A DNA stretch of 62,291 bases from Ignavibacteriota bacterium. GTDB lineage: Bacteria > Bacteroidota > Ignavibacteria > Tepidaquicellales > Tepidaquicellaceae. The notes under the pieces were generated by a model that had not been told where the DNA came from, searched no databases, and was given only the letters and a program-made list of their open reading frames with translations. The translations under genes were made by a program, and so were the position numbers. Positions 1-62,291 of this stretch are shown in pieces (position 1 is the first letter of the stretch; each line of letters starts with the position of its first letter). Where the stretch lies: positions 1 to 62,291 of the forward strand of contig JAPLFJ010000062.1 in NCBI GenBank assembly GCA_026390735.1. Reading direction: 5' to 3'.

Positions 1-126
1 ACTATTTTACAGATTTTGAGTGTAAACAGTTTTAACAAAGTATTGTTAAAAGAACTATTTAAAAATTCAATTATCACAAATAGTACAGATGACAAAACTA
101 AACAACTGTTTTTGTTTGACTTTTAA
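1..126 (+). CDS. IS4-family (DUF4372-type) transposase, C-terminal fragment
   Basis: Frame 1 is open from base 1 to a TAA at 124-126 and encodes 41 residues beginning TILQILSVNSFNK and ending KTKQLFLFDF. The TILQILS stretch followed by a short hydrophilic tail is what I know from the C-terminus of IS4-family DDE transposases with an N-terminal DUF4372. The catalytic core would lie upstream, outside the window, so activity cannot be judged. The same C-terminal motif recurs at the other end of the window in opposite orientation. The family call rests on recall of the motif, not on a search. Confidence 0.7.
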   Translation, partial: TILQILSVNSFNKVLLKELFKNSIITNSTDDKTKQLFLFDF

Positions 127-139
127 CGGGACAGTAGTG
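1..139 (+). mobile_element. Right end of an IS4-family insertion sequence (truncated by window start)
   Basis: The first 126 bases are the tail of a transposase gene and the next 13 bases run to the probable element end at GGACAGTAGTG (129-139). Bases 98-139 match the reverse complement of 62151-62192 at 35 of 42 positions, and the outermost 11 bases are identical. The rest of the element lies outside the window. Confidence 0.7.
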
Positions 140-164
140 AAAATGTTTTTAAAAATTCAGGTTA

Positions 165-2030
165 CTATTTAATCATTACCATTCTTTTGGTTTCCGTATA
201 GCTGCCCGAACGGAGTACGTAATAGTATACACCGCTTGAGTATCTGCTGCCGTTCCAGTTAACTTGGTAAACACCTGTTTTCATGTATTCACTCTTCAGT
301 GTTTCGATTTCCTGTCCAAGTGAATTGAATACCTTAAGTGTTACGTTTGCATCTTTTGGAATCTGAAACTTAATAGTAGTTACCGGATTAAAAGGATTCG
401 GGTAATTATTGTAAAGCTGATAACTTTTTATCGTTCCTGTATTCTCATCAGGCTCTAATTCATCATTACTGGAGTTGTTAGTTTTTTCTCTTATGCGTCC
501 TTCTGAAACATAATCCACATTATTAAGAGAAATAATGCAATCCTTCAGAGCAATAAATTCAGGAATACCTGTAGGTTCAACATTTTCAACTTCTATTCCC
601 ATCATCTGAAGAATCCCATACAGACCTTCATTAATAGTGAACGTGTATTTCCTTGCAGGGTTGAACTGCTGGTTGTTTATTCTTATTGAAGAAATCATTA
701 CACGGTTTCCAACGGGGTTATTTGGGTTATATTTGAAAATCATACCCGATACCTGAAGAAAGAAATCTTCTGAAATACCAAGTTGTGAAAGACCAGTTTC
801 AAGACCCTTTATTAACTCTGTCCCTCTGATTTTCATCTTCAGCAGATTAAATCCGAGTCCTGTTGTTGTGTCGAAACCGTATGCAGCAGTCTGAAATATA
901 TCAGCACTGTTAATCTTTCCTTTGTATATTTTCTGTGTAATAAGTCCGTTAGCAGTTATTGCAATATCAGTATGAGTCTTGCGCCTGTAACTGTCCGTAA
1001 TCAGGTTTCCTATCGGACTGTCCTTGTAATGAACGTTGTGACTGTTGTTTGTTCTTCCAATATCATTCTTTGCAGTGCCAATCATAGTTCCGTAAACATC
1101 TCCGTACGTCGATACTATTCCCTGTTTAAGATAGTCGACAACTCCCTGAATTTCTGTTGCCTGTGGAACTGATGCATCTGCATGAATAAGGTCATAACTG
1201 TTGAATGTTACTCCTGTAGCGGAGTAAGTAAATTTTAATTTACCAACGTATTCATAACTTTCTCCAGCCTGTACAACGTAAGTCTGGAATCCTGCAGGGT
1301 TGTTAACTGTTTTTGGCTGGTTAAATAAATAGTGGTCATGTCCCCCTACAATAATGTTAATTCCCGGTATGTTTGCTGCCAGCGAACTGTCTATTGCCCA
1401 GCCGAGGTGAGAAAGCATTATAATGACATTTGCTCCTTGGCCCTGCAATGCTGATACGGTTGCATACGTTATTTCAGCAATGCTGTCGTTAATTACGACC
1501 GGGTATGGATTTCCTAAAGGACTTGGAATAGTCATTCCGAAAATACCTACCTTAACACCCGATACGGTCTTGATTGTATAAGGTGTTACAAAATTACCGA
1601 GCTGCGGGAATCCGCTTAAGTTAAGGTTTGCTGAAAGAACAGGGAAACCACCGTTTGGAAAGCTTTCCTGCAAAACGGAATACAGTGTTGTGGAACCTAA
1701 GTCAAATTCGTGATTGCCAACTGTCAGTGCATCACAGCCAAGCTGTTGAAGAATCTGAAGTTCGGGTACTCCGAAATACTTGTTGAAGAATAAATCTCCG
1801 ACACTGAAATCTCCCGCATGTAAAAACATAACATTTGGTTCTGTAGCTTTTACAGTTCCGATAATTGTTGCGGCTTTTCCGATTCCGCCAATCGTTCCTT
1901 TGTTATTCGCATCCTTCGGTCCAAAGGCGTCAAGATGTGAGTGGGAATCACCTGTGTGTAATAGAGTTATTTGTGTGCTCTGTGCGTACACGAAACTGGT
2001 GAACAGTAAGAAAAATACTAAAGTCTTCAT
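165..2030 (-). CDS. Secreted 5'-nucleotidase / UshA-like metallophosphoesterase with T9SS C-terminal sorting domain
   Basis: The protein is a predicted exported calcineurin-like phosphoesterase joined to a 5'-nucleotidase C-terminal domain. Metal-binding motifs are clear (TGDSHSH, HAGDF, GNHEFD, then SHLG and GGHDHY), matching the two-metal site of UshA. The second domain begins around SPIGNLITDSYRRKT; the substrate loop usually read as NGGGIR is replaced by NGLITQ, so substrate preference may differ. The last ~85 residues form a type IX sorting domain starting NNYPNPFNP. I start at the ATG at 2030 (MKTLVFFLLFTSFVYAQ, a signal peptide), because a GGAGA sits 8 bases upstream; an in-frame ATG at 2045 would add five residues. 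Likely a surface enzyme releasing phosphate from nucleotides. Confidence 0.88.
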   Translation of the reverse strand: MKTLVFFLLFTSFVYAQSTQITLLHTGDSHSHLDAFGPKDANNKGTIGGIGKAATIIGTVKATEPNVMFLHAGDFSVGDLFFNKYFGVPELQILQQLGCDALTVGNHEFDLGSTTLYSVLQESFPNGGFPVLSANLNLSGFPQLGNFVTPYTIKTVSGVKVGIFGMTIPSPLGNPYPVVINDSIAEITYATVSALQGQGANVIIMLSHLGWAIDSSLAANIPGINIIVGGHDHYLFNQPKTVNNPAGFQTYVVQAGESYEYVGKLKFTYSATGVTFNSYDLIHADASVPQATEIQGVVDYLKQGIVSTYGDVYGTMIGTAKNDIGRTNNSHNVHYKDSPIGNLITDSYRRKTHTDIAITANGLITQKIYKGKINSADIFQTAAYGFDTTTGLGFNLLKMKIRGTELIKGLETGLSQLGISEDFFLQVSGMIFKYNPNNPVGNRVMISSIRINNQQFNPARKYTFTINEGLYGILQMMGIEVENVEPTGIPEFIALKDCIISLNNVDYVSEGRIREKTNNSSNDELEPDENTGTIKSYQLYNNYPNPFNPVTTIKFQIPKDANVTLKVFNSLGQEIETLKSEYMKTGVYQVNWNGSRYSSGVYYYVLRSGSYTETKRMVMIK

Positions 2031-2080
2031 TTGGATAATCTCCATTTTAATTTTAAAATCAGTTCAAAATTAAAAATAAA

Positions 2081-2105
2081 CGACAGTGTGATTGTCACAC
2101 TGTCG
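2081..2105 (-). terminator. Perfect 11-bp stem hairpin downstream of the response regulator
   Basis: CGACAGTGTGA and TCACACTGTCG flank a TTG loop. Read on the minus strand it follows the response-regulator stop codon and is trailed by TTTATTTTTAATTTT, as expected for a rho-independent terminator. It also lies just upstream of the phosphoesterase gene, so an operator role is possible. Confidence 0.65.
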
Positions 2106-2146
2106 TTAAAGAGATGTCAAAAGAATGTAAAAAGATAATTCCGTTC

Positions 2147-2827
2147 CTATTTCACGAATTTGTATCCGGCAGAATGTATTGTCTGAATATGTTTTGGTAC
2201 TGAGGGATTATTTTCAATCTTTTTTCTTATCATTAAAATGTAATTATCAACTGTTCTTGTAGTAGGGAATACGTCGTAGCCCCAGACCTCGTCAAGAAGC
2301 TGGTTTCTTGTTACGACTTCACCCTCGTGCTTTATGAAGAACTTAAGTATTTCAAATTCCTTAAGAGACATTTCAAGAGTTTTCTTTCCCTTAACTAATT
2401 CCAGTCTCTTAAAGTCGAGCTTTATGTCAGCAAATGTGTAAGTCTCAAAATCCTTCTCTATATTGTTAACGCGCCGGAGTATTGCATTTATTCTCGCAAT
2501 AAGTTCTCTGATGCTGAAAGGCTTCGTAATGTAATCATCTGCACCAAGCCCTAGCCCCAGTACTTTGTCTGACTCTGCACTCTTGCCCGTAAGCATAATG
2601 ACAGGTGTGTTCATATTCTGGCTTCTTATATCTCTGCAAATATCGAACCCGTTTTTAGACGGAAGCATAACGTCGAGTATTATCAGGTCGGGTTTATTCT
2701 TTATAGCAGACTGAAACCCTTTTTCCCCGTCTGCCTCTGTGAGCACCTTGAAGTGTTCTAGTTCAAGGTTTTCTTTCAGTCCTTTTGAAATCGAACTGTC
2801 GTCTTCAACGATTAATATTGTTTTCAT
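2147..2827 (-). CDS. OmpR/PhoB-family response regulator
   Basis: A 226-residue two-domain transcriptional regulator. The receiver domain carries acidic residues D9-D10, phospho-acceptor D52 in LIILDVMLPS and conserved K102 in DDYITKPF. The C-terminal winged helix (about residues 130-226) has the usual EFEILKFF and TVDNYILMIRKKIE segments and ends GYKFVK. It lies 10 bases downstream of a histidine kinase gene on the same strand, so the two almost certainly form one operon and one signalling pair. The signal and target genes are unknown; the neighbouring secreted phosphoesterase is a possible target only by position. Confidence 0.93.
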   Translation of the reverse strand: MKTILIVEDDSSISKGLKENLELEHFKVLTEADGEKGFQSAIKNKPDLIILDVMLPSKNGFDICRDIRSQNMNTPVIMLTGKSAESDKVLGLGLGADDYITKPFSIRELIARINAILRRVNNIEKDFETYTFADIKLDFKRLELVKGKKTLEMSLKEFEILKFFIKHEGEVVTRNQLLDEVWGYDVFPTTRTVDNYILMIRKKIENNPSVPKHIQTIHSAGYKFVK

Positions 2828-2837
2828 AATCTATATG

Positions 2838-5189
2838 TTATGTTTCTGAAATTTTAAACCTGAGTGAAAAAGTACTTCCTTTTCCTACTTCGCTCTCTAC
2901 TTTTATTTCGCCTTCATGCGCAGACATAATATTCTTAACTATTGCCAGTCCTATTCCCGCTCCTCCTGTATGTTTCTCGTTTTCCTTCTGAATCCTGTAA
3001 AAGTTTTCAAATATGTTTTCAAGTTCTTTCTCTTCGATGCCTTTTCCGTTATCCTTAACAGATATTAAAGCGTGGTCGTTATCAAGTTTTAAGCTAATTT
3101 CTATTATCGGGTTTTCACCGGAATACTTAAGTGCGTTCGAGAGAAGATTAATCAGTACTTCGGAGATTGCATCACTGTCAGCATTGATAAACAGTTTCCC
3201 GCTGCATACATTCTTTATGAGTTCTGCATTATTCTTTTTAAACTGGTATTCCATTGTATTCAGAATGTATTCAAGAATGCTGTTTACACAAATCGTTTCA
3301 AAATAGTATTTTTTGATACCTCTTTCAATCTTTGAGAAGTCAAGTATAGTGTTTATTATTCTCGTGAGTCTTCCGCTTTCTCCGTAAATAATCTCTGCGT
3401 ATTCCTTTTGCTTATCCTTGGCTATTTCCCTGTCAGACATAAGGGTTTCGGCAAAAAGCTGTATTGATGTTAAAGGGGTCTTCAGTTCGTGTGAAACACT
3501 CGATACGAAATCAGACTTCATTGAATTAAGTTCTTCGAGCCTTTTCTTTTCTGTTTCGTTTATTATTATTTTCTCTCTGAGTTCAATCCTTTGAAGCAGC
3601 GATGCAGCATTGTCGGCAAAGGACTTTAGTATCTCAAGGTCTGAATCAAGGTATTTTATTCCCGAGAGTTTTTCTCCAAGCATTATTGCCCCGATTTCTT
3701 TTCCAGGCTGAGCCGTTAAAGGAATCATTATAATATACTCAGGATTGTTTATAATGGTATCCGTAATATCTGTGTTCTCGGCGCTTTCATTAATACCTGC
3801 GAGAAACCTGAAATGCCCTCCTTCTCTATCTTTAAGAAGAATGGAAGATTTTCTTGTCGGTATAATCTCGTTAATTTCTCTCAACAGTTTCTCGCCGAGT
3901 TCCTTGGATGTGTTACAGTCAGCAAGATTCCGGTTTACCTTATTTATGGCTTTTCTGAAATCATACCTTACCCTGTAAAAATACTTATCAACGAATCCCT
4001 GAACTTTGATTCTCAGAGGATTGAATATAATTGCAATGAATACTGCAGATATCAGCGAATACACAGGCTGCATTTCTCCAATTGCGTTTGAAAACACTGT
4101 ACTTAACGCATATATCGTAAAGAAAAACAACCCTGTAAGAACAATGGTTATCGTACCGTAAACAATACTTTTGCTGAATATGAATTCAATATCGAAAAGT
4201 TTGTACTTTAAAACACCTATCACGAATGACAATGGGATTAAAATAAGGAATGCCATGGAATATTCTTCTTCAATAATCAAACCCGAATTCAGAAGGTTTG
4301 GTATCACCCAGAACAATATGTACGGCATGAGGCCCGTAAGTAAGCCCCATAGCGCCCATTGTACTCTCCGCCTGTCGCTGTCTTCTTTGTTCGAGAAAAA
4401 CGAAATGCCGAAATTAACTATTGCCCATACTGCTCCTGAAAGAAGGACAAAAAGGAGTACTTTCCATAATGTGTGATATAAATCAACGTAGAATAATTCA
4501 TTACCTGTTACAATTTTTAACTGTACGAAATTTATTGCCAGGCCGAGTATTGTTATAAGCACATAAACAGTTCTTACTGCAAACTTTGACCCATAAATTC
4601 TTTTCGGGAATATAAGGGAGAAGTGTATCAACAATGATATTCCTCCTGTGTATGCAAACATGTGAAGCACTCTTATGAGTGTTGAATATGATAAAAGTGA
4701 AGCATAGCACTTACCCGGAGACGTCATTATAGCGGCGGAAAAAATAATCAGCATTGCGAAAAGAACCTTTGCAGTAGTTTCCTTCGGTTTTCTCATAAAC
4801 ACAAAAAACCCCAGGCACCAGAAGGTTATTCCAATTGTACTGCTGACGTACAGAAAAGAGCTGTCTTTATATGCTTTAACAAGTTTTACTTTAATGGGGT
4901 ATTCGGTCTTTCCGTTCTGAATCTTTAATGTGACCTCATCTCCTACGTTCAAAACGTCCGAACGAAACTCTACCTGGTTTGCATCGTTAAGTGCTTCGCC
5001 GTTAAATTCTTTAATGATTGAACCTTTTGAGATATATCCCTGAAAGTCTTCGGTTACTATAATAGAGTTGTTTAACTCTTCATAAGCAAAAGGTAAAGTT
5101 GGTTTGTTCGAAAGTAATTCAATGCCGGCTATTCCGGTTGCCAGAGCAGCTAAAGCAAATAAAAAGCCTAAATAGCTATAAATCTTCAT
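2838..5189 (-). CDS. Membrane sensor histidine kinase with N-terminal PDZ-like domain and GAF-like domain
   Basis: A 783-residue kinase. Residues 1-25 form a membrane anchor. Residues ~45-105 look like a PDZ fold, with GYISKGSIIKEFNGEAL resembling the carboxylate-binding loop. About eight membrane segments follow (roughly 115-390), then a GAF-like region (~410-530), a dimerisation/phospho-acceptor domain with H567 in SSVSHELKTPLTS, and an HATPase domain with N, DNGKGIEEKEL and GGAGIGLAIVK boxes. The PDZ domain suggests sensing of peptide ends in the periplasm. Pairs with the response regulator 10 bases downstream. Confidence 0.9.
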   Translation of the reverse strand: MKIYSYLGFLFALAALATGIAGIELLSNKPTLPFAYEELNNSIIVTEDFQGYISKGSIIKEFNGEALNDANQVEFRSDVLNVGDEVTLKIQNGKTEYPIKVKLVKAYKDSSFLYVSSTIGITFWCLGFFVFMRKPKETTAKVLFAMLIIFSAAIMTSPGKCYASLLSYSTLIRVLHMFAYTGGISLLIHFSLIFPKRIYGSKFAVRTVYVLITILGLAINFVQLKIVTGNELFYVDLYHTLWKVLLFVLLSGAVWAIVNFGISFFSNKEDSDRRRVQWALWGLLTGLMPYILFWVIPNLLNSGLIIEEEYSMAFLILIPLSFVIGVLKYKLFDIEFIFSKSIVYGTITIVLTGLFFFTIYALSTVFSNAIGEMQPVYSLISAVFIAIIFNPLRIKVQGFVDKYFYRVRYDFRKAINKVNRNLADCNTSKELGEKLLREINEIIPTRKSSILLKDREGGHFRFLAGINESAENTDITDTIINNPEYIIMIPLTAQPGKEIGAIMLGEKLSGIKYLDSDLEILKSFADNAASLLQRIELREKIIINETEKKRLEELNSMKSDFVSSVSHELKTPLTSIQLFAETLMSDREIAKDKQKEYAEIIYGESGRLTRIINTILDFSKIERGIKKYYFETICVNSILEYILNTMEYQFKKNNAELIKNVCSGKLFINADSDAISEVLINLLSNALKYSGENPIIEISLKLDNDHALISVKDNGKGIEEKELENIFENFYRIQKENEKHTGGAGIGLAIVKNIMSAHEGEIKVESEVGKGSTFSLRFKISET

Positions 5190-5199
5190 CTATATTCAT

Positions 5200-5449
5200 T
5201 CACATTATTTTTGAGGCCTTGAAATTTAACAGAATAATATTTAAAAAGTAATACCTCGGCATTTACATAATACACATTCCTTTTATTAGTACATCTTTCT
5301 TTCGTGTAAATTCGTGTCAGCTCTAATCTCTTACCCTGAAAAATATCCGCGATAATCGTCTTAAATCTGTGTAAATCAGCGTTCAAATCTTTTACTCTTT
5401 GGCTTCAGTGAATATCAGTCTCTATCATCTTTTATCAGTGTGCCGTCTC
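5200..5449. repeat. Intergenic repeat-like stretch (degenerate)
   Basis: Read on the minus strand this contains AACGCTGATTTACACAG, ATTATCGCGGAT and ACGAATTTACACGAA, a text of near-repeated 'ATTTACACGGATTT'-like phrases that I recognise as a dispersed non-coding intergenic motif in many bacterial genomes. A 66-codon open frame here (5186-5386, minus) has no family resemblance and is not called as a gene. Confidence 0.4.
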
Positions 5450-6724
5450 TTATCTCTTCTTCCCATACCAAACCTCGCATACTGCTTCCACAAGTTTGTC
5501 AATGTCCTCTTTTGTATGGAGAGCCATCAGCGATATTCTGAACCTCTGCTGACTTATAGGAACTGCAGGATATTCTATAGAATTAAGGAATATTCCCATT
5601 TCGTGAAATTTAAATACCGAATCTCTTATCTTCATTTCTGCCGGTACCCTTAGCGCTATTATAGGAGTCTGTGTCTTTATGTCAAACCCGTTTTCGTTTA
5701 ATTTTGCAACTGCGTAGTTGACGTTTGAACGCAACTGACTAACGTATTCCGGATGTTTGATTATGGCTTCCAGTCCTGCTTTTACTGCAGCCACTATAAT
5801 TGGCGGCAACGATGCTGAAAACATATAAGACCTCGCGAAGAATCTAAGGTAATCAGTAACACATTTATCTCCTGCTACAAAACCTCCAGTCATTCCAAGT
5901 GCCTTGCTGAACGTTCCCATAATAATATCAACGTCGTCTTCAACGCCGAAATGCTGAGCCGTTCCGCCGCCCGTTTCTCCTGTAACCCCTGTTCCGTGCG
6001 CATCATCAACTATCAGGCTTGCCTTGTATCTTTTGCAGAGCGGTGCAATCTCGTTAAGCGGCGCCATATCTCCATCCATTGAATACACTCCTTCTACACA
6101 CACGAATATTTCTCCTTTAACGACACTACGGTGTTTGATTAATAAGTTCTCTAAATCTTGTACATCATTATGTCTGAACTTATACGATTCAATTCTTCCC
6201 ATCTTTATTCCGTCGCATAGAGAAGCGTGACTGTACTCATCATACAAAACTATATCGTCTCTGTTCACGAGTCCCGTCACCAGACCTACGTTAGCACCGT
6301 ATCCTGATGCAAATATCATCGCGCTTTCTTTCTTCTTGAAATCAGCAAGCATTTCTTCAACTTCGTAATGCAGCTTTGTGTATCCGTTCAGAAGCGGCGG
6401 TCCGCCGATTCCTATTCCGTATTTCTCTATAGATTTCTTTACGCTTTCCTTTATGTAAGGATTGTTTGCGAGTCCAAGATAATTATTCGAGCCGAACATC
6501 AGCATCTTCTTTGTCTTTCCCGTTTTCGGGTCTATTACACTTACTTTTCTGTCAGCCTGCGAATCGATTACTCTCATATAAAGTACCCTTTTGTTTTCAA
6601 TTTCTTCGTTTATGTAATTTGAGAAGAACTCTGTTCTCTCTTTAAGGGTCTTCCTTCTTGTCTGAATAAGTAAATCACTCAAACTGAAGTTTTCCCCGCC
6701 CTGATATGTATTTGTATTTTCCAT
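5450..6724 (-). CDS. Alpha-oxoamine synthase (KBL / serine palmitoyltransferase / BioF family), PLP-dependent
   Basis: A 424-residue aminotransferase-fold enzyme that would condense an acyl-CoA or acyl-ACP with an amino acid and lose CO2. Signature residues are present: GSNNYLGL near 78-85, H166 in YSHASLCDG, D241/H243 in VDDAHGTG, and the PLP-binding K274 in GTFSKALGMTGG. An N-terminal extension of ~40 residues precedes the usual start of the fold. Resemblance is closest to serine palmitoyltransferase-like and CqsA-like members rather than to a biotin-operon BioF; no bio genes are nearby. It is the last gene of a five-gene minus-strand cluster (rSAM, ThiL-like, lipid-kinase-like, UbiA), which argues for a role in a specialised lipid or long-chain amine. 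Exact substrates cannot be read from sequence. Confidence 0.85.
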   Translation of the reverse strand: MENTNTYQGGENFSLSDLLIQTRRKTLKERTEFFSNYINEEIENKRVLYMRVIDSQADRKVSVIDPKTGKTKKMLMFGSNNYLGLANNPYIKESVKKSIEKYGIGIGGPPLLNGYTKLHYEVEEMLADFKKKESAMIFASGYGANVGLVTGLVNRDDIVLYDEYSHASLCDGIKMGRIESYKFRHNDVQDLENLLIKHRSVVKGEIFVCVEGVYSMDGDMAPLNEIAPLCKRYKASLIVDDAHGTGVTGETGGGTAQHFGVEDDVDIIMGTFSKALGMTGGFVAGDKCVTDYLRFFARSYMFSASLPPIIVAAVKAGLEAIIKHPEYVSQLRSNVNYAVAKLNENGFDIKTQTPIIALRVPAEMKIRDSVFKFHEMGIFLNSIEYPAVPISQQRFRISLMALHTKEDIDKLVEAVCEVWYGKKR

Positions 6725-6807
6725 TATAGTCTTCCTTTTGTTTTAATTTCTAATGTAAAAATATATTCAATGCCCTTTTCTATTGTCACGCACAGGTAAA
6801 TCAATTG

Positions 6808-8247
6808 TCAAAATATTGTAAAAGAATGACTGAACTCAAACCTGTCGGCTTTCACTTCTTTTGGTTCTTTGCCGAAATATTCTTTATACAGCGGGTAAAC
6901 TTTCTTTACTGCATGGTCTTTCTGGAATACAGATAATTTAATCAGTATCAGGGATGATACCATTATGTTTATGGTTCTTCTTATAACATTGTCATAACCA
7001 AGTTGTGCTTTCACGAGTCTGTACACTCTTCTCAGTGTATTCTTCACAGAGTAGAATGATTCGTTCACGTTTCTGTAAGCATCGAATACTTCCTTTGGTG
7101 TAACTTTCTTCGGAATAATAACAAGATGGTCTCCTTCGTAATGTGAAAGTTCATCGTCGACAATCCTACCTTCTTCGCTCACAGTTTTATGAAATGCCGT
7201 ACCCGGAATCGGTATCGATAACGAAGTAAGTATTGCCGCAGGGTCAACGTCTTCAAGTTTATCAATGAGTGAATCATAGTATTCCTTTGTGTCTTCATCG
7301 AGTGCAAGCATCAGTCCCGCAAAAACAAGTATTCCGCGCTTCTTCAACTTCATAAATAATTCCTTGTACTCTTCAACCTTGTTCTGCTTCTTATGAACTG
7401 AGGCAAGACTCTGCTCGCTTATAGATTCCATTCCGATAAATGCCATCCTGCAGTTTGCCTCTGCAAGCAGGTCAACAAACTCATCGTCCTGCAGGCAGTC
7501 AAAACTGAACTGCACTCCAAGTCCCCATAACTTTAACTTTGCTATTTCTTTAAGAAGTTCTTTTGCATATTTCCTGTCGCCTCCAAGATTGTTGTCGAGA
7601 AGCATCGCAAACTTTCTCTTATGAAACGGCAGTGATGACGCTGACTTCAAATCGTTTATGACATCTGCAACAGGTCTTTTTCTGTAAGGCATCGGAGTAA
7701 TGTTCAGCTGACAGTAGCTGCACGTAAACGGACACCCTCTCGTTGCTTCAGTAACAACCGGCATTGCAAAGTCAGACTCAATAAGGTCATACCTCGGCGC
7801 AGGAATGCCTGCAAGAGATTTCAGCACTGGGGCTTTATAAGATTTCTCAAGCCTTCCGCTGACTGCATCGTAAACAACTTTCTCCCATATACCTTCTGCC
7901 TCGCCAATAACAGTTGAATTGAAATAAGGAATAACCTTATCAGGAAAGTTAGTTGCATACCTTCCTCCTGCAATAACTGTCTTTCCAAGTTCTCTGAACT
8001 TTCTGCTAACTTCTTTTGCGTGTTCAAAACAGTAATCCATAAAACTCAGCGCAACGATGTCAGCATCAGTGTTATAATCTATCGGCCTTACCATTTCGTG
8101 CAGAAGTTCTATATCTACTATCGGCGGAGTAAGTCCCGCAAGCAGTGCTCCCGAAAGCGGGGGTGCAGGGCTCTTTGCAAAGTCGAACCTGTTTTCTCCT
8201 GCCAGGTTCTGAAACAATACTATTATTAAGAGTTTTTGCTTTTTCAT
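6808..8247 (-). CDS. B12-binding-domain radical SAM enzyme
   Basis: A 479-residue protein with an N-terminal cobalamin-binding-like Rossmann domain (about 1-135; no DxHxxG motif, as is common in this class) followed by a radical SAM barrel with the cluster motif C172-x3-C176-x2-C179 in TRGCPFTCSYC. The GGRYATNFP and GEAEGIWEKVV segments are typical of class B radical SAM proteins. A C-terminal helical region (~400-479) is unassigned. Such enzymes methylate or rearrange unactivated carbons, often in lipids and isoprenoids. The gene sits 12 bases downstream of the ThiL-like gene in the five-gene cluster. Confidence 0.87.
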   Translation of the reverse strand: MKKQKLLIIVLFQNLAGENRFDFAKSPAPPLSGALLAGLTPPIVDIELLHEMVRPIDYNTDADIVALSFMDYCFEHAKEVSRKFRELGKTVIAGGRYATNFPDKVIPYFNSTVIGEAEGIWEKVVYDAVSGRLEKSYKAPVLKSLAGIPAPRYDLIESDFAMPVVTEATRGCPFTCSYCQLNITPMPYRKRPVADVINDLKSASSLPFHKRKFAMLLDNNLGGDRKYAKELLKEIAKLKLWGLGVQFSFDCLQDDEFVDLLAEANCRMAFIGMESISEQSLASVHKKQNKVEEYKELFMKLKKRGILVFAGLMLALDEDTKEYYDSLIDKLEDVDPAAILTSLSIPIPGTAFHKTVSEEGRIVDDELSHYEGDHLVIIPKKVTPKEVFDAYRNVNESFYSVKNTLRRVYRLVKAQLGYDNVIRRTINIMVSSLILIKLSVFQKDHAVKKVYPLYKEYFGKEPKEVKADRFEFSHSFTIF

Positions 8248-8259
8248 TTTCTTTTCTCC

Positions 8260-9288
8260 TTAAAAACTAAAGATTTTAAAAAGTTCTTGTATGTATTCCT
8301 CTGTATTACCTTTTGTCTCTGAAAGTAAATTTCTTATTCTCGCAGAATCCGGATAGTATATTATTTCATCTGCGGCTATGTTAATCTTTATCTCGCGGCA
8401 GACCTTTCCAATTCTTATCGGATTCCATCCGATTATTTTTGCTTCTTTAAGAAATGCATCGTTGTCTTTTTCGTTTACTGTAAACACGAGTTCAAACTCT
8501 CCGTGTTGTCCTGCAAGCATTATGAGCGGCGACTTTTGTACAAGCTTTGCCATCTCAATTGATTCAGTGTCAATGTATTCATCCGGCTTTGCGTCTATTA
8601 TAAACCCTTTTTTGTTAACCCTCATTAACTGGTCAAGTGTTGTTATCACTCCGTCGCTTGTGTCCATACAACAGCTTGCATATTTCCTCATAATCTTTCC
8701 GTGTTGGATTCTTGACTCGGGCATATACTTAATGTTTTTTCCCGTTTCATAAATCTTTGTTAATGCATAAGCACTTCCTCTTCCTGCATATCCCGAAATG
8801 TAAACAAGGTCTCCTTCTCTGCATCCTTTTCTCGTTACAACCTTATCGTCGTTTATTAGTCCGATTGCAGTTGCTCCGAATTGCCTTACAGATGAAAAGT
8901 TAGTATCACCGCCAAGTACAAAAAATCCCGTTGCCCCGCAGGCATCGTTAATTCCTCTTTGTATTTCTGAAATAAATTCAGGCGTATCATTTTCTTTGAA
9001 TGTCTCATTCAGAAGTAATCCCAGCGGTTCTGCACCAACAGCAGATATATCACTTGCGTTTACCATTACTGCCATCCACCCAATCTGGTATGGGTCGGTG
9101 TATAAACCCTTTTCGATTTCCTCTGAAATGACATCCGTTGTTACTGCCATCATTACCGAAGTACCCGGTAAGCTTATTATTTCTGCATCGCTTTCGTTCA
9201 GTTTATTCACTTGCAGAGTCGAGCGTTTTAAATTTCTGCAGAGTGTTTCAACAAAGTTGTTTTCTGATATGATGTTTTTTACCTGCAT
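8260..9288 (-). CDS. ThiL/PurM-superfamily ATP-dependent enzyme (thiamine-monophosphate kinase-like)
   Basis: A 342-residue AIR-synthase-fold protein. The N-terminal half has VTTDVISEEIEKG, IGWMAVMVNASDISAVGA and VLGGDTN, all hallmarks of ThiL; the second half has GDLVYISGYAGRGSAY and MDTSDGVITTL. True ThiL usually begins with a DDAAV metal motif, which here reads SDAEIISL, so the acidic pair is not fully kept. The start overlaps the end of the lipid-kinase-like gene by 10 bases. With no thiamine genes nearby, I infer a paralogue acting on the cluster's own phosphorylated intermediate rather than on thiamine phosphate. True ThiL remains an alternative. Confidence 0.75.
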   Translation of the reverse strand: MQVKNIISENNFVETLCRNLKRSTLQVNKLNESDAEIISLPGTSVMMAVTTDVISEEIEKGLYTDPYQIGWMAVMVNASDISAVGAEPLGLLLNETFKENDTPEFISEIQRGINDACGATGFFVLGGDTNFSSVRQFGATAIGLINDDKVVTRKGCREGDLVYISGYAGRGSAYALTKIYETGKNIKYMPESRIQHGKIMRKYASCCMDTSDGVITTLDQLMRVNKKGFIIDAKPDEYIDTESIEMAKLVQKSPLIMLAGQHGEFELVFTVNEKDNDAFLKEAKIIGWNPIRIGKVCREIKINIAADEIIYYPDSARIRNLLSETKGNTEEYIQELFKIFSF

Positions 9289-10193
9289 AGTTGTATGGCT
9301 TTATTTATTATTGAAAACCTTGCTGTATCTGTTGATACAACTTCACCGTCGAACTCTACGTTAAACTGTACATCCGAACTTATCTCAATCTTATCCGATT
9401 CACCTGATTGTATACTGATTTTTCCTTTGTTCTTCCATAGTCTTGCAAGCATTAAAAGTGTTTCTATAATACTTTTATTCTCCATCAGGTACAGACTGAA
9501 AAGACCGTTAGAAGGATTGTATGTACCGGGATAAACAAACTCACCTGCAAAGTTAGGATTCTTTGCAATTCCAAGGTTTGATATCACCGTGTCCTTTATG
9601 CTGAAAACATCAGACGACATGCGGCATTTCTTGTTTTTATACTGTGATATTGTTTTTAATGCCGAATAAAGAATGGCCATATTCACAAAATGTCTTTTAA
9701 AGAAATCCCACATCATTCCTTTGTGGTTAAAATATTTATTGGCATCTGCAAGAATTCCTATGCTCGCATTTATCATCCAGTATCTTGTCTGAAGGAAAAT
9801 CCTGTTGTCGTAATATTCAATAACTCCCACATCGCAGGCTTCTGTGTTTTTAAAGTCTATCCTTACGGGTATGCCGCATATCCATTCATTGTAAGGTTTG
9901 TGAAAGTCGTTGCTCGAACCTAATCCGATTGCACCAACCTTAAACCTCTGAAATTCCTGATTGAAAGAATTTGATATGAGCAGATTGATTAATGAGTTGA
10001 ACGTCCCGTCTCCGCCTGCCGATATATATTCCGTTTCACCCTTTGCTATCGCATCGCTTATATTTGTGCAGGCAAAGTCATTTGCCTCTATTATTTCTGC
10101 ATTCGGGAATAAACTCATTACGTGTTTCTCTACTTTATCCCATTTAGCAGAGGCTCGTCCTGAATTTGCTCTTTTATTTAAATAAATTATCAT
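9279..10193 (-). CDS. Diacylglycerol kinase / YegS-type lipid kinase family protein
   Basis: A 304-residue protein of the DAGK_cat fold. The nucleotide loop GGDGTFNSLINLL (60-72) is intact, and IGLGSSNDFHKP corresponds to the family GTGNDF motif with one substitution. The C-terminal part (YPGTYNPSNGLFSLYLM, then VEFDGE) follows the YegS/LCB5 plan in which the lipid acceptor is held. It would phosphorylate a lipid-like alcohol. Translationally coupled to the next gene by a 10-base overlap and 12 bases downstream of the UbiA gene. Confidence 0.82.
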   Translation of the reverse strand: MIIYLNKRANSGRASAKWDKVEKHVMSLFPNAEIIEANDFACTNISDAIAKGETEYISAGGDGTFNSLINLLISNSFNQEFQRFKVGAIGLGSSNDFHKPYNEWICGIPVRIDFKNTEACDVGVIEYYDNRIFLQTRYWMINASIGILADANKYFNHKGMMWDFFKRHFVNMAILYSALKTISQYKNKKCRMSSDVFSIKDTVISNLGIAKNPNFAGEFVYPGTYNPSNGLFSLYLMENKSIIETLLMLARLWKNKGKISIQSGESDKIEISSDVQFNVEFDGEVVSTDTARFSIINKAIQLCR

Positions 10194-10205
10194 TGTCTTG
10201 TCTCC

Positions 10206-11231
10206 TTATATTTGCTCTTTCATTGGTCTTAATTTCAAAGTAATCACGTATCCTGCATAAAACACACACAGCGCCAATCCCCACTTGGGTCTTGCATTAG
10301 CAGCAATTGAACCAATCATTAAAATGTATGAATGGACAACAGGCGATATTGCTTTGTATGCAAACTTTTCATCGCTTACTCTGTGAAGCATAACCTGCGA
10401 ATATACAAGCGTTATTATTCCCGGTACTGCAAGAATAATCACATAAATATTCAGGTGATTCAGAACCCCTGTACTCATCATCACAACACTCCACGATACA
10501 AGCATAAGCAACGCGAATACATCAGAAACATAAGACGAAACCTTAAAGCCGTATTTTACGAGCAGTGTGTTGTACCCTGTTTCCCTGTCTGCTGAAACAT
10601 CTTTGTAATAACCTGTCAGTACAAAGTTTGCATATCCGAAAAACACTGCAAAGAGTCCTCCGAAGTATGCTGTACTGAAAGATGAGATGCTTAATGGCAT
10701 AAAGCATAGATATGCAATCGTGAACAAAGCACCGACTATCCACGCATTGTAAAAAGGTCCGCCCCACCATCTTCTTTTAAAGTAAGTGTATGTTGCCAGT
10801 CCGAGTGATGCTATAATAGCCAGTATAAATCCCGGAAATGAAAAGTATAAAACCGTAACGCCTATTAACAGCAAACCTGTTATGCTGATTATCAGCACAG
10901 ACTTTTTTGAAATCCTTCCGCTTACAAGCGGACGGTACGGCGATGAAATGCTGTCGGTGTCTGTCTGGAAGCAGTCTGTCAGTGCCTGTCCGAACCCATA
11001 CGAGAGGAAGAAACACAGAGCAAGTATTAGCGAAGACAGAATATCACCCCTTTGCGAAAGTGACAAGCCTGCTATTCCTGTAATGCCCGAAACAAACAAC
11101 AGGTAAGGTCTCATCGTAATAACGTAATTCTTCACCAGTTTCTTTAGCGGTGCAATAACTTCTGTGTTCAATATGTCATTTATTCTGTATCCGTAACTGT
11201 ATTTCCCGTTTGAATTTATTATGTATCCCAT
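10206..11231 (-). CDS. UbiA-family membrane prenyltransferase
   Basis: A 341-residue integral membrane protein with about eight or nine helices. Both Asp-rich motifs of the UbiA family are visible: D86-x4-D91-x-D93 followed by SPYRPLVSGRIS, and YYKDVSADRETG with D211 and D215. The PYRPLVSGRIS tail after motif one is common to UbiA, DGGGP synthase and chlorophyll synthase types. The aromatic or alcohol acceptor is not evident. It is the first gene of the five-gene minus-strand cluster and is transcribed divergently from cysS across a 424-base gap that should hold the promoter. A menaquinone or heme role is less likely because no such genes are nearby. Confidence 0.87.
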   Translation of the reverse strand: MGYIINSNGKYSYGYRINDILNTEVIAPLKKLVKNYVITMRPYLLFVSGITGIAGLSLSQRGDILSSLILALCFFLSYGFGQALTDCFQTDTDSISSPYRPLVSGRISKKSVLIISITGLLLIGVTVLYFSFPGFILAIIASLGLATYTYFKRRWWGGPFYNAWIVGALFTIAYLCFMPLSISSFSTAYFGGLFAVFFGYANFVLTGYYKDVSADRETGYNTLLVKYGFKVSSYVSDVFALLMLVSWSVVMMSTGVLNHLNIYVIILAVPGIITLVYSQVMLHRVSDEKFAYKAISPVVHSYILMIGSIAANARPKWGLALCVFYAGYVITLKLRPMKEQI

Positions 11232-11655
11232 TTTCGTATTCCTTTATTTTAATTTTCACTCAAAATTATAAATACACAGGAAAAAGAGTGTCACTTCCTT
11301 GTAAATCAATTGTCAAAAAGATGTCATAGAATAAATTCATTGGAAATGCTTTTAAGACAAATCAATTTTTCAGGCTGCTGTATTTCACAAGCAAAGATGT
11401 TTGTGATACACTTAATTTATAGTCAGGTAACTATATTTTGCTTGTTATTACACTAAAACGTTCATTTTCAGAGAAATTTTCAGTATCGGATTAACCTCAG
11501 ACCTATTTGAGACTAATTAGAGGCCAAGGAGTGGCCAAGGAGATACTAATTAGGAGTGTAAATGAGATGATAGTATGAATCCTATGTTTCCAATTTTTAT
11601 CCTCAGGAGATTTTATTTGAATTTAATTTCTTGGTAATAAGTTGTAATTTAAAGA
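11232..11655. other. Divergent intergenic region between UbiA cluster and cysS
   Basis: No coding frame with support. It should contain the promoters for both flanking transcripts but no convincing boxes were picked out. It holds two copies of GGCCAAGGAG (11522-11531 and 11533-11542) with an 11-base period, themselves bracketed by direct repeats ACTAATTAG (11512-11520 and 11545-11553). Confidence 0.6.
11512..11553. repeat. Nested short direct repeats, 11-base period
   Basis: ACTAATTAG, then GGCCAAGGAG twice at an 11-base period, then ACTAATTAG again. The nested arrangement is exact to the base and lies upstream of cysS. Confidence 0.6.
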
Positions 11656-13062
11656 ATGAAAACATTATTTCTATTTAACACTCTTACACGAAGCAAAGAA
11701 GAGTTTATTCCAATCGAATCCGGTAAGGCAGGTATGTATTGCTGTGGACCGACTGTTTATAATTTTGCACATATAGGAAACCTGAGAGCTTACTTTTTCG
11801 AAGATATTCTCAAAAGGGTTTTGCTTTACAATGGCTATGATGTAAATCACGTTATGAATATTACCGACGTAGGTCATCTGGTATCCGATGAAGATGAAGG
11901 TGAAGATAAGATGGAAAAGGGTTCTGCACGCGAAGGCAAGACAGTATGGGAAATAGCAGAGTTTTATGCTGAGGCATTCAAGAAGGATATTGCACTACTG
12001 AATGTGCTCCCACCCAGTGTTTACTGCAAGGCAACTGACTTCATAAAAGAACAGATTGAGATGGTTGAGTGTCTCGATAAGAAAGGTTACACATACAAAA
12101 CAAACGACGGTGTTTATTACGATACAAGCAAGTTTCCCGAATACGGTAAGATGGCATTGCTCGATGTGGAAGGTCTGGAAGAAGGAAGAAGGATTGCATT
12201 CTCAGACGAGAAAAAAAGCAAGACTGACTTTGCACTCTGGAAGTTTTCTCCGAAAGATCAGAAGCGCCAAATGGAATGGGACTCGCCCTACGGTGTTGGT
12301 TTCCCGGGATGGCATATAGAATGTTCTGCTATGAGTATTAAGTTTCTCGGAAAACATTTTGATATTCACTGCGGAGGTGTTGACCATATCCCAATTCACC
12401 ATACGAATGAAATTGCCCAGGCAGAAGCTTGCACAGGCGAGAAGTTTGTGAACTACTGGCTGCACGGAGAGTTTCTGATAGAAGAAAAAGGCAAGATGTC
12501 TAAGTCGGCAGGAGAATTCCTTCGCCTGCCAACACTTATGGATAAAGGCTATTCACCGCTTGACTACAGGTTCTTTTTGCTGATGACACATTACAGGAAG
12601 AAAATAAGGTTCTCTTTTGAAAACCTCGATGCCGCAAGAAACGGATTTAATAATCTTAAGAGCAGGATTAAAGAAGTGAAGTCTGAGGCTGAAGGTATAT
12701 TCGATGTATCCGACAGTGATAATGTGTTTAAGTTCAGAGAGAAGTTTTATGAAAGCATTAACGACGATTTGAACATATCAGAAGGACTTGCGCTTACGTG
12801 GGATGTATTGAAGGATGAAACATTATCAGCCGATGAGAAGATATTTCTTGTGAACGACTTCAATAAAATACTCGGACTTGAACTGGATAAGATAGAAGCG
12901 GACAGAATACCAGAAGAGATTGTTGAACTAGCAAACAAACGAAAAGAAGCCAAGGCAAACAAGGACTTTAAACTATCGGATGAAATTCGCGACAGGATAA
13001 AAGCACTTGGTTATGAACTGCTCGATAAAAAGGGCGGTGAATTTGACATTAAGAAAATCTGA
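11656..13062 (+). CDS. cysS: Cysteinyl-tRNA synthetase
   Basis: A 468-residue class I aminoacyl-tRNA synthetase that charges tRNA-Cys. The HIGH motif reads HIGN (39-42), KMSKS is at 280-284, and zinc ligands typical of CysRS are at C30, C223, H248 and E252. The anticodon-binding C-terminal region is full length and ends KGGEFDIKKI. Its TGA stop overlaps the ATG of holA, so the two are translationally coupled. Confidence 0.97.
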   Translation: MKTLFLFNTLTRSKEEFIPIESGKAGMYCCGPTVYNFAHIGNLRAYFFEDILKRVLLYNGYDVNHVMNITDVGHLVSDEDEGEDKMEKGSAREGKTVWEIAEFYAEAFKKDIALLNVLPPSVYCKATDFIKEQIEMVECLDKKGYTYKTNDGVYYDTSKFPEYGKMALLDVEGLEEGRRIAFSDEKKSKTDFALWKFSPKDQKRQMEWDSPYGVGFPGWHIECSAMSIKFLGKHFDIHCGGVDHIPIHHTNEIAQAEACTGEKFVNYWLHGEFLIEEKGKMSKSAGEFLRLPTLMDKGYSPLDYRFFLLMTHYRKKIRFSFENLDAARNGFNNLKSRIKEVKSEAEGIFDVSDSDNVFKFREKFYESINDDLNISEGLALTWDVLKDETLSADEKIFLVNDFNKILGLELDKIEADRIPEEIVELANKRKEAKANKDFKLSDEIRDRIKALGYELLDKKGGEFDIKKI

Positions 13063-14141
13063 TGGCAAAGGCTGTTACTAAATCGAAGAACGACGGAAGC
13101 AAATATAAGGTTAGCTTTAATAAGTTTAAGAAGGATGTGATAAAAGAACTTCCGCCGGTGACGCTATTATTCCTTTCGGAAAAAGTGCTGATGGATGAGT
13201 TTCTTTCAGGCATATCAACTGCTTTCATAGGAAAAGATTTTAACCCAAAGGTTAATCTTCAGGCTTTCTTTGCAGACGAGACTTCGATTGATGAAGTGAT
13301 TAATGAATGTTCAAATATGAGTTTTCTTTCAGATAAGAAAATCATACTGTATAAACTGGTTAAGAAAACTGGTACGCGGGGAATCAACAAGGAAGCAAAG
13401 GAAGGGTTTTTAAACTATGCAAAGAATCCTAACCCCGACAATATGCTGATACTGCTCAACGGCGAGAAGGCATTCACATTCTCAAACTTTGAGGATTTCG
13501 AAAATACTGATATAAAGATTTCTGTTGTTTCCACAGACTCAGAAGAAGATATTGCAGACTGGTGCAGGGACAGGCTTAAAGGGTACGAAGTTGACCACGA
13601 AACATTACTGCATTTACTTCAGTTCGTTAATCCGTCGTACGATGAGATTTCCTCTGAAATAGAGAAGCTGAAAACCTTCTGTATAGACACTAAAAAAGTG
13701 ACCCTGGATGACGTTAATTTGTGTGTAGGTTTGACTAAGGATTTCAACGAAAACAACCTTTTTGAGGCAATACTGAAGAGAAACTTCGAAACGGCAATCG
13801 GCATTTATGATAATATGAGTTCAAAAACCACTGCTTCGTCTATGGAGGTGGAGCTGAAATTCGTTGCTTATATGAACAATCTTTTCATCGGACTGCATAA
13901 AATGCACGACCCGTCAATCATCAATATGCCCGAAGGATGGCCTCTTTTTAATGAGTTGAAACTATGGAAAGATGGTGCTAAAATGTACAGACTTTATAAG
14001 AATTACATAAAAGATTTGAATATACTTAAAATTAAAAAAGCATTTGACTATATTTACGATACTGACAAAACATTAAAATTTACAGAAAAGGATAAGCGAT
14101 TGGTAATTAACAACTTAATTCATAATCTTGTTAACCTGTAG
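13062..14141 (+). CDS. holA: DNA polymerase III delta subunit (clamp-loader wrench)
   Basis: A 359-residue protein with the HolA plan: an N-terminal region PPVTLLFLSEKVLMDEFL that corresponds to the degenerate P-loop segment, a middle domain with SFLSDKKIILYK, and a helical C-terminal collar with IDTKKVTLDDV. It would open the sliding clamp during replication. The first ~20 residues are Lys-rich and look like an extension. The start ATG overlaps the cysS stop. The family is poorly conserved, so the call rests on plan and length. Confidence 0.85.
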   Translation: MAKAVTKSKNDGSKYKVSFNKFKKDVIKELPPVTLLFLSEKVLMDEFLSGISTAFIGKDFNPKVNLQAFFADETSIDEVINECSNMSFLSDKKIILYKLVKKTGTRGINKEAKEGFLNYAKNPNPDNMLILLNGEKAFTFSNFEDFENTDIKISVVSTDSEEDIADWCRDRLKGYEVDHETLLHLLQFVNPSYDEISSEIEKLKTFCIDTKKVTLDDVNLCVGLTKDFNENNLFEAILKRNFETAIGIYDNMSSKTTASSMEVELKFVAYMNNLFIGLHKMHDPSIINMPEGWPLFNELKLWKDGAKMYRLYKNYIKDLNILKIKKAFDYIYDTDKTLKFTEKDKRLVINNLIHNLVNL

Positions 14142-14187
14142 GAATTCGTGGAACAAAATATCATATTATTAAGTAAAACAATTAATA

Positions 14188-14778
14188 TTGCCTGAATACA
14201 GAAAATATACAGACGAAGAACTGATATTGATGTTTCAAAGCGATGATGTCGAGGCTTTTAACGAAATCGTGTTCAGGTATAAGAATAAAGTTGTGAACTT
14301 TTTGTACAGATATACGGGCGACCGTGACGAGGCAGAAGACCTCGCACAGGATACATTCATAAAGGTGTTCCGCTCCAAACATCTGTACAAAGAAATAGCT
14401 AAGTTTTCAACCTGGTTTTATACTATCGCAGCTAACACTGCGAAAACAAACGCTAAAAAGAGAAGCAGGATGAGCACAATATCGATAAGCGATTTCGACC
14501 CCGAGAATGAGAAGGATTTTGACCTTAAGGATACGAATCTGACTCCCGAAGAAAATGCTAATGCAGGTATTGAAAACTATTACATCCAGCAGGCTATCAA
14601 TTCACTCGATGAAGATTTCAGGAACATAATAATACTAAGAGACATTCAGGATTTAGATTACGAAGAGATTGTGAAGATAACAGGTTTGCCGATGGGTACA
14701 GTGAAATCAAGAATTAACCGCGGCAGAGAGAAATTAAAGAAATTATTAATTGATATTTATCCATACAAAGAAAGTTGA
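14188..14778 (+). CDS. ECF-family RNA polymerase sigma factor
   Basis: A 196-residue sigma-70 family protein with only regions 2 and 4. Region 2 includes NFLYRYTGDRDEAEDLAQDT and FSTWFYTIAANTAK. Region 4 includes FRNIIILRDIQDLDYEEI and the helix-turn-helix segment GLPMGTVKSRINRGREKL. There is no in-frame ATG before the conserved sequence, so translation appears to begin at TTG (14188). Its TGA overlaps the TTG start of the next gene in the tetranucleotide TTGA, the usual coupling between a sigma factor and its regulator. The regulon is unknown. Confidence 0.93.
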   Translation: MPEYRKYTDEELILMFQSDDVEAFNEIVFRYKNKVVNFLYRYTGDRDEAEDLAQDTFIKVFRSKHLYKEIAKFSTWFYTIAANTAKTNAKKRSRMSTISISDFDPENEKDFDLKDTNLTPEENANAGIENYYIQQAINSLDEDFRNIIILRDIQDLDYEEIVKITGLPMGTVKSRINRGREKLKKLLIDIYPYKES

Positions 14779-15707
14779 AAAACGAAGAAGAACATATTGA
14801 CGTAAGAGAAAGGCTTCTTAAACTTCCGAGGGTTAAAGCCCGCGATGGGTTTGAGAATGAACTTCTCAGAAGAATTAACCTTCTCGATACCGAGACTGTA
14901 AAGTCAACGGCAAAGAAAGGCAGTATCTTGGACTCTATTTTCGGGAGAAAGTCATTGGCGTGGACAGTCCCCGCAATGGGTCTTGCCGTAATCGTTTTTG
15001 TCGGAGTGTATACTATCTTTTTGAATAACGGCGGAAACGAAATGGTTAATGTAAATAAAAGTGTATCAAATGAAATGCCCCAAAAGAATGCGGCACCGAA
15101 TAATGAGCCCCTTGTGACTATGAATGATATATTCCCGACACCGGGCAAAGATATTACAAACGACCTTGAAATCGGAAGAACTCCGAAAACCGAAAAGAAA
15201 TCAGACATTAAAACAGGTTTAAATGAAACATACTTTGACCAGTCTCCGAATCCAATCGTACCTTCAAAAACCAACGTTATTGACTCTAAGATGGAAAGCA
15301 CAATCTATGAAAAGGCCGAAGATGTGGGCAGAACAGGTAAGAGTATAAAAAAGGCAGAGGAAAAAGAAGTAGGAAATATGAATAACGGTGTTTTAAAGGA
15401 AGAAAAGAAATCTGATGAATCTTCCCGCTCAACTGACACAGAGAAAAAGAAAACTTCTCCTATGATTAAAGATGTTGAAAAGGTAAAGTCTGAAAAAGGT
15501 AACAATGACGTAAAAGATAAAATAGAAACAAGGGTTAAAGAGGAAACAAAAATAAAAGATGACACTAGGGTAAAAGAAGACGCTAAGAAAAAGGAAGAGG
15601 CAAGAAAAAAAGAAGAGGCAAGAAAAAAGGAAGAAGCAAAGAAGAAGGAAGAAGCAAAGAAAAAGGAAGAACTCGAGAAGTTAAAAGAAAAAATCAAAGA
15701 TAATTAA
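14775..15707 (+). CDS. Probable anti-sigma factor: single-pass membrane protein with a charged Lys/Glu-repeat tail
   Basis: A 310-residue protein starting at TTG. Residues 1-40 (RERLLKLPRVKARDGFENELLRRI) resemble the cytoplasmic segment of zinc-less anti-sigma proteins. One membrane helix spans ~61-83, and the remainder is a low-complexity extracytoplasmic part. The last ~50 residues are near-perfect repeats of KKEEARKKEEA, likely a long single helix or coiled coil. The call is inferred from coupling to the sigma gene and the topology; no ASD or zinc motif (HxxxCxxC) is visible. Confidence 0.65.
   Translation: MKNEEEHIDVRERLLKLPRVKARDGFENELLRRINLLDTETVKSTAKKGSILDSIFGRKSLAWTVPAMGLAVIVFVGVYTIFLNNGGNEMVNVNKSVSNEMPQKNAAPNNEPLVTMNDIFPTPGKDITNDLEIGRTPKTEKKSDIKTGLNETYFDQSPNPIVPSKTNVIDSKMESTIYEKAEDVGRTGKSIKKAEEKEVGNMNNGVLKEEKKSDESSRSTDTEKKKTSPMIKDVEKVKSEKGNNDVKDKIETRVKEETKIKDDTRVKEDAKKKEEARKKEEARKKEEAKKKEEAKKKEELEKLKEKIKDN
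15580..15692 (+). repeat. In-frame tandem repeat encoding K/E-rich helix
   Basis: A purine-only repeat unit close to AAAAAGGAAGAGGCA (15 bases) recurs six or seven times at the 3' end of the probable anti-sigma gene, giving the KKEEA units. The unit length keeps frame, so copy-number change would lengthen or shorten the tail without breaking the gene. Confidence 0.8.
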
Positions 15708-15711
15708 TCAC

Positions 15712-15966
15712 ATGTACGTTGCTAAGATTTTAATCACACTAAGGAAGACCATTCTCGACCCTCAGGGCAAAGCCGTTGAACATTCGCTTAAGTCACTGGG
15801 ATACGATAGCATTAAAGATACAAGAATCGGTAAGTATGTTGAACTTAAGATAGACGAGAAAGATGAATCTGTCGCAAGAACGATAGCAGACGAGGCTTGC
15901 AGGAAGCTTCTTGCAAATTCCGTTATGGAAGATTATTCTTTCGATGTTATTAAAAGCGAGGAATAG
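15712..15966 (+). CDS. purS: Phosphoribosylformylglycinamidine synthase subunit PurS
   Basis: An 84-residue protein of the usual PurS size, with KILITLRKTILDPQGKAVEHSL at the start and GKYVELKI in the middle. PurS links the glutaminase (PurQ) and synthetase (PurL) subunits for the fourth step of purine synthesis. Its stop codon is directly followed by the purQ start. A purL gene is not in the window. Confidence 0.96.
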   Translation: MYVAKILITLRKTILDPQGKAVEHSLKSLGYDSIKDTRIGKYVELKIDEKDESVARTIADEACRKLLANSVMEDYSFDVIKSEE

Positions 15967-16638
15967 ATGTCTAAAGCAAAAGTTGGTATAGTTGTATTTC
16001 CCGGCTCTAACTGTGACCATGATGCTTACTATGTTTTCAAAGATGTATTAGGTGCTGACACAAAATTCCTCTGGCATAAAGAGGGGAATATAGAAGACAG
16101 GAATATAGTAGTCCTTCCGGGAGGGTTTTCGTACGGTGATTATCTCCGCTGCGGTGCCATTTCCCGATTCTCGGGTATAATGCAGGATGTTGTGAGGTTT
16201 GCAAACAACGGTGGCATAGTGATAGGAATATGTAACGGATTTCAGATTCTCTGTGAGTCAGGTTTGCTTCCGGGCGCACTTCTCAGAAATCAGAACTTAA
16301 AGTTTTTATGCAAAACTGTATCCTTGAAAGTAGAGAATAATAAAAGTATTTTCACGTATAAGTATGATGTAAAAGAGGATATCGATATTCCTATCGCACA
16401 CGGCGAAGGTAATTACTTCTGCAGCGAAGAAACCAGGTCAGAGCTGATAGGGAATAACCAGATATTGTTCACGTACAACGAAAACCCGAATGGTTCTGTA
16501 AATAACATTGCGGGAATTCAAAACATACACAGGAATGTTATGGGTATGATGCCGCATCCCGAAAGGGCTTCCGACGCAAGAGTCGGTAAGACTGATGGAT
16601 TGAGGCTTCTGCAGGGAATAGCAGAAAGTGTTGTTTGA
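15967..16638 (+). CDS. purQ: Phosphoribosylformylglycinamidine synthase, glutaminase subunit PurQ
   Basis: A 223-residue class I glutamine amidotransferase. The nucleophile is C89 in GICNGFQIL, and the His/Glu pair is H197 and E199 in MMPHPERA. GGFSYGDYLRCGA is the PurQ-specific loop. It supplies ammonia to PurL. It is arranged purS-purQ with no spacer, the standard small-subunit pairing of Gram-positive and Bacteroidota-type purine pathways. Confidence 0.97.
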   Translation: MSKAKVGIVVFPGSNCDHDAYYVFKDVLGADTKFLWHKEGNIEDRNIVVLPGGFSYGDYLRCGAISRFSGIMQDVVRFANNGGIVIGICNGFQILCESGLLPGALLRNQNLKFLCKTVSLKVENNKSIFTYKYDVKEDIDIPIAHGEGNYFCSEETRSELIGNNQILFTYNENPNGSVNNIAGIQNIHRNVMGMMPHPERASDARVGKTDGLRLLQGIAESVV

Positions 16639-16720
16639 GGACAAAAGTGTAACTCAGGCTTTCGGCAGGAGGATGTTTAGCAATGCTTAAGTTTTTTAAA
16701 ATTTTAAAATTGGAGTTAAC

Positions 16721-16924
16721 ATGTTCGGTTTAGGAACACCGGAAATAATATTAATCGTTGTTGTTGTGCTTGTTTTATTCGGAGCAAAGAAAATACCTGA
16801 GTTTATGCAGGGTATCGGTAAAGGCGTAAAAGAATTCAAGAAAGCAACAAGCGATATTGAAAGAGATATTACCGAAGCAGGAAAAACAGAGGTTAAACCG
16901 GGTAATAAAAACGAGCCTTCTTAA
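16721..16924 (+). CDS. tatA: Twin-arginine translocase subunit TatA/TatE
   Basis: A 67-residue protein with one N-terminal membrane helix (about 4-20), the diagnostic LFGAKKIPE hinge and an amphipathic helix QGIGKGVKEFKKA, followed by a short charged tail. A TTGGAG precedes the ATG. It forms the pore for folded Tat substrates. The stop TAA at 16922-16924 overlaps, base for base, the stop codon of the convergent kinase gene within TTAA. Confidence 0.93.
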   Translation: MFGLGTPEIILIVVVVLVLFGAKKIPEFMQGIGKGVKEFKKATSDIERDITEAGKTEVKPGNKNEPS

Positions 16925-18009
16925 GTTGGTAGTTTGAACGCGAACGAGGTTCCTGTATCGACTTCGCTCTCGACTTTTATCTGACTGTTGTGTAATTCAA
17001 TTATATGCTTTACTATAGATAATCCAAGCCCGCTTCCACCCATATCACGGGAGCGGGTTTTGTCAACTCTATAAAACCTTTCAAATATTCTCGGCAGGTC
17101 TTCTTTGGGTATTCCAAGTCCCGTATCTTCAACTGTTATCAGCACACATTTTTCGTCGTCTTCCGTTCTTATCGTTATGCTTCCTTCTTCAGGTGTATAT
17201 TTTGCAGAATTGTCGATAAGGTTTATCAGTATCTGCTTGATTCTTTCGGCGTCGGCAAAGACCTGTGTCTTATCGGATGTGATATTCTCAAATGCAAGTT
17301 TTATATTCTTCTTTGAAACTATTCCGCTGAGTTCGTGTACTGTTTCGCTGATTAATGCGTTGATTGAAAAATACCTCTTGCTTAGTTTCATTCCCGCCTC
17401 AAGCTTTGATATATTTATAAGGTCGTTAACAAGTTCTTTAAGCCTGTTCGACTGCCTTATTGCCTTACCGAGAAAATCCAGGTTTACTTTCGGGTCGTTT
17501 ATCGCGCCGTCTTCGAGTGTTTCAAGCGACAGTTGTATCGCAAATATAGGAGTCCTTAATTCGTGAGCAACGTTTCCGAGGAATTCATTCCTGTTAACCT
17601 TGAATATCTTTGCTGAATTGAGTTCGCTTAATAACCTCACTGTTATTAAATTAAAACTTTCAAATACATCTGCGAAACCGGGAATGTGCAGGTTTCCATC
17701 CGATGCTTCTTTCATTTCACCAATAACAGCATTTAATTTTGATATCTTTTCTTCATAATTGTTCAGACTTATGTTTACTTCGTCTGTTTTTAAACCCTCA
17801 GCATATTTTCTGAAGAATGCCGAATTGCTTTTTCCTGTATTGATTCTGTTTGCTATGAACAGCAGCGAAATGACTATAAAGGAAAATATAACAAACAATA
17901 AAACAGTGAGCGAAACGTTTATGTTTATTAAGGTAAGTATGGTAATTATTTCAACAAAAAATGCGAATACTGTGTATATGTTGGCGAATAAGAATCTTTT
18001 GATGTTCAT
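16921..18009 (-). CDS. PhoR-like membrane sensor histidine kinase
   Basis: A kinase of about 362 residues with two N-terminal membrane helices, a short linker, H149 in NVAHELRTPIFAIQ, and HATPase boxes (NLIDNSAKYTPEEG, VEDTGLGIPKEDL, GGSGLGLSIVK). There is no PAS domain. I use the ATG at 18009 (MNIKRFLF), which falls just after the response-regulator stop; an upstream TTG at 18045 would overlap that gene by 26 bases. It belongs to the same operon as the regulator at 18020. The order and similarity suggest phosphate sensing, but no Pst transporter is in view. Confidence 0.9.
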   Translation of the reverse strand: MNIKRFLFANIYTVFAFFVEIITILTLININVSLTVLLFVIFSFIVISLLFIANRINTGKSNSAFFRKYAEGLKTDEVNISLNNYEEKISKLNAVIGEMKEASDGNLHIPGFADVFESFNLITVRLLSELNSAKIFKVNRNEFLGNVAHELRTPIFAIQLSLETLEDGAINDPKVNLDFLGKAIRQSNRLKELVNDLINISKLEAGMKLSKRYFSINALISETVHELSGIVSKKNIKLAFENITSDKTQVFADAERIKQILINLIDNSAKYTPEEGSITIRTEDDEKCVLITVEDTGLGIPKEDLPRIFERFYRVDKTRSRDMGGSGLGLSIVKHIIELHNSQIKVESEVDTGTSFAFKLPT

Positions 18010-18019
18010 TGGATTTAGT

Positions 18020-18739
18020 TTAATCTGCGTTAAACCTGTAACCAAGTCCTTTTATCGTTTCGATGTAGTCTGCATAATCACCGAGTTTTTCTCTAACCTT
18101 TGCAACGTGCACATCTATGGTCCTGTCAACAACGTATATGTTCTCTCCCCATATCTGGTTTAACAGTATTTCTCTTGAAAGTACCTTTCCTCTGTTCGAT
18201 AACAGAAAATGCAGTAACTGAAATTCTTTCTTCGGAAAGAAAACTTCCTCGTCATCAATCTTAACTATGTGTGAAATCGTGTCAATCTCAAGACTCTTGA
18301 ATTTTATGTGTTCGTCTGTCTTGATTGTTTTGTCGCTCTCTGAATAAACTCTGCGGAGTACTGACTTTATCCTGGCTATTACTTTTCTCGGCGAAACAGG
18401 TTTCTGAATGTAGTCGTCGGCACCTAGTTCAAGCCCGATTATTTCGTCTATTTCATTTTCTTTTGCTGTTAAAAACAGGACGGGTACGTTTGAAGTAACA
18501 GGGCTGGTCTTTAGTTTCTTGCAGACATCGAATCCGTTCATTTCAGGCATCATTATGTCCAGAAGTATAAGGTCGGGTTTGTTTTCAAGCGCTTCCGCAA
18601 GAGCCGCTTTACCGTTTAATGCTGTTATTACGTCGAAATCATTTTCCTTTTCTAAATTATACTTCAGTAAATCTACTATATCTTTTTCATCATCTACGAC
18701 TAATATCTTAAATTTCATTTTTCTTTTTTTCATAAACAT
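18020..18739 (-). CDS. OmpR/PhoB-family response regulator
   Basis: A 239-residue regulator. The receiver has phospho-acceptor D61 in LILLDIMMPEMNGF and DDYIQKPVSPRKV. The winged helix includes KEFQLLHFLLSNRG and RTIDVHVAKVREKLG, the PhoB-type recognition segment. Several ATGs lie near the start (residues 1, 3 and 8); MKFKILVVDDE at residue 8 is also plausible. First gene of the operon with the PhoR-like kinase. Confidence 0.92.
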   Translation of the reverse strand: MFMKKRKMKFKILVVDDEKDIVDLLKYNLEKENDFDVITALNGKAALAEALENKPDLILLDIMMPEMNGFDVCKKLKTSPVTSNVPVLFLTAKENEIDEIIGLELGADDYIQKPVSPRKVIARIKSVLRRVYSESDKTIKTDEHIKFKSLEIDTISHIVKIDDEEVFFPKKEFQLLHFLLSNRGKVLSREILLNQIWGENIYVVDRTIDVHVAKVREKLGDYADYIETIKGLGYRFNAD

Positions 18740-18781
18740 AACCCTTCCATGTTAAGGAATGTATAATTTAATGTTAAGAAA

Positions 18782-19789
18782 TCATTTCCAAATTACTTCT
18801 TTGCCTGTTCTTGCGGATTTGTATACCGCATCCAGTATCTCCATCACTGCCAGCGCTTCTTTTCCTGTCGAAATAGGTGTGTGAGTTCCTCTTATTGAAC
18901 CTATAAAATACTGCATTTCAATCTCATAACTGCTCTTGAAGTTTGCCTGTGTCTGTTTTATGTTCTTCGGTGTGATGTCGAACATTTGTTTGTTTACCAT
19001 CTTGTTAATTTTCAAAGGATTGATTGTCGCACTTCCGTTCGTTCCGAATACGTTGCAGTAGAAAAATTCACCTGCTCTCAGGAAACTCCAGCTTACTTCA
19101 ATCGTAAGCGAAGAACCGTTCTTGAACTTCACGAGCGTGAAGTTTGAATCCTCAACTGTCTTTGTGTTGTGCATATAGTTTATTGCGGATACACTCATCA
19201 CCTCAGGGAAGCCAAGCATCCATAAACCTAAATCAAGCATCGCAATTCCATTGTCTATAAACACACCACCTCCGGCTTTTTCCATATCCGTAAACCATTT
19301 CTGGTCTGAACTCTGCATCTTAAGCCATCCTGCCTTTACGTAAAAAATATCACCAAGCTCTTTTCCTTTTACGAAGCTTCTTTCAAGCATCGAGTCTGTC
19401 CTGAACCTGTTGTTCATACCTACCATCAGAATCTTTCTGTTCTTTTCTGCTGCATCAACAATCTTTGCAGCTTCGGAATAGTTCAGGGCAATAGGTTTTT
19501 CTACAAGTATGTGTTTTCCTGCATCAAGGCATTTAATCGCTGTTTCGGCATGGTCGTCTGTTCTTGTCGCTATTATCACTGCATCAATTTCCGGATTCTC
19601 TTCCAGCATTTCATCAACATCCTTGTATCCTTTTGTGATGTTGTATTTCTTTGCTATGTTTTTAACCTTTGAAAACTGTTTGTCACAGACTGCGGCTAAT
19701 TCCACATCTTTATTCTTTGCTAAAATAGGGAGGTGCATTATCTGTGAGATTCCTCCAAGCCCGACAATTGCTATTTTGGTTTTTTCCAT
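18782..19789 (-). CDS. Gfo/Idh/MocA-family NAD(P)-dependent oxidoreductase
   Basis: A 335-residue sugar or inositol dehydrogenase-type enzyme. The Rossmann motif is GLGGISQIMHLP (10-21), and the catalytic lysine is K98 in EKPIAL. The C-terminal half has AGGGVFIDNGIAMLDLGLW, where the usual GGG...D.G.H motif has M in place of His, so the general-acid residue may be changed. Substrate unknown. It lies 24 bases upstream of the SRP RNA on the same strand. Confidence 0.87.
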   Translation of the reverse strand: MEKTKIAIVGLGGISQIMHLPILAKNKDVELAAVCDKQFSKVKNIAKKYNITKGYKDVDEMLEENPEIDAVIIATRTDDHAETAIKCLDAGKHILVEKPIALNYSEAAKIVDAAEKNRKILMVGMNNRFRTDSMLERSFVKGKELGDIFYVKAGWLKMQSSDQKWFTDMEKAGGGVFIDNGIAMLDLGLWMLGFPEVMSVSAINYMHNTKTVEDSNFTLVKFKNGSSLTIEVSWSFLRAGEFFYCNVFGTNGSATINPLKINKMVNKQMFDITPKNIKQTQANFKSSYEIEMQYFIGSIRGTHTPISTGKEALAVMEILDAVYKSARTGKEVIWK

Positions 19790-19813
19790 ACATTTGAAGA
19801 GTTTATTAAAAAT

Positions 19814-19905
19814 GTCAAGACACCCGAATCACATATTAGTCACTTACGGCTGCTTCCTTCCGGACCTGACCGGGTTGGGCAACATCATATTGTTCGGGGC
19901 TTGAC
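19814..19905 (-). ncRNA. ffs: Signal recognition particle RNA, small (4.5S) bacterial type
   Basis: On the minus strand the sequence contains the SRP domain IV core GGTCAGGTCCGGAAGGAAGC followed by AGCCGTAAGTG. The ends pair: GTCAAG with CTTGAC and CCCGAA with TTCGGG, giving a ~92-base hairpin with no Alu domain. It would bind Ffh for co-translational targeting to the membrane. It is too short to be open-frame detectable and lies between the oxidoreductase and LptF/G genes. Confidence 0.95.
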
Positions 19906-19917
19906 TATACAATATAG

Positions 19918-21231
19918 TTAAGATGACTTAAACATTAAATACAATCCGAATATTCCGAGAACAATATTTACAAGCCACATTCCAAGAAACGGACTGACCA
20001 GATCCCTGTCCGCGAGCTTTTCCCCGCCGATTAATGATGCCCAGTAAACCAGAAAGAACAGAAGCGAAAATCCTGCCGCTATTCCGAACCCGCCCTTGCG
20101 TACCCTGTAGCCAAGCGGTGCGCCGATTAATGCGAATATTAAACAGGCAAAGGGTATTGAATATTTCTTGTATATTTCCACCTCGTATGAGTCAATCTGT
20201 TTCTGAATTCCTAAGTTCGTTTGCATCTGATTCTTTGCAGTCTCTTTTCTGCCGGCTAAAGTTTTTAAAAGAATCGAAATAGAATCATAACTGCTGGACC
20301 TTATTCCGTTCTCCCCGCCTTGTTTGTAAACAGTATCTTTAAAATTAATTGCAAATACTTTTCTAACGTCTGCTCTTACGGTCTCAATAAATGTGTCTGT
20401 ATTTCTTTTCTGAAAAACCACCATACTGTCAACGACTACGTTCATTGCCTGTGCCGATAACTCCCTGTCGCCCCTTGAAAGTGCGTTGTCTGAAGAACGC
20501 TGAAATCCGAACCCCGCAGCATCGAGCGTTATCCTGTGAGTCTCAAACTTTACAAGCCTGTATCCGTCTACGTAATCCTTTAAATTCAACTGGTGTATCT
20601 CGCCGCTCTTTAAATTCATAACCACGCTCTTGAAGTCACTCGTAAAACCTATGTCACCGTTGTTTGCAGTTATCACGTTTCGTACGTCTGGGTTTGAATA
20701 ATCGTATATGAATATTCCTTCAAGGTTATTGCTGTTCTCGAACGTTTTCTTCACGAGTATTCTCGCACCGCCTATATCATCCGAAAATTTTCCTGCTTCA
20801 AGTATGAATGTCGGTTTTGTTCTTGATATATCCTGTAGCAATATCTTTGCCTGATGGTTTGCTTCAGGCAGAACATCGTTGTTAAATAACACCATCAAAT
20901 AAGTAATTATGACGGCACAGATTATTACAGGAATCATTAGTTTTTTAAGGCTGATTCCGCCTGCCTTCATTATCGTTATTTCGTTCGCCGATGAAAGACC
21001 GCCGAATGCCATAAGCGTCGCAACCAGCACTGCCATTGGCACAGCAAGCGTTAACATCCACGCAAGGTTTAACGCAATCAGCTGTATTATAATCCAGAGG
21101 CTCAGTCCCTTTCCAACGAGCTGGTCAATGGACTTTATCAGAAACTGAAAAAGGAACAGGAATATAAGCGTCGTTAATGAAAACACGAACGGGCCTATGT
21201 GTGATTTTAATATGTATTTATATATTATCAA
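19918..21231 (-). CDS. LptF/LptG-family lipopolysaccharide export permease
   Basis: A 437-residue YjgP/YjgQ-family protein. Three helices lie before residue ~115 (including FGGLSSANEITIMKAGGISL, the family's cytoplasmic signature), then a long periplasmic beta-jellyroll region (~125-345), and three closing helices. LptF/G pairs take LPS from the inner membrane with the LptB ATPase. Only one permease is present here, and the order cannot be resolved into F or G. Consistent with an LPS-bearing outer membrane. Confidence 0.9.
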   Translation of the reverse strand: MIIYKYILKSHIGPFVFSLTTLIFLFLFQFLIKSIDQLVGKGLSLWIIIQLIALNLAWMLTLAVPMAVLVATLMAFGGLSSANEITIMKAGGISLKKLMIPVIICAVIITYLMVLFNNDVLPEANHQAKILLQDISRTKPTFILEAGKFSDDIGGARILVKKTFENSNNLEGIFIYDYSNPDVRNVITANNGDIGFTSDFKSVVMNLKSGEIHQLNLKDYVDGYRLVKFETHRITLDAAGFGFQRSSDNALSRGDRELSAQAMNVVVDSMVVFQKRNTDTFIETVRADVRKVFAINFKDTVYKQGGENGIRSSSYDSISILLKTLAGRKETAKNQMQTNLGIQKQIDSYEVEIYKKYSIPFACLIFALIGAPLGYRVRKGGFGIAAGFSLLFFLVYWASLIGGEKLADRDLVSPFLGMWLVNIVLGIFGLYLMFKSS

Positions 21232-21314
21232 TCAATAAAAATAGAAAAATAGAATTTCAATAAATATACTATTTATAATTTACCTTTTATTTGTCTGCTG
21301 GTTACGAACTGTTT

Positions 21315-22703
21315 TTATAAGTATAATATAAGTCCAAGCAAAACCGCACCCGCTGCAGGCACTATCATTACATCTCTTTTTGAAAACTCCACGTCCTTAA
21401 GCGCTTCATAAAAGAAAGGAAACATCGCAGGTACGAATATAAATAAATACCTGTTGAACGTGCCGACCTTCCACGTTAGCCCCATGTATAAAACTATTCC
21501 AAGTAAAAGGGGTATCAGAACTGTACGGTTACTAATCGATTTAATTTTATATATCATATATCCCGTTATAACAATCAGCGGTAATCCGAAATAGTATAAT
21601 TTCAGTATCAGCTGAAACATTGTCACCGGAGGATTTGCCTGTATGTACATTTCTGTTACAACCTTTCCTGTAAGTATAGTCAGCCAGAAGTAATAACCGG
21701 ACAACGTAAACATCAGGAATATTGCCAGTAAACCCAGTAGATATCCAATCACAGGCTTAAGAGTTATTTTCCTGTAACTGATTATCAAAGCAATTATCTG
21801 GAAAAGTATGTAGAAACTTACTATGAACTTTGTGTAGAATGCCAGACCAATTATTAATCCTGACAGTAACGGCAGATAGAATGAACCGTTTAATTCCTTG
21901 CGCATTAATAATCCCGTAGATAGAGCAAGCAGCATCATTGCCATCTGCTCGGCTGAAGGATTTATAAAGAGTATTGCAACAGGGGTTGTGACAATTGCAA
22001 AGAATAAGACATAAAATCTGATCGTGCCCTCCTTGAAATACTTTGCAAAGATTAGTGCGAATACTATCAGGTTTAAAAGTATCATAAGTATCTGTGCCGA
22101 ATACCTCCCGTAAGGAAATATCTTCAGCCATAATCCAATCACTACAGGTGTAAGCGGAGGATGCATATAAGGACGGTTGTTGTTCTTGTCGAGGTCCAGT
22201 TTCTTTGCATCCCATCTGTCTCCTGTGAATATTTTCATGTAATCTTTGTAAACATTCTTCATAAACATTTCCCTGGCCTCTATTGGTAATACATCCGTGC
22301 TGTCTGTGTCAAACGGATTTGCCCTCGTGTTCCAGGTTGATACTATATAATCCGCACCGTACTTAACTACTTCTTCTCCCGCCTGGTAATTGTACCACGC
22401 CACGTCCGACCCGTCCCACATAAGCTCAGGGTCTTTTTGTTTGTTATATCCAAAACATATCAATGTGTATCCAACAACCAGCAGTAATAAACTACCTGCT
22501 ATACTTTTCTTTTCCCTTATTATAAATATGTACAGTATAGCCGCTGTTCCTGTCACTAATAATACAGCACCCGCAATATCTATATGTACATCTGACAATG
22601 TGTGTCCCTTGTATGCTTTTACAAACTGAAATAGTATGGCCGCAGCTATGAACAGTATATTAAAGTGTATCCAGTATTTCTGTACGTACTTATTCACTTC
22701 CAT
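21315..22703 (-). CDS. Integral membrane glycosyltransferase, ArnT/GT39-like
   Basis: A 462-residue protein with about eleven helices. The first large loop contains SDVAWYNYQAGEEVVKYGADYI, whose acidic residue at the membrane face is the position used by polyprenyl-phosphate-dependent transferases. The start overlaps the end of the upstream methyltransferase gene by 14 bases. With the methyltransferase-GT2 fusion gene it forms a three-gene operon, in which the GT2 could make the polyprenyl-phosphate sugar this enzyme would use. The acceptor is unknown. Confidence 0.75.
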   Translation of the reverse strand: MEVNKYVQKYWIHFNILFIAAAILFQFVKAYKGHTLSDVHIDIAGAVLLVTGTAAILYIFIIREKKSIAGSLLLLVVGYTLICFGYNKQKDPELMWDGSDVAWYNYQAGEEVVKYGADYIVSTWNTRANPFDTDSTDVLPIEAREMFMKNVYKDYMKIFTGDRWDAKKLDLDKNNNRPYMHPPLTPVVIGLWLKIFPYGRYSAQILMILLNLIVFALIFAKYFKEGTIRFYVLFFAIVTTPVAILFINPSAEQMAMMLLALSTGLLMRKELNGSFYLPLLSGLIIGLAFYTKFIVSFYILFQIIALIISYRKITLKPVIGYLLGLLAIFLMFTLSGYYFWLTILTGKVVTEMYIQANPPVTMFQLILKLYYFGLPLIVITGYMIYKIKSISNRTVLIPLLLGIVLYMGLTWKVGTFNRYLFIFVPAMFPFFYEALKDVEFSKRDVMIVPAAGAVLLGLILYL

Positions 22704-23451
22704 CTCTTTTCTTTAACACTGCAAGCAGTCTTGTTGCATACACTATTGGTAATAGATTGCAAACGGAATCCATAACTTTCATAAACCCGTACATAGAAGT
22801 CGGATATAACTGTGGTTTGCTGTATCCGCCCGATAACAGATAACTTATAGCAGAATATTTCCTGTAATTTATCACATCCCATTTTGAAAGCAATTCTCTA
22901 TACTTCATCTGTTTCTGGAATATCCTGTATGCATTCCCCTGTGCTGCATAGTATCCGCTTTCTTCTACTTCCTTTTCATTCTTTGCGTATAAAGTTATTT
23001 CTTTTGAAATGCTTATCGGTTCGTGATGAAGCAGTCCGTATGAAATCAAACCCAGGGCACTCATACACGGGTCGAATATTATAATCCTTCCGTTATCACT
23101 AAGTACTCTGTGAAATTCGTCGAATGCATTTCCTGGAAATTCAAGGTGGTGGAATACGTCGAACAGTATTAAGTTTGAAACCGATTTATCTTCGAATGTT
23201 AGTTTATAAGCATTCTCAACCCTGTCAACCCAGGGATTATCGAATATGTCAGTTGTTATACAGCCGGGTATTACTTCTTTAATCTTTCCTATTCCCGAAC
23301 CAAGTTCTGCAATGTGCCCTTCTGCAGAAAAATCAACATTGCTCTTTATCAGTTCATAAAACCCTGAGTATACTTTCTGAAGCAGTTTCTTCTTTTCCCA
23401 GTGTTCTGAGTTCAGGATTATTTCTTTCAGGTGCTGTTCGTTCTTCATCAC
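22690..23451 (-). CDS. Class I SAM-dependent methyltransferase
   Basis: A 253-residue methyltransferase. Motif I is AELGSGIGKI (48-57), and LILFDVFHHLEFPGNAFDEF is the post-motif region with the usual VL(S)DNGRIIIFDP strand after it. A C-terminal ~90 residues with hydrophobic patches may be membrane-associated. Middle gene of the three-gene glycan operon; likely modifies a sugar or lipid carrier. Confidence 0.82.
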   Translation of the reverse strand: MMKNEQHLKEIILNSEHWEKKKLLQKVYSGFYELIKSNVDFSAEGHIAELGSGIGKIKEVIPGCITTDIFDNPWVDRVENAYKLTFEDKSVSNLILFDVFHHLEFPGNAFDEFHRVLSDNGRIIIFDPCMSALGLISYGLLHHEPISISKEITLYAKNEKEVEESGYYAAQGNAYRIFQKQMKYRELLSKWDVINYRKYSAISYLLSGGYSKPQLYPTSMYGFMKVMDSVCNLLPIVYATRLLAVLKKRDGSE

Positions 23452-23452
23452 A

Positions 23453-24856
23453 CTAAATAAACTTCATTTTCTTCGCCGCAAACAGACTCATTTTTATAAG
23501 CAGCCATCCGTGCGAAAACCTTTTTATCTGCGTCTCGCCGTACTGCCTGTCCTTATACCTTATCGGCATTTCAACAATCTTCATGTTTAACTTCGAAGCC
23601 CCGAATAGTAAATCAAAATCACCGAACGGATCGAAATCACCGAAGTATTTCCTGTTGTTAATTATATGCTCGTAATCTTTCTTGTATAAAACCTTCGTTC
23701 CGCACAATGTATCTTTTAAGTTCTGTCCGAGCATATATGTAAAAAGCACTCCGAAGAATTTATTGGCTATCAGGTTGAGGAATCGCATTGCCTGACCTTC
23801 CATCGGATAAACAAGTCTGCAGCCGTTTATGAACTCTCCCTTGTTCGACACCAGCGCCTCATAATATTTCGGTAAATCTTCTGGTGGCATCGTCAGGTCT
23901 GCATCCAGTATCATCAGCACGTCTCCCGTAGCAGCGGCAAACGCTTCTCTCACTGCGTTGCCCTTGCCTTTCCCGCTTTGCTTCATCTCAACTATCCTCA
24001 TGTCCTTGTACTTTTCCTTCACTCTTAAAATCTCTTCGTACGTTCCGTCTTTTGAACCGCCCTCTATAAATATGAATTCCTGAAACGTTCCGAATGCAGG
24101 TGTCCTTGTAATCGCACTCTCTATATTTCCTTTTTCATTCCGAGCAGGTACAACGATAGTTACTGAATGCTCTTCTCTCTTCGCTTCTTGTTTCCTTACT
24201 ATTAATAAATTCACAAGACTTAAATTCTTTATAAACGGAAGGTTTATCACGAATGAATTAAGGAATGCACTTATAAGAGGTATCTTCTTCGGGAACAGAA
24301 TTTTTCTTTCCGACTTTATCACTTCAAACCCTTCAAGTGAAAGCAGGTTCTCAATGTCTTTTGCTGAAAGCCAGTTCATTAGCGGTTGTTTCTGCTTCAG
24401 TCCTATACCCTCACCAAGTTTTAAAAACGGTTCCCAAAGATAACTGTAATTCGAGATTATAATCCTTGTGTTCTCATCTGCAACTTCCTTTAAACATTTA
24501 AAAACTTTCTGAACATCCTGAACAGAACTCAGTAAATCGGATAGTATAATATATTCAAACGTTTCATTTAGTTTAATGTCTTCTGCATCCTGAATATAAA
24601 AGGTAAGGTCTTTGAAATTCACTGAAGCAATCTTCACCATCTTTTCAGAGTAATCAATACCAACACCTTTCGCGGGCTGTACTGCATTCAGTAACTCTCC
24701 GGTTCCGCATCCAACCTCCAGAACTTTTGAACCGGCAGGCACAATGAACTTAAAGTATTTTTCTAATAAAGCATTGTAATACCTGTTTCTCTTTCGCCAC
24801 TTCGGTCTCGACTCTGCAATAGAATCAAAATATTCTCTCATTGAATCATTACTCAT
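23453..24856 (-). CDS. Fusion: SAM methyltransferase plus GT2 polyprenol-phosphate glycosyltransferase
   Basis: A 467-residue two-domain protein. Residues ~40-180 are a class I methyltransferase (KVLEVGCGTGELL at 44-56; LSDLLSSVQDV). From about 230 a GT2 domain follows (VTIVVPARNEKGNIESAI, FIEGGSKDGT, DAD at 318-320), resembling dolichol-phosphate mannosyltransferase without its terminal membrane helices. The late GTKVLYKKDY and FGDFDLLFGASK segments are typical of this subgroup. First gene of a minus-strand trio with a second methyltransferase and an ArnT/GT39-like membrane transferase. Confidence 0.85.
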   Translation of the reverse strand: MSNDSMREYFDSIAESRPKWRKRNRYYNALLEKYFKFIVPAGSKVLEVGCGTGELLNAVQPAKGVGIDYSEKMVKIASVNFKDLTFYIQDAEDIKLNETFEYIILSDLLSSVQDVQKVFKCLKEVADENTRIIISNYSYLWEPFLKLGEGIGLKQKQPLMNWLSAKDIENLLSLEGFEVIKSERKILFPKKIPLISAFLNSFVINLPFIKNLSLVNLLIVRKQEAKREEHSVTIVVPARNEKGNIESAITRTPAFGTFQEFIFIEGGSKDGTYEEILRVKEKYKDMRIVEMKQSGKGKGNAVREAFAAATGDVLMILDADLTMPPEDLPKYYEALVSNKGEFINGCRLVYPMEGQAMRFLNLIANKFFGVLFTYMLGQNLKDTLCGTKVLYKKDYEHIINNRKYFGDFDPFGDFDLLFGASKLNMKIVEMPIRYKDRQYGETQIKRFSHGWLLIKMSLFAAKKMKFI

Positions 24857-25207
24857 ATATATTATAAACTTTTGTCAACTTCCTTAATCTCCGGAATATT
24901 ATTATAATTTATTAAATATTTTTGCCACCACCTGCTTCCTGAATCTCCTTTCTGGAAATGTAAAAAGTATATCTTTACTATCCCGAAACCCTTATAAGTA
25001 GCATAAAAACAACGATACAATCTGTTTTTTTAGCAAATTAATTTCAAGTGAATTATTATCCCAAACATCGGGTGTTATAAGTGAAGTATGAAATAGTATG
25101 ACCGAAACAGTAAATTTAATCATTTATCCAAACACTCTCTTTCAAATTGAAAATCCTTTTCAAATTGCATATTTTAAGCATTAATTTGTTTGAAATTTAT
25201 TCTATCT
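24857..25207. other. Divergent intergenic region
   Basis: Very AT-rich, no supported gene. It separates the glycan trio (minus) from the TPR membrane-protein gene (plus) and should carry both promoters. I see no clear operator or terminator. Confidence 0.5.
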
Positions 25208-27181
25208 ATGGCAAAACCCAGGAAACAAAAACAGGTTCAGAGTAAGGTTGAAATTAATACTGATTTTCTGTTCGAACCTGATAAGAACATTAAGATTCTG
25301 ATATATTCAGGAATAGCCCTTGTAAGCTTTTTTCTCGCATTCATATATCTTTTTTCAGCAAATAAAGCTAACGGTGGATTCGGATTTCCGCTCGATGACC
25401 CGTGGATTCACCTGACTTTCGCAAAGAACCTCGTTGATTACCACAGTTTCTCGTACTTCAAAAACGAAATGTCTACCGCAGGCTCTACGTCGCCGATATA
25501 CACTCTGTTTCTTGCTGCTGGATTTTTTATCACATCAAACGAAATGATTCTTAGTTATGTTCTCGGTATCGCATTCCTGATTCTTTCGTCAGTCTTTTTC
25601 TACAAATTATCTTCTTACGATTTCGGAAAAGAAGGCGTGTATGCATTGCTCGTTACCGCTGTTTTCCTTGCTGACAAATGGATGAACTTCATTTCCGTCA
25701 GCGGTATGGAAACGACAATGTTTATTTTTATTCTTATTGCAACCGCATATTTCTACAGGCAGAAACAGGTAATACCGTTTGCAGTCTTTGTCTCGCTGAT
25801 TCTCTGGTCACGTCCCGACGGACTTGCATTCATCGGTGCCATAGTCGTTGATATATTCATCCAGAACTACTTTGCAAAAACAAACTCTGATATAAAGTTA
25901 TTCTCAAAGAACGATTTTGTGAAAATCGGAATAGTTGCAGCAGTCTTCTTTGCGTTGTATGTGATTATGAATTATACTTTGTCGGGTTCTTTGCTTCCGA
26001 ATACTTATAACGCCAAACTTACTTACTATGCACCGGAATTCAGAAGCCAGGCGGATTTCCTTAAAGGTGAAGTCTGGGGTTATTTTACTGCGGGCTCCTA
26101 TGCAATAGTTATGGTGGGATTCTTTGCGGGCACTATTTTTGCCTTGCTTGATTTATTCAAGAAGAAGTACAACAATAACTTTTTATACGTCATTTTCATC
26201 TTTGCGTTCATATTCATATACTGGTATAAACTTCCTTATGCGCATAGGTTCGGCAGGTATATGATGCCGGTTATTCCGTTTATGATTATTGTTTCGTCAG
26301 TCGGCTTTAAAGAGTTCTTTAAAGCAGTCGGTAAGTTCATGAACAACCGTACAGTCGCAATTTATGGAACAGTTGTGATGTTAATATTAATTACCGCTTT
26401 ATCGTTTACAAATTATCTCGATAATAAATCTGAATACATTAAAGAATGCAAGTATATAAATGACAGACAGGTAATGGCGGCAAAGTGGATTAAGAAAAAC
26501 ACGAATGAAAACGATATCATCGCTACTCACGATGTCGGTGCTATCGGCTTTTACAGTCAGCGGAAGATTGTTGACGTTGCTGGCCTCGTAACACCGGAGT
26601 TAATCAGCAAAATATCGGATGTTAACTACGTAGCGACTATGAATGAGTATTTAAAGAAGAGCGGAGTTACATACCTCGCATTCCTTCGTGAATGGTACAG
26701 AGTAGTGAACCAGACCCCGTTGTTTACAACGCAGGATATTTCTCCTATGGAAATTATGGATGTTTATAAATACGACCCTGCAAAAACAAATATTCTTTCG
26801 AAGGTGTCGAACAGTATGATTATGGAAGTGCAGAACAGACTTTCTTCCAGAAATCCTCAGCAGATTCAGTCAGTTATACCTATCTTAAACAGAAGTCTGC
26901 AGACCGATCCGAATTCTTCTCTTACTTATTTCTATCTTGGTATTGCAGGAATGATGACTAACGATAATAAGGCAGGTGAATCGAATATGCTGAAAGCAAT
27001 AGAAATATACCCTGAGTTTAAAGATGCACTGCTTCAGCTTGGAATGTTCTGCAACAGGAATAACAGAAAAGACGACGCACAGAAATATCTTGAAAAGTAT
27101 TTACTCTTAAACCCAAACGACCAGAAGGTTAAAGATCAGCTTAAGGAAATAACCGAGGCTTTGAAGAACGGACAGAAGTAA
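25208..27181 (+). CDS. Polytopic membrane protein with C-terminal TPR region (glycosyltransferase-like)
   Basis: A ~657-residue protein with ten or more helices up to ~410, then a soluble part with IATHDVGAIGFYSQRKIVDVAGLV, and tetratricopeptide-like repeats from ~560 (SLTYFYLGIAGMMTNDNKAGESN, ALLQLGMFCNRNNRKDDAQKY). The first periplasmic loop GFPLDDPWIHLTFAKNL holds adjacent Asp residues, as in GT-C enzymes. I use the ATG at 25208 (MAKPRKQ) rather than a TTG at 25190. The TAA is directly followed by the mltG ATG. Sugar donor and acceptor unknown. Confidence 0.75.
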   Translation: MAKPRKQKQVQSKVEINTDFLFEPDKNIKILIYSGIALVSFFLAFIYLFSANKANGGFGFPLDDPWIHLTFAKNLVDYHSFSYFKNEMSTAGSTSPIYTLFLAAGFFITSNEMILSYVLGIAFLILSSVFFYKLSSYDFGKEGVYALLVTAVFLADKWMNFISVSGMETTMFIFILIATAYFYRQKQVIPFAVFVSLILWSRPDGLAFIGAIVVDIFIQNYFAKTNSDIKLFSKNDFVKIGIVAAVFFALYVIMNYTLSGSLLPNTYNAKLTYYAPEFRSQADFLKGEVWGYFTAGSYAIVMVGFFAGTIFALLDLFKKKYNNNFLYVIFIFAFIFIYWYKLPYAHRFGRYMMPVIPFMIIVSSVGFKEFFKAVGKFMNNRTVAIYGTVVMLILITALSFTNYLDNKSEYIKECKYINDRQVMAAKWIKKNTNENDIIATHDVGAIGFYSQRKIVDVAGLVTPELISKISDVNYVATMNEYLKKSGVTYLAFLREWYRVVNQTPLFTTQDISPMEIMDVYKYDPAKTNILSKVSNSMIMEVQNRLSSRNPQQIQSVIPILNRSLQTDPNSSLTYFYLGIAGMMTNDNKAGESNMLKAIEIYPEFKDALLQLGMFCNRNNRKDDAQKYLEKYLLLNPNDQKVKDQLKEITEALKNGQK

Positions 27182-28444
27182 ATGAACTCCGGAGGAATAA
27201 AGGAAATTACGGAAAAACTTATAGAGTTTTTGAAGACTCTTATGCGGTTTATCATATCCTTTCTTAAGGATGTATGGGATTCGGGAGTAATACAGAAATA
27301 CACACGACTGGCGCTTCACTATGTGAAAGTTTTCATTCTTGAAGTAATTGAATTTTCAAAACTCTTACACAGTAAACTTCTTGAGTTTTTTAAGCGGCTT
27401 GTAAAAGAGCTCCGCAACTTCGATTTCACTCTCACAAATATTTTTCGCATCATTGCTGTCGGAAAAGTTATCGGTATTCTGTTCCTGCTTTTTCTCTCTT
27501 ATCAGGTTAATTACCGGAAACCTGACTGGGAAGGCGATAAGAAATTCCGCATCAGTCCGGGAATGCCATTTAACGATATCGCAGACCTGCTCGAAAAAGA
27601 AGGTGTTATTTCAAATTCGTTCTACTTCAAGGTTGCCGCTAAACTGCAGGGAAAAGATGACAGGATTATTTCGCGTACTTACATTCTTAAAACAAGTTAT
27701 AATAATCTTGAACTGCTGAATGTTCTTACTGACCCGTCTCTTAATTATACGGTTAAGTTTACAGTGATTGAAGGTATTCGTATAAAGAAAATAGCAAAAC
27801 TGTCCGCTGCAAAATTTAATTTCAGTGAAGCCCTGTTTGTAAAGGAGTCACAGAATGATTCACTTATTAATTTGCTTGGACTTAAAGGGAAAGTAAAAGA
27901 CCTTGAAGGGTTTTTGTATCCGGATACTTATAATCTGCCCGTAGATATATCACCTAAAGAACTTGTTGAGGTTCTCTTTAATGAATTCTATAAGAAGGTA
28001 ATTGCTTCGGGTAAATACGGATTAAAAGAAAATCCGAAGAAACTGCTCGAAACTGTTACCCTCGCATCTATCGTTCAGGGCGAAACACAACTTGAGTCTG
28101 AAATGCCGACTATCGCAGGCGTTTACCTGAACAGGATTGCCAAAAGAATGAAACTTGAAGCCGATCCGACTATTCAGTATGCATTGCCCGACGGTCCTAA
28201 ACAGCGTTTATTAAAATCGGATTTGAAAGTTAATTCGCCTTACAATACTTATCTGAACTATGGTTTGCCGCCTGGCCCTATTAATAACCCGGGACTTAAA
28301 GCAATCGAATCTGTGTTGAATTACGATAAGCATAATTATATTTTCTTTGTGGCAACCGGTAAAGGCGGTCACAAATTCACTGCAACATACAAAGAACATC
28401 TGGAAGCCGTTGCAGAATACAGGAAAAATGTCAAACAAAAATAA
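27182..28444 (+). CDS. mltG: Endolytic murein transglycosylase MltG (YceG), with N-terminal extension
   Basis: A 420-residue YceG-family enzyme that cuts nascent glycan strands and helps set their length. The catalytic Glu is E301 in ASIVQGET, matching E218 of the E. coli protein. The LysM-like subdomain (PGMPFNDIADLLEKEGVI) and the end motif GLPPGPINNPG are present. The usual single membrane helix is at ~90-107, but it is preceded by an unusual ~85-residue Lys/Phe/Leu-rich amphipathic stretch that could itself contact the membrane. It overlaps the downstream permease gene by 17 bases. Confidence 0.93.
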   Translation: MNSGGIKEITEKLIEFLKTLMRFIISFLKDVWDSGVIQKYTRLALHYVKVFILEVIEFSKLLHSKLLEFFKRLVKELRNFDFTLTNIFRIIAVGKVIGILFLLFLSYQVNYRKPDWEGDKKFRISPGMPFNDIADLLEKEGVISNSFYFKVAAKLQGKDDRIISRTYILKTSYNNLELLNVLTDPSLNYTVKFTVIEGIRIKKIAKLSAAKFNFSEALFVKESQNDSLINLLGLKGKVKDLEGFLYPDTYNLPVDISPKELVEVLFNEFYKKVIASGKYGLKENPKKLLETVTLASIVQGETQLESEMPTIAGVYLNRIAKRMKLEADPTIQYALPDGPKQRLLKSDLKVNSPYNTYLNYGLPPGPINNPGLKAIESVLNYDKHNYIFFVATGKGGHKFTATYKEHLEAVAEYRKNVKQK

Positions 28445-29948
28445 CATAGTACTCACTAAGATGTTTCTGAATCTCGATTTCAGAAATTCGGGTGACTCGG
28501 GTTTTAAGAAGTTAATAGGTCTGATAATTACTTATCTCTTCGTGAATACTATGATGTCTTTTGGCAGTTTCACTCAGCACAATCAGGATGTATTCGTCTT
28601 TATGGCATTAACTGTGAATCTCTTTCAAGTAGGTTTTATCGTTATCTCGGATTATTCAAACCTCTTTTTCACGAATAAGTACACAGATGTTCTTAAAAGT
28701 CTTCCGGTCAGAGAAGAAAATATCTTTGTTTCAAAAGTAACGTCAGCACTTGTGTATCTTTCTGTTTATCCGTTCGTAATGGCACTTCCGCCGTCCGTGT
28801 TTATATATTTTTATAATCATAGTATTGCTGACTCGCTGATGTTTGCACTGATTTCTTTTGTCTTCTCCTATTTTATAATTTCACTCGTGTTTCTTCTGAA
28901 CAGTCTCATCGTTATCAGGAGCAAAGGCAAATCAAAGATTCTTATCTTTGTTTTTCAGATGGTGTTTATTTCGTTTATCTTTATTATTAATAAGTATTCG
29001 GGTCGGCATTCGGGTAGTGCCGATTTTCTCGCACTGGGATTCGTGAAGTTCTTTCCGCAGTACTATCTGCTGTTCGTGTATAACAACAGTTTGTACCTTC
29101 TTCCTTATTTTATAATAACTGCTTTGCTGTTATTCGTTAACTATGTGTACTTCAGGAAAAACTATTATAATCTTTCAGAAATTGTTAACGGCAGTACGAA
29201 ACACGAGAAGCGTCGAAAACTGTTTACCCTTAACCTTAAACCTATTGAAAATATAATACTCAGGAATAACGTTGAAAGGTCGTCTTTTTACTTAACAAAG
29301 AATCTTTTTAACGCAAACAGTATTCTTAAATTAAGACTTGTTCCCGTTTTGCTGCTTCCTGTTATTGCGACTGGGATTGCAGTGTTCAGCGACGGACATG
29401 AAATGCTTATCATATCAGGACTTGATAAACTATCGCCTTATGAAATATATGCCCTTAGCCCTTCTATAACGCTTACGATAATTATGGCGGCAAATCTTGT
29501 GTATTCAAGCACTAAGATTTCTTTTGAGGAAGATGAAAACATTCAGTCTCTTTTTGCAGTATTACCCGTTGAAAACCGTCTTAAGTTTCTAAAGGGTGTA
29601 AACAAGTTTGTAAGTCTTTATCTTGTGTTTCCAGTGTCGGTTCTTTGTCTCGGACTTGTGCTGTTCACGTTTCCGCACTATGACGTTCTCCTAAACTTTG
29701 TTTACCTCTTTGCATTTATTTCTCTTTTCAATACAGTGTCAATGAAGTTCGATAAAGTTTATCCGTTCACTGTTCCTGCAACTAAGTTTAACAATTCCAC
29801 AAAGTACTTTAATCTGCTTGGAGCAATCCTTCTGGGAATTGTGTTGGTTGCCTCACAGATATTTGTATTCAAAAATATTCTATTTTTCATAACAGCTATA
29901 TTTGTTATTTTAGCAGTAAAGGTTTTATTAAATAAAATTTATTCATAA
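28428..29948 (+). CDS. ABC-2-type multi-pass permease-like membrane protein
   Basis: A ~506-residue protein with roughly twelve helices. TDVLKSLPVREENIFVSKV after the second or third helix is characteristic of large ABC export permeases. I use the ATG at 28428 (MSNKNNIVLTKM), inside the end of mltG; a longer frame from 28347 would overlap mltG by nearly 100 bases. No ATPase gene is adjacent, so the partner must be elsewhere or the family call is wrong. The stop overlaps the ubiX ATG by one base. Confidence 0.6.
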   Translation: MSNKNNIVLTKMFLNLDFRNSGDSGFKKLIGLIITYLFVNTMMSFGSFTQHNQDVFVFMALTVNLFQVGFIVISDYSNLFFTNKYTDVLKSLPVREENIFVSKVTSALVYLSVYPFVMALPPSVFIYFYNHSIADSLMFALISFVFSYFIISLVFLLNSLIVIRSKGKSKILIFVFQMVFISFIFIINKYSGRHSGSADFLALGFVKFFPQYYLLFVYNNSLYLLPYFIITALLLFVNYVYFRKNYYNLSEIVNGSTKHEKRRKLFTLNLKPIENIILRNNVERSSFYLTKNLFNANSILKLRLVPVLLLPVIATGIAVFSDGHEMLIISGLDKLSPYEIYALSPSITLTIIMAANLVYSSTKISFEEDENIQSLFAVLPVENRLKFLKGVNKFVSLYLVFPVSVLCLGLVLFTFPHYDVLLNFVYLFAFISLFNTVSMKFDKVYPFTVPATKFNNSTKYFNLLGAILLGIVLVASQIFVFKNILFFITAIFVILAVKVLLNKIYS

Positions 29949-30595
29949 TGGATCAACTTGAGAACTCAAACGTAGCAGAACCTAAGACCGAAACAAAACC
30001 CTTAATCCGCCATTATAAAGGCGACGGAAAGAATGTGATACTCGGTATTACTGGCACAAGCGGTGCTTTATACGCAATCAGGACTCTGCGTGCTTTGATT
30101 ATGAATAATTTTAACGTCGCTTTAATCATTACCGAATACGGTCACTACACTTTAACAAAAGAATGCGGGATGGAACTTACACAGAGCAATATTCAGAGTT
30201 TCTTCCCCGAACTTATTATAAATCAGTGTTCTGTATCTTTTCACAGCAATCTCGATTTGAAGTCAGGTATATTTTCTCACGATTATAATGCTCACGGAGT
30301 TGTTATTGTCCCGTGTGCAATGAGCTATATCTCTCAGATTGCAAACGGAGAGTGCAATAATCTTATAGTTAAGTGTGCCGATTATTCTTTGTCCTATTCT
30401 AAACCGTTGATTGTTGTTCCGCGCGAATCTCCTGTTAACAGAATTCATCTCGGAAATATGATTAAGATAATGGATGCTGGCGGTAAGGTGGTTCCTGCAA
30501 TGCCTTCTTTTGACAGTAGTCCGAAAGATTTTAATGACCTGGCCGATGTTATTGCCGGTAAGGTGTTAGACCTTCTGATGTCCGGCAGGGAGTAA
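29948..30595 (+). CDS. ubiX: UbiX-family flavin prenyltransferase
   Basis: A 215-residue flavoprotein that prenylates FMN to give prFMN, the cofactor of UbiD-type decarboxylases. The GITGTSGALYAIRTLRAL motif follows a ~30-residue extension, and VPRESPVN and MGNMIKIMDAGG-like segments (here LGNMIKIMDAGG) are the UbiX signature. Translationally coupled to the upstream permease (TAATG). No ubiD is in the window. Confidence 0.92.
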   Translation: MDQLENSNVAEPKTETKPLIRHYKGDGKNVILGITGTSGALYAIRTLRALIMNNFNVALIITEYGHYTLTKECGMELTQSNIQSFFPELIINQCSVSFHSNLDLKSGIFSHDYNAHGVVIVPCAMSYISQIANGECNNLIVKCADYSLSYSKPLIVVPRESPVNRIHLGNMIKIMDAGGKVVPAMPSFDSSPKDFNDLADVIAGKVLDLLMSGRE

Positions 30596-30603
30596 TATTA
30601 TTT

Positions 30604-31224
30604 ATGCCTTATAATTATTTAGGTACTACTTTTGAACCTGATTCTTTATCATATAAAGACGTAATTCACGCATACTCAAACGGCTATTTCCCGCTCGGCG
30701 ATGACGACGGTCTTGTAAGCTGGTTTGATCATACTCCAAGAGCAGTTGTCCCTCTTTCAGAAAACGGTCTGAATATTTCCCGCTCCATGAAACAGGTAAT
30801 CAGTAAACAACCTTATGAAGTAAGAGTCGATACTGACTTCTATTCCGTCATTAACAGTTGTGCCGAACTTCACGGCGATACCTGGATTTCCAGGGTTATC
30901 GTAAACCTGTACCTTGAACTTTTCAATAAAGGATTTGCTCATTGTGTAGAGGCATACAGTGACGGTAAACTCGTCGGCGGGCTTTACGGCGTTGCCTACA
31001 GGTCAGCTTTCTTCGGAGAGTCTATGTTTCACGTTAAAGATAACGCTTCCAAGTTATGCGTTGTTAAACTGTATGAAATTCTTTTAAAGAGTAAGTATAA
31101 ACTCTTCGATATTCAGATGAAGACTCCTGTCTTCGAATCTTTCGGCTGTCTGGAAATCTCAAAAGAAGAATATATGCCTCTTCTGAAAAATGCCTTAACT
31201 AAGAATGCAGAGTTTAAAGTATAA
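30604..31224 (+). CDS. aat: Leucyl/phenylalanyl-tRNA--protein transferase
   Basis: A 206-residue N-end-rule transferase that adds Leu or Phe to proteins with N-terminal Lys or Arg, marking them for ClpS/ClpAP. Diagnostic segments are HAYSNGYFPLG, SWFDHTPRAVVP, DTWISRVIVN and GGLYGVAYRSAFFGESMF. Slightly shorter than the E. coli protein but with all core motifs. Eight bases after ubiX in a co-directional run. Confidence 0.94.
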   Translation: MPYNYLGTTFEPDSLSYKDVIHAYSNGYFPLGDDDGLVSWFDHTPRAVVPLSENGLNISRSMKQVISKQPYEVRVDTDFYSVINSCAELHGDTWISRVIVNLYLELFNKGFAHCVEAYSDGKLVGGLYGVAYRSAFFGESMFHVKDNASKLCVVKLYEILLKSKYKLFDIQMKTPVFESFGCLEISKEEYMPLLKNALTKNAEFKV

Positions 31225-31722
31225 TCTTATAGCTGCTTTGTTTTGCTTCTTGGCTCTCTGAATTTCTAAGTGTCTTTCACGTTAAATAATTATTGAAAAT
31301 CATTTCTGTTTAACCGCAGACATTTTAAAATCACTTGTATAAATTTATGTTTTGAAATACAGGAATACAGATAAATAGCGAAAATTTACAATTCGTGACT
31401 CAGAATGGCGTTTTTTCCACACCTCTCATTTTGCCATCTTAAACCTCCCTGACTCTCATACTTAATCTAAATTACCTTCAAAGTGCGTTGAAAGTGCGTT
31501 GAAAGTGCGTCAAAAGTACATTATGTCAAGAAATATATTGGTACCCTGAACCCTGAATTCTTATCCCTGGTATAAATTTATCATTTCATCTGAAGAGGTG
31601 TTTTAACTCACTTTTTTGATTCGTATCATTGCAGGACGACAAATACATAGATTTATTTTGATTTGAAATATGAGAATATTATTGCTATTATGTTGTTCCA
31701 TTTATAAATATAACTATGAAAT
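31225..31722. other. Intergenic region with an 11-base tandem repeat
   Basis: No supported gene in 498 bases. The region includes the tandem array at 31480-31523 and otherwise AT-rich sequence. The promoter for the channel gene probably lies in its last 100 bases. Confidence 0.55.
31480..31523 (+). repeat. Tandem repeat, 11-base unit, three exact-core copies plus one decayed
   Basis: The unit AAAGTGCGTTG is followed by two more near-identical units and a fourth reading AAAAGTACATT. The 11-base period is close to one helical turn of DNA, as in repeated protein-binding sites. Confidence 0.7.
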
Positions 31723-33621
31723 ATGAAAAACATTTCTTTACGTAATAGAATAAGGTACTCATTCGATAATACAATGAGCAAAGGGGCTTCATCATTGATA
31801 CTGTGGCTTGGCTTGCTGTCTTTGTTGGTAGTTGTTGGTGCCGGAGTGATTATTGTGCTTTTTGGAATTGCGCCTGCGGGTGAAGAGCCTCTTGATTTTT
31901 TTGAAGGAGCCTGGAGAAGTATGATGCGTACTCTTGACCCGGGAATGATGGGCGGCGACCAGGGATGGAGTTTCAGGATACTTGAGTTTTTTGTGACGGT
32001 GGGCGGGATACTGATTATTTCTACTTTGATAGGTGTGATTTCCAGCGGTATATCAACAATACTTTCTACACTAAGGAAAGGACGTTCGTTTGTGATTGAA
32101 GAGAATCATACTCTGATTCTTGGATGGTCACCGAAAGTGTTTACGATGATATCCGAACTTGTGATTGCGAATGAAAATCAGAAGAAGGGAAGGATTGTGA
32201 TTCTTGCTGATAAGGATAAAGTGGAGATGGAAGATGAAGTGAGGGAAAGAATTCCGAATACTAAGAATACAAAAGTAATTTGCCGAAGCGGTAGCCCGAA
32301 TGACTTTGCTGATATTAGCATTGCAAACCCTCAGGCTTCAAAATCTATTATTATACTTTCGTCGGATGAAACGAATGCCGATATGCAGACTATTAAAACT
32401 ATTCTTGCAATTACGAATAATCCCGAAAGAAGAGAAGAACCTTACCATATAGTTGCGGAAATAAAAGACGAGAAAAATCTTGAGGTGACAAAGATGGTTG
32501 GTAAAGATGAGGTAGAACTTGTGCTGACGGATGACATCGTTGCGAGGATTATGACACAGACCAGCAGGCAGTCTGGACTTAGCGTTGTTTATACAGAGCT
32601 GATGGATTTTGATGGTGCGGAGATTTATTTTAAGGAAGAGGAAGTGCTTGAAGGCAGGACTTACGGCGAAGCACTCTTTGCTTACAAAGATTCGGCAGTG
32701 ATAGGTCTTCAGCTTCAGGATAAAACAATAGCGATAAATCCTGATATGAGTTATGTGGTTAAAAAAGGCGAGAAGGTTATTGCGATTACTGAAGATGATG
32801 ATACTCTGATTGTTGATAAAAGCGGAAATTATTCCGTGGATGATTCTGCGATAGTGGATGATTTATCGGAAAAGGAAATTGCCGAGAGGTCTTTACTGCT
32901 TGGCTGGAATAAAAGAGCGTACACAATAATAAATGAGATGGACAGCTATTCTTCTGAAGGCTCAACACTTCGTGTCGTTTCGTCTTATCCTATAGAAGCA
33001 GCAGAGCAGGTTAAAATTCAAAAGGATCTGCATAAACTTAAAGTGGAATTTGAAATCGCAGATACCACAAGCAGGGAAGTATTGAATTCGCTGAATGTTG
33101 CATCGTACGGACACATACTGCTGTTGTGCTATAAAGAGGAACTTGATATGCAGGAAGCCGATGCGCATACCCTTGTAACACTTCTTCACTTAAGGAGTAT
33201 TTCCGAGTCCCTTGGAAAAACTATAAACATTGTCAGCGAGATGCTTGATATTCACAATCGTGAACTTGCCGAAGTGACTAAGGCAGATGATTTTATTGTG
33301 AGTGATAAGATGATAAGTCTTCTTATGACTCAGGTATCGGAGAATAAATATCTGATGCGTGTTTTTGAAATACTATTCGACGACGAAGGAAGCGAGATTT
33401 ATCTGAAGCCCGTAACGAGGTACGTTAAGACAGACAAAGCAGTTGATTTTTATACTGTGCTCGAAAGCGCAAAAAGAAAAGGTGAGACTGCTATTGGTTA
33501 CAGAATATCGTCTGAAGCATACGACAGCAAAAAGAGTTACGGAATTCACGTAAACCCTGTGAAGACTGAAAAGGTAAAGTTTTCGGATGGCGATAAGATT
33601 ATAGTTCTTGCAGACTATTAA
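31723..33621 (+). CDS. CASTOR/POLLUX-type ion channel with RCK/TrkA-N domains
   Basis: A 632-residue protein related to the plant CASTOR and POLLUX channels. Two N-terminal helices flank a pore-like loop WRSMMRTLDPGMMGGDQG, where the conserved DPG-MGGD motif is exact. Then come two RCK-like Rossmann domains (HTLILGWSPKVFTMISEL; SLLLGWNKRAYTIINEM) and a C-terminal regulatory part. In plants these conduct ions across the nuclear envelope; bacterial homologues are little studied and may regulate cation flux. Monocistronic with its own terminator-like hairpin. Confidence 0.88.
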   Translation: MKNISLRNRIRYSFDNTMSKGASSLILWLGLLSLLVVVGAGVIIVLFGIAPAGEEPLDFFEGAWRSMMRTLDPGMMGGDQGWSFRILEFFVTVGGILIISTLIGVISSGISTILSTLRKGRSFVIEENHTLILGWSPKVFTMISELVIANENQKKGRIVILADKDKVEMEDEVRERIPNTKNTKVICRSGSPNDFADISIANPQASKSIIILSSDETNADMQTIKTILAITNNPERREEPYHIVAEIKDEKNLEVTKMVGKDEVELVLTDDIVARIMTQTSRQSGLSVVYTELMDFDGAEIYFKEEEVLEGRTYGEALFAYKDSAVIGLQLQDKTIAINPDMSYVVKKGEKVIAITEDDDTLIVDKSGNYSVDDSAIVDDLSEKEIAERSLLLGWNKRAYTIINEMDSYSSEGSTLRVVSSYPIEAAEQVKIQKDLHKLKVEFEIADTTSREVLNSLNVASYGHILLLCYKEELDMQEADAHTLVTLLHLRSISESLGKTINIVSEMLDIHNRELAEVTKADDFIVSDKMISLLMTQVSENKYLMRVFEILFDDEGSEIYLKPVTRYVKTDKAVDFYTVLESAKRKGETAIGYRISSEAYDSKKSYGIHVNPVKTEKVKFSDGDKIIVLADY

Positions 33622-33636
33622 TGATTTATTTAATTG

Positions 33637-33658
33637 CCCTCATCTTATAAGGTGAGGG
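33637..33658 (+). terminator. Near-perfect palindrome after the channel gene
   Basis: CCCTCATCTTATAAGGTGAGGG is self-complementary except for one mismatched pair and is followed by TAGATTATTTTT. A likely rho-independent terminator 15 bases past the stop codon. Confidence 0.65.
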
Positions 33659-33833
33659 TAGATTATTTTTGCCTCTCGTGAATTACAGAATACAATCTAG
33701 TCATTAATTGTTTTTTCAATTCTTAAGTGTGCATCAACATTTGTTTAGCCTGTAGTTGTTTCAATAGTTTTGATATGTTTCAGTAAGTCTGAAACTGTAT
33801 TATTTTGTTAAAAGCCGTTGTGCTCCGTTTTTT

Positions 33834-33863
33834 TTGATATTAATCTGCAATAAGTAATATATT
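33834..33863 (+). promoter_or_regulatory. Candidate sigma-70-like promoter
   Basis: TTGATA and TATATT are separated by 18 bases, about 55 bases upstream of the YCF48-like gene. A pattern match only. Confidence 0.35.
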
Positions 33864-33917
33864 GAATATTAATAAGACTTGTAGTAAATTGATCTAAAGA
33901 AACAGGAGTTTAAAGTT

Positions 33918-35453
33918 ATGAAAATAAAGATTTTTATTTTTTTGATAATAACATTCTTCCTTTGCCCATCATTATTTTCTCAATACTGGACATTGCAGAA
34001 TAGTGGTACAACAAAAATACTCGGCGAATCCTACTTTTCTAATCAGAATTCAGGATGGATTGCAGGCGAGAATTCCTTATTGCGAACTTCTAATGGAGGT
34101 AGCAATTGGGTCAGTCAGGTCGTTCCTTCTTTGTATACATACGGCGGAATACAGTTTCTGAATGCTGACACCGGCTGGGTTGCAGGTTCGTACGGAGATT
34201 ATTTAACTTCTACAGGCATACTGCTCAAATCCGTAAACGGAGGAACATCATGGGCTACTATGTATAATTCTACCAGAGGATTATGGGATGTAGTATTTAT
34301 AAATTCAAATACAGGTTTTGTTTGTGGCGACATGAAATACTTTGCTAAAACCACAAACGGAGGATTGAACTGGGATCAGAAAAATTTAGGGTCTACTACG
34401 AGCGAGTTTTTCCAGATGGCTTTTCCCGATAATAATACGGGATATATTGTTGGAAGCCATAATGAAATTTTCAAGACATCAGACGCAGGAGAAAACTGGA
34501 TTCAGCAGAACGTAAGCGTTGCAAGTTGGTTACGAGATGTAAGTTTCCTTAACGTAAATACTGGAATTGCTGTCGGTTCAAACGGTGTGATACTTAAAAC
34601 CACAAACGGTGGTAATAATTGGGTTCAGAAAACTGTTTCCGGAATTACTTCATACCTTTTTTCAATTCAACTCTTTGAAACCGGTACAGTATGGGTCGCA
34701 GGATGGGATAACACTTTGCTGAAGTCGACTGATTTTGGTGATACCTGGAGTGTGGTCGGCGGGTTACCCGGAAATAATCAGTTAACTAATGTCAATTTCA
34801 GTAATCCCAGCACGGGATGGTTGTTAGGGTATAACGGAATTATTCTGAAGACAACTAACGGCGGAGTTGCGTTAAATGCGCCTCAGCTTATCTATCCTTT
34901 GAATAGTTCTACTATCCATACTACAAAGCCTGGATTAACTTTTACGTCTGTTCCTGAAGCATTAAGTTATTTTCTACAGATTTCTGCTTCAAGCAGTTTT
35001 GTAACACTTACGGATTTCGCTTACCTGACTTCAAATCAGTATACTGTCCCTGCCGGAAAATTAACAGGAGGAAATACTTATTACTGGAGAGTGAAGTCAA
35101 TAGCAGGAACTGTTGAAAGTCAATGGTCGTCAATATGGAATTTTTATGTTCATCCTGATGCAATTTTAAACATAAGCACTGAAATTCCTGAGGACTATAC
35201 TATTGAACAGAATTATCCGAACCCGTTTAATCCTTCAACAAAAATTAAGTTTGGCATTAAAGAAAAAGGAAACCTCAGTATATCTGTTTATGATGCCGGA
35301 GGCAAAACTCTAAAAACTGAAAATACAAATTCGGTTAATCCGGGATATTACGAGTACAATCTGAATATGAGCAATTATCCAAGCGGAGTTTATTATTTCA
35401 GTTATTCTGTTAACGGCATAAGGAAGACTGTTAAAATGCTTCTGATAAAATAA
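33918..35453 (+). CDS. Secreted YCF48/BNR-repeat beta-propeller protein with T9SS sorting domain
   Basis: A 511-residue exported protein. A signal peptide (1-21, ending SLFSQ) is followed by seven or so repeats of the type KTTNGGxNW (LRTSNGG, KSVNGG, KTTNGG, KTSDAG), which form a YCF48-like propeller. Residues ~320-415 look like a fibronectin-like domain (YYWRVKSIAGTVESQWS). The C-terminal ~85 residues start NYPNPFNPST and end KMLLIK, a type IX sorting domain. An AGGAG lies 11 bases upstream of the ATG. Its function at the cell surface is unknown. Confidence 0.88.
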   Translation: MKIKIFIFLIITFFLCPSLFSQYWTLQNSGTTKILGESYFSNQNSGWIAGENSLLRTSNGGSNWVSQVVPSLYTYGGIQFLNADTGWVAGSYGDYLTSTGILLKSVNGGTSWATMYNSTRGLWDVVFINSNTGFVCGDMKYFAKTTNGGLNWDQKNLGSTTSEFFQMAFPDNNTGYIVGSHNEIFKTSDAGENWIQQNVSVASWLRDVSFLNVNTGIAVGSNGVILKTTNGGNNWVQKTVSGITSYLFSIQLFETGTVWVAGWDNTLLKSTDFGDTWSVVGGLPGNNQLTNVNFSNPSTGWLLGYNGIILKTTNGGVALNAPQLIYPLNSSTIHTTKPGLTFTSVPEALSYFLQISASSSFVTLTDFAYLTSNQYTVPAGKLTGGNTYYWRVKSIAGTVESQWSSIWNFYVHPDAILNISTEIPEDYTIEQNYPNPFNPSTKIKFGIKEKGNLSISVYDAGGKTLKTENTNSVNPGYYEYNLNMSNYPSGVYYFSYSVNGIRKTVKMLLIK

Positions 35454-35595
35454 GGACAAATGTCCTAAGGTACTTAATATTTTATATATATTGAAAATAG
35501 GGTTAAAATTCTTTTAACCATATTTTTGTAATTTATCATTATATTTCCCTTTTAAAAAAGATTACGAAACAATACTTTCTTCTAAATTAAAATCA

Positions 35596-36966
35596 ATGTC
35601 CTCTAAGACTAAAACAAATTTTGTCTGTCAGAATTGCGGTTATGCTTCTCCGCGATGGACCGGAAAATGTCCTTCGTGTGAACAGTGGAATACTTTTGAA
35701 GAAACACTTACTGAGTCGCGTAAAGTGAAATCAAATAAAGTGGCGTCGGATAAGAGCGTTAAAGCAAGTATTCAGACACTTGATGATATTATTCACGAAC
35801 AGAACGGGAACAGAACACCGACAAAAATAAGTGAACTCGACAGGGTCCTTGGTGGAGGTATTGTAAATGGCTCGGTAATTCTTATTGGCGGTGACCCTGG
35901 AATAGGCAAGTCAACACTGATGCTTCAGATTGCAGGCAATTTAAGCGATAAAAAGTTTTTATACGTCAGCGGTGAGGAATCACCCTCGCAGATTAAAATG
36001 AGAGCAGACAGACTTGGAGTTAAGGTAAATAACTTTTATGTGCTGCCTGAAACAAACCTTGATACTATAGCTTCTGCAGTTGAAATAGAGAAACCTGATT
36101 TCGTTGTGGTCGATTCAATCCAGACTGTCTTTCTTCCTGAACTTGAAAGTTCTCCTGGGACGATTTCTCAGTTAAGAGAATCTACTTCTTATCTGATAAA
36201 GATTGCAAAGACTACAAACATCCCTATCTTCCTTGTTGGACATATTACTAAAGACGGAACCATCGCAGGTCCGAAAGTAATCGAACATATGGTGGATGTT
36301 GTTCTTCAGTTTGAAGGAGAACGTACTCATTTCTACAGAATGCTTCGCGGAATGAAAAACCGCTTCGGTTCTACTAACGAGATTGGTATCTTTGAAATGA
36401 CCGAAAAAGGACTGAAGGAAGTCACAAACCCCAGCGAGGTGTTCCTCTCGCAGAGGAATTATGGTGCATCGGGATGCGTTATATCATCTGCAATAGAAGG
36501 TACACGCCCGATTCTGATTGAGGTTCAGGCACTTGTTTCTTCTTCGTCTTATGGGGTTCCTCAAAGAACAGCTATGGGCTTTGATTATAAAAGACTTAGT
36601 ATTCTGAATGCAGTTCTTGAAAAGAAACTCGGTTTGTTTTTAAACAAGCACGATGTATTCTTAAACATTGCAGGTGGTGTGAAGATTGATGAAACAGCAG
36701 TTGACCTTGCCGCTGCAATGAGTATATACTCTTCTGCAAAAGATATTCCTGTGGATTCTGAAACAGTTATAATTGGTGAAGTTGGACTGGCAGGGGAAAT
36801 CAGGACTATTTCAAACATTGAAAAGAGAATTAACGAAGCAGAAAAACTTGGCTTTAAGAAAATTATATTACCAAAGAATAATCTGAAACATTTAAACATT
36901 AAGAAATACAAAATCGAAATAATTGGTATTGAGAAAATTAAAGATGCCATTTCTGTTTTAATATAA
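35596..36966 (+). CDS. radA: DNA repair protein RadA
   Basis: A 456-residue RecA-related helicase for branched recombination intermediates. The zinc finger is C11-x2-C14 and C25-x2-C28. Walker A is [10 protein letters not shown] (98-107), the RadA-specific KNRFG motif is intact, and the C-terminal Lon-like domain includes [13 protein letters not shown]. Full length. It is followed after 16 bases by fbp. Confidence 0.97.
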
Positions 36967-36982
36967 ACGAAGGGAGATTAAA

Positions 36983-37990
36983 ATGATTAACAGACTTACT
37001 ACATTATACAGGCATATTATTGAAGAGGAGAGAAAAATACCGGAAGCCACAGGACAACTTTCGGATTTGCTTACAGATATTGCTCTTGCCTGTAAAGTTG
37101 TATCTCTTGAAGTCAACAGGGCGGGCCTTGTTGATATTCTCGGACTTACAGGTGACGAAAATGTTCAGGGTGAGGAAGTTAAGAAACTGGATGTTTATGC
37201 GAACGAAACCCTTAAAAATATAATGAGGGTCGGCGGGCATGCCTGTGCTTTGTGTTCTGAAGAAGAAGAAACTTTCGTTCCTATCGATGAAGTGTATTCC
37301 GATTATTCTCATAAGTATATAGTTCATTTTGACCCCCTTGATGGTTCTTCAAACATTGACGCTAATATTTCTATCGGTACAATATTCTCTATCTATAAAA
37401 GAATTTCTTTAAGCGGTCCTGGCACTATGGAAGATTGTTTGCAGCATGGATATAAACAGGTGGCGGCAGGATATGTGGTCTATGGCTCAAGCACAATAAT
37501 GGTCTATACCGCGGGCAGAGGAGTTCATGGATTTACGCTCGATCCTTCGATAGGAGAGTTCTTTATTTCTTACAGCAATATGAAAATTCCCAAAAAATCT
37601 ACGACGTATTCCGTGAATGAGGGTAACTATGCAAACTGGTCTAAAGGAATGCAGAACTATATTGATTTCCTTAAACAACCTGATAAGGAAACAGGCAGAC
37701 CTTATTCTTCAAGGTATGTTGGTTCTCTTGTGGCGGATTTTCACAGAAATCTTTTATACGGCGGAATATTTTTATATCCTGCTGACGGAAAGAATAAAAA
37801 CGGAAAACTCAGACTTATGTATGAGGCAAATCCTCTGGCATTCCTCATTGAGCAGGCAGGTGGTCTGGCTATTGATGGTAAAAACAGGATACTTGAGATA
37901 CATCCCGAAAACCTTCATCAGCGTACGCCTTTAATCATCGGCAGCGAAGAAGATGTTTTACTCGCAAAGAAATTTCTGAGCGAGGGATAA
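36983..37990 (+). CDS. fbp: Fructose-1,6-bisphosphatase class I
   Basis: A 335-residue phosphatase of gluconeogenesis. The metal-binding motif [11 protein letters not shown] is exact, [15 protein letters not shown] and [13 protein letters not shown] lie in the expected order, and the active-site end segment [21 protein letters not shown] is typical. AAGGGAG lies upstream of the ATG. Likely co-transcribed with radA. Confidence 0.97.
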
Positions 37991-38052
37991 AACTGCTCAG
38001 TTTAAAAATTTCTATTTCTGGTAAAGCACTTTTTCCCTTTTATTCTGAAATA

Positions 38053-38083
38053 CTGACGGAAACAGCGGCTACTTCCGTGTCAG
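38053..38083. repeat. Imperfect palindrome
   Basis: CTGACGGAA and TTCCGTGTCAG pair around an 11-base loop, 62 bases after fbp. No T-run follows, so it may be a weak terminator or a regulatory site. Confidence 0.4.
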
Positions 38084-38173
38084 AACCTAAATGAATTACT
38101 TTTAAAACATAATAATTCTATATTTGAAACAATCTATCGAAACTATATATTTTTAACTATTTTAAGAAGATTT

Positions 38174-39262
38174 ATGCTTAAATTATCTGATTTAAAAACA
38201 GATTGCAGGTACTTCAGGGGAGATGTTCCCTGCAGACAAAATAAACAATTTGGCGTTACTTGTGATAAATGTGAATTCTATAAGAATACTGATTCAAAAA
38301 TACTTATTATTAAACTTGGTGCAGCAGGCGATGTGATTCGCACAACCCCGCTTTTGAACCCGATTAAAAACGAATATCCCAATAGCAAAATATACTGGCT
38401 GACTTATACTCCCGAACTCGTTCCGGTTAATTCCGAATACAGCGCAGATGTGGTCTTAAAGTGTGATTTCACGAGTGTTATGTACCTGAAAGAAATTGAA
38501 TTCGACGTTGTTATAAATCTCGATAAGGACAGGGAAGCAATAAGCCTGATGAGTGTTCTGAAATCAAAGAAATACTTCGGCTTTACTATTAAAGACGGAC
38601 TGTGTTCTCCTGTAAATAAACTTGCCGAACACAAATTTCTTACAGGCGTTTTTGATAATCTTTCGAAGGGGAATAAGAAAAGCTACCTGACGGAGATTTT
38701 TGAGATTTGCGGACATAAGTTTAATAATGAAAAGTACATACTTGAACTCGATTATAAATATGATATGAAATGGGGTATAGATACAGGGAAAAAAGTTGTC
38801 GGACTTAACACGGGATGCGGTGAAAGATGGACGTCAAGGCTGTGGAGTGACGATAACTGGATAATGTTAATTAATACTCTTACTGATAACGGATATGAAG
38901 TAATACTTCTTGGCGGAAAACAGGAAGATGAAAAGAATAAACTTTATGCTGAAAAATCTAACGCGAAGTATTTCGGACATTTTCCGCTTAAAGTCTTCCT
39001 TAACCTCGTAAATAAATGCGAACTGATTATTACTCAGGTCACTATGACTATGCATATCGCCATCGGACTCGACAAGAAACTTTTACTGATGAATAATATT
39101 TTCAACCCGAATGAGTATGAACTGTACGGTAACGGTGAAATAATCCAGCCACAGAAAGAATGTAAATGTTATTTCAGTCCTAAGTGTGTGAACACTGATT
39201 ATAAATGCATGGACCATCTGTTCCCTGAAGATGTTTATAATTCAGCCGTTAAACTATTATAA
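38174..39262 (+). CDS. GT9-family (heptosyltransferase-like) glycosyltransferase with Cys clusters
   Basis: A 362-residue ADP-heptose-type transferase: LIIKLGAAGDVIRTTPLL is the N-terminal GT9 signature, and GLNTGCGERWTSRLW and the late VTMTMHIAIGLDK segment match the donor site. It is unusual at both ends: C11, C20, C30 and C33 precede the fold, and four Cys cluster in QKECKCYFSPKCVN and DYKCMDHLF at the end. A bound metal or disulphide arrangement is possible. First of four genes for surface glycan/outer membrane work. Confidence 0.87.
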   Translation: MLKLSDLKTDCRYFRGDVPCRQNKQFGVTCDKCEFYKNTDSKILIIKLGAAGDVIRTTPLLNPIKNEYPNSKIYWLTYTPELVPVNSEYSADVVLKCDFTSVMYLKEIEFDVVINLDKDREAISLMSVLKSKKYFGFTIKDGLCSPVNKLAEHKFLTGVFDNLSKGNKKSYLTEIFEICGHKFNNEKYILELDYKYDMKWGIDTGKKVVGLNTGCGERWTSRLWSDDNWIMLINTLTDNGYEVILLGGKQEDEKNKLYAEKSNAKYFGHFPLKVFLNLVNKCELIITQVTMTMHIAIGLDKKLLLMNNIFNPNEYELYGNGEIIQPQKECKCYFSPKCVNTDYKCMDHLFPEDVYNSAVKLL

Positions 39263-39269
39263 CCCTTAA

Positions 39270-40421
39270 ATGAAGATAGTAATAATAGGAACGGCGTATC
39301 CGATGAGAGGCGGTATTGCGCAGTATAATTCAATATTGTATAAGTATCTTTCCGCAGAAAATGATGTAAAGATATATTCGTTCAAACGGCAATATCCTGA
39401 ATTTCTCTTTCCGGGAAAAACACAATTCGAAACAGGAGAACCGGCCTTTAAAATACCTGACGACAGGAATGTAATAGCAGTTGATTCCATAAATCCGTTT
39501 AACTGGTTTTTTACAGCTCTTAAAATCAGGAAAGAAAAACCTGACTTGCTAATCTATAAATACTGGATTCCGTTTTTTGCTCCGTGCCTTTTTACGATTT
39601 CTTTCTTTGTTAAATTGTTTACGGGCACTAAGGTGCTTACTATCTGTGACAATGTAATTCCTCACGAAAAGAGATTCGGAGACTTAACTTTGACACGGCT
39701 TGTTTTCTCTATGGTAAATTATTTTATCGTTCAGTCGAAAACCGTGGAAAAGGATCTGGCACTATTCAATAAAAAGAATAAACCGTATAAACTGTCTCCT
39801 CATCCGCTTTATAATACATTCGGAGAGAAACTTGATAAAGCTGATGCAAGGAAATATATTGAGGATAATTATAATTTAAAGTTTGATACTGATAAAGTGA
39901 TTTTGTTCTTTGGGTTTATAAGAAAGTATAAAGGCCTTATGTATTTAATTGAGGCAATGCCGGAAATTCTGAAGAGTAACAACGTAAAACTTTTAATTGC
40001 AGGCGAGTTTTATGATGACGGGAAACCGTACACTGATAAAATTAAGGAACTCGGACTTGAGAATAATATCATTCTGCTTTCTGATTTTCTGCCGGATGAA
40101 AAGGTTAGGTATTTTTTCTCTGCCTGTGATGCTCTCGTTCTGCCTTATACAGATGCAACTCAAAGCGGCATCGTTCAGATTGCGTATTATTATGATAAAC
40201 CTGCCGTGGTTACAGATGTCGGCGGACTTTCTGAGGTGGTAATTAATGATAAGACCGGAATTATAATTAACCCGGGTGATGTTAATGCTATTGCAGAGGC
40301 TGTAAACAGATTCTACATTGAAAATCTTGAAGAGAAATTCTCCGGGAATGTGAAAACCGAAAAGTTAAAGTATTCCTGGGAGGTTTTTGTCCGTAATATT
40401 ATGAGTATGGCAAAAAAATAA
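39270..40421 (+). CDS. GT4-family (GT-B) glycosyltransferase
   Basis: A 383-residue retaining transferase. N-terminal GTAYPMRGGIAQYN is the acceptor-side loop; the donor side has FFGFIRKYKGLMYLIEAMP and the E-x7-E-like segment ALVLPYTDATQSGIVQIAYYYDKPAVVTDVGG. Seven bases after the GT9 gene, so likely the same transcript and the same glycan. Confidence 0.9.
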   Translation: MKIVIIGTAYPMRGGIAQYNSILYKYLSAENDVKIYSFKRQYPEFLFPGKTQFETGEPAFKIPDDRNVIAVDSINPFNWFFTALKIRKEKPDLLIYKYWIPFFAPCLFTISFFVKLFTGTKVLTICDNVIPHEKRFGDLTLTRLVFSMVNYFIVQSKTVEKDLALFNKKNKPYKLSPHPLYNTFGEKLDKADARKYIEDNYNLKFDTDKVILFFGFIRKYKGLMYLIEAMPEILKSNNVKLLIAGEFYDDGKPYTDKIKELGLENNIILLSDFLPDEKVRYFFSACDALVLPYTDATQSGIVQIAYYYDKPAVVTDVGGLSEVVINDKTGIIINPGDVNAIAEAVNRFYIENLEEKFSGNVKTEKLKYSWEVFVRNIMSMAKK

Positions 40422-40485
40422 GCTGCTGTACGCTGCAGGGAATAAAACTGTTTTAGAATAAAAAACATAAAATTATAAATTGACT

Positions 40486-41289
40486 ATGAAATACGATCCA
40501 ATAAAAAAGACGTTCGGAAACATTGTTGCAAGAAACGTATTTATGAGAAGATTGTTCTACAGGATTCTTGATCTGATGTTCCTGCGTTCTTGGCACGTCA
40601 GGAATATGGTAAAATCCCTATATCCTGCTCCCAAATCACTCAGAATATTCGATGCGGGGATGGGTTTCGGACAGTATACTTATTTTATGACTAAGTGGTT
40701 CAAGGGCTCTGATATACTGGGCGTTGATGTGAAAGATGAACAGGTTGAAGACTGTAACTTCTTCTTTGAAAACCGCGGGTTTAAGAATGTTAAGTTTGAA
40801 GTCGCAGACCTCACAAAAATTAATTATAATAATGAGTTTGATTTTATACTGAACGTTGATGTTATGGAACATATTGTCGAGGACGAACTCGTACTGAAGA
40901 ATTTTGCAAACGCCCTGAAGAAAGGCGGCAAGTTGTTAATAAACACTCCGTCCGATTTAGGTGGCAGCGATGCACACGATGAAGATGAAGAAAGTTTTAT
41001 CGAAGAACATGCAAGAAACGGATACTCAAAAGAGGATATAACGGCAAAGATTGAAAGAGCAGGTCTTACAGTTACACATTTCAAATATGCTTACGGGAAA
41101 TACGGTACTATCTCCTGGAGGTTCGGTATAAAGTACCCGATTCTTATTGCCGGCGTCTCGAAAATACTTATTTTGATTTTACCGTTTTATTATTTCTTTA
41201 CGCTCTGGTTTGTATTGCTGCTTATGTGGCTGGATACAAAGACTGATAACGAAACCGGAACGGGCGTAGTTGTCGTTGCTGAAAAGTAA
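40486..41289 (+). CDS. Class I SAM-dependent methyltransferase with C-terminal membrane helix
   Basis: About 267 residues. Motif I is FDAGMGFGQYTYF, then LNVDVMEHIVEDELVL and GGKLLINTPSDLGG. A hydrophobic segment near the end (LILILPFYYFFTLWFVLLLMW) anchors it in the membrane. I use the ATG at 40486; a TTG at 40480 is also possible. The reading frame overlaps the start of the BamA-like gene if the latter uses its first TTG. Confidence 0.85.
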   Translation: MKYDPIKKTFGNIVARNVFMRRLFYRILDLMFLRSWHVRNMVKSLYPAPKSLRIFDAGMGFGQYTYFMTKWFKGSDILGVDVKDEQVEDCNFFFENRGFKNVKFEVADLTKINYNNEFDFILNVDVMEHIVEDELVLKNFANALKKGGKLLINTPSDLGGSDAHDEDEESFIEEHARNGYSKEDITAKIERAGLTVTHFKYAYGKYGTISWRFGIKYPILIAGVSKILILILPFYYFFTLWFVLLLMWLDTKTDNETGTGVVVVAEK

Positions 41290-41305
41290 TGTCATTTATA
41301 TTGCT

Positions 41306-43096
41306 TTGAATCGTCATAAAATATCAGGTGCATCTTTATTCATTAAGCATTTTATTGCCTTAGTGCTTTTTGTGTGTTCTTCAAACCTTTACGCACAGAC
41401 ATTGGTCGGCTCTGTTGCTTTTCAGGGTAATTCTTTCTTCAGCGATAACGAACTTAAGAACTCAATGGTTCTTAAAGTGGATAAACAATTTCTTACCGAA
41501 CAGTTTAATACAGACCTAAAATCCCTTCGTTCAAAATACCGTGACTATGGATTCCTTTATGCCAGAATTACAAACGCTAAAACTGTTTACAATAACGATT
41601 CCTCGTTTGTCGATATAAACATCACTATAGACGAAGGAAAACAGGTAAAACTCGGTGAGATTATAATCACGGGCAACAGAACATTTACCGCTAATGATAT
41701 TCTGAAGAAGTTTGATACTAAAGTGGGTGATGTTCTTGATAATAATACACTGAATGGTGACGTAAAGGAATTACTAAACGAATATGAAAAACACGGAAGC
41801 CTGTTTACTAAGGTGTTTATTGATGATATATCGGTCTATGATGAAAACACTTCTCCTAAAATTCGTTTAAGGATTTCTGTAAAAGAAGAATCGAAAGTAA
41901 AGATTAACAATGTCAGGATTAAGGGTAACGAGGATACTAAGGATAAGGTTATACTCCGTGAATTAAAAATTAACGAGGATAAAACAGTTACACGCGAAGA
42001 TCTCCAGAATATGAAGTTCAGGCTTGAGCGACTTAATATTTTCGAGGTAGTTGAAACTCCGATGGTTTATACTTTAACGAATAAGAATGAATCGGGATTG
42101 CTTGTAAAGGTTAAAGAAGGAAACACTAATACTTTTGACGGAATCATTGGTTATGTTCCGCCTGCTAACGATAAGGAAAACGGTTATTTTACGGGATTGA
42201 TAAACCTTTCGTTCAGGAATCTGTTCGGAACTGCCCGCCGCCTTGATGCACGCTGGCAGCAGGAAACAAAATCAATTCAGGAACTGGAACTTAAGTACAG
42301 TGAACCATACTTCTTCGGACTGCCTCTGAACGTTGGTGGAGGGTTTTTACAGAGATTGCAGGATTCAAGTTATACAAGAAGAAAGTTTGATGCTAAAGGT
42401 GATATTCTTCTGACTGATAAGTTTACTTTCGGATTCTCTGTTGGGTTTGACAGAATAATTCCCCCGGATGACTCACTCGTGATTTTTAAGGTCGCTGATT
42501 CAAGAGTTCTCTACGCAGGTACCGAAATCAGGTTCGATAGCCGTAATAATATCTTTATTCCTGATAAAGGTATTCTGTACAAGGCTAACTATATTTATGG
42601 TGATAAGAAAATCTATAACAGACAGGGTTCTTTAAATTCTGCAGACCAGTCTTTCTCCCTGCAAAGGTATTCAATGGATGTCGATGTATTCTTTTCGTTT
42701 TTCAAAAGACAGTCATTACTGGTCAGATTTTTTGCGGGGCAGGTTGTTTCTGACAGGCTTGAAGATGCCGACTATTACAAGGTTGGAGGAATAAAGAATG
42801 TCCGCGGTTACAGGGAAGAGCAGTTCCGTGCTTCAAGGTTTACTTATGGTACTATCGAAATGAGATATTCCTTCTCACGAAAGAGTTTTGCCTCTGCTTT
42901 CTTTGATCCCGGTTATTATTACAGACCCGAAGATATTCTGAACAGCATTCCCAAACAGGAAGGTTTTATTTTTGGTTATGGTTTAGGTATAAGGATTGAA
43001 ACAGCTATAGGGGTTATTGGTGTAAATTATGCTATCGGTAAGGACGATGGAATCCTGGATGGAAAGATTCATTTCGGACTGATAAATGAATTTTAA
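41306..43096 (+). CDS. BamA/TamA-family outer-membrane beta-barrel protein
   Basis: About 596 residues: signal peptide (ending SNLYAQ), two to three POTRA-type domains (GSVAFQGNSFFSDNEL; GEIIITGNRTFTANDIL; NNVRIKGNEDTKDKVILREL) and a C-terminal 16-strand-type barrel with VGGIKNVRGYREEQFR, the family's conserved loop. It is shorter than BamA, which normally has five POTRAs, so it is closer to TamA-like proteins. No ATG is available; TTG at 41306 gives the most natural signal peptide, while TTG at 41270 would add 12 residues inside the preceding gene. Confidence 0.87.
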   Translation: MNRHKISGASLFIKHFIALVLFVCSSNLYAQTLVGSVAFQGNSFFSDNELKNSMVLKVDKQFLTEQFNTDLKSLRSKYRDYGFLYARITNAKTVYNNDSSFVDINITIDEGKQVKLGEIIITGNRTFTANDILKKFDTKVGDVLDNNTLNGDVKELLNEYEKHGSLFTKVFIDDISVYDENTSPKIRLRISVKEESKVKINNVRIKGNEDTKDKVILRELKINEDKTVTREDLQNMKFRLERLNIFEVVETPMVYTLTNKNESGLLVKVKEGNTNTFDGIIGYVPPANDKENGYFTGLINLSFRNLFGTARRLDARWQQETKSIQELELKYSEPYFFGLPLNVGGGFLQRLQDSSYTRRKFDAKGDILLTDKFTFGFSVGFDRIIPPDDSLVIFKVADSRVLYAGTEIRFDSRNNIFIPDKGILYKANYIYGDKKIYNRQGSLNSADQSFSLQRYSMDVDVFFSFFKRQSLLVRFFAGQVVSDRLEDADYYKVGGIKNVRGYREEQFRASRFTYGTIEMRYSFSRKSFASAFFDPGYYYRPEDILNSIPKQEGFIFGYGLGIRIETAIGVIGVNYAIGKDDGILDGKIHFGLINEF

Positions 43097-43120
43097 AGTG
43101 CCGGTTGTTACACCGGCACT
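43097..43120. terminator. Hairpin between convergent genes
   Basis: AGTGCCGG and CCGGCACT form the stem of a short hairpin just past the barrel gene and before the end of the convergent lipoprotein gene. It could end both transcripts, though neither side has a strong T-run. Confidence 0.5.
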
Positions 43121-43136
43121 CTGAAATTATAAATCC

Positions 43137-43697
43137 CTATTTCTTGTCGGTTTTCTTTTCTTCTTTTTTCTCCGTCTTGTTAGGTTCTAACTTATCTTCT
43201 GGAGTTTTCATGTTTTCGTGTCCCGGAGGCATTTGTATATTATCGTGTCCCGGAGGCATCTGTGAAGGAGGTATTGTAATGTTTGCCTTTGCCATCGCTT
43301 CTTTCTGAAACTCAACTGCTAATTCATTCATTCCTTTGTCAATTGCCTCAATGATTGCTTTCACGTCAGCTTCTGCCATATATTTGTTTACAAGTGTAGC
43401 TGCCTCCTGTCTGTCTTTAAAACCGACTGAACTGCAGATTTCCATATCCTTTTTCTCTATTAAACCTGAAATTGCTTCGTTCAGTTTGTTCTCGTCAAAC
43501 GATTTCTCACCGGTAGGAGATGTAGAAATACTCGCGTCTACAAAAGACATTCCTGCGGTTTTATATTCTGGGGAATTTACGTAATCTTTAATTTTAGTAA
43601 GATATTTTACCACTTTGTCTTTTTCTGTTCTGCAGGAATACACTCCAAGCGACACCAAAAACACAATTGCTAACATTATTACTTTTCTACTTCTCAT
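43137..43697 (-). CDS. Lipoprotein of unknown function with MPPGH repeats
   Basis: A 186-residue lipoprotein. I start at the ATG at 43697 with AGGAG seven bases upstream; a longer frame exists but lacks this. The signal peptide ends at the lipobox GVYSC (C22). The mature part is mainly helical, with a Met/Pro/Gly/His motif MPPGH repeated twice near residue 150 and a Lys/Glu-rich tail. The His/Met repeats could bind a metal such as copper, which is conjecture. Confidence 0.7.
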   Translation of the reverse strand: MRSRKVIMLAIVFLVSLGVYSCRTEKDKVVKYLTKIKDYVNSPEYKTAGMSFVDASISTSPTGEKSFDENKLNEAISGLIEKKDMEICSSVGFKDRQEAATLVNKYMAEADVKAIIEAIDKGMNELAVEFQKEAMAKANITIPPSQMPPGHDNIQMPPGHENMKTPEDKLEPNKTEKKEEKKTDKK

Positions 43698-44124
43698 TAA
43701 AACTCCTTTTATGTTTTTAATTTTACAAAATTTATTCAAGTTGATTTTAATAAACAAGTAAGTAATGAAGGTTGAATCTGGATTTATTTTCGTGTTGATT
43801 TGTTATGCGTTAATGTATATTAAAAAGCCTGATTTATACAACTATCCCTCAGAATTCCCTCTTTCGGGAAGAGTTCTGCTTCATTGTACCTAATCTGAAA
43901 TCATTTTCTTGTAAGGGTTTTTTTAAAACCGCTCATTAAAAGCTCATTTTTGCTCAGAATAAGCAATTTATCGTTGTTTTTCCCATTATTTTGATATTTA
44001 GTGCTGCACATTTCTTCGTTTTAAGATATTTCTTCGGATTGTTAATGCATTTTGATTTGTTTATATTTATAGTTATTCTATATCCAGGATAACATTAAAC
44101 TATAATAAGAAAGGAATATTAATT
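43698..44124. other. Divergent intergenic region
   Basis: No supported gene. It separates the lipoprotein (minus) and peroxiredoxin (plus) genes. A short hairpin-prone segment around CCCTCTTTCGGGAAGAG (about 43857-43873) and the promoter candidate at 44039-44067 are the only structure seen. Confidence 0.5.
44039..44067 (+). promoter_or_regulatory. Candidate sigma-70-like promoter for the peroxiredoxin gene
   Basis: TTGTTA and TATATT are separated by 17 bases, and the -10 ends 57 bases before the ATG. A pattern match only. Confidence 0.4.
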
Positions 44125-44613
44125 ATGTCTTTGAAAATTGGAGATTTAGCACCGGATTTTAAATTGTTTTCAAAAAATACTACCGGTGAACCAAAAGAAT
44201 TTGGTCTTGCGGATTATAAAGGTAAAAATGTAGTGATTTTATTCTATCCGCTTTCATACACAGGTGTTTGTACAACAGAAATGTGCTCTGTTTCTGAAGG
44301 TTTTGAAAAATATTCAGCAATGGACGCAGTTGTACTCGGTATTAGCGTAGATTCGATTTTTACTCAGGAAGCATGGGCTAAAGCAAACGGAATTACAATC
44401 CCGCTTTTAAGTGATTTTAATACAACCGTTTCAAGTGCTTACGGAACAAAGTATGACGACGGCGGTTTTGTGCTTGGAATGAATGGTGTATCAAAGCGTG
44501 CGGCGTTTGTTGTAAATAAAGAAGGTAATATTGCTTATGCAGAAGTTCTTGAAAACGCAGGAGAACTTCCGAATTTTGATGCGATTCTCGAAACATTGAA
44601 ATCTTTAATCTAA
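44125..44613 (+). CDS. Peroxiredoxin (AhpC/TSA family, BCP-like)
   Basis: A 162-residue thiol peroxidase that reduces H2O2 and organic peroxides. The active site reads YPLSYTGVCTTEMC, with P42, T46 and peroxidatic C49, and a second Cys at C54, the spacing found in BCP/PrxQ proteins with an intramolecular disulphide. An RBS AAAGGAA lies nearby. The following hairpin probably ends this transcript, so it is likely expressed alone, as expected for an oxidative-stress gene. Confidence 0.95.
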   Translation: MSLKIGDLAPDFKLFSKNTTGEPKEFGLADYKGKNVVILFYPLSYTGVCTTEMCSVSEGFEKYSAMDAVVLGISVDSIFTQEAWAKANGITIPLLSDFNTTVSSAYGTKYDDGGFVLGMNGVSKRAAFVVNKEGNIAYAEVLENAGELPNFDAILETLKSLI

Positions 44614-44630
44614 AAAGAAAAATTATGTGT

Positions 44631-44658
44631 CGGAAGAGCGTATTTGTACTCTCTTCCG
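44631..44658 (+). terminator. Hairpin between peroxiredoxin and ribF
   Basis: CGGAAGAG and CTCTTCCG form a perfect 8-bp stem, followed by GTATTTGTATTT. It falls inside the longest open frame for ribF, which supports using the later ribF ATG. Confidence 0.6.
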
Positions 44659-44671
44659 GTATTTGTATTTA

Positions 44672-45601
44672 ATGAAGATATTAAGAAACTTAGACAAGAG
44701 TAATTACGATAAGCATAGTGTTGTTACGGTAGGAACCTTTGACGGTGTCCATAAAGGGCATCGTGTTGTTATTGATAAGTTGCATGATTTAAAGGATAAA
44801 TTCGGGTGCAGAAGTGTGGTCGTGACTTTTGATCCGCATCCTCAGCTGATTTTAAGGAACCGAAACACTGAGATTAAACTTCTTTCTTCCATCGATGAGA
44901 AACTGGAAATATTTCAGAGCCTTGGAGTTGATGTGGTCTATGTACTGAAGTTTACTGAAGATTTCGCTACTACAAGCGCTGAAGAGTTTCTGAAGAAGTA
45001 TCTGGTCGACGGTATAGGGCTTGAACATCTTGTGCTGGGGTTCGACCACTCTTTTGGAAAGAACAGGGAAGGAAATTTTGAATCTCTGAATTCTCTGACA
45101 GGTAAGTTTGGTTTTGATTTGTACAAGGTTGAAGAGTTAAGAGGTGAGTCAAAGATTAACAGCACAGGTATAAGAAATTTGTTAATAAGCGGTAACGTTG
45201 AAGGTGCACGTGAGATTCTCGGAGATGATTATTCGTTCGAAGGAACAGTCGTTACAGGTGATAGAAGAGGAAGTACAATAGGATTCCCGACTGCAAACGT
45301 GAAAGTTTCTGATGAACATAAACTGATTCCGGGTAAAGGAGTCTATTTGGTTAAGGTGATACTGGAAGATGGTGAGTATTCCGGAATGATGAACATCGGA
45401 AACCGCCCTACAGTGTCTACGGGAAATGAAATATTTATTGAGGTTAACATTTTTAATTTCGATAAGGATATTTACGGAAAGAAAATTAAAGTGGTTTTAA
45501 AGGAATACATCAGGGACGAGAAGAAATTTAACTCTCTTGATGAACTTGTAAACCAGCTGAATAAAGATAAACAAGAGTGTAATAAACATTTAATAAAATA
45601 A
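44672..45601 (+). CDS. ribF: Bifunctional riboflavin kinase / FAD synthetase
   Basis: A ~309-residue enzyme that makes FMN and FAD. N-terminal VGTFDGVHKGHRVV is the nucleotidyltransferase site; the flavokinase half has VVTGDRRGSTIGFPTANV and MMNIGNRPTV. I start at ATG 44672 (MKILRNLDKSN); an upstream GTG at 44627 would run through the terminator hairpin. It is upstream of rpsO by 13 bases. Confidence 0.96.
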   Translation: MKILRNLDKSNYDKHSVVTVGTFDGVHKGHRVVIDKLHDLKDKFGCRSVVVTFDPHPQLILRNRNTEIKLLSSIDEKLEIFQSLGVDVVYVLKFTEDFATTSAEEFLKKYLVDGIGLEHLVLGFDHSFGKNREGNFESLNSLTGKFGFDLYKVEELRGESKINSTGIRNLLISGNVEGAREILGDDYSFEGTVVTGDRRGSTIGFPTANVKVSDEHKLIPGKGVYLVKVILEDGEYSGMMNIGNRPTVSTGNEIFIEVNIFNFDKDIYGKKIKVVLKEYIRDEKKFNSLDELVNQLNKDKQECNKHLIK

Positions 45602-45614
45602 TTAATTCATTAAA

Positions 45615-45887
45615 ATGGGATTAACAAAAGAAGACAGACAAGCAATTGTAACAAAATTCGGAAAGACTGAAAAAGATTCCGGAAGAACCGAGGTTCAGGT
45701 AGCAATTCTTACAAAAAGAATAAATGAACTTTCAGCAGAACATTTTAGTAAACACAAAAAAGACAATCATTCAAAGACCGGTCTTTTGAAGATGGTAGGA
45801 AAAAGAAGAAAACTTCTTAAATACCTCGAGAACAAAGACGTAATGCGCTACAGACAGGTCGTGAAAGATTTAGAATTAAGAAAGTAA
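45615..45887 (+). CDS. rpsO: Ribosomal protein S15
   Basis: A 90-residue 30S subunit protein that binds 16S rRNA early in assembly. Core residues are recognisable: [19 protein letters not shown] and [25 protein letters not shown]. In the classical ribF-rpsO-pnp order. Confidence 0.98.
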
Positions 45888-45906
45888 ACTTAAAAGAAAG
45901 ACAAAG

Positions 45907-48075
45907 ATGGTTTTTAGAAAATCTATGGAGATCGGCGGAAGGAAACTTACGCTCGAAACAGGAAGATTAGCAAAACAGGCTAATGGTGCAGTGTTGGCAT
46001 CTTATGACGATAACGTTGTATTGTGTACAGTAGTTGCAAAAGAAGAAGCGAACGTGGGACAGGATTTTTTCCCTCTGTCCGTTGATTACAGGGAAAAGAC
46101 AGCCGCAGTAGGCAATATTCCCGGAGGATTCTTTAGAAGAGAAGGCAGGCCTTCTGAAAAAGAGATTCTATCCTCACGTCTTATTGATAGACCTATAAGA
46201 CCTATGTTTGAAGATGGATATTTTTGCGAAACACAAATTCACGTTAGTGTTTATTCGGCAGACGGTGATTATGATCCCGATGTTATTGGATGTGTCGGTG
46301 CATCAGCTGCATTGATGATTTCCGATATACCTTTTCATGAACCTATCGCAGAAGTCAGGTTAACAAAAATTAATGGTGAGTTAATAGTCAATCCTACTTT
46401 TAATCAGTTAGAGCAGGGTGATTTTGACGTTACCGTTGCGGGTACTCTTACCTCAATTGTTATGGTTGAAGGCGAAGCAAAAGAAATGTCGGAAGAAGAC
46501 CTCCTGGCGGCTGTTGAATTTGCTCATAAGTACATAATCGAACTTTGCAACTTCCAGAAGGAATTTGCCGCTGAAGCAGGTAAACAAAAGAGAACTGTCG
46601 ACCCGATTGAAGACAGAACTGAAATGATGAACGATGTCAAAACAATCTATGAAGCAGAAATAAAAGGTCTCGATAGAACTATTCTTTCAAAAGAAGACAG
46701 ACATAAAAAATCAAAAGAATTAAAACTTAAAGTATTAACCGCTCTTGCAGAAAAATATCCTGATTCTGAAAAGAAACTCGAAGAAGTTATGCACGATATT
46801 CAGCAGGTTGATATGAGAAAAATGATTGTCGATGAACATATAAGACTCGATGGAAGAGGCGTTACGGATATCAGACCTATCACTTGTGAAATCGGTATTC
46901 TGCCTAGAACACACGGTTCTGCTCTCTTTACAAGAGGTGAAACACAGAGTTTGACAACAATGACCCTCGGTACAAAACGCGACGAGCAGATAGTTGAAGG
47001 CTTGATTAAAGAAGAAGGAAACAAAAGAATACTTCTGCACTATAACTTCCCTTCGTTCAGCGTTGGTGAAGTCGGCGGAAGACCCGGACCCGGTAGAAGA
47101 GAAATCGGACACGGTAATCTGGCAGAACGCGCTTTAAAGAAAATGATTCCTTCTGAAACTGATTTCCCATATACAATCAGAATAGTTTCCGATGTACTTG
47201 AATCAAACGGTTCTTCTTCAATGGCTACTGTTTGTGCAGGCTCGCTTGCGCTTATGGATGGTGGAGTAAAACTTACAAGACCTGTCGCAGGTATTGCAAT
47301 GGGACTCATTAAAGAAGAAGATCAAGTTGTTGTCTTAAGCGATATACTCGGTTCAGAAGATCACTTCGGCGATATGGATTTTAAAGTTGCAGGTACTACA
47401 GAAGGTATCACTGCAATCCAGATGGATATAAAAATTATGGGTATTTCTTTCGATATTATGAAACAGGCATTAATTCAGGCAAAAGCAGGAAGACTTCATA
47501 TTCTTGGAATTATGAATGATACTCTTGCACAGGGCAAAGAAGAACTTTCCAAATATGCACCGCAGTTATTCTCAATTCAGGTTCCTATCGATATGATAGG
47601 TCTTGTTATCGGTCCTGGCGGTAAAACTATCAGAAGCATTATTGCTGAAAGTAAAGCAGAGATTGATATTAATGACGAGGGTAAGGTTACTGTCGCAGCA
47701 GTCAATAAAGAGAATGCTGATATCGCAATCAATATGATTAGAGCATTAACTGCAGTTCCTGAAGTTGGTAAGATTTATGACGGCGTAGTTAAAGGTATTA
47801 AAGAATTTGGTGCCTTTGTTGAAATCATGCCGGGTAAAGAAGGACTTCTTCATATCTCTGAAATTGATGTCGTAAGAGTAGCAAACGTTGCAGACGTTCT
47901 AAAGATGGGTGATAAGATTCAGGTTAAACTTCTCGGTATCGATGATAACGGAAAGCTGAAACTCAGCAGACGTGCACTTCTTAAAAAAGAAGGTGATGAA
48001 AGTACTGAAGAAGAAAGACCTAAAAGAAGAGAAGGCGGTCATTCAAGACCACCTAACAGAAAACCAAGAACATAA
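45907..48075 (+). CDS. pnp: Polynucleotide phosphorylase
   Basis: A 722-residue 3'-5' exoribonuclease. Two RNase PH domains (RIDRPIRP-like motif SRLIDRPIRPMF; FPSFSVGEVGGRPGPGRREIGHG) are followed by a KH domain with GLVIGPGGKTIRSI and an S1 domain (GKIYDGVVKGIKEFGAFVEI). Full length with a short basic tail. A terminator follows after 11 bases. Confidence 0.98.
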   Translation: MVFRKSMEIGGRKLTLETGRLAKQANGAVLASYDDNVVLCTVVAKEEANVGQDFFPLSVDYREKTAAVGNIPGGFFRREGRPSEKEILSSRLIDRPIRPMFEDGYFCETQIHVSVYSADGDYDPDVIGCVGASAALMISDIPFHEPIAEVRLTKINGELIVNPTFNQLEQGDFDVTVAGTLTSIVMVEGEAKEMSEEDLLAAVEFAHKYIIELCNFQKEFAAEAGKQKRTVDPIEDRTEMMNDVKTIYEAEIKGLDRTILSKEDRHKKSKELKLKVLTALAEKYPDSEKKLEEVMHDIQQVDMRKMIVDEHIRLDGRGVTDIRPITCEIGILPRTHGSALFTRGETQSLTTMTLGTKRDEQIVEGLIKEEGNKRILLHYNFPSFSVGEVGGRPGPGRREIGHGNLAERALKKMIPSETDFPYTIRIVSDVLESNGSSSMATVCAGSLALMDGGVKLTRPVAGIAMGLIKEEDQVVVLSDILGSEDHFGDMDFKVAGTTEGITAIQMDIKIMGISFDIMKQALIQAKAGRLHILGIMNDTLAQGKEELSKYAPQLFSIQVPIDMIGLVIGPGGKTIRSIIAESKAEIDINDEGKVTVAAVNKENADIAINMIRALTAVPEVGKIYDGVVKGIKEFGAFVEIMPGKEGLLHISEIDVVRVANVADVLKMGDKIQVKLLGIDDNGKLKLSRRALLKKEGDESTEEERPKRREGGHSRPPNRKPRT

Positions 48076-48086
48076 CATTAATATAT

Positions 48087-48112
48087 AAGCCGGTTAATAC
48101 CGGCTTTTTTAT
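48087..48112 (+). terminator. Rho-independent terminator after pnp
   Basis: AAGCCGG and CCGGCTT pair around TTAATA, followed by TTTTTATTT. Clean stem plus U-run. Confidence 0.85.
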
Positions 48113-48191
48113 TTCCCGGAACAGAACAGGGGAACTTCAAATTGCTTTGATAGTATTATATATAATACATAAATTTTAGAAAATTAATATT

Positions 48192-48737
48192 ATGAAGAAT
48201 CTATTATTTACATTGCTTATGCTTGCAGTAATTACTTCCTGCTCAAAGTCTCAGGATAATACACATACAGACTGGTCTTCCTGCCAGTATTTTTATTCAA
48301 AAGGACCCTTGCCTCCTCCTTACCATTACAGTTTTGAGGTTACAATAAATAATGATGGTGCAGGTGCTTTAAACTATCATCTCGGATATGGAGAGAATAC
48401 ACCGCTTAATTATACCTTTAAGGTTTCTCCTGAAGACTTAAAACTTCTTGGTAAGAAAATCTGTCATTCAAAAATTGCTTCAGGTAATGTAGATGAGGTT
48501 TCTGAAAGCAACCATCCTGTCGGCGGCCCGACTGAATACGCAAGAATTATTATTACTAACTCAAATCCGGACCTCGATCAGCCTCCGAGAGTTTTTCAGT
48601 CTCCTGTATTTCCTAAAGAGGAATTTAAAAGTGACCTGAAAGAGTTGTATGAATTTGTAAGGAGTCTCGTCCCGGGTGAAGTATGGTTGGATGCCGAAGG
48701 TAAGAAAACAGAGTATGAAACAAATTTTAAAAAATAG
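48192..48737 (+). CDS. Lipoprotein of unknown function
   Basis: A 181-residue protein with a lipoprotein signal (lipobox VITSC, C17) and a mature domain with no recognised family. YFYSKGPLPPPYHYSFEVTI and beta-rich text suggest a small globular domain at the envelope. It is single, between the pnp terminator and a bidirectional terminator. Confidence 0.8.
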   Translation: MKNLLFTLLMLAVITSCSKSQDNTHTDWSSCQYFYSKGPLPPPYHYSFEVTINNDGAGALNYHLGYGENTPLNYTFKVSPEDLKLLGKKICHSKIASGNVDEVSESNHPVGGPTEYARIIITNSNPDLDQPPRVFQSPVFPKEEFKSDLKELYEFVRSLVPGEVWLDAEGKKTEYETNFKK

Positions 48738-48746
48738 CCTGTAAAC

Positions 48747-48774
48747 AAAAAACCCCTCTTAAGAGGGGTTTTTC
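48747..48774. terminator. Bidirectional terminator between lipoprotein and glutamine synthetase-like genes
   Basis: AAAAAACCCCTC and GAGGGGTTTTT pair with TTAA as the loop. It has A-runs on one side and T-runs on the other and so serves both convergent genes. Confidence 0.88.
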
Positions 48775-48784
48775 TTATCTTATA

Positions 48785-50320
48785 TTAATGTTTGTGTATG
48801 TCCTTGTGCATTATTCTCTTCTTCTCAACTATCTTTCCTTTGCCGTATAACTCGGAAATATTTTTGTGCATGTCTCTGTCGTTTTCTGCCCTTAACTGAT
48901 TTATTGAATAATCAATCACGCTCGCAGGGAAGATATCTTCTCTTTCATAAAGGTCTCTTTTCTTCTCAAGTATGTCTGCTGATTCCGCACACGTTGTGGA
49001 TAAACTCGGGAATTCTACATCCTGATTCTCTTCCTTTGTCTTTCCTTTAAAGTATAACTTCTCTGTTAACTTTAACGACTCCTCTGAATGTGTGAATCCG
49101 TATTCCGCCGCCATCGCAATTCCCGCTACTAACTGGTGTACGTTTGCACTTCCGTCAGGTACGCGAAGTTCAATCGTCTGCATACTGTCAATTTTCATCG
49201 GTACACTCTTCTCTCCCGGGTTTACTAACTCGGCAAGGTTACTCGTCTTCGACCAGCCGAGAGGTACTCTCACCATTGCTTTTCTGTTTGCATCGCTCCA
49301 GAAGAATTGTGTTGGTGCTTCCATGTTTGGAACCAACCTTAAATATGAAGATGGTACTGTGTTCCCGAACGCTGTTAATGAATCTGCAAACCCTAACAAA
49401 CCTCCGATAAGCTTTTTCGAGTGAATTGTTAAATCACCCTTCTCATCTACCATTACACTCTTGCCGTCTTTTATAAGTTTTAAATGGAAGTGCATTCCGC
49501 TTCCTGCATATCCTTCTTCTATCTTTGGTGCAAACGTAGCGAGTATTCCGTTCTGATATGCAATATTTCTTATTAACCATTTTGCTATCACGATGTTGTC
49601 TGCCGCCTCTTCAATAGGTGTTGAAAGGAATTCAATCTCAAGCTGTTCACCCATTCTGCCGTCTATTTCAGGATTTGCACTTACAATCTTTTCAATAAAC
49701 CCGACTTCACTGTGAGCATACTTCACCTGTCCGGCAATCTGTGTGATTATCCTTAACATATCCGAAAGTATTTTTCCTGATTTAAGGTATGGACCTGATG
49801 CGTGATATCCCTGCTGTTTTGGCGGGAAGTACATGTTGTTCTCAGGATTGAAAAGCAAATAAAACTCGAGTTCGCCTAATGCGTGAAGTTCAATTCCTGT
49901 ATTCTTCTTGAATAACTGTGCGGCCTTATGCAGTATATTGTCTGGCGTAAAAGGTGCAAGTTCTCCGTCAGCTGTTACGTAACGGCATACAAAGTCGAGA
50001 CTCGTATTGTTGAATGGGTTTAAAAAAGCAGATTTGTATACAGGTACAACGTATAAATCTGAAAGTCCTGTATCAACTAAACCTTTAAACAATGATGAAC
50101 CGTCAACTCTTTCTCCTTCGGTTAATACTATTTCCGCATTTTTTCTGTCTGGTAAAGGTATTCTTAATTCTTTTAACTTTCCGTCAAGAGCAGTGTAGTG
50201 AAATCTTATGGTTTCAATCTGTTTTTCTTCAATTACTTTCAATAAATCTTCACGGGTGAAATCTTCTTTTGCCTTGTCCAACAGATTGCACAGGGGATTC
50301 GTTAAAGCGTATTTCTTCAT
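48785..50320 (-). CDS. Glutamine synthetase family protein, divergent (Asp50 position substituted)
   Basis: A 511-residue member of the GS fold, longer than the usual ~440-470. Core motifs are kept: RVDGSS, GELEFYLL, GSGMHFHLKL, PNMEAPTQFFWSDANRKAMVRVP and ELRVPDGSANVHQL. The segment aligned with FTDTKGK of E. coli GlnA reads YTALDGK, so the ammonium-binding Asp50 appears to be Ala. No canonical adenylylation site (NLYDLPP) is seen. It might be a true GS or a ligase for another amine, such as gamma-glutamylamide synthetase. No ammonium-transport or PII gene is adjacent. Confidence 0.82.
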   Translation of the reverse strand: MKKYALTNPLCNLLDKAKEDFTREDLLKVIEEKQIETIRFHYTALDGKLKELRIPLPDRKNAEIVLTEGERVDGSSLFKGLVDTGLSDLYVVPVYKSAFLNPFNNTSLDFVCRYVTADGELAPFTPDNILHKAAQLFKKNTGIELHALGELEFYLLFNPENNMYFPPKQQGYHASGPYLKSGKILSDMLRIITQIAGQVKYAHSEVGFIEKIVSANPEIDGRMGEQLEIEFLSTPIEEAADNIVIAKWLIRNIAYQNGILATFAPKIEEGYAGSGMHFHLKLIKDGKSVMVDEKGDLTIHSKKLIGGLLGFADSLTAFGNTVPSSYLRLVPNMEAPTQFFWSDANRKAMVRVPLGWSKTSNLAELVNPGEKSVPMKIDSMQTIELRVPDGSANVHQLVAGIAMAAEYGFTHSEESLKLTEKLYFKGKTKEENQDVEFPSLSTTCAESADILEKKRDLYEREDIFPASVIDYSINQLRAENDRDMHKNISELYGKGKIVEKKRIMHKDIHKH

Positions 50321-50479
50321 AATTCAAAAATTGGATTAATGTTTTTTATATAATGAGATTGTACAAAAATACTTTTATTTAAACTCATTTTCTATACGAA
50401 AGTTAAGTACTTTTATCTTTTAAAGTCACTCTTAAGCATTGAAATAACTGCCCGCTTTCTATATGTTTGTTTTAATATT

Positions 50480-50959
50480 ATGTTCAACTTTATAAATTAC
50501 ATAGGTAAAAGAGGAAGGCTCATCGACGGCTCTGTCATTACTACAAAATGGTTCTGCCTGTTTATTCCTCTCTTCCCCCTGGCATCTTTCCGGTTCTGGA
50601 CAGACGGCGCAGAAACGAATATTCTCTATCAGCGGAAACTTTTTGTTAAATCCCTTTCTGTGGAAATACCCTTAGACTGGATTAACATTGCATTCATTTA
50701 CAGTGTTTATCTTTTCCTGTTTGCTTTTGCATCGTACATTCTTAAAAATAATACTTTAGTCTTAATATTCTCTGTAGCCTTTATCGGCGTATACTCGCTT
50801 CACGTGTTTTTGAAATATTGGGAAAAGAAGTTGTTTGAAATCGATAAGTCAGAAACTTATCAGTGCAGTAAATGCAAAGCAAAGTTTAATATTCTGAAAT
50901 TGAACATCGTTCATGGATATTTTCAGTGCCCGAAATGTAAAACCCTGAATTTACTGTGA
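50480..50959 (+). CDS. Small membrane protein with C-terminal zinc ribbon
   Basis: A 159-residue protein. Two or three membrane helices (about 25-45, 75-95 and 97-115) precede a cytosolic zinc ribbon made of two CxxC pairs (QCSKC and QCPKC) near the end. No function is assigned. Transcribed divergently from the glutamine synthetase-like gene and convergent with the Omp28-like gene, from which it is only seven bases apart. Confidence 0.7.
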   Translation: MFNFINYIGKRGRLIDGSVITTKWFCLFIPLFPLASFRFWTDGAETNILYQRKLFVKSLSVEIPLDWINIAFIYSVYLFLFAFASYILKNNTLVLIFSVAFIGVYSLHVFLKYWEKKLFEIDKSETYQCSKCKAKFNILKLNIVHGYFQCPKCKTLNLL

Positions 50960-50966
50960 AAGGAAT

Positions 50967-53018
50967 TTATTTAAGCAGCACTAACTTCTTTGCCTGCACA
51001 AAGTCACCTGCCTGTAAAACGTAGAAATAAACACCGCTTGCCAGTCTGTCCGCTGTGAACACGGATTCATACGTTCCCGCTTTCTTGTATTCATTTACTA
51101 TTTTTGCAATCTCTCTTCCTGTGATGTCATACACTTTTATAGAAACGAAACCATCCTTCGGAATTTTATATCCAATCGTTGTTCTTGGGTTGAACGGGTT
51201 CGGATAGTTCTGCCCGAGTTCATAATTGTTCGGAACGATGTTTTGTCTGTTGTCAGGTGGTATTACCGCCGAAAGCGGAAACCGGAAGGTTTTCCACTGA
51301 GTTGTTGAATATGGAATAAAAGGCAGTGTTGTTGAAAGTGCAGTGGCAAGTTCATACCCGCCCTTGTTGAAGAAATTAGCGAATGTGTTCCCTCCGTCAA
51401 CTGAAATGTTAACTGCAAGACTGTCATTGTATTCGGAAAGATATACCGCATATGCCCAGTCGAATGTTAATGTGTCATACCACGAAACACTGTCAAAACT
51501 TACTGTGTATAAAGTGTCCCTCTGCCCTATGTTTAAATAATCATAGAAAGGCATCTTCATACTGTTGTTGCCTGCAATAGTCACGCCGTTTACTCCCGTG
51601 CATTTTTCAAAAGTAAAGAATCCGTCAATATTATATATCCTCCATCCCTTTGGCAGAAATGGTCCTTCAAATAGTTCGTAATTAAAATATGAAACAGTGT
51701 CTGCAATGGCAGGAGAAAAACCTCTGGCAAATGATCTGTGACGGTAAAACTTCTTTGTGTCAAAGTCCGGTTTAATTATATCAGGTTTTTTTATAGTTAA
51801 ATGACTTTTCCTGTGTGGTGTCGTGTTTAAACTCTTTCCTGAATTAAGAATTGTTCTGTCTAAATCGTCCTGTATAAAAGCAACCGTGTATATTGATGTA
51901 TCTTGCCACGACGGGTCAACATAGTATTTAACTACAAACTGTGAGGTTCCTGTCCCTGATACCGGAAAACCAATTGAATCAGTAAGCATCTTTCTGCAAA
52001 CATCATAAAATGTCATTTCGCCGCTTGCACCTATTGGGTTTGCATAGTCCACTTCTCTTTCTACCGCAGCAACCCGTAAAAATAATTTGTTGCTCTGTAC
52101 AGGATATAAAAACTGGACAACAACTGTAGATTGAATCGTGTCTGGGTCCACATACTGATTGGTTACAGTGACTGAAACAGGTGAACCTGCATCAGTACTT
52201 ACATAATATGGTGCGGTTAAATTTGAATCAACATAATAAGGAAGTGAAATACGAGACCTTCCGTCAACTATTGAAAGCGGAACAGAATTATCAAAGTAGT
52301 ATTCGCGTCTGTGTTCTATCATCGCAGTATCGCGTATATAAAACGAATCAATACCCGGGGGCGGAAACCCTACGTGATATTTAATCGCACATATATTTCC
52401 GATATGGTTATTCACAAACGTATCAAGAAATATGTCGTTGTAACCGCAGGACGGCGATGTAGCCGAAGTAAATTGTTCAAGCAGCATATTTTTTGGAGCA
52501 CCTGTGAGGAACAGGGATGTCTGCTTTAATGTGTCATTTGAGTTTAATGAGTCAGAAGCATACGATAAGTAAGTTATAACAGTAATAGGCTGATTCACCT
52601 GAATTGAAACCATCGAAAATACTGCTTCGCTTGTCTGTCCTTTGTTCATTGGTCCGATTTTCATCTCATCACTGTATGATAGTTCTGGTATCCTTATAGT
52701 TACTTTAACGCTGTCAGAGGTTGGCACTAATCCGATGTTGGTAACATTAACACTCGGAAATATCGGAGTACTCGATGTCCCGGGCAGGAAACTTGTGTCC
52801 CGTGGAATGTTGTTGATGGATGTAATTGCTAAATCAAAATTCGCTCTGTTGCCTGTTATTATGTTGTCTAAATAAAGATTGTTTCCGTATCCGTTGTAGG
52901 TTATGAATTGAAGCATTATGCTCTTTTTTGCCTGAACTGAAAGTGAACTCGGAAATAATAACGATGCCGATAAAAGCATTGTTGCAAAGAAGAAGTATTT
53001 GATTGCAGTCTTTTTCAA
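50967..53018 (-). CDS. Secreted Omp28-like protein with T9SS sorting domain
   Basis: A 683-residue exported protein with an N-terminal signal (ending SVQAK). Residues ~165-330 resemble an Omp28-type thioredoxin-fold region (KNMLLEQFTSATSPSCGYND), where the usual Cys pair is reduced to one Cys. A later domain (~430-590) is beta-rich, with GWRIYNIDGFFTFEKCTG. The last ~90 residues start NYPNPFNPRTTIGY and form the sorting domain. It is the third T9SS cargo of the window. Confidence 0.87.
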   Translation of the reverse strand: MKKTAIKYFFFATMLLSASLLFPSSLSVQAKKSIMLQFITYNGYGNNLYLDNIITGNRANFDLAITSINNIPRDTSFLPGTSSTPIFPSVNVTNIGLVPTSDSVKVTIRIPELSYSDEMKIGPMNKGQTSEAVFSMVSIQVNQPITVITYLSYASDSLNSNDTLKQTSLFLTGAPKNMLLEQFTSATSPSCGYNDIFLDTFVNNHIGNICAIKYHVGFPPPGIDSFYIRDTAMIEHRREYYFDNSVPLSIVDGRSRISLPYYVDSNLTAPYYVSTDAGSPVSVTVTNQYVDPDTIQSTVVVQFLYPVQSNKLFLRVAAVEREVDYANPIGASGEMTFYDVCRKMLTDSIGFPVSGTGTSQFVVKYYVDPSWQDTSIYTVAFIQDDLDRTILNSGKSLNTTPHRKSHLTIKKPDIIKPDFDTKKFYRHRSFARGFSPAIADTVSYFNYELFEGPFLPKGWRIYNIDGFFTFEKCTGVNGVTIAGNNSMKMPFYDYLNIGQRDTLYTVSFDSVSWYDTLTFDWAYAVYLSEYNDSLAVNISVDGGNTFANFFNKGGYELATALSTTLPFIPYSTTQWKTFRFPLSAVIPPDNRQNIVPNNYELGQNYPNPFNPRTTIGYKIPKDGFVSIKVYDITGREIAKIVNEYKKAGTYESVFTADRLASGVYFYVLQAGDFVQAKKLVLLK

Positions 53019-53019
53019 A

Positions 53020-53382
53020 TTACTTCATCGAGGTTTGTTTGAAATAGAATTTGTAAAAGAAGTATTCGATGGAAGTAAGAACTAACAGCGATACCGAATC
53101 CTTTGGCAGAATTTTTCCGTAGCCATTACCATAAACTTTAATAAAACCTGTAATCTTTAAAAAGAACATAGATATACTTCCCGTTGGTAATAATATTTCA
53201 TACCCTGAATCAGATATAATGAATCCAACCAGTAAATCTGATATTGTCCATCCCACCGTGAATAGTATTACAATGAAAAAGACATTAAGAAATGCCTGAA
53301 CAATACCGTCTGTCTGGTATGATTTGGCAAATGCCCAGACGGCAAACACAGCGTGTGAAAAGAAAACTAATACAGGTATCAA
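53020..53382 (-). CDS. Small integral membrane protein of unknown function
   Basis: A 120-residue protein with three or four hydrophobic helices (VFFSHAVFAVWAF, AFLNVFFIVILFTVGWTISDLLVGFII, and VSLLVLTSIEYFFYKFYF). It is only one base from the Omp28-like gene and 21 bases from the sugar-transferase gene, all on the minus strand, so it is probably co-transcribed with them. No family recognised. Confidence 0.7.
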   Translation of the reverse strand: MIPVLVFFSHAVFAVWAFAKSYQTDGIVQAFLNVFFIVILFTVGWTISDLLVGFIISDSGYEILLPTGSISMFFLKITGFIKVYGNGYGKILPKDSVSLLVLTSIEYFFYKFYFKQTSMK

Positions 53383-53403
53383 CTCTTTTTATTCTTAAAT
53401 TTA

Positions 53404-54825
53404 TTAAAATGCACTTTTTGAGAAAAACATCTCTTTTATAGTCTTTAATATTATCTTAATATCAAAAACTAAAGACCAATTTTCAATATAATAAATGTCA
53501 TATTCGATTCTTGCCTGTATGGATGATTCCGACCCTCTCAATCCGTTTACCTGTGCCCAGCCAGTTATTCCGCATTTAACCCTGTGTCTCTCAAGATATT
53601 TATTAACGGATTCTTTCATTATGTTAATGAAATATTCCCTTTCAGGCCTTGGCCCTACTATGCTCATATCGCCCTTTAAGACGTTTAAAAACTGCGGTAG
53701 TTCATCAAGCGAATACTTTCTCAGAAACAATCCAACTGGTGAATACCTGTTATCGTCCTTCGAGGCAAATTTAGGGGTTCCGTCTGCTTCTGCGTCCGTT
53801 CTCATTGAACGGAACTTAAGCATGTTAAACTTTCCTCCGTCTATACTTACACGTTCCTGCTTGTAAAATATGGGCCCCTTTGAAGTAAATTTAACAAGCA
53901 GCGCAAGTACCGTGAATATTGGAGATATAGCAGTTAATATTAAAAGCGAAGTAAATATGTCAAATAATCTTTTTATAATCCTGTCCCATATACTTAGCGG
54001 AAAAGATTTAATTATCATTAATGGAATCCCGTCAATTTCGGTTATCTTTAGTCTGCTTGAAATAAGCTCCATAAAGTCCGGAACGAGCATAAACTCTACA
54101 TTTATACCTTCGCAATTCTTTATAATCTTGTAAAGATTATCGTTCTGTTCGGGCGGTAAGCAAAATAACAGGTTCTGTATATTTAATTCTTTTATCTTCT
54201 TTGGTATGCTTTCAAAGTATCCTAAGAAATTCTTTCCTTTTGAAAATCCGTCGTTGGGGATGCCTGAAGTAAAAAAACCTTCTATGTGATATCCTGTAAA
54301 CTTATCCTTCGAGAACGTAGTGTAAATCGTGTCTGCCATTTCAGTCATTCCGACTATTGCCACATTTTTCAGCCCGATGTTTTTATTGTAAAAAGTCTTC
54401 TCAACTTTCAGCATTATGTATCTTCCGAAAGTTATAAATATTATAGAAAAGACCCATATTAATATAAACACTAAACGTGAATACGGATAATCCCTGAAGA
54501 AGAAAATTATACCGATTGACAATAATATACTTATTGAAACACACTTTACTATCTGAACAAATTCATCCCCGATGAACACATTTCTTCTCAACTTGTACAT
54601 CTTGAAGTTCAAAAGAGTAATTATCCATACGGGTAACGTGAATACGGCAAAGTAGAAATAAAAGTAAAACTCGGGAATCCCTTTCTCAACTGATACAATA
54701 TCAGTAAAAGTGGTATAAAACCTGAAGTAATACCCGGCTAAAAACGCTCCCAGAATACTGATAATATCCAGCAGGATTGTCGTCAGCGGTACAATTAATT
54801 CTATTTTAGATGTTCTTCGACTCAA
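53404..54825 (-). CDS. Polyprenyl-phosphate sugar-phosphate transferase (WcaJ/WbaP-like initiating transferase)
   Basis: A 473-residue bacterial sugar transferase that starts exopolysaccharide repeat units on undecaprenyl phosphate. Four or five N-terminal helices (~20-130) and a CoA-binding-like Rossmann region precede the catalytic part KRLFDIFTSLLIL..KFRSMRTDAE and LDELPQFLNVLKGDMSIVGPRPE, the diagnostic motif. It is the first gene of the trio. No other polysaccharide assembly genes follow locally. Confidence 0.92.
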   Translation of the reverse strand: MSRRTSKIELIVPLTTILLDIISILGAFLAGYYFRFYTTFTDIVSVEKGIPEFYFYFYFAVFTLPVWIITLLNFKMYKLRRNVFIGDEFVQIVKCVSISILLSIGIIFFFRDYPYSRLVFILIWVFSIIFITFGRYIMLKVEKTFYNKNIGLKNVAIVGMTEMADTIYTTFSKDKFTGYHIEGFFTSGIPNDGFSKGKNFLGYFESIPKKIKELNIQNLLFCLPPEQNDNLYKIIKNCEGINVEFMLVPDFMELISSRLKITEIDGIPLMIIKSFPLSIWDRIIKRLFDIFTSLLILTAISPIFTVLALLVKFTSKGPIFYKQERVSIDGGKFNMLKFRSMRTDAEADGTPKFASKDDNRYSPVGLFLRKYSLDELPQFLNVLKGDMSIVGPRPEREYFINIMKESVNKYLERHRVKCGITGWAQVNGLRGSESSIQARIEYDIYYIENWSLVFDIKIILKTIKEMFFSKSAF

Positions 54826-54933
54826 TCAAAAAATTTAATTTAAACTCCTAAAAATATAGTTTTCAGCCTTAATACTAAATGTAAATAAGCAGTTCCATTA
54901 ATAAATCGTTAACGTCTCATAAAACATCAGGCG

Positions 54934-55016
54934 TTAAACCCTGAAGGGGTTAAATGTAAATAACCCCCGGCGTAGCCGGGGGAGTGACACAAAATCATAC
55001 AACCCCTGAGGGGTTG
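54934..55016. repeat. Palindromic intergenic repeat (REP-like), three hairpins
   Basis: Three palindromes stand in line: AACCCTGAAGGGGTT (54937-54951), CCCCCGGCGTAGCCGGGGG (54964-54982) and CAACCCCTGAGGGGTTG (55000-55016). The outer two are variants of one sequence, the middle one a GC-rich stem, in an otherwise AT-rich gap. This is the layout of dispersed REP/REPIN-type mobile repeats. Confidence 0.75.
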
Positions 55017-55060
55017 AACATACATATGTTTAATCTCGTATCTATAAAATATAAAATTGT

Positions 55061-57172
55061 CTATGCTATATTCATCAGATACATCGCATCCTTATAAGTC
55101 GAAAGCATCATTTTCTTTATAGATGCGTGCTCCGGCTTCCTCATCTGCGGGTCTGTTTCTATTATCTCAAACGCAAGTTTTCTCGCCGAATCAAGTATAT
55201 CCCTGTCCCTGTTCAAATCCGTAAGTATAAAGTTCAGCACTCCCGACTGCCTCGTTCCGAAAAATTCTCCGGGTCCGCGTATCTCCATATCCACTTCCGA
55301 TATCTTAAATCCGTCATTCGTCTCACACATCGTGTTAAGTCTCTTCTTCGATACCTCGTCCAGATGTTTCGCAATCAATATACAGTGCGATTGCTCTGCA
55401 CCCCTTCCGACTCTTCCTCTTAACTGATGTAACTGCGACAATCCAAATCTCTGTGCTTCTTCTATAATCATTATCGAAGCATTCGGAATATCTATTCCCA
55501 CTTCTATCACCGTCGTTGCCACAAGCACGTTTATCTTTCCTGACTTGAAATCATTCATCGCTTCTTCAATCTCATACCACAGCATCCTCCCATGTACCAT
55601 ACCAACTTTATATTCCTTAAATACTTTATCCTTCAGTATAACGTAATTCTCCTCCGCTGATTTTAAGTCAAGCTTCTCCGACTCGTCTATTATCGGATAA
55701 ATTATAAATGCCTGCTGCCCTTCGTTTATCTTTTCTTTCACAAATTCCCAGATATTATCCTTGTCCTCTTCCTTCCTTAAAAAAGTCTTTATCGGAATCC
55801 TGTTCTTCGGCAGTTCATCAATTATCGAAACATCCAGGTCGCCGTAATACGTCAGTGACAGAGTTCTCGGTATCGGTGTCGCCGTCATCACAAGCACATC
55901 AGGGTTCAGCCCCTTATCCTTCAACTTTGCCCTCTGCATAACTCCGAACTTATGCTGTTCATCTATTATAACAAACCCCAGATTCTTAAACTCCACCGAT
56001 TCCTGTATCAGTGCGTGTGTCCCGATTATTATATTTGAATTCCCTAACCTTATATCCTGAAGTATCGTCTCGCGAAGTCTTTTCTTCTGTCCGCCTACAA
56101 GCAGTGATACTTTGTAATCTGTCCCCGCCGCTGCATTAAATTTTTCTATAAACTTTGATATGGTGTAAAAATGCTGTTCTGCAAGTATTTCCGTCGGACA
56201 CATCAGTGCCGACTGGTATCCGCTCTGAAGCGCAATCAGCATTCCGAATATCGACACAATCGTCTTGCCGCTTCCCACATCTCCCTGCAAAAGCCTGTTC
56301 ATTATATTATCTGACTTCATATCTGTGTAAATCTCGTTAATCACTCTCTTCTGTGCATCAGTTAATTCAAACTCGGTTATCTTTGTGAAATTTTCGGTTA
56401 GTGTTTTTATATCAGTTATAAACTTTATTCCCTTTATTTCATTCTGCAGACTTTTCCTCTTCAATGCCATCAGTAACTGTACATAAAACAATTCTTCAAA
56501 CGACAACCTCCGCCTTGCTATTTCTATGTCCTCATACTGTGTTGGGAAATTAATTCTCAGTATTGCTTTTTTCCTCGGTATGAAATCGTATTCTTTTATA
56601 ATGGATTCAGGAATTGACTCTTCCACTAAATCAGGATTCAGTTTTATCAGTGCCCTGAAAGCATTAAACACAATCTTCGAAAGCATCAACGGCTTAATCC
56701 ACGTTGCCTTCAGCGTACCCGAGAGTTCGTAGATGGGGAATATGTTAAACTTAAGAAAATCCTTATCTGCTTCGTCAACAAGGTTTAACCTTAAATGATC
56801 TCTGTAATCAAGCCTTATGTTATATCCTTTGAATGCTTCAGTCACTTTACCGTAAAAAAGATAATTTTCATTTAGCAAGAATTGTTTTGCTCTGAACTCA
56901 GATGCCCCGAATATAGGAATCTCGACGGTTCCTGTATTATCTTCTAAAAGTATCGTGGTCGGATGGTTCGACTTTACACCTTTTTCCACCCATTTCACTT
57001 TTCCTAAAACCAGAACCGTCTCTCCGAACTTCTTTCTCGCCTCTTCAATAGTTACCCTGCTTACGTAAGTCCTCGGAATAAACTGTAAGAAATCCTTAAG
57101 CTTGTTTATGCCAATCTTGTTAAACGCCTCAGCTCTTTTATCTCCGACTCCTTTTAGGTATTTAATGTCCAT
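55061..57172 (-). CDS. recG: ATP-dependent DNA helicase RecG
   Basis: A 703-residue helicase that remodels stalled forks and Holliday junctions. N-terminal wedge domain with LKDFLQFIPRTYVSR; Walker A is GDVGSGKT in LLQGDVGSGKTIVS, motif II is DEQH, the QxxGRxGR motif (LHQLRGRVGRGAEQS) is exact, and the RecG-specific end DMEIRGPGEFFGTRQSG is present. Full length. Confidence 0.97.
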   Translation of the reverse strand: MDIKYLKGVGDKRAEAFNKIGINKLKDFLQFIPRTYVSRVTIEEARKKFGETVLVLGKVKWVEKGVKSNHPTTILLEDNTGTVEIPIFGASEFRAKQFLLNENYLFYGKVTEAFKGYNIRLDYRDHLRLNLVDEADKDFLKFNIFPIYELSGTLKATWIKPLMLSKIVFNAFRALIKLNPDLVEESIPESIIKEYDFIPRKKAILRINFPTQYEDIEIARRRLSFEELFYVQLLMALKRKSLQNEIKGIKFITDIKTLTENFTKITEFELTDAQKRVINEIYTDMKSDNIMNRLLQGDVGSGKTIVSIFGMLIALQSGYQSALMCPTEILAEQHFYTISKFIEKFNAAAGTDYKVSLLVGGQKKRLRETILQDIRLGNSNIIIGTHALIQESVEFKNLGFVIIDEQHKFGVMQRAKLKDKGLNPDVLVMTATPIPRTLSLTYYGDLDVSIIDELPKNRIPIKTFLRKEEDKDNIWEFVKEKINEGQQAFIIYPIIDESEKLDLKSAEENYVILKDKVFKEYKVGMVHGRMLWYEIEEAMNDFKSGKINVLVATTVIEVGIDIPNASIMIIEEAQRFGLSQLHQLRGRVGRGAEQSHCILIAKHLDEVSKKRLNTMCETNDGFKISEVDMEIRGPGEFFGTRQSGVLNFILTDLNRDRDILDSARKLAFEIIETDPQMRKPEHASIKKMMLSTYKDAMYLMNIA

Positions 57173-57473
57173 ACCTCAAATTAAGAATTTTTAAAAAAGA
57201 ATGTAAGAGAAGAATGAACTCCATTGTAAACTCAGAGTGTCATCCTCCACATGTTCTCCCACTGTGTCATCCCCTCATGTTTTTGGAGGGGATCTCGTTC
57301 TCCGCATTCCTAGCGTCCGCCGTCTTACTGGACGGATTATTCTGTGTTCTTGTTATCGTTCATTTATTCCACTCCTGTAGCAGATTAGCTGTTCCCATCA
57401 AAGATTATACTACCACCAAATAAAAAAGCAGAGACGAGGTCTCTGCTTTTTTCAAAATAAATATTAATGATTC
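57173..57473. other. Intergenic region with palindromic debris
   Basis: Contains a hairpin ATCCCCTC...GAGGGGAT (57269-57293) with direct copies of the phrase TGTCATCC nearby, and a smaller CCGTC...GACGG hairpin (57320-57335). No gene supported. The bidirectional terminator lies at its far end. Confidence 0.5.
57422..57452. terminator. Strong bidirectional terminator
   Basis: AAAAAAGCAGAGAC and GTCTCTGCTTTTTT pair with GAG as the loop. On the minus strand it closes the small secreted-protein gene. Confidence 0.85.
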
Positions 57474-57695
57474 TTAATCCTGCCCTGCACCCATTGAGGC
57501 CTGAATAATGTTTTCACCGCTGTCTAAATGCGTAATCTTGTACCATTGAGTACCAACAAGAACATATTCAACCCACTCCATGCTCTTTATTTGAACTTTT
57601 GACGAATTGTAATCATTAAATTTTTCCGAAGAGAAACTTGCAGAACTTAATATTAAGCTTGCAAATAAAACGAATGTAAAAATTACTTTTTTCAT
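57474..57695 (-). CDS. Small secreted protein of unknown function
   Basis: A 73-residue peptide with a Sec signal (MKKVIFTFVLFASLILSSAS) and about 50 mature residues, mostly beta-prone (VEYVLVGTQWYKITHL). A dedicated terminator and an AT-rich upstream region support its being real. No family recognised. Confidence 0.6.
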   Translation of the reverse strand: MKKVIFTFVLFASLILSSASFSSEKFNDYNSSKVQIKSMEWVEYVLVGTQWYKITHLDSGENIIQASMGAGQD

Positions 57696-57870
57696 TTTGA
57701 TATTGGTTTAAGTTTATAAAAAGAAAAAGCAATTTATTTACTTTTAGGAAATATCAAAAACTATGATGATGCCATTCTTTACCGCCTGAAAAGTTTGGTT
57801 TTTTAAAGAAGGTTGCTAATACAGTCCGTAATCTTTATTTTAGTATAACGTATCTTTCAATTATTTACCG

Positions 57871-59397
57871 ATGAAAACTAACGATTTTATTTGCAATCTT
57901 AATTATTTCTCAAAAACTGATTTAAAATCTTTTGAAAATTTCTTATTGTCGCCCTATGTAAACACTTCTAAATCTATTCTTACTGTTTATCGTATGTTGA
58001 CAAGTCAGTCTGAAAAATTGCTTAGTGAAGAACTCGAAAATTTAAAACCTGTATTAATTGCCAAATTAAATTATTCTGAATCAACCGTAGTTAAAATATT
58101 ATCCGAACTTAACGAATTGTTTGTTTATTATTCGAAATTACAAATGTTTGCCGAAGATAAAATTTATGGAAACTACCTTTGCTGCAGATATTTGCTGAAA
58201 CAGGGAAATTATGGCTTCCTGGGAAAAAGATTGAAGAAACTCAGTAAGGAATTTACAAAAATAGAAAATATAGACGAAGAAATGTTTTTTAGATTGTACG
58301 AAAAAGACATTCTTCAATACGGCATTATTTCTACTTCAAATGATAATTTAAATCCAGAATCAAAACTGGATAAGCAAAAGAAGTCCACTTGCGATTCTGC
58401 GTTAAATCTAATGGTTTATACAATATCCAAAGTAACAATAAATTTTATAAATTATGTGATTCAATGTAATGACTGTAAAGATGGTGAAAATGAATCGTTT
58501 CCCGTAAATATGGAAAGAATGTTTGAGTTTATTAATACATCAGAGTTCAATTCATATAACGCAATTCAAAAAACAACCATAAAAATATTTTTTAAGGCAT
58601 ACAAACTGTTCAGCAAACCTTTAAGCGATAGATGCTACAATGATTATAAAAATTATTTCAACAGTATAAATCATCAGTATAACGTTTCTTTTTGCAGAAC
58701 CCACAGCAATATTTTATTGAATTATTGTTATATGAGACAAAGGATTCAGGACGTTAAAAAGTTTTATACTCCAGAAGCACTTAAAATTCAGTACGAATTT
58801 TTTGAAAAGGGATATTATAAGAACAGCATCACAGATTATCTGCACCCGATCATGTTTAGAAATTACGTTATAAATTGCCTGAATGCCGACAACAAAGAGA
58901 TTTTAAATAAATTCGTGAATGATTATTGCGGGAAACTTAACCCATCGGAAATTAAACTTATGAAAGCATTTGGTATGGCTCATTATTATTTTTTGAATAA
59001 TGAATATGTTAAATCCTTAAAGGAGTTATCTTCGCTTCACAATCCAAAAGCTTTATATAGATATGATATAAATAATTTAATAATAAAAAATTATTTTGAA
59101 AAGGGGGATTTTATAAACGTAGAAAGGTGTCTCCACAACTACAAAGAGTATATTGAAACAGACGAATACTTAACTAATTACGATAAGGAAAGATACAATG
59201 TTCTTGTTGATATTATGAATGCCTTTATATCAAAATATAATAAATACGTTTCTAAAGACAAGGTTTTTGTGCTTGAACATCTTTTAATTATGATAAATGA
59301 AAAGAATAGTTTTGTTATGAAAAACTGGATTAAGAACAAAGTGACAGAGCTAATTTCAAATCATTATAAAAGTCATCCAAACAAAGTTAAAAAATAA
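57871..59397 (+). CDS. Large alpha-helical protein of unknown function
   Basis: A 508-residue, Lys/Asn-rich soluble protein with no signal peptide. The N-terminus KTDLKSFENFLLSPYVNTSK resembles the SxKEFKxFEKFLxSPYFN opening I associate with uncharacterised Bacteroidota/Ignavibacteria proteins. The rest looks like a helical-repeat solenoid (LNNEYVKSLKELSSLHNP; EKGDFINVERCLHNYKEYIE), TPR-like in rhythm. No catalytic motif is seen. Codon use is more A/T-rich than in the central genes, in keeping with an accessory region. Confidence 0.7.
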   Translation: MKTNDFICNLNYFSKTDLKSFENFLLSPYVNTSKSILTVYRMLTSQSEKLLSEELENLKPVLIAKLNYSESTVVKILSELNELFVYYSKLQMFAEDKIYGNYLCCRYLLKQGNYGFLGKRLKKLSKEFTKIENIDEEMFFRLYEKDILQYGIISTSNDNLNPESKLDKQKKSTCDSALNLMVYTISKVTINFINYVIQCNDCKDGENESFPVNMERMFEFINTSEFNSYNAIQKTTIKIFFKAYKLFSKPLSDRCYNDYKNYFNSINHQYNVSFCRTHSNILLNYCYMRQRIQDVKKFYTPEALKIQYEFFEKGYYKNSITDYLHPIMFRNYVINCLNADNKEILNKFVNDYCGKLNPSEIKLMKAFGMAHYYFLNNEYVKSLKELSSLHNPKALYRYDINNLIIKNYFEKGDFINVERCLHNYKEYIETDEYLTNYDKERYNVLVDIMNAFISKYNKYVSKDKVFVLEHLLIMINEKNSFVMKNWIKNKVTELISNHYKSHPNKVKK

Positions 59398-60154
59398 ATA
59401 TCACAATAAATTTAATACACTCAAAATAAGATTAAAACACAGCAAATATAACTTCTCATTGAACCAGCCTAATGAGAACATTATATTGATGCTCTTTACA
59501 CCGACCCTTAAATATTATTTCTATTCAAACCCAAATCTTTTATCTTTTATTTCTGTGAGCCTTCCCCATTTATCATAGTGATATCAATAACATTTTTGTT
59601 ATACTTTTCGATTCTTTTCTGGTTTTCCTCTCCCCCTGACAGATTTATACCCAGTAAGAAATCAAGCACTTAGATTTTTATATCTATATGTTTTATTATA
59701 TATATAAATATTGTCATCCCTATATTTGAGGTTTTTTAGAGGTAAGGAATCAACCACTCGTAGTTTTGAAAATATAACCCTTCGTTGTAAATTCCATCGG
59801 ATTTGAATAATTATTATCTAAAAATATTAAATCTTCAAAACCAATCTTGTAAATATTAATTCATATTGATTTAATATAATTATTTAAAAACATCATTATG
59901 ATAAACGGACCATAGTTAAGAACGAAGATTTAAGTGGATTGGAATAGAAATTCATTATACATAATTATATTCAAAACTATCGCATTTAGCGAAGGAGTTC
60001 GGGAAACTCAATAACAAAAGAATTGTAATTAGAAGATGAAGAGATTCCAAATCATAAACTTGTAAGAAACCTGCACAACATTTAGCAATAAGATAAACGT
60101 ATATACTGATTTTATAGATTTGATGAATTATTTATTAACATTAACTTAAATTAA
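59398..60154. other. Long AT-rich intergenic region with gene debris
   Basis: About 757 bases without an intact gene. It includes the YD-repeat remnant (59521-59669) and otherwise AT-rich sequence. No tRNA, phage attachment site or complete insertion sequence could be made out. Confidence 0.55.
59521..59669 (-). pseudogene. Decayed YD-repeat (Rhs-like) protein fragment
   Basis: Translating the minus strand, one frame gives SGGEENQKRIEKYNKNVIDI and, after a one-base shift, the next gives YHYDKWGRLTEIKDKRFGFE and a stop. The YDxxGRLTEI signature belongs to YD/Rhs repeats. Only ~50 codons remain, with no start and one frameshift, so this is a relic, probably the tail of a longer toxin-like protein. 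Confidence 0.5.
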
Positions 60155-62098
60155 ACGAAAAATTTAAAGTACTTTGTACTTGTATTAATACTGTTATCAG
60201 CTTCTTTTGTTTATTCACAGGAAAATTCTGATTATACACCTTTTTATACAACATATGTACAAGTTCCACTAATTCAGAATTTTTCTTACCCTCCGAATAC
60301 TTGGATTGATAAATCCCATATAAGTTTTGATATAGGTGCAATCAATCAATCCGGAAATATTGATTTAGTAACTTCGTCTTCTGTCAAGTTTACAGACGGT
60401 TATAATCAATATTCCGGAAACAGAGGTTACTGGAATATAAATTTATTGAATTCCAATTATGAACAACCTTCTGGTCCATTTATCAACGAAAACGAATTCT
60501 CTACCGGTTCCGGTTACTACTCAAATGATAATGCCTTTATTAACCTAAGACAGCTTAGCCTTGAAAGAAAAGACCTTGCCGTTGTAAAGGATAACGGGCT
60601 CTATGTTTACAGAAACGATAATAATGCAATATCTTCAAGTAATTATCAATATATTTCAGACGGAGTTGGAACATCGCTTTCCGTTGGGAATTTTAATAAT
60701 TATAATTCATACGAAGATGCACTCGTAATAAACGGTACTCATGTAAAAGTATATTTAAATGACGGTAGTGGCCAACTTTATCAATCACCCTCAGTTGATT
60801 TAAACATCTCAACAAGCAATCAACTAAAAGCAAAGCTTGCAAGAGTATTAAATCAAATTCAGCCATACAATCTAAGTGAGCAAGTTAAGAAAGATATAGT
60901 CGTTGCAGATGGTCAGAACATCATTATTTATAAAAACAATTCTGATAACACAGTTTCTTATTATCAAACTCTGAATGTAGGTTTCGCTATAACCGATTTT
61001 GAATTAAGCGATATTAGCAGAAGAGGCTGGAATGATTTAATTGTAGTAGGAAATTCAGGAAAGATGAAAGTATTTCTAAATTCAGATGGAGCAATTCTAT
61101 CGGCACCTATTTATGATTATACAGGCAGCTCTGCGTATATTTATAACAATTCAATTATTACTACTTCCGATTTAGGCAAAACAGGTTTCAAAGATATTAT
61201 AGTTGCAACTTACGGTGGTTTTATTTCTATATTTCAAAATTCAGGTTATGGAACATTTTTTAATCAAACTCAACCGCAGCAAGTTCTGAATTTGCAAAAC
61301 CCTTCTCTTATTTTTGATAAGATAAAAACTGTTGATGTTTATAATACAGGAGGAATAGCTTTAGTTTTGTCTAAATCAGGTGGTAGTTTAAACAATTTTC
61401 AGATATTCAGGTTTAACCCATCAATTCCTAATACTATTCCGCAGCCTCCGATTACAACAAAAGATTATTATTTTGACGGCTCATTATGGAGACCAAGAAT
61501 ACATATAGACAAAAATAATGTAAGAGACTTCAACAATAATAATAATTTTGAATTGTTTAAAAAAAGCCCCAATACTAACAATAGCTGGGTTTCTCTTGGA
61601 ATGGCATCAGGCGATTATGTGGATTATGCAGAATTTTGTATCGTTTCATCTGATGCACCAAATGTGCCAAGGGATAATTGTTTCTATTATGCCAAAAGTA
61701 CAGATTTAACAAATTTAGTATCAAACCCTTCTAATTCTGTCAGCTTTAGCGTAGGTATAAACAACCCGAATCCTGTTGGTGATGTTGTAAATGACAATTT
61801 GTCGAATGGAAATAAGGAGAAGACTTTCGAAGTTTCGAAAACCTATTCCGTTTCTAATTTTCCAAATCCGTTCAACCCGGTCACAAACATATTTTTCAAC
61901 ATTCCGAAAGAATCAAAAGTGACTATAAAGATATACAATACACTTGGGCAGGAAATTCAAACATTGACTGATAGGAATTATGGAATAGGAAATCATATAG
62001 TCGAATTTAACGCAGGTAATCTGCCAAGCGGTATTTATTTCTACCGTATAACAGCAGGTGAATTCACAAAGGTCAATAGACTAATGTTAATAAAATAA
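60155..62098 (+). CDS. Secreted FG-GAP/VCBS-like repeat protein with T9SS sorting domain; apparent ACG start
   Basis: The coding frame begins right after a TAA at 60152 and reads ACG-AAA-AAT-TTA, giving TKNLKYFVLVLILLSASFVYSQ, a canonical signal peptide if the first codon were Met. No ATG, GTG or TTG lies before the signal, and the first TTG (60446) would remove it and ~95 residues. The mature part has repeats of the type DIVVADGQNIIIYKNNSDN and DLIVVGNSGKMKVFLNSDG, typical of FG-GAP propellers. The C-terminus starts NFPNPFNPVTNIFF. A mutated start or sequencing error is the main alternative to true ACG initiation. Confidence 0.75.
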   Translation, partial: TKNLKYFVLVLILLSASFVYSQENSDYTPFYTTYVQVPLIQNFSYPPNTWIDKSHISFDIGAINQSGNIDLVTSSSVKFTDGYNQYSGNRGYWNINLLNSNYEQPSGPFINENEFSTGSGYYSNDNAFINLRQLSLERKDLAVVKDNGLYVYRNDNNAISSSNYQYISDGVGTSLSVGNFNNYNSYEDALVINGTHVKVYLNDGSGQLYQSPSVDLNISTSNQLKAKLARVLNQIQPYNLSEQVKKDIVVADGQNIIIYKNNSDNTVSYYQTLNVGFAITDFELSDISRRGWNDLIVVGNSGKMKVFLNSDGAILSAPIYDYTGSSAYIYNNSIITTSDLGKTGFKDIIVATYGGFISIFQNSGYGTFFNQTQPQQVLNLQNPSLIFDKIKTVDVYNTGGIALVLSKSGGSLNNFQIFRFNPSIPNTIPQPPITTKDYYFDGSLWRPRIHIDKNNVRDFNNNNNFELFKKSPNTNNSWVSLGMASGDYVDYAEFCIVSSDAPNVPRDNCFYYAKSTDLTNLVSNPSNSVSFSVGINNPNPVGDVVNDNLSNGNKEKTFEVSKTYSVSNFPNPFNPVTNIFFNIPKESKVTIKIYNTLGQEIQTLTDRNYGIGNHIVEFNAGNLPSGIYFYRITAGEFTKVNRLMLIK

Positions 62099-62150
62099 AT
62101 CAGATGAATTATAATCATTAGGTCATTGATGAATATTAGAACAAATAAGC

Positions 62151-62291
62151 CACTACTGTCCAGTTGTTAGTTGAATAAAAACAGTTGTTTAGTAGTCATG
62201 TTATCGATTTCTTGACCCTCTGGTTCTATAAATAATTGGTTTAACATGTCTTTGCTAAAAATGTGAACGCTTAATATTTGCAGAATTGTGT
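62151..62291 (-). mobile_element. End of an IS4-family insertion sequence (truncated by window end)
   Basis: Begins at CACTACTGTCC (62151-62161), the reverse complement of the terminus at 129-139, and continues into a transposase tail read on the minus strand. The remaining part is beyond the window. Confidence 0.7.
62167..62291 (-). CDS. IS4-family (DUF4372-type) transposase, C-terminal fragment
   Basis: On the minus strand the sequence encodes TILQILSVHIFSKDMLNQLF and, after further residues, ends TTKQLFLFN with TAA at 62167-62169. It matches the left-end fragment in the TILQILSV and TKQLFLF parts but differs in between, so the two copies belong to related rather than identical elements. 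Partial at the window edge. Confidence 0.7.
   Translation of the reverse strand, partial: TILQILSVHIFSKDMLNQLFIEPEGQEIDNMTTKQLFLFN

Follow-up and report, generated by a model that had tools for sequence, protein, structure and literature searches.

Conserved UbiA-lipid kinase-ThiL-like kinase-alpha-oxoamine synthase gene unit in Ignavibacteria: a candidate accessory lipid-biosynthesis operon

What might be made by a gene cluster that unites sphingolipid-type and isoprenoid-type enzymes is the question raised by this locus, which lies within the 62,291-nucleotide stretch of DNA analyzed here as a whole (the window). Read on the minus strand from position 11231 to 5450, five intact open reading frames follow one another head to tail, as originally predicted, and encode a UbiA-family prenyltransferase, a lipid kinase (DAGK), a ThiL-like kinase, a radical SAM enzyme, and an alpha-oxoamine synthase (AOS) (Table 1). 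The distances between UbiA and DAGK (+12), DAGK and ThiL-like (-10), and ThiL-like and radical SAM genes (+12) agree with the 10-base overlap and the gaps of about 12 bases described earlier, but the gap before the AOS gene is +83. All five family calls hold at the superfamily level, with Pfam scores above the respective cut-offs; none of the window's enzymes reached an NCBIfam function cut-off in the profile search. Literature searches retrieved no described pathway with this enzyme set, in line with the earlier remark that no named pathway is known to have exactly this set. A search of the upstream gap for regulator binding sites revealed a single pair of 12-base repeats.

Table 1. Features of the locus and its neighbors in the window
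Feature	Position	Strand	Basis
UbiA-family prenyltransferase, core gene 1	10206..11231	-	PF01040 profile match
YegS/DgkB-type lipid kinase (DAGK), core gene 2	9279..10193	-	PF00781 profile match
ThiL-like kinase, AIRS/PurM superfamily, core gene 3	8260..9288	-	PF00586 and TIGR01379 matches
Radical SAM enzyme, accessory	6808..8247	-	PF04055 match; B12-binding type by family similarity only
Alpha-oxoamine synthase (AOS), serine-palmitoyltransferase-like, core gene 4	5450..6724	-	PF00155 match
Histidine kinase (HK), associated regulator	2838..5189	-	Profile matches and structure model
PhoB/OmpR-like response regulator (RR), associated regulator	2147..2827	-	
5'-Nucleotidase-family protein with T9SS sorting tail, accompanies the two-component system	165..2045	-	

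Inspection of gene neighborhoods in relatives, the check proposed together with the original prediction, revealed that the families are not scattered. This UbiA is present in 22 genomes of a 391-genome class sample, 21 of which carry UbiA, DAGK, ThiL-like, and AOS genes in the same order and on the same strand. The four core genes also occur together in the MAG43 contig (L036) and in G493, a genome of a different class; both fall outside the class sample and are named separately, whereas L037 and L038 correspond to G305 and G381 and were counted once. Recurrence of the same genes, order, and strand across all these genomes places the cluster beyond chance. At each of the 23 junctions measured, with script-chosen starts, the DAGK and ThiL-like genes share 4 to 16 bases. 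Inter-gene distances correlate (r of 0.60 to 0.81, with no null), as vertical descent would also make them do. In G257 the ThiL-like/UbiA pair is divergent, a DAGK-type gene (27% identity) sits about 1 kb upstream of it, and the place has no AOS gene. Three weak UbiA matches in the phylum sample (58 to 66 bits; family f50) had none of the other cluster genes within 17 kb each. The 26 genomes referred to below as carriers in the sensor, ThiE, and GGGP synthase searches, from which MAG43 was left out, include four without the full core, i.e., G257 and three genomes with a radical SAM ortholog and no UbiA match (G006, G139, and G162), the loci of G006 and G162 being cut at contig ends. Several loci stop at contig ends, and adjacency counts are lower bounds.

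The five-gene set thus contains a real conserved unit, but its core comprises four genes. The radical SAM gene occupies a variable slot and is absent in 5 of the 22 core-locus genomes, one of them a congener (G003, with an otherwise comparable operon); exclusion of G302, which encodes a distant homolog (307 bits), reduced the radical SAM genomes from 21 to 20. It is an optional, dispensable accessory. Its product scored 59 bits against PF04055 (cut-off, 29.5), and the CxxxCxxC motif is retained in all 16 homologs. The radical SAM half of the earlier "B12-type" assignment therefore stands, whereas the B12 half amounts to similarity to B12-binding subfamilies that all remained far under their cut-offs, with no B12-binding Pfam domain at an E value of 0.001; the best subfamily was HpnJ (84 bits versus a cut-off of 578). 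With its gene order preserved across seven families of one class, and in a single genome from a different class, the four-enzyme set must have a product.

The appearance of the encoded chemistry supports the lipid or isoprenoid pathway suggested earlier. Our favored, though tentative, reading, to which we give somewhat less than an even chance, is of an accessory lipid-biosynthesis operon whose product is a phosphorylated, prenylated sphingoid-like base. By condensation of an amino acid and an acyl thioester, AOS would form a long-chain amino ketone, which a coupled short-chain dehydrogenase (SDR) could reduce in some genomes only. The DAGK-type kinase would then phosphorylate the alcohol, the ThiL-like kinase, acting on this phosphorylated intermediate, would put on a second phosphate, and the DGGGP-synthase-like UbiA would join an isoprenoid chain to the phosphorylated base, with the radical SAM enzyme tailoring the product where present. 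A PDZ-type HK and a PhoB-like RR may tune expression, perhaps in response to the lipid itself. The genes, their order, overlaps, and wide conservation, the retained catalytic positions, the dispensable radical SAM gene, and the lack of ThiE are established by the comparison, whereas we infer all substrates, the step order, the product, and the sensed signal. The bolder version, in which a four-gene operon with a repurposed thiamine kinase and a ComP-like sensor makes a new lipid class (a di-phosphorylated sphingoid-type base with an isoprenoid chain) that is both membrane component and signal, is improbable as a whole.

The first step rests on an AOS that matched PF00155 with 194.2 bits (cut-off, 19.7) and tied between serine palmitoyltransferase (SPT; NF047600, 372.4 bits) and BioF (372.2 bits), reaching neither cut-off (640 and 426, respectively). 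SPT (8guh) is its best solved match. Residues Lys274, His166, Asp240, His243, and Arg396, which we take to be the catalytic PLP lysine, aspartate, two histidines, and carboxylate arginine, are retained in 21 of 21 sequences. A second, better SPT match (463 to 514 bits) exists in 37 of 40 genomes, including 18 of 21 carriers, so that an extra sphingoid base is not obviously needed; no copy in the 40 genomes reached the SPT cut-off. The idea that the cluster AOS replaces SPT was considered and rejected, since the three carriers among the 40 genomes without a 463- to 514-bit copy (G091, G321, and G329) are too few for such a conclusion. Two paralogs in the window's genome (G000) were labeled Kbl-like by eye. 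The SDR gene, missing like the two-component system from the set first proposed, adjoins the cluster in 7 of 27 genomes, not in the window, and lies upstream of UbiA in six; its product is weakly KdsR-like in two of the three tested, those two listing that model.

The kinases and the prenyltransferase likewise match their superfamilies. DAGK scored 32.5 bits against PF00781 (cut-off, 23.6) and retains the GGDG and DGE motifs in 22 of 22 homologs, but fell under the TIGR00147 cut-off. The ThiL-like protein matched PF00586 with 77.2 bits (cut-off, 24). UbiA scored 85 bits against PF01040 (cut-off, 34.2), and its closest solved protein by sequence is DGGGP synthase (6m31; E value of 9.5e-14), an enzyme that uses a phosphorylated alcohol lipid as acceptor. 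UbiA superfamily proteins have two Asp-rich motifs, NDxxDxxxD and DxxxD. In all 22 homologs the first one is altered to TDxxQxDxD (N to T and the second D to Q), so that it is not certain that the enzyme accepts an ordinary prenyl diphosphate; the second one is retained as KDxxxD. Quinone and chlorophyll routes were rejected because four other UbiA homologs of G000 outscore the cluster UbiA for PF01040, as was an EboC cluster (NF035940, 35.7 bits versus a cut-off of 250).

The same three genes could be read differently, with both kinases activating the prenyl donor: DAGK would convert a prenol or lipid alcohol to its monophosphate, the ThiL-like kinase would make the diphosphate, and UbiA would use this diphosphate as donor on the AOS product. 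We regard this as the strongest competitor, although on the unlikely side. The altered first motif of UbiA speaks against it, and DAGK-family kinases are better known to act on DAG, acylglycerol, and sphingosine, but conversion of a monophosphate to a diphosphate is precisely ThiL chemistry, and the tight UbiA-DAGK-ThiL triple, together with its divergent remnant in G257, fits such a relay. A precedent is the salvage of phytol to tocopherol in plants by VTE5, VTE6, and VTE2 (PMC5745509). Against these points, the IPP isomerase and polyprenyl-synthase-like genes adjoining the cluster in G305 and G381, members of a single genus, point to a donor made de novo and speak for the favored reading.

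A second alternative concerns the regulators. An HK or RR of the PDZ-type/PhoB-like kind lies within 3 kb of the cluster in 18 of the 27 genomes read (HK of the window's type in 15, RR in 17); restricted to genomes with the full core, the count is 15 of 23. Left uncounted were a pair of this kind some 6 kb off in G044 and a dissimilar pair in G493. Of the 27 genomes, 6 also have a full-length homolog of the 5'-nucleotidase close to the cluster. In the model of the HK sensor region, a PDZ-like domain separates a first long helix from nine further long ones, and GAF, HisKA, and HATPase domains follow. Among homologous sensor regions, 10 of 12 matched PDZ_2, at E values up to 1, and Foldseek matches of the PDZ-like domain had a best E value of 3.4e-3. 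The helix bundle gave weak, generic Foldseek matches to GPCRs. The operon might thus make a lipid autoinducer for the neighboring PDZ-type HK, in a layout like CqsA-CqsS or LqsA-LqsS with a ComP-like sensor, which we consider rather unlikely. Consistent with it, 19 of 26 carriers and 0 of 24 non-carriers have a sensor scoring more than 350 bits, with the proviso that the sensor alignment was built from carriers (7 of the 19 high scorers were not part of the alignment, 5 of them located away from the cluster). The modeled arrangement of helix, PDZ-like domain, and nine helices, which is that of the ComP model (PMC9620489), also fits. However, in 5 of 24 non-carriers the same kind of sensor reaches 268 to 322 bits, no sensor exceeds 350 bits in 7 of 26 carriers, and G015 has the HK-RR-nucleotidase module in the absence of the cluster, so that an exclusive link between sensor and cluster was rejected. 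Moreover, AOS scored 211.5 bits against the model of CqsA-type alpha-hydroxyketone synthases (cut-off, 428), and the window's own sensor has no PDZ Pfam match.

The remaining readings are far less probable. The ThiL-like gene would hardly be the plain thiamine-phosphate kinase of a loosely assembled locus, even though its product adopts the ThiL fold (AlphaFold model with pLDDT of 88.6; first 12 Foldseek matches all ThiL structures), scores 153.3 bits against TIGR01379 (cut-off, 184; 139 to 182 bits among copies uninterrupted by contig ends), and would have few substitutes, since just 2 of 40 genomes encode a ThiL above the cut-off. ThiE is above the cut-off in 1 of 26 carriers and has no match in G000; in the other 25, thiamine phosphate would not be made by the usual route, which makes a thiamine enzyme unlikely. 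Furthermore, the first Asp of the GDDAA motif is replaced in 22 of 22 homologs, by Ser in 20, with most acidic positions kept, and the gene overlaps DAGK at all 23 junctions. A bacterial version of the archaeal-type ether-lipid route with UbiA as a true DGGGP synthase is most doubtful, since the resemblance to 6m31 and a GGGP synthase family protein above the cut-off in 16 of 26 carriers are set against no match to GGGP synthase (PF01884) in G000, none above the cut-off in nine other carriers, its presence in 7 of 24 non-carriers, a UbiA score of 57.7 bits against PRK12882 (cut-off, 296), and the AOS and ThiL-like kinase that this route leaves unexplained.

What sets the locus apart is the union of sphingolipid-type and isoprenoid-type enzymes in one operon, with a ThiL-fold kinase in genomes mostly devoid of ThiE and, often, an adjoining PDZ-type sensor kinase. 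Relatives that differ in having the operon or the radical SAM gene allow the product to be tested directly by comparison.

Several known systems share parts of this design. Bacterial sphingolipid and sulfonolipid synthesis begins with an SPT-type AOS, followed by a reductase; the SPT-like AOS, the SDR beside it in some genomes, and a lipid kinase from the family that includes sphingosine kinases are alike, whereas UbiA and the ThiL-like kinase belong to the core here, and AOS stays under the SPT cut-off with a better SPT match elsewhere in most genomes tested. Phytol salvage offers a possible logic of two successive lipid kinases and a prenyl/phytyl transferase, although its kinases come from other families. 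ThiL itself shares the fold and most acidic positions, and differs in the GDDAA motif, the profile score, and the company of ThiE. Archaeal-type ether lipid synthesis, which relies on GGGP and DGGGP synthases (PMC7852524), resembles the locus in its UbiA, which is closest to DGGGP synthase among solved proteins, but not in the missing GGGP synthase match, the altered first Asp motif, or the presence of AOS. In alpha-hydroxyketone quorum sensing by CqsA/CqsS and LqsA/LqsS (PMC3376566), an AOS-superfamily synthase is likewise found beside a membrane HK and an RR; the sensor kinase there has six helices, whereas ten long helices and a PDZ-like domain make up the sensor modeled here, and several more enzymes accompany the synthase. 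In its modeled layout this sensor resembles ComP, for which PMC9620489 presents a model with ten helices in all and a PDZ-like domain placed after the first of them; the regulator encoded here is PhoB-like.

The UbiA profile matched 22 of 391 genomes of the class at E 1e-20, and gene order was taken from all 22 loci, that of the window included. In 21 of them, the genes for UbiA, a YegS/DgkB-type lipid kinase (DAGK), a ThiL-like kinase and an alpha-oxoamine synthase (AOS) lie in that order on one strand, the run being divided between two contigs in G329 and G003. DAGK and ThiL-like frames overlap by 4 to 16 bases, as counted from script-chosen start codons, at all 23 junctions measured, and by-eye comparison of ORF lists indicates that the flanking genes vary among families. 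All five window genes, radical SAM included, also occur on the MAG43 contig, and the four core genes in G493, a genome from another class; in the phylum sample (395 genomes), G493 was the only such case outside the class, alongside three weak UbiA matches without the other genes. The DAGK frame of G321 is split in two pieces (L089, 5917-6833), by either assembly error or genuine loss.

Coordinates of the lipid cluster, its G257 counterpart, and the neighboring kinase-regulator-nucleotidase module
Feature	Location	Coordinates	Strand	Remark
UbiA, DAGK, ThiL-like, radical SAM, AOS (in order)	window	11231-5450	minus	all intact ORFs
Divergent ThiL-like/UbiA pair	G257, L102	8310-10325
Histidine kinase	window	2838-5189
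PhoB-like regulator	window	2147-2827
5'-nucleotidase-family protein	window	165-2045

Intergenic gaps in the window cluster are +12, -10, +12, and +83 from UbiA to AOS. Superfamily membership of the five proteins is firm (Pfam), and none reached a curated NCBIfam function cut-off: AOS reaches an equal 372 bits with the serine palmitoyltransferase (SPT) model (cut-off, 640) and the BioF model (426), the ThiL-like protein scores 153 bits (ThiL, 184), DAGK 54 bits (TIGR00147, 119), UbiA at best 79 bits (269), and radical SAM 84 bits (HpnJ, 578). The residues checked have catalytic roles that we presume from their families. AOS homologs retain the PLP lysine and four partner residues (21/21), with a GGPPLLNG loop at the place where SPT differs; GGDG and DGE are kept in 22/22 DAGKs and CxxxCxxC in 16/16 radical SAM proteins. 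Checked Asp positions of the ThiL-like proteins are kept except the first of GDDAA, which is Ser in 20 of 22 and Thr and Ala in the remaining two. The 22 UbiA homologs keep the second Asp motif, and in the first all 22 have N changed to T and the second D to Q.

G257 is the one UbiA locus without the standard order. Its divergent pair has ThiL first, 12 bases from UbiA, with a DAGK-type gene (27% identical) ∼1 kb upstream and an SDR (reductase-family) gene, a radical SAM gene, and a two-component system ∼10 kb away. Reading of the locus revealed no AOS beside the pair; elsewhere this genome has two other AOS, for which the SPT model gives 477 and 320 bits. The first UbiA motif (CDTFDLETD) contains the Asp replaced in other homologs, and the pair may represent an earlier state of the module.

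We propose that AOS would supply a base, which DAGK would phosphorylate and the ThiL-like kinase would phosphorylate further, and that the DGGGP-synthase-like UbiA would then prenylate the phosphorylated base. A separate, better SPT match (463 to 514 bits) occurs in 37 of 40 genomes (18/21 cluster carriers, 19/19 non-carriers), being absent from G091, G321, and G329; none of the 40 reached the model cut-off of 640. In the window's genome this match, on C28, is 36% identical to the window AOS, and two additional copies were labeled Kbl-like by eye. The predicted structure of the ThiL-like protein (pLDDT 88.6) has ThiL structures as top Foldseek matches. Of the 26 carriers, G092 alone has a ThiE over the cut-off, and four others show only matches of 21 to 23 bits; the 24 non-carriers include two with ThiE over the cut-off. 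On this count, most carriers, the window's genome included, are predicted not to make thiamine phosphate by the usual ThiE route (ThiN-type synthases lay outside the search), and the ThiL-like enzyme is thus probably repurposed. As a side observation, ThiE over its cut-off in only 3 of 50 sampled genomes and ThiL over its own in only 2 of 40 suggest dependence on outside thiamine. In the nearest rival scheme, the prenyl donor would be the substrate of both kinases, following the logic of phytol salvage (PMC5745509); the data do not decide between this and prenylation of a phosphorylated base. A plain archaeal-lipid route is unsupported in the window's genome, because GGGP synthase was unmatched in this 97% complete assembly. 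Neither the family combination nor a prenylated sphingolipid as a named compound was found in published work, most subscription journals lying outside the search; the nearest papers found were general ones on sphingolipids and archaeal lipids (e.g., PMC7852524), and a missing description of the pathway is not proof of novelty.

The radical SAM protein was used as a query against 99 relatives and its profile against the 391 class genomes, of which 20 have an ortholog above 650 bits; G302 (307 bits) was set aside. The gene lies 3' of AOS in most genomes having one; in the window it separates ThiL from AOS, and in G044 it is upstream of UbiA in divergent orientation. It was found neither at the locus nor among profile matches in G003, G092, G104, G114, and G198. 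The G198 locus is on a single contig, and G003, of the window's genus, has 75 bases between ThiL and AOS where the window holds this gene. We read the enzyme as a tailoring step. An SDR adjoins the locus in 7 of 27 genomes (upstream of UbiA in 6); three SDRs were compared with family models, and two of them match KdsR below its cut-off of 400 bits (MAG43, 114 bits; G256, 125 bits). In two genomes of a single genus, G305 and G381, the cluster is bordered by a gene for a type 2 IPP isomerase, which exceeds its cut-off, and by a polyprenyl-synthase-like gene, which stays below the cut-offs.

Within 3 kb of the locus, 18 of 27 genomes have a histidine kinase (HK) or PhoB-like regulator (RR) of the same type as the window's (HK, 15; RR, 17), as do 15 of the 23 having the full core. 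Four loci have a second, longer RR (∼305 aa) between kinase and regulator (L036 9948-10856, L049 1952-2863, L090 7713-8630, and L128 7217-8137); that of L090, the sole one tested, has family matches mainly over its receiver half. In the intergenic stretch from which UbiA and a cysteinyl-tRNA synthetase gene diverge, CTAATTAG is present twice, 33 bases apart (window positions 11509-11553), and the pair is a possible regulator site. Across 50 genomes, HK sensor scores above 350 bits occur in carriers only (19 of 26, against 0 of 24 non-carriers); 7 of these 19 lie outside the alignment, 5 of them having the sensor away from the cluster. Several points speak against a strict sensor-cluster link: the alignment was built from carriers, seven carriers have no sensor above 350 bits, copies scoring 268 to 322 bits are present in 5 of 24 non-carriers, and the kinase-regulator-nucleotidase module occurs without the lipid cluster in G015 (L158). 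In G198 (L153), this module is distant from the cluster.

With E values up to 1 accepted, Pfam PDZ_2 matches 10 of 12 HK sensor regions (lowest E, 3.4e-7), the window's own having no match at that threshold. The window sensor model (pLDDT 79.9, weaker past residue 300) places a PDZ-like domain between one long helix and nine further long helices, and we presume that these helices span the membrane. The first Foldseek hit of this model, to a PDZ domain, has an E value of 3.4e-3, and no hit falls below 0.001. Helix counts for ComP had disagreed before the model outlined in PMC9620489, and the layout modeled there for ComP is that of the window sensor model: a helix, a PDZ-like domain, and nine helices.
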